IMG/VR virus record: IMGVR_UViG_3300018080_000470
Span: 1 to 29,051 of that record
Strand: one strand, 5' to 3'
DNA length: 29,051 nt
Source: a virus
This document shows positions 1 to 29,051 of this stretch, piece by piece. Both the position numbers and the translations under genes were made by a program. The stretch's first letter is position 1; the number at the start of each line of letters is the position of its first letter. The notes beneath the pieces are model-generated. The model searched no databases. It was not told the origin of the DNA and saw only the letters and a list, made by a program, of their open reading frames with translations.

Positions 1-147
1 ATCAAACGGCCTGGGAGCGGCGGTAAACCGCCTCCGGATTTTGTCCAGCCCTGCATCCATACCGGTGCGGACCGTCCCGTCAGGAGCATCCTCGATGAGT
101 CCCCGGATCTCCGGGTCTTGCGGCAGCGTTGCGGGCCAGTCCGCCAT
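1..147 (-). CDS. Minor tail protein, N-terminal part (cut by window edge)
   Basis: Only the first 49 codons are inside the window. The ATG at 147 overlaps the tape-measure stop as TAATG, the junction style used throughout this late operon, so translation is probably coupled. The visible peptide carries WPATLPQ near the start, then RTGMDAG and RRRFTA. This pattern is familiar from short siphovirus tail-tip proteins that follow the tape measure. Position fits a tail-tip or distal-tail role. The family is recalled by pattern and the rest of the protein is unseen. Confidence 0.6.
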   Translation of the reverse strand, partial: MADWPATLPQDPEIRGLIEDAPDGTVRTGMDAGLDKIRRRFTAAPRPFD

Positions 148-2039
148 TATCTGCCTCCCAAAACTGGTGAAAGATTGTAGGTGCTTTTCAGGACATCTTG
201 GAATTTGCTGGCATTTCTTGCCTTATCAGCCATCATCTCATCGATCATGATGTCAAGCCTCAACGACCCGTTGGCCGTCCTTCCGGTAGACTGGCTAACC
301 TGCGAGCCGTTATTATTGTAAATATTCACCTCCACACTCGCTCCGATCGCCTTGACCCCCAGATCACCCCCGCGAGTCCGCGTCAAAGGCATGATCGCTT
401 CAGGGTGTGACCCTTCTCCCATGAGCCCGATGCCGTGAGCGAATTGAAAAAATGTCGGTCTGTTAACGATGCTGTTTTCATAAGCGCGAATGCCTGAACC
501 GGAAAAGATGTTCCCTTTTGCGTTTTTAGTTGGGAAAACAGCCCCAAGGATCGGCTCTACGATCATTTTTTGCATGGCCATCTGCGTCAGCATCTTCCCG
601 AATGATTTTGCAATATCTCCGAAGCTCACATCTGCCTCCCATACCAGGTCGGTCAATGTTGCGCTAAAATTGCTCGCCCATCCGGTAACGGCGGTTTTCA
701 TGTCTTCACTGAATAGTTTGTTATACCCATCTACAAAATCTTCCGCATCTTTCAGGCTCTGCTCGAACGCTTCCGCAGCCAATGCCCCTTCAAGCTGATA
801 AGCGTCCATCGCAAGGGCATTCATTTCCTCGTACCATTCCTTTTGTTTTTCGAGTCCAAGTTGTATAAACCGCTCCTCTTCTTCAAGAGCTGTGGCCAGG
901 GCCTTTCGTTCTTCTACTACCAATTCCTTGAAAATATCACTTGGGCCACTCGTTCCTGCGGGAAACGCTGAAGACCCGCCGCCTCCGCCACCTCCCCCTT
1001 TCGGTTTGAGCAGGTCGTCCAATTCCCCCCTTATAAGCTCCAAACGTATTTTTAAGAAATCTAACCTCTTTTGAGCATTTTTCTGGTAGACGTCTTCCTC
1101 CCCGTACAAGCTATGGATCCAATTTGTAAATTCACGTTTCCTGTCCTTTTCGATCATTTCCATCTGAGTGATAATTTCATGTTGTTCCTTCATAAGGCTT
1201 TCCACTTCACCCAGACCAAATACCAGTTTTACGTTTCCAGCTAAATCATTGAATATTCTAATGGCGCTGGTCGCCATTGGTATTAACTGAGACCCGAGCG
1301 CAGCGGTCAAATCTTCTACTCCCGCTTTGGCCTGTTTCAACTGATTTGCATAGCTTCCCGACGTTCGGGCCATATCTCCGATAGCCGCCTGCGATCCGGC
1401 AACGATTAAAGCGTAAGCGGCCTGTGCCTTGTGCGCTGCTGTCAGTTCATCCTTTGTCTTCGCAAGCCCCATCGCCAGCGCTTTTTCCTGAACTACGGAT
1501 GCATTCAGAACGACGCCGTATTTTTTCATGGTCTCGTAATTACCGACAAGGGCGGATTGTATGTCGTCGATAACCTGCGCGGTTGGCAAGTTGTTGAAGC
1601 TTCCGAGGTCCGCTGCAAGCTTGGTGATCCGACTCGAAAGCTTTCCCGCCAGATCCGCCTGAACGCCCATCGGCACGAGAAGATCCTGAATGGAGGCAAG
1701 ATACTGTTTCGCCTCACGGGTGGACATCGCATAGCTGCTGACGAGTTCCCGTGACCATTGTCTGGCGTTTTTTAGATTGCCCTGAAAAACCGTGTCGAAC
1801 TTGCTGGTCACTTCCTGAAGATCGGAGGCGCTGTTTATAAGACTGCTGAACGAACTTTTAACGGCATAAGCGCCTGCAAGGCCGATAAAGGCGCGCTGCA
1901 AACTCAAGACGCTTTTCTTCACCCTGTCGAAATGCCCGGTCGCCTTTTTTGAAAACGTTCCGATATCCCGGTCAATGGTGCGGAATGTCCTTCCGGCCAT
2001 GTCTTTTGCAGAGATGATGATTTCAACCTTGTTTGACAT
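147..2039 (-). CDS. Tail tape measure protein
   Basis: This 630-residue protein sets tail length and occupies the tail tube lumen until DNA ejection. It begins with a short beta-like segment, then a long Ala/Ser-rich helical region (about residues 30-270) with the look of the TP901/lambda-type tape-measure core, including an AMSTREAKQYLASIQDL stretch. A run of eight glycines near residue 350 separates this from a second helical segment rich in Glu and Ala. The C-terminal part carries GLMGEGSHPEAIMPLTR, a motif common at the end of such proteins. The ATG at 2039 overlaps the TAA of the frameshifted chaperone (TAATG). At this length the tail would be fairly short, which is an inference. Confidence 0.88.
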   Translation of the reverse strand: MSNKVEIIISAKDMAGRTFRTIDRDIGTFSKKATGHFDRVKKSVLSLQRAFIGLAGAYAVKSSFSSLINSASDLQEVTSKFDTVFQGNLKNARQWSRELVSSYAMSTREAKQYLASIQDLLVPMGVQADLAGKLSSRITKLAADLGSFNNLPTAQVIDDIQSALVGNYETMKKYGVVLNASVVQEKALAMGLAKTKDELTAAHKAQAAYALIVAGSQAAIGDMARTSGSYANQLKQAKAGVEDLTAALGSQLIPMATSAIRIFNDLAGNVKLVFGLGEVESLMKEQHEIITQMEMIEKDRKREFTNWIHSLYGEEDVYQKNAQKRLDFLKIRLELIRGELDDLLKPKGGGGGGGGSSAFPAGTSGPSDIFKELVVEERKALATALEEEERFIQLGLEKQKEWYEEMNALAMDAYQLEGALAAEAFEQSLKDAEDFVDGYNKLFSEDMKTAVTGWASNFSATLTDLVWEADVSFGDIAKSFGKMLTQMAMQKMIVEPILGAVFPTKNAKGNIFSGSGIRAYENSIVNRPTFFQFAHGIGLMGEGSHPEAIMPLTRTRGGDLGVKAIGASVEVNIYNNNGSQVSQSTGRTANGSLRLDIMIDEMMADKARNASKFQDVLKSTYNLSPVLGGR

Positions 2040-2368
2040 TACCTTCTCCGTCTGTCGCGCGCCTGTTCGGCCTCGTGAACGATATGGGTGATAAGCATGA
2101 TCTGCTGGATAAAAATGTTGTCCTGATTATTGATACCGCCCGCTTCCGGCAGGAATCCGTCTTTATAGAATTGATAAACCGAAATACTATCGAAACTTTC
2201 GTCGGTGATAAGACGGACCGGACAGCGGTAGAATTTATCCGCATCGATCTCGATGAAGGGGAAAGGCGCATCCCGCTCGCAGAACCTGACCTCATCTAGG
2301 CCGTTTCTTTTGCAGTGTCCGCAGTTCCAGAGCTTTCCGTGGGCGGCGAGGTTTGCCGCCCATCTCAG
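2039..2368 (-). CDS. Frameshift extension of the tail assembly chaperone (GT-like), no start codon of its own
   Basis: I translated this frame by hand. It is open from the slippery site at 2368-2374 to a TAA at 2039-2041 and has no usable start codon near its beginning, so it would be missed by start-based gene calling. The 109 added residues begin LRWAANLAAHGKLWNCGHC and end QARDRRRR. They include CGHC, then Cys at two later sites (RFCERD, FYRCPV), resembling a small zinc-binding fold, and an acidic middle. The peptide looks protein-like, unlike the antisense and out-of-frame readings of the same DNA. It would be made only as a C-terminal extension of the upstream chaperone (87 + 109 = about 196 residues), as in lambda gpG/gpGT and Mu gp41 systems. 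The stop overlaps the tape-measure start. Confidence 0.85.
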   Translation of the reverse strand: MRWAANLAAHGKLWNCGHCKRNGLDEVRFCERDAPFPFIEIDADKFYRCPVRLITDESFDSISVYQFYKDGFLPEAGGINNQDNIFIQQIMLITHIVHEAEQARDRRRR

Positions 2369-2374
2369 TTTTTT
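2340..2374 (-). promoter_or_regulatory. Programmed -1 frameshift signal
   Basis: On the minus strand the chaperone reads GAA AAA AAC TGA. The heptamer A-AAA-AAC (2368-2374) is a canonical -1 slippery sequence in the correct phase. After a 5-nt spacer that contains most of the zero-frame stop, an 8-bp perfect stem TGGGCGGC/GCCGCCCA with a 7-nt loop spans 2340-2362. Slippery site, spacer and stem together match the standard architecture for -1 programmed frameshifting. Confidence 0.88.
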
Positions 2375-2628
2375 TCAGCGTCCCCCCTTAGGAAGGTTAA
2401 CCGGCATATCTCATCAAAGAGCTTATAGATATCGGAAACGCCGAGGTCTTCAACGTCGGTATCATCGGCGACACCTGCTCTGGCAACTCTTTCGACCCAA
2501 TCATCATTATCGGCCTGAGGGTCCAGATCGCGAAAGCTAAATCCATCCGCCTTGAGTTCCTTGTACTCTTTCCATTTCAGCCCTCGCACCGTGATCTCGT
2601 TACCGTCTACTTCAACGATCCTTTCCAT
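2365..2628 (-). CDS. Tail assembly chaperone, short form (gpG / Mu gp41-like)
   Basis: The short product has 87 residues and starts MERIVEVDGNEITVRGLKWKEY, typical of small tail chaperones whose N-terminus lists a beta strand followed by a helical, acidic body (RDLDPQADNDDW, DTDVEDLGVSDIYKLFDE). It sits between tail tube and tape measure, the standard place for this gene. Its stop is embedded in the frameshift signal at 2340-2374, so ribosomes would produce both this form and a longer zinc-ribbon-containing form that binds tape measure during tail assembly. The function is assigned from gene order and the frameshift, not from strong sequence identity. Confidence 0.8.
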   Translation of the reverse strand: MERIVEVDGNEITVRGLKWKEYKELKADGFSFRDLDPQADNDDWVERVARAGVADDTDVEDLGVSDIYKLFDEICRLTFLRGDAEKN

Positions 2629-2658
2629 GCGCTATGTCTCCTCAAATGCCAATTGATT

Positions 2659-3582
2659 TTAGGTAATCGCGATCTGCCACTCATCGTCCCCGGAATTGAG
2701 GCAGCAGAGTCCGGAAATGTCATAAGTGGACAGCCCTTCCCTGTCACCAAGCTTGACATCCTGATATTGCACCTTAGGAGCCGTTACCGCGATGGTGTTC
2801 CCTGCGGCGGAACCGATGGTCGTGGTGAAGGCCATCTCCGATCCGCTCCTCCAGTTGCCCAAGAAATCCTCCGTAGCCACGAGCACGTTTTCCGGGTCGA
2901 AGGAAATGGTTGGCCTGCGGTTGGTGATCACGCAGCTTTTGTGCCCTGATGATGCGCTCGCATCCTCCCGCAACTTCAAATTGTTCGCAAAGTCGATCTC
3001 CAGCCTTGAGACCAGGGCCGCATAGGAATCGATGGACAGACTCGCATTCTGAAACGTCGGCGGCTTAACTGCATTATAGGACACGCCGCTTGTAAGAAGC
3101 GCCGCATCCGTCTCGCTGAAGTCCGCGCCGAGGAATTCCATGCTGATGATGCCGGGCTTTCCGGCTTCGAGCAGGAGCCTCGCCGTTCCCCTGGCTCCCC
3201 AGATCTTGTACGCCTTGCCGTCCATGTACATGGCGAGTGTGGCGCTGGAGATGCTGCTGGATGCAGGCTTATATGTCGCCGACGTCCCCCCCACCAACGT
3301 CTCGCCGACCCCGCACGCCTTCAGGGCGTCGGAATAATGGATGGCGCTTCCCGCGGCAGCCGTTCCCACGAGTTCCACATCAAAACTGATTCTGGCGCTC
3401 CGCTTGCCGAAAACCGACCCGTGCGGCGAGAGCGCGGAACGAACGGGGTCCCGTTCGTGCGCCTCGATGATGGGCTCGAAACTGGGATTGAACGCCAGAA
3501 ACGCGTCCGCCCCTTCCAGGGTTTCCGCGGTTCCTTCAACCCCCTCGATCTCACAGGCGATCTGTGCGCGTTGAATAAGCAT
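2659..3582 (-). CDS. Major tail tube protein (siphovirus-like)
   Basis: This 307-residue protein has the organisation of the tail tube proteins of non-contractile tails: an N-terminal segment starting MLIQRAQIACEIEGVEGTAET, then alternating beta-rich stretches and a SMEFLGADF motif, and a C-terminal stretch with DISGLCCLNSGDDEWQIA. Similar proteins occur in Mu-like siphophages and are described as phage tail tube proteins. No sheath-like gene lies upstream where Mu carries gpL, which supports a non-contractile tail. The ATG at 3582 lies directly after the stop of the 51-residue upstream gene at 3583. Confidence 0.72.
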   Translation of the reverse strand: MLIQRAQIACEIEGVEGTAETLEGADAFLAFNPSFEPIIEAHERDPVRSALSPHGSVFGKRSARISFDVELVGTAAAGSAIHYSDALKACGVGETLVGGTSATYKPASSSISSATLAMYMDGKAYKIWGARGTARLLLEAGKPGIISMEFLGADFSETDAALLTSGVSYNAVKPPTFQNASLSIDSYAALVSRLEIDFANNLKLREDASASSGHKSCVITNRRPTISFDPENVLVATEDFLGNWRSGSEMAFTTTIGSAAGNTIAVTAPKVQYQDVKLGDREGLSTYDISGLCCLNSGDDEWQIAIT

Positions 3583-3738
3583 TTAAGCACCCCCTTTCTG
3601 CTTACGGTCCGAGGAGGAGGGGCTATCCTTTCGGTCCCCTTTCGTTTTGAGATCGTATTTTTTGTAGAACTCCTCTTCCGTGATTTCTTCGCCGTTTTTG
3701 TCGAAATACCGTGTTATGCCCTTGTTTACGGTTTCCAT
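3583..3738 (-). CDS. Small acidic/basic phage protein, 51 aa, unknown function
   Basis: This small gene was found by hand translation. It starts at ATG 3738 after a good AGGAGG site with a 5-nt spacer and stops at TAA immediately before the tail tube ATG. The peptide begins METVNKGITRYFDKNGEEI and ends in a Lys/Ser-rich tail. It fills the gap between the tail terminator and tail tube genes, where Mu has the small gp38. I recognise no family. The ribosome site, tight packing and charge composition support a real gene. Confidence 0.75.
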   Translation of the reverse strand: METVNKGITRYFDKNGEEITEEEFYKKYDLKTKGDRKDSPSSSDRKQKGGA

Positions 3739-3747
3739 GACATCCTC

Positions 3748-4215
3748 CTATGAATAGTTGTATCTCCATCTGACCTCGAACTCGCGGCTGAAGATCGCGA
3801 TCCTCGGGGAGGCCGCCAGGGGAACCACTCGCACACTGCGGCAGCTTATGATGCTCAGCCCCAGGTTAGAAAAGTGCAGACAGCTTAAGACGTCTTTTAT
3901 TAGATCATAAACGCCCCTTTCACCGCTCACCGGACCTCGCGCCGCTGCGGACGGTGAGCGCAGGTTGCGGGCGCAGCACCAGACAGCGAACCGGCCGTTA
4001 TGATCGGCCACGGTATTGACATTGCCGCGATCCTCTCCGCCCGCGTACGCGACGAGAAGCGCAGGAAACAACCTTACCAGTTTTTCCACCTCGTCCGACC
4101 GCTCCCAGGGTAGCCGGTCGAATGTCTTGACATAGCCTGCCAGGGTCTCATCGTCTGAAAGCGTGCTGATCATGGCATCCTCGATCTGCTCTATGGTGTA
4201 GCCGGTGTACGCCAT
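3748..4215 (-). CDS. Mu gp37-like tail terminator/connector (DUF1834)
   Basis: The 155-residue product begins MAYTGYTIEQIEDAMISTL and has the DUF1834 pattern: an N-terminal amphipathic helix, a central VRLFPALLVAYAGGEDR strand region, a WCCARNLRS segment, and a C-terminal beta stretch ending RWRYNYS. Mu gp37 is thought to act in head-tail joining or tail termination. The start overlaps the upstream stop by the TAAATG junction at 4213-4218, so expression is coupled to the morphogenesis gene before it. The family call is good; the exact role is taken from Mu and is not proved here. Confidence 0.8.
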   Translation of the reverse strand: MAYTGYTIEQIEDAMISTLSDDETLAGYVKTFDRLPWERSDEVEKLVRLFPALLVAYAGGEDRGNVNTVADHNGRFAVWCCARNLRSPSAAARGPVSGERGVYDLIKDVLSCLHFSNLGLSIISCRSVRVVPLAASPRIAIFSREFEVRWRYNYS

Positions 4216-4686
4216 TTATACCGCCTCCTGCATGATCCAGTGCTCGATGGCATCCAGGATTTCCGGCCAGTCATCGTCCCGAATCCCGAGGTAGGGCCTC
4301 GCCGGTATTGCAGGCATGACGCGCCTGGTTTTAAGATGGGCGTACCGTCCGATGCCGAACTGATGGACGGCTGCGTAGATGATGTTTGTCCCGATCGAAA
4401 CATGATCCCTGTGCGCCTCCGGATGGATGGAACTGAAAAGCGTACCCAACTCCACCAAAATCTCGCCTGGATGCCGCTTCCTCGCTTTGGTGGCCGCTGC
4501 GAGCGGCGCCCATTTTTCGCCTTCGGGAGAGACCTTCTCCTCGAAATTCCGCTGCACGCTTTCCGTGATGATCTCGCCGATCTCGGCAAACACTGGCGTC
4601 ATGTTGGAGACGCGCCGGGCCAGGCGCTTGAAAAGGTCCCGCGCCCCGCTGTCGTTTATGGTTATTTCAAAGGTTGCCCCTGCCAT
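4216..4686 (-). CDS. Phage virion morphogenesis protein (Mu gpG-like tail completion)
   Basis: This 156-residue protein matches the phage virion morphogenesis family (P2 gpS / Mu gpG). It shows an N-terminal FEITINDSGARDLFKRLARR, a central conserved block EKVSPEGEKWAPLAAATKARKR, and HQFGIGRYAHLKTRRVMPAIPARPYLGIRDDD, where the HQFG and PARPYLG motifs are diagnostic. The protein acts in tail completion or head-tail joining. Its ATG overlaps the stop of the upstream zinc-ribbon gene at 4686. Confidence 0.9.
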   Translation of the reverse strand: MAGATFEITINDSGARDLFKRLARRVSNMTPVFAEIGEIITESVQRNFEEKVSPEGEKWAPLAAATKARKRHPGEILVELGTLFSSIHPEAHRDHVSIGTNIIYAAVHQFGIGRYAHLKTRRVMPAIPARPYLGIRDDDWPEILDAIEHWIMQEAV

Positions 4687-4985
4687 TACACATCGCCCGT
4701 TTCAAAACTCATTTCAAGCGGTTTATCGTCTTTGAAATGCTTGATATTTTTTGAAGCCAAAAGTGCTTTATCATCGGGGCCGTACGCTCTATGTTCGATC
4801 GTATCGATTTCGCCTGTCAAGTAATACGTGTACTTGCAAACCCTTTTCCCGGTCCTCTTGCCTTCGGCATCATTCGTGATTTCAGTCCATTCCACGATGC
4901 GGTTTTTCGCATCTTTTTTAACCGTGATTTCGGTCGATGTCTCTTCCACCGGATCAATCAATGCTTTACAATTCGGGCAAATCAT
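4686..4985 (-). CDS. Zinc-ribbon-like phage protein of unknown function
   Basis: The product is 99 residues. It starts MICPNCKALIDP with a CPNC knuckle, followed by a beta-rich body with an internal Cys (RVCKYTYYLTGEIDT) and an acidic C-terminus. One clear CxxC pair is visible, so metal binding is possible but not certain. The ATG at 4985 has a GAGGAG site 9 nt upstream. It lies between the Lcl-like protein and the tail completion gene, so it may belong to the adhesin block rather than the core morphogenesis module. Confidence 0.7.
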   Translation of the reverse strand: MICPNCKALIDPVEETSTEITVKKDAKNRIVEWTEITNDAEGKRTGKRVCKYTYYLTGEIDTIEHRAYGPDDKALLASKNIKHFKDDKPLEMSFETGDV

Positions 4986-4999
4986 TAAATCATTCTCCT

Positions 5000-5812
5000 C
5001 TATCCCCTGACCAGGCGTATATAGTTATCATTCGCGGCCTTGTTAACGTAACTTATATAACCGTAGCAGAAGTGCACGACGAAGGCGCTGGGGCTGGTTT
5101 CCGGAGGCGTTGAGGATGCCCAATGATACTGTGCAGGTGTAGACGGAAAAACCGTTGTATCTATGCTTGGATTATAGTTTCCGAGATCTATAACGGCTGC
5201 CAGCTCGAAATGATTCGGGATCCTCCAGTCATCATACCCACCCAGGCTATTTGCATTTGCCTGGTCCAGCGCATCCCAGATAAGATCGTCCACAGTGGCG
5301 AAATCAGTGGCAATAGGACCTTCATCAGCGAGCGCTTCGACTGTAGTAATAACATCATCTGCGATCGAAGCGACGGTATATGTCCCGTCATTACTGACCG
5401 TTCCCGATACGGTGAATTTCCTACCCGCACATAGTGCCCCCGTGTCGAAAGGTGTTCCGGCAGCAGCGGTAATCGTCTTGCCCGCCTGATCGAAAGTGAC
5501 ACTTTCTCCCGTAATAGTATATTGCTTCCAGAAAAGTTTACCATCCGTTGCAGGCCCGATATCAGCCGTAGGTACATACCTCGCCCACATCAAACCGGTG
5601 CGATTGTCGTTTACACAATTGTTCGACAAAGCATGGGTTTTACCGTTAATGGTGATATTGGTCGTCCCTGCATATTGCCCCGCAGTTAGGACGGTATAAT
5701 CTCTATCTACACCTTTTTCCAGATCCCCGTCATCCCCTGTCTGGTATGATGTTGTCTGTCCGGTTTTAAGCGGCGGGCATTCTTGATATCGATGATGTGT
5801 GATATTTTTCAT
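5000..5812 (-). CDS. Lcl/DUF1566 C-type-lectin-like adhesin with an inserted beta domain
   Basis: The 270-residue protein carries the Lcl_C/DUF1566 signature split in two. NRTGLMWAR lies near residues 70-78. The usual continuation, LGGYDDWRIPNHFELAAVIDLG and the terminal WASST...YIRLVRG, occurs after about residue 185. Between them sits an inserted beta-rich domain with AAAGTPFDTGALCAGRKFTVSG and a DGTYTVASI strand. DUF1566 proteins are surface adhesins and receptor-binding proteins, and some are targets of diversity-generating retroelements. A phage receptor-binding or decoration role is inferred from its place among virion genes. No reverse transcriptase or template repeat is visible in this window. 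Confidence 0.75.
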   Translation of the reverse strand: MKNITHHRYQECPPLKTGQTTSYQTGDDGDLEKGVDRDYTVLTAGQYAGTTNITINGKTHALSNNCVNDNRTGLMWARYVPTADIGPATDGKLFWKQYTITGESVTFDQAGKTITAAAGTPFDTGALCAGRKFTVSGTVSNDGTYTVASIADDVITTVEALADEGPIATDFATVDDLIWDALDQANANSLGGYDDWRIPNHFELAAVIDLGNYNPSIDTTVFPSTPAQYHWASSTPPETSPSAFVVHFCYGYISYVNKAANDNYIRLVRG

Positions 5813-5823
5813 TTTTCACCGTT

Positions 5824-6144
5824 TTAATTATAATATGTGAAGGTGACGCCCTCTCCGTTCACGGTTGCGTCAATATAGATATCCGCGAGATTATCGATCT
5901 CAAACTCATAGCTGTCCCCGGCCCTGAGAGCGATTCCCCGCCTTGTGCCCGCAGCGGCCACAACTGTCGATCCCCCGACGACGATAATGCCGGTGTTGTC
6001 CAGCTCCGCCTGGATATCCACCTTCTGGCATGCGGTAGAAGCTGCCAGCGCTTCTGCCGTGCCCGCGGAAGCAACAACTTTCCGGCCGTCCCCAACGCTT
6101 TCAATGCCGTGATAGGACCGTGTTCTGGTTAGCTTGGTTGCCAT
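5824..6144 (-). CDS. Small Ala/Gly-rich virion-associated protein
   Basis: The 106-residue product begins MATKLTRTRSYHGIESVGDG and continues with alternating small-residue beta strands (ALAASTACQKVDIQAELDNTG, IIVVGGSTVVAAAGTRRGIAL) and a final EIDNLADIYIDATVNGEGVTFTYYN. The pattern is that of a small beta-sandwich, as in capsid or tail decoration proteins. It lies just upstream of the Lcl-like protein and may anchor it to the virion, which is inference. I recall similar small proteins beside DUF1566 genes in phages but cannot name a family. Confidence 0.65.
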   Translation of the reverse strand: MATKLTRTRSYHGIESVGDGRKVVASAGTAEALAASTACQKVDIQAELDNTGIIVVGGSTVVAAAGTRRGIALRAGDSYEFEIDNLADIYIDATVNGEGVTFTYYN

Positions 6145-6156
6145 ATCTTCCCTCCC

Positions 6157-6582
6157 TTACCACCCTTCCATCTTGTCGCGGTCGAAGATCCGATCGTTAT
6201 ATGCGATGTCCGCCTCGTTGCCCGTAGTACTTGGTGCGGGCGTTGCAGCCCCAAGTTCTATTTCCCCCCCGGCGACCTTCTCAAGGAAACGGATCGCATC
6301 TTTGTACCGGTCTTTCCTTGTATCAGGCGCGGTATCATCCCGCCTGGAATAAAGATTATATATCGCTATATCGACGCTGATCTGTCGGATCTTGTCCGGA
6401 GTGGCATCGAGCGGAACCTCGTAGCGCCCCTGGCAGTAGGCATCGATAGTAGCATCCGCGTCTGCGATGGCGCGGGTCACGATGTCATCGTCCACTTCGC
6501 CCGCACCGGCATCGTCGGTCAACTCAATAAGCGTCGGCTCATCGAGCTGGTTCAGAATGTCCGCTTTCGCAGAATATGACAT
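6157..6582 (-). CDS. Mu gp36-like head-tail connector (DUF1320)
   Basis: This 141-residue protein fits DUF1320. It starts MSYSAKADILNQLDEPTLIELTDD, has the DADATIDAYCQGRYEVPL block and the DIAIYNLYSRRD block, and ends in a flexible tail. Mu gp36 and relatives form the head-tail connector that joins portal to tail. The family normally follows the major capsid gene closely, but here about 2.2 kb of other genes separate them (6586-8832), suggesting insertion of cargo genes at this junction. Confidence 0.9.
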   Translation of the reverse strand: MSYSAKADILNQLDEPTLIELTDDAGAGEVDDDIVTRAIADADATIDAYCQGRYEVPLDATPDKIRQISVDIAIYNLYSRRDDTAPDTRKDRYKDAIRFLEKVAGGEIELGAATPAPSTTGNEADIAYNDRIFDRDKMEGW

Positions 6583-6585
6583 TGC

Positions 6586-6891
6586 TCACTCCTTGAAATA
6601 AAAGTCATGCTCGTTTAAATACGCGATGGCATCCGCATACAGATCCCCCAGGTCCACCCGGGTCATGAAGTTGAAAACGTGACGGTTCCTTTCCCAGTCC
6701 TCCCATCGCGACAGCCTCTCGGCTGCGCAGATGAGATAAAATGCCATGCCGTCAACCGGGGCGATATGATTTTGGGGCCTGCCCGTTTCCCGGTTCCAAT
6801 CGAGATCCACGAATACAATCGCAATGGTTGCCACCACCCCTAGCAAGGACATGCAACTGATAAATGCGTACGCCTTAGCCTGCCTGTTCAT
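6586..6891 (-). CDS. Single-pass membrane protein of unknown function
   Basis: I start the gene at ATG 6891 (MNRQAKAYAFISCMSLLGV); an ATG five codons earlier at 6906 is also possible. About 20 hydrophobic residues near the N-terminus (AFISCMSLLGVVATIAIVFV) form one membrane helix, followed by an approximately 75-residue soluble part with RLSRWEDWERNRHVFNFMTR. The start overlaps the end of the O-antigen polymerase-like gene, so the two are translationally linked and may work together. I recognise no family. Confidence 0.6.
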   Translation of the reverse strand: MNRQAKAYAFISCMSLLGVVATIAIVFVDLDWNRETGRPQNHIAPVDGMAFYLICAAERLSRWEDWERNRHVFNFMTRVDLGDLYADAIAYLNEHDFYFKE

Positions 6892-7945
6892 CCGCTTTTT
6901 GCACATCGTAGAGCGCCATCCATGTCACGGCGATCATGGCCGTTGTGGCGACATGAAATCCGAAGTTGACCATACTGTTCGCGGCTATGATAACCAGTGC
7001 GACAGCAGGCAGCAGGGCCTGTGGCCTAAATGTCCGTATGGCATTTTGGACATATCCGGCCAACAAGATCACAAACCCGGCACCCATTTCAAACGCCATC
7101 TGAAGGTATTCATTGTGGGCCGTCGTCCACCACATGGTCCCGGTTAAAAGGAACCGCTTGAAAACCACTTTCCAGTGACCCAACCCTGAGCCGAGCATCC
7201 AGTGCTGCTTGTAATATCCCCACGCTTGCATCCATGAGTCCAATCTGGCGTTAAAGAATACCGGCATATCCACGAAGGCAACATATCCCAAAACCAGGCA
7301 CAACGCCATTGCCAGCCACAGCAAAGCTTTGCCCCTCACAAGGCTGTAGAATACAAGACCTGCCGCGAGCGCAATCGGCCCGCCCGTGCTCTTAGTCATC
7401 AGCAGTCCCCCTATGATGACAGGTATCAACCATTTCCAGCGCGGCCTCATGAATGCCGGAAAAGTGAATGCCAGGAGCGCGCTCGCCATGTTTTTATTGC
7501 TCATCAACCCGACCGGGGGATCATCGTTGCCCATGACCGGGGTGAATATCGGATCTACGTTGAACTGCTGGAGCATTAACATCACCACATTGGCTAAAGC
7601 GATAACGCACATGGCATTAAACATAAAATGCACCCGGCGAAAGTCAGAAGTTGACACTACCAAAAAATACCAGAGAACACCGAACAGGATATTAATAAAG
7701 GCGACATAGCTGTACCGGTCATAGAACGGCCACATCCGGCTGAATATGGACATGAGGAGAAAAAGGGCGATCCACTTGTTATGCCGCCAAAGCAGCACAG
7801 CCAGCCCTGCCGTTATCCCGATCTCGAAAACCAGCACGAAGGACAGCCGTATATCGTCGCAGGGGACCCGCAGTATAGAGGCCCCGGCCAAAATGACCGC
7901 CATCCATAGGCTAGGGCTACTGTGTGGCCGTGTAATAGAACGCAA
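6875..7945 (-). CDS. O-antigen polymerase/ligase-like integral membrane protein (Wzy/WaaL superfamily)
   Basis: About 350 residues with roughly ten hydrophobic segments. The long extracytoplasmic segment contains GLGHWKVVFKRFL and TTAHNEYLQMAFEMGAGFVILL; the H-N-x-[YF]-L-x-x-x-x-E-x-G pattern is characteristic of the Wzy_C/O-antigen ligase superfamily. An NKNMASALLAF motif in the middle also fits that family. These enzymes polymerise or transfer glycan to lipid carriers at the inner membrane. I keep the TTG at 7945 because GGAGGTGA precedes it; ATG 7903 is an alternative. It lies inside the head-tail gene cluster, an odd place for a cell-envelope enzyme, and is best read as a cargo (moron) gene for serotype conversion or exclusion. 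That role is inference. Confidence 0.75.
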   Translation of the reverse strand: MRSITRPHSSPSLWMAVILAGASILRVPCDDIRLSFVLVFEIGITAGLAVLLWRHNKWIALFLLMSIFSRMWPFYDRYSYVAFINILFGVLWYFLVVSTSDFRRVHFMFNAMCVIALANVVMLMLQQFNVDPIFTPVMGNDDPPVGLMSNKNMASALLAFTFPAFMRPRWKWLIPVIIGGLLMTKSTGGPIALAAGLVFYSLVRGKALLWLAMALCLVLGYVAFVDMPVFFNARLDSWMQAWGYYKQHWMLGSGLGHWKVVFKRFLLTGTMWWTTAHNEYLQMAFEMGAGFVILLAGYVQNAIRTFRPQALLPAVALVIIAANSMVNFGFHVATTAMIAVTWMALYDVQKADEQAG

Positions 7946-8612
7946 CCCCTTTCACCTCCAGGTCTCCACTCCCGTCAGCGACATCGTCCCGCCATATCCG
8001 CAGCGTTACCCAGTTGCCCGCTGTTAGGCTTGAAAAGTCGGTTGCGACACTGAGCGTGACCTCGTCCGGGGTGGACGTGGTCCCTGCCAGCGCAACAGGT
8101 GTTTGATCGGTCGCGCTCGCGTCAGCGGCCGTCCCGTCCGCGTTCACGTATACATCGAAGTCGACCTGGTTGGGCGTGGTGGAATTTGACTCCGTTGCAA
8201 ATACCGCGAACGCCCCTCCGGAAGCATAGTCCGCAGGGACTCTGAAGGATACCTGTATCGGCGTCGTCTCCGCATCGGCCCAGACAACGTTCATCACATT
8301 GTCGTCCGCCTCCAGGCCCGGTGCCGAGCTGGCAGTGATGGCGGCCGAACCGTTATGGGTGAATGCCATCAGGGGAAGCTGGACATATCTAACGGCGTCC
8401 GCAATCTCTCCCGCCGTAACGCCTCCTGTCGCATCCGTTACACCTCCGGTAGCCGTGATCGCTCCTGCAACAGATAACGTCCCCTGGTTCACCTGATTGC
8501 CCTTAACCAGCATATTGGTGAAATAGCCGTCGTAGTAGACGCTCCATGTGGGATAAGTGAAGACGCACAGCAGCGCTATTATTATAGTGCTAATCGTTAT
8601 TAATCTTTTCAT
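7917..8612 (-). CDS. Secreted beta-rich protein with signal peptide, in the head gene cluster
   Basis: The 231-residue protein opens with a clear Sec-type signal: MKRLITIS, a hydrophobic core TIIIALLCVF, then a likely cleavage region near PTWSVYY. The rest is Gly/Ala/Thr/Ser-rich and beta-like, with two GGVT repeats (ATGGVTDATGGVTAGEIADAV) and a C-terminal jelly-roll-like stretch (WVTLRIWRDDVADGSGDLEVKG). Virion proteins rarely carry signal peptides, so it probably acts at the cell surface or periplasm. It overlaps both neighbours and precedes the O-antigen polymerase-like gene, suggesting one cargo block. No family is recognised; the C-terminal part resembles phage fibre or decoration modules. 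Confidence 0.65.
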   Translation of the reverse strand: MKRLITISTIIIALLCVFTYPTWSVYYDGYFTNMLVKGNQVNQGTLSVAGAITATGGVTDATGGVTAGEIADAVRYVQLPLMAFTHNGSAAITASSAPGLEADDNVMNVVWADAETTPIQVSFRVPADYASGGAFAVFATESNSTTPNQVDFDVYVNADGTAADASATDQTPVALAGTTSTPDEVTLSVATDFSSLTAGNWVTLRIWRDDVADGSGDLEVKGVAFYYTATQ

Positions 8613-8832
8613 CCTCCGGCCCTCCCTTTTTCTTGGCCATCTTTCTTAGGGGTTTTTTCGCATTGCGTTTGCCGGGGTCATCCGCCCCGACGACCTCGAA
8701 CTGCTGCTTGCGGCTTGACTCTAAAAGCTTCCTCGCGAAGTCATCGGGGTAATCTCTGATTTCCCCTCTTTCATGAGCGCCATGAGGCGGCACGGCCACC
8801 TTTTCCTGTGGCCCGTTATACTTAATCTTCAT
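8590..8832 (-). CDS. Small basic phage protein, 80 aa, unknown function
   Basis: The product starts MKIKYNGPQEKVAVPPHG and has a short beta-like N-terminus, a DDFARKLLESSRKQQFEVV helix-strand unit, and a highly basic tail (KRNAKKPLRKMAKKKGG). Small proteins of this form are often found beside major capsid genes of phages and are of unknown role. A GGAAGAG site precedes ATG 8832. The end overlaps the signal-peptide gene by 23 bp. Confidence 0.65.
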   Translation of the reverse strand: MKIKYNGPQEKVAVPPHGAHERGEIRDYPDDFARKLLESSRKQQFEVVGADDPGKRNAKKPLRKMAKKKGGPEDEKINND

Positions 8833-8852
8833 ATCGGCTCTTCCGTATTCGA

Positions 8853-9827
8853 TTAGGTCGCGATGGTGTCGTACCAGAGAAACCCCAGATCCGAGCAGGC
8901 CTGGACGATGTCCGTGCTTTCGGCCACCTCGTAAACATCCTGATGCTCCGCCTCCTCGCGCCAGGTGGTCGAGCGCCTGGGGCTCCCGTCTTCATAGTTT
9001 TCCCGCGCCTGGTATCCCGCAGACGGAATTTTCAAACCCGGCGCTGGCGGGCGGTAAAACAGAAAGGCGGACCCCTTGCTCGCGTTCAGCTCCCATACGT
9101 TGACGGCGGTAAAATCGTCTCCGGCTGCAGTCTCTTCCGCGCTCGAATAGATGGCGTCCCCGATCAGGCACTCCTGGACCCCGACCACCGCGGCAATAAG
9201 GTCCGGCGTCAGCACGCCCCGCTGCGTATACTTAATGCGGTCAAGGAGTGACGACTCCATCTTCAACTCCTTGAGCGTGTTCGCGCTGAGCATAAGTACG
9301 TTCGGGCGTAGGCCGGTGTTGCCGCGTATCGTTTCGATCCGCGTCTCCACGTCCTCGATGAACGTATTGCTCGCCCCGGCCGCCCAGAGGCCTTCGGCGT
9401 CTTCGTTGGCGCTCGACCATGTGCTGTTCAGCACGATGTAGGCCGTCCTCTTTTCCTTGCTGAGGTCGATCTTGTCCGCCGCGAATTCTATGGCGTCCTG
9501 GTCCGGCTTTAGCGGCGGGGCCATCTGGCTGTTTGCAGCTCTTCTGTCCTCGTCGGTCACCTCTTTTGCGAAGGCGTACTCGGTCGGCGTCACGTTCACC
9601 CAGTCGGTCGGGTATCCGCCCCGCTTGGCCCGCGCCCCTGGACCGCGAACGTCCGCCTCATCGCGGAACCATGCGCCCTTCAGGTACTTCGCTATCATGG
9701 CTTTCGGGTCGACCCCGTTGATGATAGGGAAAACCCGGTCTGCAATGTAGTTCATGTTCTTATAGGCGATTGAAACCGTCCTGAGCGGTCCCCTCACCAG
9801 CTGTGCTCTCACGTCCGGTGGTGCCAT
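8853..9827 (-). CDS. Major capsid protein (HK97-fold, Mu-like siphophage type)
   Basis: This 324-residue protein follows protease/scaffold and cement genes, the usual place of the major head protein. It starts MAPPDVRAQLVRGPLRTVSIAYKN and includes DRVFPIINGVDPKAMIAKY, a PTDWVNVTPTEYAFAKEVTDEDRRAA block and NVWELNASKGSAFLFYRPP, which match capsid proteins of this Mu-like group. It assembles into the icosahedral shell with help from the nested scaffold at 10312-10926. The ATG has a GGAGG site 9 nt upstream. The call rests on motif recall plus position. Confidence 0.85.
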   Translation of the reverse strand: MAPPDVRAQLVRGPLRTVSIAYKNMNYIADRVFPIINGVDPKAMIAKYLKGAWFRDEADVRGPGARAKRGGYPTDWVNVTPTEYAFAKEVTDEDRRAANSQMAPPLKPDQDAIEFAADKIDLSKEKRTAYIVLNSTWSSANEDAEGLWAAGASNTFIEDVETRIETIRGNTGLRPNVLMLSANTLKELKMESSLLDRIKYTQRGVLTPDLIAAVVGVQECLIGDAIYSSAEETAAGDDFTAVNVWELNASKGSAFLFYRPPAPGLKIPSAGYQARENYEDGSPRRSTTWREEAEHQDVYEVAESTDIVQACSDLGFLWYDTIAT

Positions 9828-9856
9828 AACTCACATCCTCCTTTTTTATAATTCGA

Positions 9857-10255
9857 TTACGCCACTACTGTGATCGATGTCATCAGCGCGGAGCCGAGGT
9901 CATCTTCATCACCGCCTAAAAGCAGCAAACCCACCGGGTACTGGGTCGAAACCGCCGCCTGCGCCTTTCCCGCATCCGACGCGCTCTGGTATTCACAGGC
10001 GATGATGGCTCCATATGCCAGCGTCGCCCCGAGCACCACCTTGCTCACCCCGCCGCATCCGATAAGCCTTACGACGGCGGGCTGGTCTTCGGCGTCCGGG
10101 GCGTTCTGCAGAATCCCAAGCGGCACGTCCGTGATGGCGTTCGGTCGCCTTATTTTGCCGTTCGTCGTGTCCTGAACCACGATGCGGTACTGATCACTAC
10201 TGAGGTCCTCATAGGCCTTCAGCGTGATGTCGCACACTTTTTCTTCCCATGCCAT
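9857..10255 (-). CDS. Capsid cement/decoration-like protein (DUF2190-like)
   Basis: The 132-residue product is beta-rich and Gly/Ala-rich, with DVPLGILQNAPDAEDQPAVVRLIGCGGVSKVVLGATLAYGA features that recall the small DUF2190 capsid cement fold, where AxxxGxxL strands and a xGVxxV strand recur. It sits between protease/scaffold and major capsid protein, the usual location for cement proteins. A strong AAGGGGGG ribosome site precedes ATG 10255. It probably stabilises the head exterior. Confidence 0.7.
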   Translation of the reverse strand: MAWEEKVCDITLKAYEDLSSDQYRIVVQDTTNGKIRRPNAITDVPLGILQNAPDAEDQPAVVRLIGCGGVSKVVLGATLAYGAIIACEYQSASDAGKAQAAVSTQYPVGLLLLGGDEDDLGSALMTSITVVA

Positions 10256-10311
10256 GTTATTGCCCCCCTTTCAAATTCAATGAAAACCGGTTTTAGCCGG
10301 CGTTATCCCGG

Positions 10312-10926
10312 TTAAACCTGCACAATGCCGAGTTCTGCGTGATAATCCCTTACGAATTCCGGGTTTTTCGCCTGCACAAAAACGAACGCATCGTTGTAAC
10401 TCAGCTTTCCGTCTTCGGCCATCGCTTTCTCAATTAACCGGTCCAGCTTTTCCGACGCCTTTCCTGCAATCGGCGTGTCCTTTTTCCCGGGAAGTTCCTG
10501 CATGGGCACCTCGCTGAACTCTCTGCGCGACAAAATCACTCGCGTGAAGTTGTCCGGGTCTTTCAGCGCCATGTCCTTTCCGTATTCCTCCACCTGCGCC
10601 GGCGTGATCCGGCCGGACCCGAGCGCCTTCGCCACCAGTTCGTCCGCATTCCGCTCCGCCCATTTCTTCTTGAGGTCTTCATGGTCCTTTTTGAGCGCAA
10701 GCAGTTCAGTCTCCGCTTTGGTCGGCGACTTTATCGCAGCGAGCACCGCCTCCTTATCCGCGTCATGGCTCACGCCGATGGCGTCAAGCACTTCCTTGCA
10801 GGCGACTATTGTCCCCGCAGCCTCCAGATCCTTGTTTTTCGCGATCATGGCCTCGGCAGCATCGACAATCTTGTCTTCGCCGGCGTCATCCGCCAACCCC
10901 AAAAGTTTTTTCAGTTTTTCCAGCAT
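10312..10926 (-). CDS. Nested capsid scaffold protein (Mu Z-like), internal in-frame start
   Basis: Inside the protease gene an ATG at 10926 (MLEKLKKLLGLADDAGEDK) is in frame with the protease and lies 8 nt after a strong AGGAGG in the minus strand (10926-10945). The 204-residue C-terminal product is charged and helical (ELLALKKDHEDLKKKWAERNADEL), as expected for a scaffold. In Mu, gene Z is an internal start within protease gene I, so the layout is conserved. The internal ribosome site is seen; expression as a separate protein is inferred. Confidence 0.65.
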   Translation of the reverse strand: MLEKLKKLLGLADDAGEDKIVDAAEAMIAKNKDLEAAGTIVACKEVLDAIGVSHDADKEAVLAAIKSPTKAETELLALKKDHEDLKKKWAERNADELVAKALGSGRITPAQVEEYGKDMALKDPDNFTRVILSRREFSEVPMQELPGKKDTPIAGKASEKLDRLIEKAMAEDGKLSYNDAFVFVQAKNPEFVRDYHAELGIVQV

Positions 10927-11430
10927 TGCTTCTCCCTCCTGTTTTTTGTTTGTGTTGATATTATTCTGTCGCTCTTGATATGAGCGTTCCATCCTCGCGA
11001 CGATGGGCTGAAGGTTGTTGACCTTCGGGTAATTGGTGAGCCCGACGTTTTCCACCTTCCATATTTTGCGATCCTTTTTCGTGACCCAGAAAACCGGCGA
11101 GAAGTAGCGGTATTCCTTGTTCTTCAGATACTCCTTCGCCTTTTCGGTCCATTCGACGGCCGCCCAGAGCCCATCCTGCCCTTTGTCGATAAACCGCTTG
11201 ATCCATCCGGATGCAGGCGCCTGCACGTCTTTCATGGTCTGGTGTTCGTAGTCAATAACCGCGTCGTTCCCACGGCGTTCGAACTCGCTGATGACGGACG
11301 CGATGCCCTCCTCATCGAGATATGCGGGCTCCTCGCCCTCTATATCGATTTCGCCATAGGGAAACACCTGGAATTCATTCGGGACACCGTCTATTTCCTT
11401 CAAAATATAACGCAGAATCCAATCGCTCAT
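10312..11430 (-). CDS. Mu I-like prohead maturation protease with fused scaffold
   Basis: This 372-residue protein matches the Mu-like prophage I family. The protease part covers about residues 1-150 with GIASVISEFERRGNDAVIDYEHQT, WIKRFIDKGQDGLWAAVEWTEKAKEYL and a YFSPVFWV motif, all typical; VIDYEH probably holds active-site residues. From about residue 169 a helical, charged scaffold domain follows and can start independently (10312-10926). The enzyme cleaves scaffold and head proteins during capsid maturation. It lies between the MuF-like gene and the cement protein, as in Mu. Confidence 0.9.
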   Translation of the reverse strand: MSDWILRYILKEIDGVPNEFQVFPYGEIDIEGEEPAYLDEEGIASVISEFERRGNDAVIDYEHQTMKDVQAPASGWIKRFIDKGQDGLWAAVEWTEKAKEYLKNKEYRYFSPVFWVTKKDRKIWKVENVGLTNYPKVNNLQPIVARMERSYQERQNNINTNKKQEGEAMLEKLKKLLGLADDAGEDKIVDAAEAMIAKNKDLEAAGTIVACKEVLDAIGVSHDADKEAVLAAIKSPTKAETELLALKKDHEDLKKKWAERNADELVAKALGSGRITPAQVEEYGKDMALKDPDNFTRVILSRREFSEVPMQELPGKKDTPIAGKASEKLDRLIEKAMAEDGKLSYNDAFVFVQAKNPEFVRDYHAELGIVQV

Positions 11431-11435
11431 TTTCC

Positions 11436-11639
11436 CTACTCCTTTTTTTTCATCGCCGCTTCGAGGATTCGTCTCTCTTCCCTTTCGTATCTCGACAGGT
11501 CTGGCTTCCAGGCGTCAAGCCCTGCCTTCCCCGGATTATAGCGCCATCCTTCGTCCGGTTTTAAATCCGTTCCCTGTTTTTCCTCCTTAAGACCCCTTTG
11601 TTCCATCTGCCTCCCGGACAGCGTTTTCACGTAGCAGTG
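11436..11639 (-). CDS. MuF-like head protein, C-terminal part, in frame beyond the TGA
   Basis: Coding continues in the same frame immediately after the TGA at 11640-11642: HCYVKTLSGRQMEQRGL, then KPDEGWRYNPGKAG and WKPDLSRYEREERRIL, stopping at 11436 just before the protease start. These segments match the conserved C-terminal tail of Mu gp30-like proteins, where a CxC motif is followed by V-x-T-L-S and later by DEGWxYNPG and PDLSRY. A GTG at 11630 could start a separate 64-residue peptide, but no good ribosome site precedes it. The natural reading is one 248-codon gene (11436-12182) with a single internal TGA. Confidence 0.8.
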   Translation of the reverse strand, partial: HCYVKTLSGRQMEQRGLKEEKQGTDLKPDEGWRYNPGKAGLDAWKPDLSRYEREERRILEAAMKKKE

Positions 11640-11642
11640 TCA
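11607..11642 (-). promoter_or_regulatory. In-frame TGA with a short downstream stem-loop (possible SECIS-like element)
   Basis: The TGA (11640-11642) replaces the first Cys of the family's NG[FW]xCxC motif. On the minus strand, 18 nt after the TGA, CTGTC-CGGGA-GGCAG (11607-11621) can form a 5-bp stem, including one G-U pair, with a 5-nt loop whose second base is G. Distance and loop fit, as I recall them, the loose rules for bacterial selenocysteine insertion elements. The stem is short, so a chance hairpin is quite possible. Confidence 0.35.
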
Positions 11643-12182
11643 GAAAAAGCCGTTTGGAGGATACCACTCGCGCCAGAAGGGATGGTCCGCGTGATAGACC
11701 TTTTCGTGATGAGCGACATGGGTCGGCCTGGATGTATCCAGGAGCCGCGACATATACTGCCAGTACGGCCGCCTCGCCTTCACCGCCGTCATCTGCTTGT
11801 AGCGGCCCACCTGGTAAGCCGTCTGGAGGTTCGCCCGGTAGATGTTCTCCAACCGCCAGCCCGTCAGCCTTTTCCGGATCGTTCCGTCCGGAAGTTCCAC
11901 GATCGCCCGTTCACCCCTGGGAGCGAACCAGCCTTTTCGTTCGAGAATCTTTCGAAGTTCTTTCCTGAACGTTCCCAGGCTGATTCCTTCATCGAGCGCC
12001 TTCTGAATCTCGTCCCTGATATCTACCAGGGCGTCCATCGATGTCACCCGCGCGACCGTAAATGCTCGCGCATGGGCCTGCTGCCAGACATCCCGCCAGG
12101 ACTCGGGAGAAAGAACGATCCCTTTCTCCAGGAAATAATCGATCGCCTCCGAAAACGGCAGATTTCCGTATTTGACGGCCAT
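11640..12182 (-). CDS. MuF-like head morphogenesis protein (Mu gp30-like), part before the in-frame TGA
   Basis: The 180 residues before the TGA belong to the phage Mu F-like family, a minor head protein needed for head assembly and DNA ejection. Recognisable blocks are WRDVWQQAHARAFTVARVTS, an EGISLGTFRKELRKILERKGW segment, RLENIYRANLQTAYQVGRYKQM, a PYWQYMSRLLDTSRPTHVAHH block and HPFWREWYPPNGFF, where the family normally reads PPNG[WF]xCxC. The gene ends there at TGA, although the usual family protein continues with a conserved C-terminus, found in frame at 11436-11639. The ATG overlaps the portal stop at 12182. The TGA could encode selenocysteine, be read through, or be an inactivating mutation. 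Confidence 0.88.
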   Translation of the reverse strand: MAVKYGNLPFSEAIDYFLEKGIVLSPESWRDVWQQAHARAFTVARVTSMDALVDIRDEIQKALDEGISLGTFRKELRKILERKGWFAPRGERAIVELPDGTIRKRLTGWRLENIYRANLQTAYQVGRYKQMTAVKARRPYWQYMSRLLDTSRPTHVAHHEKVYHADHPFWREWYPPNGFF

Positions 12183-13756
12183 CAGTCTTCATCCGCCTCC
12201 GCCGCCGCATACCCGGTCAGCCCGGCTGCGAACATGGCCTTCGCAAGCAATTCCTCGAACTCTTTCCCATCGAGCATCGGATATAAAGTATAAATCTTCT
12301 CACCTATCTCTTCCAGCGATTCCGCCCCCTCGATCATGTCGAGAACCGGCTTCAACAAAGCGGAAACGGCCCTGTTTGCCGCAATAGCCCCGTCCCGCGA
12401 CAGATTGTCCACGTCCTCTTGAGAAAAACGGTTCTCGTCGCGTTTTGCGCTCTTCATGATCATTTTCAATGATGCCGGCGCGGCCGGCTGCTCCGGTCCC
12501 CGAACCTGAAGCAAGGTCTCCCCTTCCTCGGGCATGGGGATGCCGAACCGGTCTCTCACATGCTCGGCGGAGACGGGCTGCCCGAATTCCACCAGGTTTT
12601 TATAGACCTCGCTCAGCGTCTTCAGGTCCTCCGGCTCCTGGAGGTGGAACTGGAACCAGGGAACGGGCGCGTCCCACCCGAAATTGAAGCCGACAAGAGG
12701 ACGCAACACCTGCATCCTGAGCGTGTTGGCCAGGGACCAGGAGTCCGACTTTACCAGGTCCAGCCTTACTTCGTTGTGCGTCTTGCTCGCTGCGTACGAC
12801 CCCTTTTCCCCCACGTCGGTCGTGAGGGTCGCGCCCACGATCGCCTTCGAGATCTCACGGTTGCAAAAATCGGCCAGGGCCTTGTATACGTTTTCCTTTG
12901 TCGACCCCTTCATCGCCTCGACAAACTCGATCTCCGTGCTGTCGCTTATAATGCCCGCCGCATCGGCCCCGAGCGCCTGGATGGCGGTTACGAGCGCGTC
13001 CTTATCGTCCGTGCTGGCTCCGGGATGGTATTTTCCGAGCCTGAGCGGCATCCCGAACACTTCGCAAAAGGCCACCCAGTCCTTGATTGAGTAATTCTTG
13101 AAAAGGTACATCCAGGCGCACACCCTGAGCATGCCGGCCCTGGTGTCGTAGCCGGACCGGGCCTTGTGCCTGTGGTAAACGACCTTGAAGGGCGGGATCT
13201 CCTCGCCGAAAAGATTCTGGTCCGTAATTATTCGAGGTGAAAAATCCTTCACAAACGTCAGCCTCTTCTGATGTATCCACTTGAGCCCAGTAATCACGGT
13301 GTTGCTGCCGTCGACATCCCACAGAATCTCGCTGGCTGCGAAGCCTTTCCCGATCGCGTCGAGGAGGTCGAACAGGCTGTCCTCGAAATCCGGCATGGAA
13401 AAAAGGACGTCCCTGCAAAAATCGGCGACTTTTTCATCCTTTTTGTCCGGTTTTTCTTTGAGTTTCGATCCTTCGCCGTAAGGCGCGATGCCGAAGTTTA
13501 ATGAGTTGACGGCGTTTTTTCTTTTGAGCAGTTCGGCCGAAAGATGCGTATCCTTTTCCTCCATCTCCTCGAAAAGCTCTGACTGGCTCGTGACATCCCC
13601 CTGGTCAGCCAGCAACAGTATGGATGCCAGCCGCTCCGGCGTGAGCCCCCGGCTCGGGTAGGTACTCCACCGGTCTTTGATCGACACCTTCGAGACTTCC
13701 GACCGGACAGGCTTCCGCAGCTCCCTGACCCGCCTCCCGAATTGATCCAGTATCAT
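12182..13756 (-). CDS. Portal protein (Mu gp29-like, DUF935)
   Basis: The 524-residue protein forms the dodecameric portal through which DNA is packaged and ejected. It has the DUF935 N-terminus (WSTYPSRGLTPERLASILLLADQGDVTSQSELFEEMEEKD), the KRKNAVNSLNFGI block, a wing region with GKGFAASEILWD and HQKRLTFV, and KNYSIKDWVAFCEVFGMPLRLGKY followed by STEIEFVEA and a QTLTTDVGEKGSYA-like ATLTTDVGEKGSYAASKTHNEV motif. All are conserved in Mu-like portals. The ATG shares a base with the terminase stop (TAATG at 13756), so translation is coupled. Confidence 0.94.
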   Translation of the reverse strand: MILDQFGRRVRELRKPVRSEVSKVSIKDRWSTYPSRGLTPERLASILLLADQGDVTSQSELFEEMEEKDTHLSAELLKRKNAVNSLNFGIAPYGEGSKLKEKPDKKDEKVADFCRDVLFSMPDFEDSLFDLLDAIGKGFAASEILWDVDGSNTVITGLKWIHQKRLTFVKDFSPRIITDQNLFGEEIPPFKVVYHRHKARSGYDTRAGMLRVCAWMYLFKNYSIKDWVAFCEVFGMPLRLGKYHPGASTDDKDALVTAIQALGADAAGIISDSTEIEFVEAMKGSTKENVYKALADFCNREISKAIVGATLTTDVGEKGSYAASKTHNEVRLDLVKSDSWSLANTLRMQVLRPLVGFNFGWDAPVPWFQFHLQEPEDLKTLSEVYKNLVEFGQPVSAEHVRDRFGIPMPEEGETLLQVRGPEQPAAPASLKMIMKSAKRDENRFSQEDVDNLSRDGAIAANRAVSALLKPVLDMIEGAESLEEIGEKIYTLYPMLDGKEFEELLAKAMFAAGLTGYAAAEADED

Positions 13757-15057
13757 TACCAGGCCCCTTTCCGTTCGTTGAACCGGCGTTTGGCTACGGT
13801 TTGATATTCTATAGGTCCGGCCGGTGTGCCCGCCGCATGTGTCGCAAGGGCGTCCGCCCAGAATTCGTCTGCATGGCCTTTTTCCGTGCGGTCCGCGTCG
13901 AATCGAGGATTCCCGGCCGCCGTGACCAGCTTTTTAACCGCGTGGTGGCTATTCCTGATATCCTGCTCAACCGGGATGCGTTTTTTCCTGTCCTGAAACT
14001 TCTGTTTGATCTCGGTGGCCAGCTCCAGCTTGACGGGTCCCGTAAACAGCACCCCTTCGACCCTGTATTCCCCGTAGCGGCGTTTGGCGTCTTCGACCGG
14101 TTTTTCCCCCATGCCCGTCTGGTCCATGCACAGGCGGTCTATGTCGTACCGATCGAAAACCCGTGCGAGTTCGGCGTCCTGCTCGGCGAAAGTGGCCCGC
14201 CGCATCCTCACAACCTCCCGGTTCCAGAGCACGTCCCCTATCATCTCGTCGACCCAGATTACCGCAAGATCTCGCCGAATCCCGATGTCCATCCCGGCAT
14301 AGCACTTGCCGCCTTCATACCTGTCCGGATCTCCGGCCGCATCGTCCTCGCACGAGCAGATCAGGTCATAATCCAGCCACGCGCTCGCTTCATCCAGCCA
14401 CTGAAGCTCGTATTCCTGCGCCCAGGCGTCCGGGTCACCGAGTCCGATTCTCAGTTCCTCAATGTTGCGCGGCAGGCCGTCCTCAACCGCCTGATAAATG
14501 TCCGTCACCTGCCGGTACCAGAGATCGTCTTTCCCGGTCATAAGATCGTAAAACTTGTTGCCCTTGCCGTTCGGCGTGCTAACGACCCTGATCTTGTGTC
14601 CTGCGGATATGACCGGAAAAAGCGCCGCCCAGATCTTGAGGCTGTCCTGGTGAAAGGCGAATTCATCCAAAAAGACGTTCGCCGAAAAACCCCTGGCCGT
14701 ATCCGGATTCGCGGGCAGCGCCGTCACGCGGCTCCCTCCCGGCCATTCGACCTCCTGAGACCGGTATGTCGCTTCTCCCCTGTAGTCGCTCTCATACGCC
14801 TTGATGATGGACCCCATAGCCTGGCAGTGCCGCTTGAGGCCCTCCTCGACGGCCTCCTTGGCCTGCCTTTCTCCCCTTGACAGAATGACCCACCGGACCC
14901 GTTTGCCTTCGAGCTCGGACTCCTGGCAAGCTTTGGCTATTTCGAATGTCGTGCAAAAGGTCTTGCCTGTCTGACGGGCGAACATCCCGGTCTTGAATCT
15001 GCGGGGGCTCGAGATCCATCGCCGCTGGTATCCGTAAAATATGGGATCAGACCCCAT
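13756..15057 (-). CDS. Terminase large subunit (Mu gp28-like)
   Basis: This packaging motor has an N-terminal ATPase and a C-terminal nuclease. I start it at ATG 15057 because AAGGAG lies 4 nt upstream; an upstream start at 15093 has no such support. In this 433-residue version the Walker A-like FARQTGKT is at residues 26-33 and the Walker B VFLDEF at 128-133. An RNase H-like nuclease follows, with CYAGMDIGIRRDLAVIWVDE and later LCMDQTGMGE, and a C-terminal GHADEFWADALATH containing acidic residues typical of the active site. In Mu-like phages the enzyme packages integrated DNA by headful cutting. It overlaps the small subunit by 11 bp. Confidence 0.93.
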   Translation of the reverse strand: MGSDPIFYGYQRRWISSPRRFKTGMFARQTGKTFCTTFEIAKACQESELEGKRVRWVILSRGERQAKEAVEEGLKRHCQAMGSIIKAYESDYRGEATYRSQEVEWPGGSRVTALPANPDTARGFSANVFLDEFAFHQDSLKIWAALFPVISAGHKIRVVSTPNGKGNKFYDLMTGKDDLWYRQVTDIYQAVEDGLPRNIEELRIGLGDPDAWAQEYELQWLDEASAWLDYDLICSCEDDAAGDPDRYEGGKCYAGMDIGIRRDLAVIWVDEMIGDVLWNREVVRMRRATFAEQDAELARVFDRYDIDRLCMDQTGMGEKPVEDAKRRYGEYRVEGVLFTGPVKLELATEIKQKFQDRKKRIPVEQDIRNSHHAVKKLVTAAGNPRFDADRTEKGHADEFWADALATHAAGTPAGPIEYQTVAKRRFNERKGAW

Positions 15058-15571
15058 ACTGCTCCTTGATAATCTCCCGAAAACGATCCGCACTCATCGG
15101 GCCGTCCTTTTCCGCCGCATCGACGGCGTTCGCCACATCCTCGAAAGCCTGCTTTCGAACCTTGTCTTCCATCTCCTGCGCCCACTTTTTCTGCCGGACC
15201 GCCGCCTGGCTCAACTTGGCCACCGCCTGCCCTATCTTCGCCAGGCTTTTGTCGTTGAGCTCTATGTCCACCAACAATTCAAACATCTTCGTCTGCACGA
15301 GCCGGATGATGGCATCGTTCAACTCGCCGGCGTCATCCTCGGAGGCCTCCGCGATCGCCTTTGCCTGATCCGTCGCGACCTTCAAGGCCCTGAGTTTTTC
15401 CTCGAATTTTTTGCCGTACCGGTGGACGCTCGACTTGCTTATCTCAAAACCCTTTGTTTCAAGCCATTCAGCAAGCCCGACATAATCCGCAAACCCGCCC
15501 CGGATCAGCTTCCGCTCCAGCTCCTGCCGGACGTCTTCAGGTAAAAGTTCCACGCTCGATCTCAGCATCAT
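15047..15571 (-). CDS. Small terminase-like DNA-binding protein (Mu gp27-like, DUF3486)
   Basis: The family normally begins close to RSSVELLPEDVRQELERKLI, so I place the start at ATG 15571 (a second ATG follows at 15568); an upstream ATG at 15637 would add residues atypical of the family and a 59-bp overlap. The 174-residue product has an N-terminal helix-turn-helix (FADYVGLAEWLETKGFEISKSSVHRYGKKFEEKL) typical of DUF3486, then long helices and a basic C-terminus. It probably recognises phage DNA and recruits the large terminase. It ends inside the large subunit's start region, indicating coupled expression. Confidence 0.87.
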   Translation of the reverse strand: MMLRSSVELLPEDVRQELERKLIRGGFADYVGLAEWLETKGFEISKSSVHRYGKKFEEKLRALKVATDQAKAIAEASEDDAGELNDAIIRLVQTKMFELLVDIELNDKSLAKIGQAVAKLSQAAVRQKKWAQEMEDKVRKQAFEDVANAVDAAEKDGPMSADRFREIIKEQYGV

Positions 15572-15578
15572 CCTGTCC

Positions 15579-15881
15579 CTACCAATACTTTCGCGGTCGC
15601 GCGATGCCGGGCTCGCACTCGATGGTGTACTCGACAATATCCACGCCGTATCGGTTCAACTCCGCAGACCAGCAGGCCTCATCCTTCCCTTTGATTCCGA
15701 TCAACCCGCGATCCTCCAGATAATCCAGCTCCTTCCGGATCTCTGCCGGCGTCACCGCCATATCGGTACCGCATACCGTTGAGCAAATCAGATCCTCCGA
15801 AATGAGATAGGGGCGCCCCGCGTTAAGCGTCTGGAGGATCCTCCACCGCAGCACCTCCCGCCTCTTTTTCTCAAGATCCAT
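15579..15881 (-). CDS. Winged-helix phage protein (VpaChn25_0724-like, Mu gp26 position)
   Basis: This 100-residue protein starts MDLEKKRREVLRWRILQTLNAGRPYLISEDLI and has a winged-helix form: a helix, a VTPAEIRKELDYLEDRGLIGI recognition segment, and a beta wing (ACWSAELNRYGVDIVEYT). Similar proteins lie just before the small terminase in many Mu-like phages. Their role is unknown; a packaging or late regulatory role is possible. A strong AAGGGGGT site precedes ATG 15881. Confidence 0.8.
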   Translation of the reverse strand: MDLEKKRREVLRWRILQTLNAGRPYLISEDLICSTVCGTDMAVTPAEIRKELDYLEDRGLIGIKGKDEACWSAELNRYGVDIVEYTIECEPGIARPRKYW

Positions 15882-15936
15882 GTCTACCCCCTTATTTGGA
15901 GTAAGGCGACCGTGTCGCCGTTCAAATCAGTTATCT

Positions 15937-16209
15937 TTAATCCTTTTTCACCGGTTTTTGCTTGTGAATAAATTCCCATATGGCGTCTATCTTCTGCTCG
16001 ATCTTACAAAAACTCATAATCCAGTCCTCTCGCCGCACATAGTCGCGCGGAAGGCATTCCTTCAATTCCGACAATTCCTGACGCAGTCTTTCATGCCTGC
16101 CCACCTGTTTCTGTATGCTATCCCGAATATCCCGCAGGTATAAGACGGCGAACGTCAACATCGCCGAAAACACGCACCCCACGATGATCAGCGCGATTTG
16201 TGTGGTCAT
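15937..16209 (-). CDS. Small membrane-anchored coiled-coil protein (DUF2730- or spanin-like)
   Basis: The 90-residue product has one N-terminal membrane helix (IALIIVGCVFSAMLTFAVLYL) followed by a charged coiled coil (RDIRDSIQKQVGRHERLRQELSELKECL) and a RREDW motif near residue 60. This topology fits either the small DUF2730-type proteins found near Mu packaging genes or an inner-membrane spanin subunit. It follows the holin with a 4-bp overlap (ATGA-type), which favours a lysis role. No partner outer-membrane spanin is clear. The function is inferred. Confidence 0.65.
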   Translation of the reverse strand: MTTQIALIIVGCVFSAMLTFAVLYLRDIRDSIQKQVGRHERLRQELSELKECLPRDYVRREDWIMSFCKIEQKIDAIWEFIHKQKPVKKD

Positions 16210-16640
16210 GATTTATTCCCCGTAATCATGCTGAAAAACTTATTCGCCGACCCCCGTTTTTCCGCCGACCGGCCGATCACCCAGACACCGCAAACCCCCG
16301 TCCAGGCCCACCAGAACTCGCCCGGCAGCGACAAATCTGGCATAGGTTTTCCGGTAAAAAACACGATGATCGGAAACGCAACATGCACCAGAAAAATGAA
16401 TCCCAGCCCGGCATATACCATGCACGGCCGCGCCCGTTTGGTGAAGGAATCGCCCTGCCGCATCTCGGAAACCATGATCGATTTCTGGGCATCGATAAGA
16501 TTGTCCTCACGGCGCTGGAGCATATCCTGCAACTGGATCTGCGCCTGCGCCTTCTCCGCGTCCGTCATCTTCGGCGGGAAAAACCGCTCCACAATCGATG
16601 TCGCGAAATCCGCAACCGACCCCAATCCCGTTAAGTCCAT
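16206..16640 (-). CDS. Holin of the 3-TM superfamily
   Basis: The protein has 144 residues. The N-terminal half has helical KMTDAEKAQAQIQLQDMLQRREDNLIDAQKSIM, followed by SFTKRARPCMVYAGLGFIFLVHVAFPIIVFF and a second pair of hydrophobic segments ending with WAWTGVCGVWVIGRSAEKRG. The R-x-x-x-x-RP-[CW] stretch before the first membrane helix and the late GxxxRSxEK are characteristic of the Holin_3TMs family. It would permeabilise the inner membrane at the end of the lytic cycle. Confidence 0.85.
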   Translation of the reverse strand: MDLTGLGSVADFATSIVERFFPPKMTDAEKAQAQIQLQDMLQRREDNLIDAQKSIMVSEMRQGDSFTKRARPCMVYAGLGFIFLVHVAFPIIVFFTGKPMPDLSLPGEFWWAWTGVCGVWVIGRSAEKRGSANKFFSMITGNKS

Positions 16641-16650
16641 GCTTTCCCCC

Positions 16651-16680
16651 TTTCACCGGTTCCCCGGTTCCCCGCTGCCG
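16651..16680. repeat. Degenerate octamer repeat, copy 1
   Basis: Two perfect CGGTTCCC units (16657-16672) are flanked by related sequence (TTTCAC before, CGCTGCCG after). The repeat fills the 43-bp gap between the secreted-protein stop and the holin start. The same 8-bp-period pattern recurs at 19498-19537, 21164-21203 and 23433-23464. Confidence 0.7.
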
Positions 16681-16683
16681 TCC

Positions 16684-17073
16684 CTAAACTCCTTGCCCCT
16701 TTTCATACGCCACCGTCAGCCTGGGCACGTCGATCCTCACAGACACTACGCACCGGTCGACCTCGAACGGCACCATCGCCTTGTACTCCCCCAACCGGAA
16801 AACGATAAAATACCGCCCGTCCCCCCATTTCTGTTTCCATTCCCATACCGATTCCGGATCGATGCTCCCCCCTGCGATGTTCATCGGGCGCGGCCAGTCT
16901 TTTTGGAAAGGATGGTCGACGTAATACACCCAGTAACTCAACACTTCCTGCGTGGTGTTGTCGACTATAATTGCCCATTCCTGCTCGCTGCATTGACATT
17001 TAGTTGTTGCGAACAATACCAACAATACAACCACTAACATACTTCCTAAAACCTGTGCTGTCTTGCCTCTCAT
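16684..17073 (-). CDS. Secreted protein of unknown function in the lysis region
   Basis: The 129-residue product has a short basic start (MRGKTAQ), a hydrophobic core (VLGSMLVVVLLVLFATT) and two Cys just after it (KCQCSEQ), resembling a signal peptide or lipoprotein signal. The mature part is a Trp/Tyr-rich beta domain with VLSYWVYYVDHPFQKDWPRP, WEWKQKWGDGRYFIVFRLGEY and a final IDVPRLTVAYEKGQG. No lysozyme, amidase or transglycosylase motif is visible. It sits where Mu carries its endolysin, but I do not assign that function. Confidence 0.6.
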   Translation of the reverse strand: MRGKTAQVLGSMLVVVLLVLFATTKCQCSEQEWAIIVDNTTQEVLSYWVYYVDHPFQKDWPRPMNIAGGSIDPESVWEWKQKWGDGRYFIVFRLGEYKAMVPFEVDRCVVSVRIDVPRLTVAYEKGQGV

Positions 17074-17074
17074 G

Positions 17075-17257
17075 CTATCGCCCCCGCTTTGGATGACCTC
17101 TTGACCTCGCTTTCAAATAGGCCCGGTGCTTCCACCATTTCTCATATTCCGTGCAAATCTTCACGGCACGCCGCTTGCCGACCCCCAGATCCCGCATCCG
17201 GCAATACACATGCAAGGGGTTCCCGTAATGCTGCCACCACTCAGTCAGACGCCCCAT
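17075..17257 (-). CDS. Small basic protein, first gene of the lysis/packaging run
   Basis: This 60-residue, very basic product begins MGRLTEWWQHYGNPLHVYCRM and ends in a Lys/Arg-rich tail (ARSRGHPKRGR). The WWQHYGNPLHVYCR pattern recalls small uncharacterised phage proteins near lysis genes. The only non-coding space upstream is about 30 nt before a strong terminator hairpin, so it is probably the first gene reached by late transcription. No function can be assigned. Confidence 0.6.
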   Translation of the reverse strand: MGRLTEWWQHYGNPLHVYCRMRDLGVGKRRAVKICTEYEKWWKHRAYLKARSRGHPKRGR

Positions 17258-17286
17258 ACCCGCACCGCCTCCCTGTAGCCGTGGCC

Positions 17287-17330
17287 AAAAAAAAGAGGCC
17301 CATCAACCTATGCCAGGTTCATGGGCCTCC
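17287..17330 (-). terminator. Strong intrinsic terminator closing the antirepressor operon
   Basis: On the minus strand a 15-bp inverted repeat with one mismatch (GAGGCCCATGAACCT against AGGTTGATGGGCCTC), with a 5-nt loop, spans 17295-17329 and is followed by eight T (17287-17294). This is a clear rho-independent terminator for leftward transcription from the operon at 17403-18771. Confidence 0.9.
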
Positions 17331-17398
17331 AAGGGCCTTCAAGCGCGCCGTTTCCCGCAAGGGAAATGGCCCTCCAAGGGGCTCTCGGCGCTTAAGTT
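17331..17398 (-). ncRNA. Structured segment upstream of the terminator; candidate small RNA or 3' UTR element
   Basis: Three paired segments are visible on the minus strand: AAGCGC/GCGCTT (17388-17393 with 17341-17346), AGGGCC/GGCCCT (17368-17373 with 17332-17337) and a TTTCCC/GGGAAA hairpin (17351-17366). The first two cross each other, so an H-type pseudoknot is possible. A CCCTTGGAGG direct repeat is also present. No ORF fits. It could be a processed small RNA or a regulated readthrough element; evidence is structural only. Confidence 0.35.
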
Positions 17399-17402
17399 TC
17401 CA

Positions 17403-17597
17403 TTATCTTACAAGTCTCTCCCGTTTTGTCAAGAATTTTCGCAAATAACGCGACGTCACCCAGACGAATCCGCAGATCCCGCATTTGAGTTCGAGTGCGA
17501 AATCGCCGCCCGGCACATGCCCCTGCCCGTCGCAGATTCTACGTCCGCAGAGAGGGCAGGGGATTTTGATGTCGTCGTTTTGGGGATTTTCGATCAC
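17403..17597 (-). CDS. Zinc-ribbon protein, 64 aa (possibly Com-like)
   Basis: The product has a CPLCGRR knuckle and a LKCGICGF knuckle, forming a four-Cys zinc ribbon, then a basic tail (SRYLRKFLTKRERLV). Mu carries a small zinc-finger protein, Com, that activates mom translation, but no mom-like gene is seen here and the resemblance is only in size and motif. The start is GTG 17597, just after the DUF2513 stop, with GAGG 8-9 nt upstream. It is the last gene before the terminator at 17287-17330. Confidence 0.65.
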   Translation of the reverse strand: MIENPQNDDIKIPCPLCGRRICDGQGHVPGGDFALELKCGICGFVWVTSRYLRKFLTKRERLVR

Positions 17598-17957
17598 TTA
17601 GAACATCCTCTCTATAACCATTTTCGACGCCATAACGATGACATCCAGGCTAAGGGACAGGCCCCTTTCCCTGGCCAATCCCTTGACCCGGTTCCATACG
17701 GTGTCGCTGCGGATTCGATCGAGGAACTCATGGCCTTTCCACGTCAGCCGCGTCGCCCAGCAATGAAGAGGAGCATTAATGGTAAAATCGCGGCAGTTGC
17801 CCTCGATAAAACCGGCTTCCATGAGCAATTTCATGTGGTAGGATACGATCTCGTTATCATATCCGGACACGGCTCCAGGCTCCATAACGCTGGTTGTGTC
17901 TTGGATATTTTCGAGCGCCATGAGGATCTTCCTGACGATGTCCCAGTCCCGTTTCAT
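17598..17957 (-). CDS. DUF2513 family protein
   Basis: The 119-residue protein starts MKRDWDIVRKILMALE, the hallmark N-terminus of DUF2513, and continues with a winged-helix-like VSYHMKLLMEAGFIEG and LTWKGHEFLDRIRSDTVW, also typical. DUF2513 proteins occur in phages and mobile elements and have no settled function; the fold suggests DNA binding. I place the start at ATG 17957 rather than the preceding GTG, because it overlaps the upstream stop (TGATG) and matches the family. Confidence 0.82.
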   Translation of the reverse strand: MKRDWDIVRKILMALENIQDTTSVMEPGAVSGYDNEIVSYHMKLLMEAGFIEGNCRDFTINAPLHCWATRLTWKGHEFLDRIRSDTVWNRVKGLARERGLSLSLDVIVMASKMVIERMF

Positions 17958-18190
17958 CACTCAATAACCTCCCGCCCCTCCAGCCGCTGCTGGTCCGACA
18001 GGAAAACCACCGTCCCCATCACCTGGTCCGCGATGTTCGTGAGATAGGCCCGCATATCGTTCCGGTGATGATCCAGCCGGGCGCTGTACCCGCCCATCAG
18101 GTAGATCACCGCCCCGATCTGGCCGATAAGCCCCAGGAGATCGTCGCAGGCGTCGTCCACGTAGGTGCGCTCTCGTTGTTTCTCGGTCAT
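17957..18190 (-). CDS. Small helical protein of unknown function
   Basis: This 77-residue product begins MTEKQRERTYVDDACDDLLGLIGQIGAVIYLMGGYS and looks wholly helical, with a mildly hydrophobic centre and a charged C-terminus (FLSDQQRLEGREVIE). It has a near-ideal AAGGAGGTG ribosome site upstream of ATG 18190 and overlaps the antirepressor stop by 4 bp. No family is recognised. Confidence 0.65.
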   Translation of the reverse strand: MTEKQRERTYVDDACDDLLGLIGQIGAVIYLMGGYSARLDHHRNDMRAYLTNIADQVMGTVVFLSDQQRLEGREVIE

Positions 18191-18771
18191 CGGGCACCTC
18201 CTTTCAGCAGCTTCAACTCGTACTGCCTCGGGATGCGTTCGAATTTCTGCACCGTCTCCCTGGTGATGTCCAAGAGCTTCGCCGTCTCTCTCTGCGTCAG
18301 GCCCATATTCCGGTACCTTTTCATCTCCTCATAGCGGTGCCAGTCCAGCTTGGTGCTCCTGGCGATGGCGTCCCGGATATCCAGCTCGATCAGCCGCTTT
18401 TGCCATCCCCTGACCTTGCTGATGTGGATGAACTCCTGGCGTTCCAGGGACTTGAGCATGTTCACGACGAAGGTGCGGAACTTGACCGATTTCGGCGTGT
18501 TGGCCAACAACGCGATATGGTACTGGCCGTCCGTGTCGAAAATGGTGGTTTCCCTTAAACCTGCATCCGTCGTCAATTTGACGACGGATGCAAATGGCTG
18601 TAATTCCTTGCGATGTCTCTCATAGAGCTTCATCACGCTTTTTCTCGGCTGCCTGTAGCCCAGGGCCGTCCCCAGCTGTTCGGCGGTCATCCAGTAACGC
18701 CCGTCCTCATGGACGACCTTGCTCGGATCGATGCCGAAGCTGACCAATCTCAATTCCTGTTTCTCTTCCAT
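18187..18771 (-). CDS. BRO-N domain antirepressor-like protein with C-terminal HTH
   Basis: I start the gene at ATG 18771, preceded by AAAGGAGG and a 5-nt spacer, giving 194 residues; a longer frame from 18819 has no ribosome site. The N-terminal half has BRO/ANT-type features: YWMTAEQLGTALGYRQPRKSVMKLYERHRKEL, then TIFDTDGQYHIALLANTPKSVKFRTFVVNML. The C-terminal half has a helix-turn-helix GLTQRETAKLLDITRETVQKF. Such proteins act as antirepressors or regulators of phage development. It opens an operon after two tandem terminators, so it probably has its own promoter in 18772-18900, though no convincing sigma70 box was found. Confidence 0.82.
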   Translation of the reverse strand: MEEKQELRLVSFGIDPSKVVHEDGRYWMTAEQLGTALGYRQPRKSVMKLYERHRKELQPFASVVKLTTDAGLRETTIFDTDGQYHIALLANTPKSVKFRTFVVNMLKSLERQEFIHISKVRGWQKRLIELDIRDAIARSTKLDWHRYEEMKRYRNMGLTQRETAKLLDITRETVQKFERIPRQYELKLLKGGAR

Positions 18772-18812
18772 AACTACCTCCTTTGGATTTTGACTTCCGT
18801 TAACTCCCCGCG

Positions 18813-18887
18813 AAAACAAAAATCCCGAGACCTGTCAACGCCCCAAAGGAAGCGCCCCCGCCCTCGCGGTAACGGGGAGTCTCGGGA
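18813..18887 (-). terminator. Intrinsic terminator 2 at the end of the early run
   Basis: On the minus strand TCCCGAGAC (18879-18887) pairs perfectly with GTCTCGGGA (18823-18831), enclosing a GC-rich segment able to form its own hairpins, and is followed by TTTTTGTTTT (18813-18822). An alternative pairing (CGGGGAGT at 18873-18880 with ACTCCCCG at 18803-18810) overlaps the main stem and would compete with it. Confidence 0.65.
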
Positions 18888-18901
18888 AAGGTTTCGTCCA
18901 T

Positions 18902-18927
18902 AAAAAAATCGCCAGGACGGAGGCGAT
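18902..18927 (-). terminator. Intrinsic terminator 1 at the end of the early run
   Basis: On the minus strand ATCGCC (18922-18927) pairs with GGCGAT (18908-18913) across an 8-nt loop, with a run of T directly after the stem (18902-18907 plus the last stem base). It lies 70 bp after the stop of the last early gene at 18997 and just before terminator 2. Confidence 0.8.
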
Positions 18928-18996
18928 AATCCACCTTCGGGTTTTGACGCCCTCCATCGAAGCAAATTTTTCTCGAAATGTCAAGAAATTTTAGCA

Positions 18997-19218
18997 TCAT
19001 GTCTTTCTTTCCGGTTTTTCCCCGTTTGGACCGGTTTTATCCGGTTTTAACCCGTATTTCGTAATCCTGCCGGCCTCGAACCGCAGCACCATCCGGCCCG
19101 AAAACCCGGCCCTCCGAAGCTCCGTCAACTTCCTGATCGTCACCGTCAAATCCCGCTGCTGCCCCTCGATCCGCCTCGCCACATCCTTGGTTGTAAAAGC
19201 TTTTTCCATCCCATTCAT
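18997..19218 (-). CDS. Small helix-turn-helix-like protein
   Basis: The 73-residue product has an AFTTKDVARRIEGQQRDLTVTIRKLTELRRAGFSG segment that looks like a small winged-helix DNA-binding unit, then a basic, Pro/Lys/Gly-rich tail (KPDKTGPNGEKPERKT). The tail is encoded by CCGGTTTT-like repeats and may be a recent extension. ATG 19218 is used; ATG 19209 is an alternative. It is the last gene before two tandem terminators. In Mu, middle-gene activators sit near here, but similarity to Mor/C is not evident. Confidence 0.6.
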   Translation of the reverse strand: MNGMEKAFTTKDVARRIEGQQRDLTVTIRKLTELRRAGFSGRMVLRFEAGRITKYGLKPDKTGPNGEKPERKT

Positions 19219-19236
19219 CCAACCATCCTAATCATC

Positions 19237-19401
19237 CTATGCTTTCGTCACCTCATCAGCCTTCACCGCCACAACCCTCATCCGCCGGCCCTCAACAGTC
19301 GTAAACCGATAGAGCTTCACCTTAACATAACCGCCCATCACCGCCTGGACATTCCCCGGCCCGTGCACGGTATTCACGCTATCCCCCACCTTCACCGCCA
19401 T
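19237..19401 (-). CDS. Small beta-barrel (SH3/KOW-like) protein, 54 aa
   Basis: The product starts MAVKVGDSVNTVHGPGNVQAVMGGYVKVKLYRF, a pattern of short strands with a GPGxV turn as in CarD/KOW-like barrels, and ends VVAVKADEVTKA. I place the start at ATG 19401 because the longer frame (from 19446) overlaps the upstream gene and lacks a protein-like N-terminus. The role is unknown; nucleic-acid or protein binding is possible. Confidence 0.55.
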   Translation of the reverse strand: MAVKVGDSVNTVHGPGNVQAVMGGYVKVKLYRFTTVEGRRMRVVAVKADEVTKA

Positions 19402-19945
19402 CCTCTTTACTCCCGATCCGGTCCACCAGATTCCCCACAATCCCATGCAATTCCCTGAATTCCGCCCCCGTCATACCTCGCGCCGTCCCTGTCTTTCCGG
19501 TTCTCCGATTCCCCGTTTCTCCGCTTCTTCGCTTCACTTCCCGCGCCTGCTCTTCCCGCGCCGTCAACCCCTCATCGCTCACCCGCTCCGCATCACCGAG
19601 CATGACTTTCTTCAAGTAGTTGTGATTCTTCAATCCAAATTTCTCAGCGTTGACGATGGTAGTAATTGCCGCCGAAATCCTCGCCCAGTCAGTCTTGTAG
19701 CGTTTCCCCTGGTAACTGAAAGCATTGTGTTCTAGAAGTTTCAAAACCTCCTTAAGAAGTCTCAATCGTTTTTTAAAAGAAACAGTACCCCACCTTTCGA
19801 CCCTGAAACAATCCGTGTATTCGTACACGATGTCCCACTTTTTCCCGAACCGCGAAGCCAGTTCCACCATCTCCGACATCAACCCTTCATGCGCCGCCTG
19901 GTCAAGGGAAAATTTCGACTGGCATATAGGACAACTCAGTTTCAC
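19379..19945 (-). CDS. Phage protein with N-terminal zinc knuckle, unknown function
   Basis: This 188-residue protein begins MKLSCPICQSKFSLDQAAHEG with a CPIC knuckle, then a helical body with AELASRFGKKW-like ELASRFGKKWDIVYEYTDCFRVER and WARISAAITTIVNAEKFGLKNHNYL. The C-terminal part includes KRRSGETGNRRTGKTGTA, which is exactly the translation of the octamer repeat at 19498-19537, so the repeat has been absorbed into coding sequence. Similar proteins occur in early regions of related phages. Function unknown. Confidence 0.7.
   Translation of the reverse strand: MKLSCPICQSKFSLDQAAHEGLMSEMVELASRFGKKWDIVYEYTDCFRVERWGTVSFKKRLRLLKEVLKLLEHNAFSYQGKRYKTDWARISAAITTIVNAEKFGLKNHNYLKKVMLGDAERVSDEGLTAREEQAREVKRRSGETGNRRTGKTGTARGMTGAEFRELHGIVGNLVDRIGSKEDGGEGGG
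19498..19537. repeat. Degenerate octamer repeat, copy 2 (inside a gene)
   Basis: Five units in register: CGGTTCTC, CGATTCCC, CGTTTCTC, CGCTTCTT, CGCTTCAC. It is translated on the minus strand as a Gly/Arg/Thr-rich linker within the gene at 19379-19945. Confidence 0.75.
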
Positions 19946-20187
19946 GCCATATCCTCGAATAGGTGGTCATAATATCCATTCGCCCACAACCACCGATCGT
20001 GGTCGACCTTTTCGAAACAGAAATCGCCGCCAACGAGTTTCGCTCGAACCTCCGAAAAACATTGTTCACAAAGCATCGCTTGATAAATACGATCCTTTTC
20101 GATATCGATGTCTTCGTGTAAAAATACCTTGTCCTCCAGCACGTCCCCGCACTTCGGGCATTCATATACGGCAAACAAATCAATCAT
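19942..20187 (-). CDS. Zinc-ribbon protein, 81 aa
   Basis: I start at ATG 20187 because AGGAGG with a 7-nt spacer precedes it; a start at 20211 lacks this. The product has a YECPKCGDV knuckle and a LCEQCFSEV knuckle, a four-Cys zinc ribbon, then FCFEKVDHDRWLWANGYYDHLFEDMA. It is one of several small zinc-binding proteins in this cluster and overlaps its neighbours by a few bases. Function unknown. Confidence 0.7.
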   Translation of the reverse strand: MIDLFAVYECPKCGDVLEDKVFLHEDIDIEKDRIYQAMLCEQCFSEVRAKLVGGDFCFEKVDHDRWLWANGYYDHLFEDMA

Positions 20188-20281
20188 TTGTGTTCCTCCT
20201 GGCCGCGACACAAAGCCCCATCACAAACATGCCGATAATTGCCCCGATAAAAAGCCCTCCTATCAACGCAAGCCAGACCAT
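20180..20281 (-). CDS. Small membrane protein, 33 aa (DUF3789-like)
   Basis: Found by hand translation. From ATG 20281 with an AGGGGG site, the peptide MVWLALIGGLFIGAIIGMFV is one Gly-rich membrane helix followed by MGLCVAARRNTND. This resembles the tiny DUF3789-type phage membrane proteins. It overlaps the next gene by 8 bp. Role unknown. Confidence 0.65.
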   Translation of the reverse strand: MVWLALIGGLFIGAIIGMFVMGLCVAARRNTND

Positions 20282-20298
20282 TTTCACCCCCTGAAAAC

Positions 20299-20397
20299 CT
20301 AAACGATTAGCGACAAGAGCGCCGCGCCTAAAGCGACAACCACCCACGGCCCCAACCATACCCAGTTTTGATCAATCGCCCAGGACATCGTTACCAT
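20299..20397 (-). CDS. Small membrane protein, 32 aa
   Basis: Found by hand translation. ATG 20397 has AGGAGG about 7 nt upstream; an ATG at 20403 lies too close to that site. The peptide starts MVTMSWAIDQNWVWLGPW and ends with a hydrophobic VVVALGAALLSLIV helix. It overlaps the end of the zinc-finger gene at 20372, consistent with the compact cluster. Confidence 0.55.
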   Translation of the reverse strand: MVTMSWAIDQNWVWLGPWVVVALGAALLSLIV

Positions 20398-20929
20398 GCC
20401 CATCCCTCCTGAGCCCCTCAATAATGTACCAGATTGCTTGATTTTCCGGTGTACGCGACTGTCTCGATGCCGCCTCGTTCAGCATTTTTATAAGGTTACG
20501 AGGACATTGATGTAAAGTTAAAGCGTCTTTAATCTCGTCATTGTGATCCCGCCGATTCTTGCCTTGTTTAAGATCCTGAAGCCTTTCTTTTTGTTTTTCA
20601 TACCGGCATTTCTTACACACGCTGTCATATCCGCTCTTGTTTCCCGGCGATCTGTAAAAATCCTTTTGCAGACTTTTTTCCTTCCCGCATTTTTTACAAA
20701 CCTGTTTCCCCTCCACATCATTTTCCGTTACACGACCCTTTGCTGTCCCCGAGCTTCGGCCTTTAAACGTATCCCCCATCGGGTCATCCTCCTTCAATGC
20801 ATGCGGTTGATACTTCTTACACAATTCACACCGCATGCTTAACGCATTATCCATCGCCGCCGCCATGAGGCAATCGCTATACTTGATGCAATCAATTTTC
20901 CGTATGTCTTTTTTCGTTTTCACCCTCAT
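20372..20929 (-). CDS. Multi-Cys zinc-finger phage protein
   Basis: The 185-residue product has several Cys pairs: IDCIKYSDC near residue 14, MRCELCKKY near 33, VCKKCGKEKSLQKDFYRSP near 78 and VCKKCRYEKQKERL near 105. The last two form a zinc-ribbon/HNH-like knuckle of a type common in small phage DNA-binding proteins, with KSGYDSVCKKC resembling the HNH-associated CKxC motif, but no HNH catalytic HHxx...H is seen. A helical C-terminus follows (LIKMLNEAASRQSRTPENQAIWYIIEGLRR). Function unknown. Confidence 0.72.
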   Translation of the reverse strand: MRVKTKKDIRKIDCIKYSDCLMAAAMDNALSMRCELCKKYQPHALKEDDPMGDTFKGRSSGTAKGRVTENDVEGKQVCKKCGKEKSLQKDFYRSPGNKSGYDSVCKKCRYEKQKERLQDLKQGKNRRDHNDEIKDALTLHQCPRNLIKMLNEAASRQSRTPENQAIWYIIEGLRRDGHGNDVLGD

Positions 20930-20932
20930 CTC

Positions 20933-21154
20933 TTACCATACATGCCGCTGCAGATACGTCGTTGCCTCATCGAAAGCCTCCTCATATCCGAACCCGATCA
21001 CGTTATAAAGCGCATCCTGCACATCGCCCGGCAATTCCTTAAAGCACCTGTAGCAGAAAGAGTGCCCCCGCTTTTTCCGCCGCTCACACAAACATTGCTC
21101 GCTCTTTAGCTCCCTCAAATAAAACCCCCGGTCACTTTCAACTACTACCGCCAT
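20933..21154 (-). CDS. Small phage protein with Cys cluster, 73 aa
   Basis: The start is ATG 21154, preceded by GGAGG with a short A-rich spacer; the longer frame to 21187 runs through the octamer repeat. The product MAVVVESDRGFYLRELKSEQ continues with CLCERRKKRGHSFCYRCFKELPGDVQDALYNVIGFGYEEAFDEA. This C-x-C...C-x-x-C plus ALYNVIGxGYEEA pattern is common in small early phage proteins of unknown role. Confidence 0.75.
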   Translation of the reverse strand: MAVVVESDRGFYLRELKSEQCLCERRKKRGHSFCYRCFKELPGDVQDALYNVIGFGYEEAFDEATTYLQRHVW

Positions 21155-21281
21155 CTTTTCCTCCGCCTCTCCGATTCCCCGGTTCACCGCTTCTCCGGTT
21201 CACCACCACACGCTCCGCCAATTTCTCCCCGACCAACAATCCCGCCATCAAGGCCAGAAAAAACAAAATCACAGCTATCAT
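21138..21281 (-). CDS. Small membrane protein, 47 aa, with repeat-encoded tail
   Basis: Found by hand translation. ATG 21281 overlaps the GemA/gp16 stop as ATGA. The peptide starts MIAVILFFLALMAGLLVGEK, one membrane helix, followed by a Gly/Arg-rich tail that is translated from the octamer repeat at 21164-21203. It overlaps the start of the next gene by 17 bp. The helix and ATGA junction support expression; the tail is probably dispensable. Confidence 0.6.
   Translation of the reverse strand: MIAVILFFLALMAGLLVGEKLAERVVVNRRSGEPGNRRGGGKDGGSS
21164..21203. repeat. Degenerate octamer repeat, copy 3
   Basis: Five units in register: CGCCTCTC, CGATTCCC, CGGTTCAC, CGCTTCTC, CGGTTCAC. It lies within the coding sequence of the small membrane protein at 21138-21281. 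Confidence 0.75.
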
Positions 21282-21784
21282 GCCGTCCTCCGATAATAAT
21301 TCCCCAAACCCTTGGACTGTGCCTTCACCTTCACCACATTCACCAACCGAGAAAGTTGCCCGTCATTCAGCCACCTGGGATCGTTAACCTTGAAAAGCTT
21401 CCAGCAAAGCCCCCGCAACGTTTTCTCTCTGTACCCCATCTCGTTCCACATCGCATAAACCATGCGCACCTGGGGATCGTCCTCTTCCCGGTACTCATAC
21501 TCGATCTCCCGATCCCCCTTTTTCCAGTCCCGGACCTTGACGTGTACGGCGGGCACGAATAACCGCATCCCGCGCTTCTGAAAATGCGCAAGCAACTTAT
21601 GCCTCTCCGAAAGGGTAAGATCACTAAGCCCCGTCACGTCTCTCTCCGCAATCTCTCGACACAACGAAAGCCACACGTCCTTGTTCTCCCCGTAGGGCAG
21701 GCCGGACGCCGCAAAAGCCTTATGCAGCAAGGTGTTCTGTTTTTTATAAATATCAGTCGCTTTTTTTCTTTTAATCATGGCCAT
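21278..21784 (-). CDS. GemA/Mu gp16-like regulatory protein (DUF1018)
   Basis: The product (about 168 residues) carries the DUF1018 features: a basic N-terminus (MAMIKRKKATDIYKKQNTLLHKAFAASGL), SDLTLSERHKLLAHFQKRGMRLF in the middle, and PQVRMVYAMWNEMGYREKTLRGLCWKLFKVNDPRWLNDGQLSRLV at the end. Mu GemA/gp16 affects host gene expression and DNA gyrase activity. A TTG at 21805 could extend it by seven residues, but ATG 21784 is preferred. It ends with an ATGA overlap with a small membrane gene. Confidence 0.87.
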   Translation of the reverse strand: MAMIKRKKATDIYKKQNTLLHKAFAASGLPYGENKDVWLSLCREIAERDVTGLSDLTLSERHKLLAHFQKRGMRLFVPAVHVKVRDWKKGDREIEYEYREEDDPQVRMVYAMWNEMGYREKTLRGLCWKLFKVNDPRWLNDGQLSRLVNVVKVKAQSKGLGNYYRRTA

Positions 21785-21826
21785 CTGCGTTGAGCTGCGT
21801 CCCAAAAAATCTCAAATTAAATGCAA

Positions 21827-22279
21827 TTAATCCTCCAGCTCGTAACTGAAATTCTCTTTCGTCTTCCGCTTTGCCCCGATCACAAACAGCCGTTCCTCCG
21901 GCCACTTCGAAACGATATCCCGCTTCACGCTTTCAACCACTTTGATCGCTTCATTCCAACCCTGTGCCTTGATTTTCCCGAGTGCATTTTTGGGTATGGA
22001 GACCTTGTCTTCCGACCCATACAGTAATATCCCGTGATCGAGACTGATCTTGTCATCCCCATCGAAGACGATTCCCTTGTTCTTTCTCATAAGAGCGATT
22101 AATGCCTTTTCCCTGTCCGCGATTTCCGTTTTCAGCAGTCCGATACCTTCGTAATGCTTTTCAATCGCCGAGATTTCCTCGTTGTATAGAGCCTCATTAC
22201 GCACCAAATCGGCTTTCAACTCCGAAATCTCTTTTAACAATTCATCCGCACACTTATGCAGCGTCGTCTGATCCGGCAT
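21827..22279 (-). CDS. gam: Mu Gam-like host-nuclease inhibitor
   Basis: This 150-residue protein matches Mu Gam, a Ku-like DNA-end-binding protein that protects phage DNA from host exonucleases. Its N-terminal half is a long coiled coil (ADELLKEISELKADLVRNEALYNEEISAIEKHY), followed by KIsLDHGILLYGS-like beta residues and the conserved VSIPKNALGKIKAQGWNEAIKVVESVKRD and GAKRKTKENFSYEL blocks, typical of the family. It follows two winged-helix proteins and precedes GemA/gp16, as in many Mu-like phages. Confidence 0.9.
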   Translation of the reverse strand: MPDQTTLHKCADELLKEISELKADLVRNEALYNEEISAIEKHYEGIGLLKTEIADREKALIALMRKNKGIVFDGDDKISLDHGILLYGSEDKVSIPKNALGKIKAQGWNEAIKVVESVKRDIVSKWPEERLFVIGAKRKTKENFSYELED

Positions 22280-22673
22280 CCGCCCCCCCTTCCGTCAGAT
22301 TCAACCGCATCTGCCCCAACAGCTCGGGCAGCGCGATCTTCCTCAACCTGGCTTCCATAACCAGCGCGTTCAACGCCCGTCGCCGAAGCCGGTTGCAGTA
22401 GTCATTCAGCTCGGATCCGGCCCGCACGAGATAATACCCGCCTCCGGTCTGCGCGGATGTGGACCCGATCGGAATCCCCTGGTTACGCAATACCGTCACG
22501 AGCGTCCTGAGCTTCCTGGTGTGGTTGATCTTCTGGGCGACCTTCTCCCCGAAAACCCGTTCATAAAGCCTTTCCATGTCGACGGCATGTTCTTTCCCGA
22601 CATGCCTCGAAAGTATCATCAGCAACCTGGAAGTCGCCTCCTCCTTGCTCATCGCCTCTTTTTCCTGTGTCAT
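22254..22673 (-). CDS. Winged-helix early phage protein A
   Basis: The 139-residue product has INHTRKLRTLVTVLRNQGIPIGS followed by GGGYYLVRAGSELNDYCNRLRRRALNALVMEARLRKIALPELLGQM. This is the pattern of small early phage proteins in which a winged-helix domain (RKLRxLVxxLRxxGIPIxS, TGGGYYL wing) precedes a helical tail. It overlaps the gene before it by ATGA. A role in regulation or replication is possible but not shown. Confidence 0.72.
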   Translation of the reverse strand: MTQEKEAMSKEEATSRLLMILSRHVGKEHAVDMERLYERVFGEKVAQKINHTRKLRTLVTVLRNQGIPIGSTSAQTGGGYYLVRAGSELNDYCNRLRRRALNALVMEARLRKIALPELLGQMRLNLTEGGADAGSDDAA

Positions 22674-23116
22674 ATCGGTCCCCTCAGCCTTTTTAGGCGT
22701 TTACACTTTTCAGAATTTACCGGCGTCTCCGGCCCCGGATCATTGATCAACTGCCAGTGCCCGATTTTCACAGCCCGTAAATAACCTGTTTTTTTTAGGC
22801 AAAGCAGGTACTCCCGCACCGTATACCGGGCAGCGCCCGAAAGCCGCTCGATCTCGTCGGTACTGAACTGCCTGTGCGACCGCACCAGGTGCCAGATCAC
22901 ATCCAGCCTCGTCCTACGCACAGTCCGGCCCTTATACACATACAAACCGGGCTCCAGGCTGACGATCTCCCCGGTTTTCCTCAGCTCATGAATGACCCGC
23001 CTGACAGCCTTTGCATCCCTGCGATTATCAATCACAAGCCGATCAATCACATCATCCGCCCGGAACCTCTCCAGAGCTACAGCGGCCTCGCGCACTTTTT
23101 GAGTGAAACTGCTCAT
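22670..23116 (-). CDS. Winged-helix early phage protein B
   Basis: The 148 residues include two winged-helix-like modules: RADDVIDRLVIDNRRDAKAVRRVIHELRKTGEIVSLEPGLYVYKG, and RRTRLDVIWHLVRSHRQFSTDEIERLSGAARYTVREYLLCLKKTGYLRAVKIGHWQL. Each has a recognition-helix pattern and a wing ending in an aromatic residue. The C-terminal tail is basic. It probably binds DNA in the early phase; no named family is recognised. It ends with an ATGA overlap with protein A. Confidence 0.7.
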   Translation of the reverse strand: MSSFTQKVREAAVALERFRADDVIDRLVIDNRRDAKAVRRVIHELRKTGEIVSLEPGLYVYKGRTVRRTRLDVIWHLVRSHRQFSTDEIERLSGAARYTVREYLLCLKKTGYLRAVKIGHWQLINDPGPETPVNSEKCKRLKRLRGPI

Positions 23117-23134
23117 TAACTCTTTTGTTACCCC

Positions 23135-23359
23135 TCAATTTTTGCTAAACATCTCATCCGGAACATTGAATATCCCTTGCCTGCCTTTAAACGGTATAGG
23201 GGTAATCAATGGTTGGATGTCTTCTAAAAAGAGTAAATACTTGTCTCTGATGTCACAAAGCGCCGCCCTTTCCCATTCCGCACGTTCGATAAATTCAACA
23301 TTCGGGCACCAAAGCCCTTTAATTACCTTGGCCGTGCACAATACTTCGCCTCTATGCAT
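23135..23359 (-). CDS. Small early protein, 74 aa, unknown function
   Basis: The product begins MHRGEVLCTAKVIKGLWCPN and includes FIERAEWERAALCDIRDKYLLFLEDIQPLI, a mixed alpha/beta small domain. No clear ribosome site precedes ATG 23359, but an AT-rich stretch (23360-23400) upstream could contain a promoter. The gap between it and MuB holds an octamer repeat. No family recognised. Confidence 0.5.
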   Translation of the reverse strand: MHRGEVLCTAKVIKGLWCPNVEFIERAEWERAALCDIRDKYLLFLEDIQPLITPIPFKGRQGIFNVPDEMFSKN

Positions 23360-23432
23360 ATGAGCATGATATAAAATGTTTTTAAAAGATAATTGACCTT
23401 TGTCAGCGACGCCATATTCCTTTCATCCTCTT

Positions 23433-23464
23433 CGGTTCACCGGTTCTCCCCTTCCCCGTTTCCC
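23433..23464. repeat. Degenerate octamer repeat, copy 4
   Basis: Four units in register: CGGTTCAC, CGGTTCTC, CCCTTCCC, CGTTTCCC, in the gap between the MuB stop (23469) and the next gene (23359). Confidence 0.7.
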
Positions 23465-23468
23465 CGGC

Positions 23469-24167
23469 TTAATTCCCCCTCAATCCCCGCTTAATAGCCA
23501 GCTTCACCATCTCATCCGTGATCTTTGTCGAATTGTTCGCCTTCGCAAGCTCCTCCAGCGTCCGAATATCCCTCTTCACAAGCCGGAAATCCCCGTCCGA
23601 CGCCTCTCTAAACATATCCGCCTGGTTCGCGGTAAGTGCCAGGTCCGCCGCCTGCTTTGCAAAAAACAGAATATCCTGCGACTGGATCGGCAAAAACTCG
23701 ATGGCCCGCAGCGTGCGGCTCCAGATCCGCCTGCGCCGCTGCATTTTGTGAATCACCAGTTTTTCCCCGACCAGGGCGAAGGGGACAAACGTAATATCCG
23801 CCAGATCCCTGGCCCACTCTAATAATGATTCGCTTAGTTTATCCGCCTCATCGATGACAATCGGCCTGGGGTCCCGGTAAAGCGACATCTTGATCGCCTC
23901 GAACGCGGGTTTCTTCCGCTTCGGCAGCGGATCAACCTTCAGTTCGAAACAGATATCCTGGAGCATCCACAGCTCCGACCAGCCCTCGAGCGCTCTCACA
24001 TAAGTCCAACCCTCCTGGGCCGAAAAAAACCTGGCCGCAGACGTTTTCCCGCGCCCGGCCTGCCCCCAGAAGGCCAGCAGCACAGGCTCCCCGGTAACCT
24101 TCTCCGATTCCTTCATCGCTGATATAAAATTCCGCACATTCTGCGTATGCACGAACACGTTCTTCAT
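23469..24167 (-). CDS. MuB-like ATPase (transposition target selector)
   Basis: This 232-residue AAA+ ATPase partners MuA by binding target DNA and blocking self-insertion. The Walker A WGQAGRGKTSAARFF is near residues 34-48, the Walker B PIVIDEADKLSE near residue 101, and FVPFALVGEKLVIHKMQRRRRIWSR carries sensor and arginine residues typical of the MuB/TniB/IstB group. It is shorter than Mu MuB (312 residues), lacking the N-terminal HTH extension, which is common in MuB homologues of other transposable phages. The ATG overlaps the MuA stop by 4 bp (ATGA). Confidence 0.93.
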   Translation of the reverse strand: MKNVFVHTQNVRNFISAMKESEKVTGEPVLLAFWGQAGRGKTSAARFFSAQEGWTYVRALEGWSELWMLQDICFELKVDPLPKRKKPAFEAIKMSLYRDPRPIVIDEADKLSESLLEWARDLADITFVPFALVGEKLVIHKMQRRRRIWSRTLRAIEFLPIQSQDILFFAKQAADLALTANQADMFREASDGDFRLVKRDIRTLEELAKANNSTKITDEMVKLAIKRGLRGN

Positions 24168-26296
24168 TCAATCACCTCCTCATTCCCCGCGAGGTGTAAC
24201 TCTCGCAGAAAATCAAACCGATCCTTTAACGTCTTAAAAAGATCCGTTTTCTCAAAATACCGCATGAACTGCATGTCATCCAGCGAGAGCTGCTCGCCCC
24301 CGCATTCCCTCTCGAGCAGCGCCTCATACCGGTCCGGCTCCGACATATAAATAGGATCAGGCGTCATCGGTTTCAGCTCGAGCACCTTCATCCTGGAGGC
24401 CTCCGCCTCTATCCGCTCCGCCTCTCCCCTGGGCAGCTCTTTCCGCTTTGCTTCGTAGGGAACGGCTTCTCTGCCGTTCCGAAACGCGCGCTGCGGTATC
24501 TCCACAAGATCCGGGGCCCACCGGACATACTCCCGCGCAACTTTCTCCGTGGCCCTCTTCATGTCTCGTTTCTGTCTGATTCCTTGCTTGACCGCCTCCA
24601 GGTCTTCAGCCTTTCCCGTCAATTTTGCAACCGGATGCACCGGCGCAACCGCACCTGCCTCGCATATCAGCCGCGCCCCGGTCACGTCATAAACGAGTAC
24701 CCTGCTCAAGTCCTCGAAATCATAACGGATCATCACCCGGTCCCGGTATCCGTAAAGCGCCTCGTCGTAATAGTTCCGGCCCATGAATGTAACGCCGTTC
24801 CGGTGTACGCGCTTGATCTCCATGCTCATCATGAGATAACGGAGCGCGATCTCATCGACACCTGGCCCTTTGCCCGATGCCAATATTTCCCCTGGACACA
24901 ACCCCTTGAGCCCCTGGTGCGGCCGTTGAGCGTATTCCATCAGCCAGCCCGCTATGATCTGGTTTGCTTCCTCGATCGTCGGGACCCAACCGCCGTATTT
25001 CTTTTCATGTATTTTTTTGTGGAGCTTCTCGTTGCGAAGCATGTGGGCGGGTTTTTCCTGGATTGACGACCCGGTATAGGTAGGCATCAATCTCTCGATC
25101 TCGCCGAACGTCCCGAAAAAGCGTTCCACTGGTTTCGATTGCGCATTGTACGGCCAGGCGAATATCGTCTCGATGCCGAGGCGGGCGAACATCCCGTAAA
25201 ACCCGGCCTCCTCGAAATCGATATCCTGGCTCGTGAAAACCTTGGCCTTGAATGCCTTGCCGTTGTCCAGATAAGCGACATTCGGCATCTTCCCGAGCGT
25301 CAGGATGGACCGTCGAAGCCCGGCAGCCACGCACTGGATGTTCTCCGTGGGCATGATCTCCCATCCCGCAGGCATGCAGGATGCCCAGTCATACCACATG
25401 ACCATGTTCATCCGGCACGGTTTCCCGGTGAAGGGATGGAGGATTAGAAAATTGAGCACATGCCCGTCCGCGACCAGAACCTCGCCGACATCCAGGAGCC
25501 CCGCGTCCCTCTCTAAATAAGGAAGGCACTTATCGTTCAAAGCTTTTTCACCTTCCCGACAGAAAACCCATTTGTCTTCATTGGTCTTTCGCCAGTCCGT
25601 AAGCGCCCGCCTCAACGTCGCCTCATGGGAGGGTGATGGGATGTCCCGCTTTTTTAACGCCATCTTGGCAAGCCGGGTCACCTCGGAGATCCGCAGCTTG
25701 TTCGGATGAAGGGCGAACGACAGCAACACGTTAAACTCATCGTCCGTGACCTTCCGCTGCCCCCTGTGTTGGCCCCAGTTCGGTGAAAGGACCGTATAAT
25801 CGTAATTGGCATCCCGGAATTTCTTGCACTGCCTCTCCACGGTCTTGACCGAGGTTTTCCCCAGGATCTTGAATATCCTCGGGAACAACTGCCCGGTGTT
25901 GTATCCTTTAATAAACAGCTTCGCGGCCGAGACTTTGGACGTTTTTCGCGATTTGGCACGTTCCTTCTCCGCCACATAGGCCCTGATCAGGTCCGCCCAG
26001 GCCAGCGCACTTTCATTCTGCCAGTCCGACAGCTCCGGCGACCCCACCGGCACGGTCCTTGCAATTCCTTTATATAAGGGCATGTTTACCCCATTTTCTG
26101 TCATAGCCCGGCACGATCCAACAGCGATCGCCATCCTTACATCCTCCGGCAACCCTTCGATTCTAAATTTCCTGGTTAGATTATTCCCGTTCTCGCAAGG
26201 CCAATTCTCTTTTTTTGCACGTTTATCCACGGCCTGCTTCGTGACGTCCAAAATCCCGGCGATCTCCTTTATCGTATACCTTCCAGCTCCGTTCAT
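24164..26296 (-). CDS. MuA-like DDE transposase
   Basis: I place the start at ATG 26296, giving 710 residues; the longer frame to 26473 is translated from DNA of the upstream gene. An N-terminal HTH (RYTIKEIAGILDVTKQAVDKRAKKENW) is followed by helical DNA-binding regions, the Mu transposase core with GEVLVADGHVLNF, MPNVAYLDNGKAF and PYNAQSKPVERFFGTF, and a C-terminal beta-barrel and MuB-contact region. The candidate catalytic triad is D277, D344 and E391, close to Mu's D269, D336 and E392. The enzyme cuts and joins phage ends during replicative transposition. It overlaps the accessory gene before it and MuB after it by ATGA junctions. Confidence 0.96.
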   Translation of the reverse strand: MNGAGRYTIKEIAGILDVTKQAVDKRAKKENWPCENGNNLTRKFRIEGLPEDVRMAIAVGSCRAMTENGVNMPLYKGIARTVPVGSPELSDWQNESALAWADLIRAYVAEKERAKSRKTSKVSAAKLFIKGYNTGQLFPRIFKILGKTSVKTVERQCKKFRDANYDYTVLSPNWGQHRGQRKVTDDEFNVLLSFALHPNKLRISEVTRLAKMALKKRDIPSPSHEATLRRALTDWRKTNEDKWVFCREGEKALNDKCLPYLERDAGLLDVGEVLVADGHVLNFLILHPFTGKPCRMNMVMWYDWASCMPAGWEIMPTENIQCVAAGLRRSILTLGKMPNVAYLDNGKAFKAKVFTSQDIDFEEAGFYGMFARLGIETIFAWPYNAQSKPVERFFGTFGEIERLMPTYTGSSIQEKPAHMLRNEKLHKKIHEKKYGGWVPTIEEANQIIAGWLMEYAQRPHQGLKGLCPGEILASGKGPGVDEIALRYLMMSMEIKRVHRNGVTFMGRNYYDEALYGYRDRVMIRYDFEDLSRVLVYDVTGARLICEAGAVAPVHPVAKLTGKAEDLEAVKQGIRQKRDMKRATEKVAREYVRWAPDLVEIPQRAFRNGREAVPYEAKRKELPRGEAERIEAEASRMKVLELKPMTPDPIYMSEPDRYEALLERECGGEQLSLDDMQFMRYFEKTDLFKTLKDRFDFLRELHLAGNEEVIE

Positions 26297-26781
26297 CTCC
26301 GCTCGATCTCCTTCAGGAACATCATCCGCTTTTTCACCTTCGCTTGCCGGCTCTTGATCTCCTCCTTGAGCTTCTGGATTTCCGCCCGCAGCGCCTCCGG
26401 TCCTGGCAAAAGAAACAATCCCGCGACCTCCCCCATGATCTGGAGAGGAGTATCGCACCCGGTAACTAAACAAAACGCTGGGAGATACCCGGACGGAATA
26501 TGACGCCCGGGCCTGCTTCCTGTATCGCCGGATTCCCGTGTCCAGGAGTCGATCATGGCCTTGGTAACGGTCTCTCCTAATAGGTGACTCATCTCACCGG
26601 CAATCTGGTGTCTGGATAACGGGCATGCCTTTATTGCATTCCTCAATGAAATCCTCAGGTGGTCATTTATGTTGCATTTTCCTTCAGTGGTTGGCTCTGG
26701 CTCGGCGAGATCCTTGAGCATGTCAAAGATGGTAACCTGGCGTTTATCGTCAATTTTTAGTCTTGACTTAGACATTGACAT
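26293..26781 (-). CDS. Transposase-accessory DNA-binding-like protein
   Basis: The 162 residues include ISLRNAIKACPLSRHQIAGEMSHLLGETVTKAMIDSWTRES, a pattern seen in proteins that directly precede MuA in many Mu-like phages, followed by IPSGYLPAFCLVTGCDTPLQIMGEVAGLFLLPGPEALRAEIQKLKEEI, with a C-terminal coiled coil. I recall this as an uncharacterised protein linked to phage transposition modules. It overlaps MuA by ATGA, indicating coupled synthesis. Role not established. Confidence 0.75.
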   Translation of the reverse strand: MSMSKSRLKIDDKRQVTIFDMLKDLAEPEPTTEGKCNINDHLRISLRNAIKACPLSRHQIAGEMSHLLGETVTKAMIDSWTRESGDTGSRPGRHIPSGYLPAFCLVTGCDTPLQIMGEVAGLFLLPGPEALRAEIQKLKEEIKSRQAKVKKRMMFLKEIERR

Positions 26782-26798
26782 GGTACCTTTTTATATAT

Positions 26799-26816
26799 AA
26801 GGTTACGAATAACCTT
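26799..26816. promoter_or_regulatory. Palindrome between the Ner-like gene and the accessory gene (operator or mRNA hairpin)
   Basis: AAGGTTA-CGAA-TAACCTT is a perfect 7-bp inverted repeat directly after the Ner-like gene's stop. AAGGTTA recurs at 27462-27468 near the early promoter, so it may be an operator of the Ner-like protein. No T run follows, so it is not a typical terminator. Confidence 0.45.
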
Positions 26817-27039
26817 AGGCGGCATTGCGGCGTCGTTTTTTGCTGAAATAGTAGCCGGGGAAAACCTCGCGATGATCTTTACCGATCTTTTTGGATATCG
26901 CCTTCATGACGCGATCCGAGATTCTGTGCTGGTTTATTATTTCGGAAACATGAAACATCGATACCCCGAGTTCCTCTGCGATCGCTTTCTGGGTGATCCC
27001 CCGTTTCTTGAGTTCAGCCTGTATATCAGCCGGATGCAT
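26815..27039 (-). CDS. Ner-like HTH regulator
   Basis: This 74-residue protein begins MHPADIQAELKKRGITQKAIAEELGVSMFHVSEIINQHRISDRVMKAISKKIG. The MHPxDIxAxLxxxGxT start and size fit Mu Ner/Nlp-type regulators; the helix-turn-helix is clear. Ner represses early and repressor transcription in Mu. It is the first clearly conserved gene downstream of the early promoter at 27478-27507. The basic C-terminal tail (YFSKKRRRNAA) is unremarkable. Confidence 0.82.
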   Translation of the reverse strand: MHPADIQAELKKRGITQKAIAEELGVSMFHVSEIINQHRISDRVMKAISKKIGKDHREVFPGYYFSKKRRRNAA

Positions 27040-27040
27040 A

Positions 27041-27439
27041 TTAATTCCCTTTTCTTCTAAGGAGGGCAGCTGTCAATGGGGCGACAAGAGTTTGAAGTAT
27101 TGCTGGAAAACGTTTTAGCGGCCGTAAAAGAGCTGTTAATCGAACCCTTAGTACCAGCCATACACGCAGTCTCAGTAATGGCCTGTCCTGATCAGGAATC
27201 AAAGCGTAAGCTTGCGTCGGATCTGAGGATGCATGCGTTGAATTGCCCGAAGGACGCTTTTGGGAGGCACTACCTGGAATGGATTGCTGAGATGCTCGAT
27301 TCTCCCGATCCAACTGAGCCTTACGATATTCATAAACGGCTCCGTACCTCTTTACGGCTGATTTCAGCGAAGGAAGATAAGGAGCCATAGCTTTTTTCAG
27401 ATCCTGGTATGTTTTGTAATTTTCTATTAGCCCTGACAT
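27041..27439 (-). CDS. Doubtful leader gene in the early transcript
   Basis: The first 45-50 residues (MSGLIENYKTYQDLKKAMAP, then LKSAVKRYGAVYEYRKAQLDREN) look protein-like, and AGGA lies about 8 nt before ATG 27439. The rest, Leu/Arg-rich with RLRVWLVLRVRL, looks like an antisense reading of the plus-strand ORF 27076-27390. It is directly downstream of the early promoter and would be transcribed first. It may be real, partly real (a short peptide) or an artefact. Confidence 0.35.
   Translation of the reverse strand: MSGLIENYKTYQDLKKAMAPYLPSLKSAVKRYGAVYEYRKAQLDRENRASQQSIPGSASQKRPSGNSTHASSDPTQAYALIPDQDRPLLRLRVWLVLRVRLTALLRPLKRFPAILQTLVAPLTAALLRRKGN
27076..27390 (+). CDS. Plus-strand small protein between repressor and Ner-like genes
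   Basis: The 104-residue product MGRQEFEVLLENVLAAVKEL continues with HALNCPKDAFGRHYLEWIAEMLDSPDPTEPYDIHKRL and has a normal, acidic and amphipathic composition. AAGGAGG lies about 10 nt before the ATG. It overlaps 27041-27439 on the opposite strand, so at most one of the two is likely to be fully functional. Being divergent from the Ner-like gene, it could be a regulatory or immunity gene. No family is recognised. Confidence 0.5.
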   Translation: MGRQEFEVLLENVLAAVKELLIEPLVPAIHAVSVMACPDQESKRKLASDLRMHALNCPKDAFGRHYLEWIAEMLDSPDPTEPYDIHKRLRTSLRLISAKEDKEP

Positions 27440-27477
27440 CGTCTTTTCCTAATTTGTCGTTAAGGTTATGATTATCG

Positions 27478-27507
27478 GTTATATCACGATTTTTTTGAGC
27501 GTGTCAA
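27478..27507 (-). promoter_or_regulatory. Early promoter (Pe-like), sigma70 type
   Basis: On the minus strand TTGACA (27502-27507) and TATAAC (27478-27483) are separated by 18 bp, matching a strong sigma70 promoter that fires into the early operon. Two GGTTAT repeats (27464-27469 and 27478-27483) overlap and follow the -10 region, suggesting an operator. Confidence 0.8.
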
Positions 27508-27517
27508 TTAAAAAACC

Positions 27518-27528
27518 GGTTGTCACTT
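27518..27528. promoter_or_regulatory. Repressor operator half-site O1
   Basis: GGTTGTCACTT lies 10 bp upstream of the early -35 box and closely matches the operator half-sites at 27610-27653. Confidence 0.55.
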
Positions 27529-27609
27529 AAAAATTTTAATTATTTAATTAAAAAATTGATAACTGCCTGTTTTGTTTATGCTTTATGTAGTATTATTGCT
27601 TGTTTTACT

Positions 27610-27653
27610 GGTTGGCACTTTGGTTGTCACCTGAAAGGCATCAAGTGCCAACC
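27610..27653. promoter_or_regulatory. Repressor operator cluster O2
   Basis: GGTTGGCACTT (27610-27620) and AAGTGCCAACC (27643-27653) form a perfect 11-bp inverted repeat, with a third copy GGTTGTCACCT (27622-27632) between them. The cluster lies just upstream of the repressor gene, so it probably mediates autoregulation together with O1. Confidence 0.7.
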
Positions 27654-27670
27654 AAAAACATGAGCGGAAA

Positions 27671-28321
27671 ATGACTTTTCTTTTAAAAGATAGAGCCAGG
27701 TGGGCGATTAATTACATTTCCGAAAAGAATAGTTTGTCAAACACAAAAATCGGAAAGATGCTCGGGATATCTGGGGATACCGTCAACAGTTATCGAAGTA
27801 AGACAACGGATCCTAAAGTGAATTTTATAGTGAATTTTTGTGATGCCTTCGGTTTCGACCTTAAATGGTTTGTAAAAGGGGATGGGGAGCCGTTTCCAGG
27901 CGCTCGAGAACAATTCCCGGAGATCTGTGGAGAACCTGTTGATATTTCAGTTTGCCCGGCAGAAGAGAATAGCTCTTTTCCAAACAATTATACGGATTTA
28001 GACACTGGGAACATTTTGATACAGGGAAGGCCTGCGAGAAGAGTCATTATCGATAAACCAAAAGAGATCCCCGTTAATGATCAAAAAATGGGTCTCGGTA
28101 TGGCCGTCGATATGCTGGCAACGATCTTCAATTCTGGCAACCACACAATAATCCGTGCGATAATGGATAACTTGGAGGCATTCAGCGATGCCGTCACCAG
28201 GCGCCAAGAAGACAGTGACCGTATCCGGAAACTGGAAGATAAATGTGAGGAGTTGATGAAAAGGATTGAAACATTAGAGGAAAAAGCCAAATCCGAAAGC
28301 GTAAAAAAAAGCGCTGCATAA
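27671..28321 (+). CDS. Helix-turn-helix phage repressor with C-terminal coiled coil
   Basis: The 216-residue protein has an N-terminal HTH (NSLSNTKIGKMLGISGDTVNSYRSKTTDPKVNFIVNFCDAFGFDLKWFVKGDGEPF) of the Xre/BldC-like type, a middle linker, and a C-terminal coiled coil (RRQEDSDRIRKLEDKCEELMKRIETLEEKAKSE) suited to oligomerisation. There is no S24 peptidase domain, so induction probably does not rely on self-cleavage. It is the only clear plus-strand regulator facing the early promoter, and operators O1/O2 flank its start. It is the likely lysogenic repressor, in the position of Mu c. Confidence 0.85.
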   Translation: MTFLLKDRARWAINYISEKNSLSNTKIGKMLGISGDTVNSYRSKTTDPKVNFIVNFCDAFGFDLKWFVKGDGEPFPGAREQFPEICGEPVDISVCPAEENSSFPNNYTDLDTGNILIQGRPARRVIIDKPKEIPVNDQKMGLGMAVDMLATIFNSGNHTIIRAIMDNLEAFSDAVTRRQEDSDRIRKLEDKCEELMKRIETLEEKAKSESVKKSAA

Positions 28322-28429
28322 CGATAATAATGCCATCATCCTTTATAAAATCTAAAGTCGTTGATTTAACCAAATACGCCGCATTCCGCAACAATAGCAA
28401 CACGTTATGCCCCAACTGAAAGGGCGAGG

Positions 28430-28786
28430 GTGAAAATAATGGGATATGATCGATATTCATTGTTTTACAGTCTGCCTCATTATGTTTGGATTATTATCGG
28501 TCTTTTGTTGTTTGTTTATGCCATTATGCTTTTTCTGCTTCCCGTTTTTGTTTTCATGACGCAGCATTACGTTTATAAAATACTAAAAGAGCTGGAAAAA
28601 TTAAACAAACAACTTATTCCATTAAACCGACAGTCCACCCTGAAATTTGATTATCCAATCTGTGACCAATGCAAAGACCCAGTGCACCCGCAAAACCTTA
28701 AGATTCATGACAATAAACGTCTATGCCCTCTCTGTTTCGCCGACGCGTCTAAATATCCACCGGCCATTTACCAGGATTATTTATAA
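28430..28786 (+). CDS. Two-helix membrane protein with C-terminal zinc ribbon
   Basis: The product has about 118 residues. A hydrophobic segment (YVWIIIGLLLFVYAIMLFLLPVFVFMTQ) forms one long or two short membrane helices. A cytosolic part then has YPICDQCKDPVHPQNLKIHDNKRLCPLCFADAS, a four-Cys zinc ribbon (CDQC, CPLC). The frame starts at GTG 28430; ATG 28439 is also possible. It follows the repressor on the same strand and may be expressed in lysogeny, so a superinfection-exclusion role is possible but unproved. Confidence 0.6.
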   Translation: MKIMGYDRYSLFYSLPHYVWIIIGLLLFVYAIMLFLLPVFVFMTQHYVYKILKELEKLNKQLIPLNRQSTLKFDYPICDQCKDPVHPQNLKIHDNKRLCPLCFADASKYPPAIYQDYL

Positions 28787-28865
28787 TGTTTTGAAGGATA
28801 TTCAGTCGGACATTGATTCGTTAACGAAAAACGTATATGTAATCGCAAAAATCTTTCAAAAATTT

Positions 28866-29051
28866 TCTAAGAAATTTCCCCCCTGAAATTTCTCAAACTA
28901 AATGCAAATTTTTAGCAATAATCCTGCAATTTTACCGAATTTTTTTTGCAAGGTGAGAAATTTCTGTAAGTGGATAACTGTTTGTTATTCCATCTCATCC
29001 CGCCTTGTCCCGCCCTATCCCGCATTTCTCATACCTCCTGCCAATTAACAC
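28866..29051. other. AT-rich non-coding end region with repeated TGAGAAAT motifs and phased TCCCGC repeats
   Basis: GAAATTTC occurs at 28871, 28885 and 28957, and TGAGAAAT at 28954 (plus) and at about 28887-28894 and 29025-29032 (minus). Near the edge TCCCGC repeats three times with exact 10-bp spacing (28998, 29008, 29018). No gene with a plausible ribosome site is visible. Position beyond the repressor matches the left end of a Mu-like genome, where transposase-binding sites lie, but I could not locate the terminal dinucleotide. Confidence 0.45.

Follow-up and report, generated by a model that had tools for sequence, protein, structure and literature searches.

UGA at a conserved cysteine position in the minor head protein gene of a Mu-like phage points to a phage selenoprotein

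Does a phage structural gene with an in-frame UGA at a conserved cysteine position encode a selenoprotein, or is there a simpler explanation for the stop? The question is raised by a MuF-like minor head protein gene (F) in the IMG/VR virus record IMGVR_UViG_3300018080_000470, of which the whole stretch of 29,051 nt was analysed (the window). The gene runs on the minus strand from 12182 to 11436, with an ATG at 12182–12180 and a TAG stop at 11438–11436, and comprises 248 codons when its UGA is read through. This UGA (11640–11642, minus strand, codon 181; WYPPNGFF-TGA-HCYVKTLS), the proposed selenocysteine (Sec) codon, occupies the place of the first Cys (Cys1) of a CxC motif. The second Cys (Cys2) is encoded by a TGC at 11634–11636 (minus strand, codon 183), a position at which other phages carry UGA. 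The remaining C-terminal segment (11439–11633, minus strand) is translated only with UGA readthrough and is conserved with the homologues L017, L090 and L022 (L-numbers label the compared loci). A sequence-only reading of the window had described PPNGFF-TGA-HCYVKTLS followed in frame by DEGW, YNPG and PDLSRY, which we could confirm, with exactly one in-frame TGA.

The assignment of the gene to the MuF-like head proteins also held, and the strand, absent from that reading, is minus. A Pfam search matched the product to PF04233 (E 1.6e-16, 61.4 bits; cut-off 29.6), as it did all 65 aligned relatives, and F belongs to PHROG 220, ‘minor head protein and DNA pilot’. The late operon is Mu-like, in the order terminase, portal, F, protease, scaffold, major head protein and tail genes, with transposition genes further upstream. 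F lies between a Mu-type portal protein gene (12182–13756, PF06074) on one side and Mu-like protease/scaffold genes on the other (Mu-like prophage I protease/scaffold gene, 10312–11430, PF10123); the terminase large subunit (13756–15093, PF03237/PF17289) and the major head protein (8853–9827, PHROG 1005) are likewise encoded on the minus strand. The portal gene stops at a UGA (12184–12182) that overlaps the F start as UGAUG, so UGA terminates translation normally within the operon of F. The domain, the portal-adjacent place and the motif region are those of phage Mu gpF and SPP1 gp7, which we take to be Cys-x-Cys proteins themselves; among the related MuF genes, 46 of the 80 compared are Cys-x-Cys, whereas the window gene has UGA for Cys1. 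An AlphaFold model of the F protein had a mean pLDDT of 80.5; a comparison with PDB folds gave no match at E ≤ 0.001, and a profile search for solved relatives of F returned none that was convincing and one spurious match. In SPP1, the homologue gp7 attaches to the portal and travels within the procapsid; assembly can proceed in its absence, but only ∼25% of the virions that lack it are infectious (PMC6316719). Delivery of C-terminal effectors may be a further role of MuF proteins (PMC5512222).

The sequence-only reading had proposed that the base be checked. A second assembly, IMGVR_UViG_3300017991_000685, matches the window at 100% identity across 6744 bases that include the TGA. Because the same TGA is present in both assemblies, an assembly or base-call error is very unlikely, with the reservation that the two data sets could share one site.

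We then asked which residues homologues carry at the motif. For an unbiased sample, phages were drawn via the neighbouring portal gene, blind to TGA, which yielded 69 F genes with a readable motif. Cys1 was TGC or TGT in 57 of them and TGA in 12, and Cys2 was TGC or TGT in 66, TGA in two and displaced by an intein-like insert in one. No missense residue was found at Cys1 or Cys2 in these 69 genes. For relatives of the window phage, the resulting UGA frequency of 14/69 is to be preferred over one taken from the pattern-enriched sample. Counting everything compared, UGA occurred at Cys1 in 24 distinct viral genes, at Cys2 in 10 and at both in three (four contigs), and all remaining homologues with a readable motif had Cys. 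In the alignment of 65 relatives, with UGA read as Cys, the only invariant columns were G66, G84, N118, G126, R152, H155, W170, C181 and C183. The UGA-bearing phages are divergent (30–70% identity), and in each of them the UGA coincides with Cys1, Cys2 or both. The phenomenon is wider than first described: it extends over a whole class of phages, and UGA is also found at Cys2 or at both positions.

Pattern scans of IMG/VR gave the same picture. YPPNGxx-TGA-x-Cys produced 25 matches, 23 of them MuF frames, and moving the TGA to the second Cys produced 21, of which 16 were MuF. With TGA at both Cys there were 25 matches, comprising four MuF contigs and chance hits in short frames. Control scans with TAA or TAG at the first or second Cys gave 9 and 11 matches and no MuF frame; since a single base separates TGA from TGC/TGT, whereas TAA/TAG differ from them by two, the type of stop is not decisive alone, and the weight falls on the recurrence of UGA, its spread over several lineages and the translation of the sequence behind it. 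The four double-UGA MuF contigs (L169, L177, L180 and L186, of which L177 and L186 look alike) read UGA-x-UGA, a possible Sec-x-Sec, and are conserved on both flanks.

To see how the states are distributed, we used a maximum-likelihood tree of 80 genes (46 Cys/Cys, 24 with UGA at Cys1 and 10 with UGA at Cys2), whose UGA genes were enriched by the pattern scans, so that its frequencies are not natural frequencies. UGA genes are scattered over this tree and do not form one lineage. At least 19 state changes are needed to explain it, and well-supported branches alone force at least 11 changes between Cys/Cys and UGA. The window gene pairs with the Cys/Cys gene L022 (70% identity), the two being surrounded by UGA genes, and L099 (UGA at Cys1) and L124 (UGA at Cys2) are sisters. 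The Cys/Cys gene L014 (and L013) has retained the hairpin, resembling a bacterial Sec insertion element (SECIS), of its UGA sisters L008–L011. As a retained hairpin within a UGA group is what a recent change from Sec to Cys would leave behind, L014 (and L013) is likely such a reversion.

If the codons after the UGA are translated, they should evolve as protein-coding sequence. In UGA–UGA pairs with unsaturated synonymous sites (L010/L011, L010/L008, L010/L009, L094/L096, L103/L110, L039/L042 and L123/L136), dN/dS was 0.05–0.32 downstream of the UGA and 0.02–0.20 upstream. Between the window gene and L017, L090 and L022, pN/pS downstream of the UGA was 0.25–0.27, with synonymous sites saturated. 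These substitution patterns indicate that purifying selection acts on the frame downstream of the UGA just as it does upstream, and that the downstream frame is translated.

Bacterial Sec codons are followed by a hairpin, and the sequence-only reading had pointed to a small stem-loop behind the UGA. It exists: the putative bacterial SECIS hairpin CUGUC-CGGGA-GGCAG (11607–11621, minus strand) has a stem that begins 18 nt after the UGA, a loop 23 nt after it and a G as the second loop base. Its predicted energy is only −3.5 kcal/mol, however, with p = 0.35 against synonymous shuffles of this single gene. Since L022, the closest Cys relative of the window gene, has a similar stem, the hairpin may be a by-product of the LSGRQ codons.

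At the level of the family, a link between hairpin and UGA was borne out. The best hairpin was scored with our own scorer rather than bSECISearch; in line with the bSECIS model of bSECISearch, one of the first two loop bases had to be G, and the loop had to start 13–30 nt after the UGA. The mean hairpin energy was −7.5 kcal/mol in both UGA groups, compared to −2.6 and −2.0 kcal/mol for Cys genes at the same offsets (Mann–Whitney p 2e-6 and 4e-6). Similarly, the mean z against synonymous-codon shuffles was −1.65 and −1.96 in UGA genes, compared to −0.43 and −0.34 in Cys genes. With −3.4 kcal/mol as the threshold, a hairpin was present in 31 of 34 UGA genes versus 18 of 46 Cys genes; one UGA gene, L087, had no hairpin under our rule. 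In 11 tree-independent pairs, the hairpin went with UGA in about 6–7 and against it in about 0 (sign test, median p 0.03 and 0.016 at two cut-offs, the latter at −4.5). The stems vary in sequence among lineages while the pairing is kept, as exemplified by L024 (CCACC-GGUC-GGUGG), L039 (CCACA-GGUU-UGUGG) and L101 (CCUGUC-CGGGC-GACAGG). Double-UGA genes have one hairpin each, with the loop 24–27 nt from the first UGA and 18–21 nt from the second, and this one hairpin could serve both UGAs, which could also explain the switching between positions. An Rfam search of the hairpin region returned no relevant match.

Could the UGA nevertheless be something other than a Sec codon? A nonsense mutation of TGC or TGT in a truncated or dying gene, or a sequencing artefact, might be suspected because TGA is a single substitution away from both Cys codons, so that its preponderance over TAA and TAG is partly expected, and many phage contigs are fragments. 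This does not fit the identical base in the second assembly, the fact that the same two codons are hit in many lineages with no other residue appearing there, or the conservation of the double-UGA genes, and the long intact frames under purifying selection beyond the UGA speak strongly against it. Furthermore, among ∼70 MuF matches in 398 Pseudomonadota genomes, internal stops occurred only in one broken fragment, and internal UGA is thus not a common decay state. We regard mutation or error as very improbable. Programmed readthrough with an ordinary amino acid, yielding short and long forms, has a slightly better claim and is still very improbable. It would suit a UGA near the end of the MuF domain, where it would part the domain from a C-terminal extension, and some relatives have C-terminal effector domains, with a weak ADP-ribosyltransferase match beyond the UGA in L100. 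Yet the UGA lies on the invariant CxC motif, not after it; it is found at Cys1, Cys2 or both, where the residue is otherwise always Cys, and UAA and UAG are never used. The UGA-associated hairpin with bacterial SECIS spacing would also be left without a place in such a scheme.

A genome-wide reassignment, in which a tRNA of the phage or its host reads UGA as Cys (or another residue), would account for the alignment of UGA with Cys only. Within the window, however, UGA is the stop of 4 of the 20 tiled genes, portal included, and is internal in F alone; the F genes of L017, L026, L039, L042 and L047 themselves end in UGA. No tRNA genes were found in the window, and no phage tRNA reading UGA in the loci scanned. 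Reassignment is extremely unlikely. Equally remote is an arrangement of two genes, a 180-aa MuF protein and a downstream 64-codon ORF starting at a GTG at 11630. The list of ORFs does show this GTG start, but it is not preceded by a ribosome-binding site, all Cys homologues have the two parts as one continuous frame, and the split would cut the invariant CxC.

A Sec codon thus remains our preferred reading. UGA at Cys positions only, purifying selection downstream of it, the hairpin association and the second assembly all support the selenoprotein first proposed for the window, and we consider it very probable that the gene encodes a phage selenoprotein in which the host decodes UGA 181 as Sec, directed by the downstream bacterial SECIS hairpin. 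The SelA/SelB/SelD/tRNASec system of the host would decode the codon, with the SelB–tRNASec complex reading the UGA aided by the hairpin directly downstream. The product would be a full-length protein with Sec-x-Cys where the family has Cys-x-Cys; without selenium or SelB, it would end after 180 aa, short of the CxC motif. Across the Mu-like phage family, the motif would then exist as Cys-Cys, Sec-Cys, Cys-Sec or Sec-Sec and would have switched repeatedly.

Is there a host with the required machinery? The UGA provirus L103, related to the window phage, belongs to IMG genome 2593339183, which is the Trout Bog composite genome 2922v2, 93% complete and listed among Desulfobulbaceae/Desulfobacterales MAGs (PMC7341956). 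Other Desulfobulbia genomes contain 22, 40 and 43 known selenoprotein genes (PMC12013277). Sulfate reducers are the likely hosts; a search for the UGA MuF pattern in the 398 Pseudomonadota genomes found none, and L101 and L103 DNA, compared with plasmids and phages, did not lead to an informative host assignment. In 18 records of UGA phages, no tRNASec was found over threshold (a weak match on the L100 contig was a tRNA-Met), so that Sec decoding would rest wholly on the host. If the proposal is right, UGA would be a host-range marker, and such phages should need hosts with Sec machinery.

Compared to known systems, the phage gene resembles bacterial selenoproteins that depend on SelB and a bSECIS, such as E. 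coli FdhF, in having UGA at a Cys position, a hairpin immediately downstream within the coding sequence and a G at the start of the loop. The GGUC and GGUU loops of L024, L096, L042 and L039 are presumably like that of fdhF as well. Unlike FdhF-type selenoproteins, the phage case concerns a virion gene known from its sequence, and the window hairpin is weak. Among viruses of eukaryotes, poxviruses encode a glutathione peroxidase selenoprotein, a captured host enzyme with a eukaryotic SECIS in the 3′ UTR. The phages would likewise rely on host Sec machinery to express a viral gene, with the difference that theirs is a structural protein with an in-frame hairpin of bacterial type. Basilisk-like Bacillus phages were reported in 2018 to have a predicted tRNASec gene, called the first in phages and of unknown significance (PMC6145125); there, a tRNASec gene is present and no selenoprotein was identified, whereas the 18 UGA phage records gave no tRNASec above threshold. 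T7 evolved on E. coli reading UAG as Sec showed no selenocysteine-specific adaptation (PMC8923235), an engineered test of phage selenium bonds of which the UGA phages would be the natural counterpart.

Both MuF proteins and selenoproteins have been described before, and it is the natural phage selenoprotein that is apparently new: a search of the open-access literature found no earlier report, and a 2025 deep-Sep paper makes no mention of phages. If the proposal is right, the UGA phages would, to our knowledge, be the first bacterial viruses with natural selenoproteins, and the protein would be a structural component of the head rather than a metabolic enzyme. In practical terms, gene callers for which UGA can only be a stop would cut the gene short in many phages and lose the CxC motif.

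What might the pair do? The exchange among CC, UC, CU and UU (U, Sec) suggests a chemical role, either as a bond or redox switch or in metal binding with the invariant H155, and since selenium is used where chemistry (redox or bonding) matters, the role of the MuF CxC motif would become testable. In the head, the U/C-x-C/U pair could be redox-active, bond-forming (selenenylsulfide or diselenide) or metal-binding. We tend to favour a bond or redox role over metal binding, on the argument (made in PMC8923235) that a reducing cytoplasm does not keep diselenide and selenenylsulfide bonds from forming. More tentatively, and with the odds against so broad a scheme, a widespread class of Mu-like phages with selenium-using hosts might have virion selenoproteins whose Sec/Cys pair (including Sec-x-Sec) forms a selenium bond or serves as a redox switch within the minor head/pilot protein; infection would then depend on the selenium status of the host, and the pair would be switched to and from Cys with changes of host. 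The repeated switching between Cys and Sec, in four combinations, would amount to a natural experiment in selenocysteine evolution.

We also examined a candidate for a second Sec site in the window, between 6586–6906 and 6157–6582 (minus strand, same frame, UGA-GCA-AUG), and rejected it as an ordinary gene boundary, since the stop overlaps an AAGGAG ribosome-binding site just ahead of an ATG. Elsewhere in the family, the MuF gene L025:6564-8111 has an intein-like insert (PF14890, E 1.5e-9) directly before Cys1 (PPNGYN, then CFPPWTNVL...TVHN, then CRCGVNP), another sign that the CxC motif is a functional hot spot. Two UGA-bearing MuF genes are extended at their C-termini: L039:6657-8123 by a long segment weakly resembling DUF3626, below the Pfam cut-off, and L100:4764-6167 by the weak ADP-ribosyltransferase match, also below the Pfam cut-off, so that in L100 the production of a C-terminal phage effector may depend on Sec decoding.
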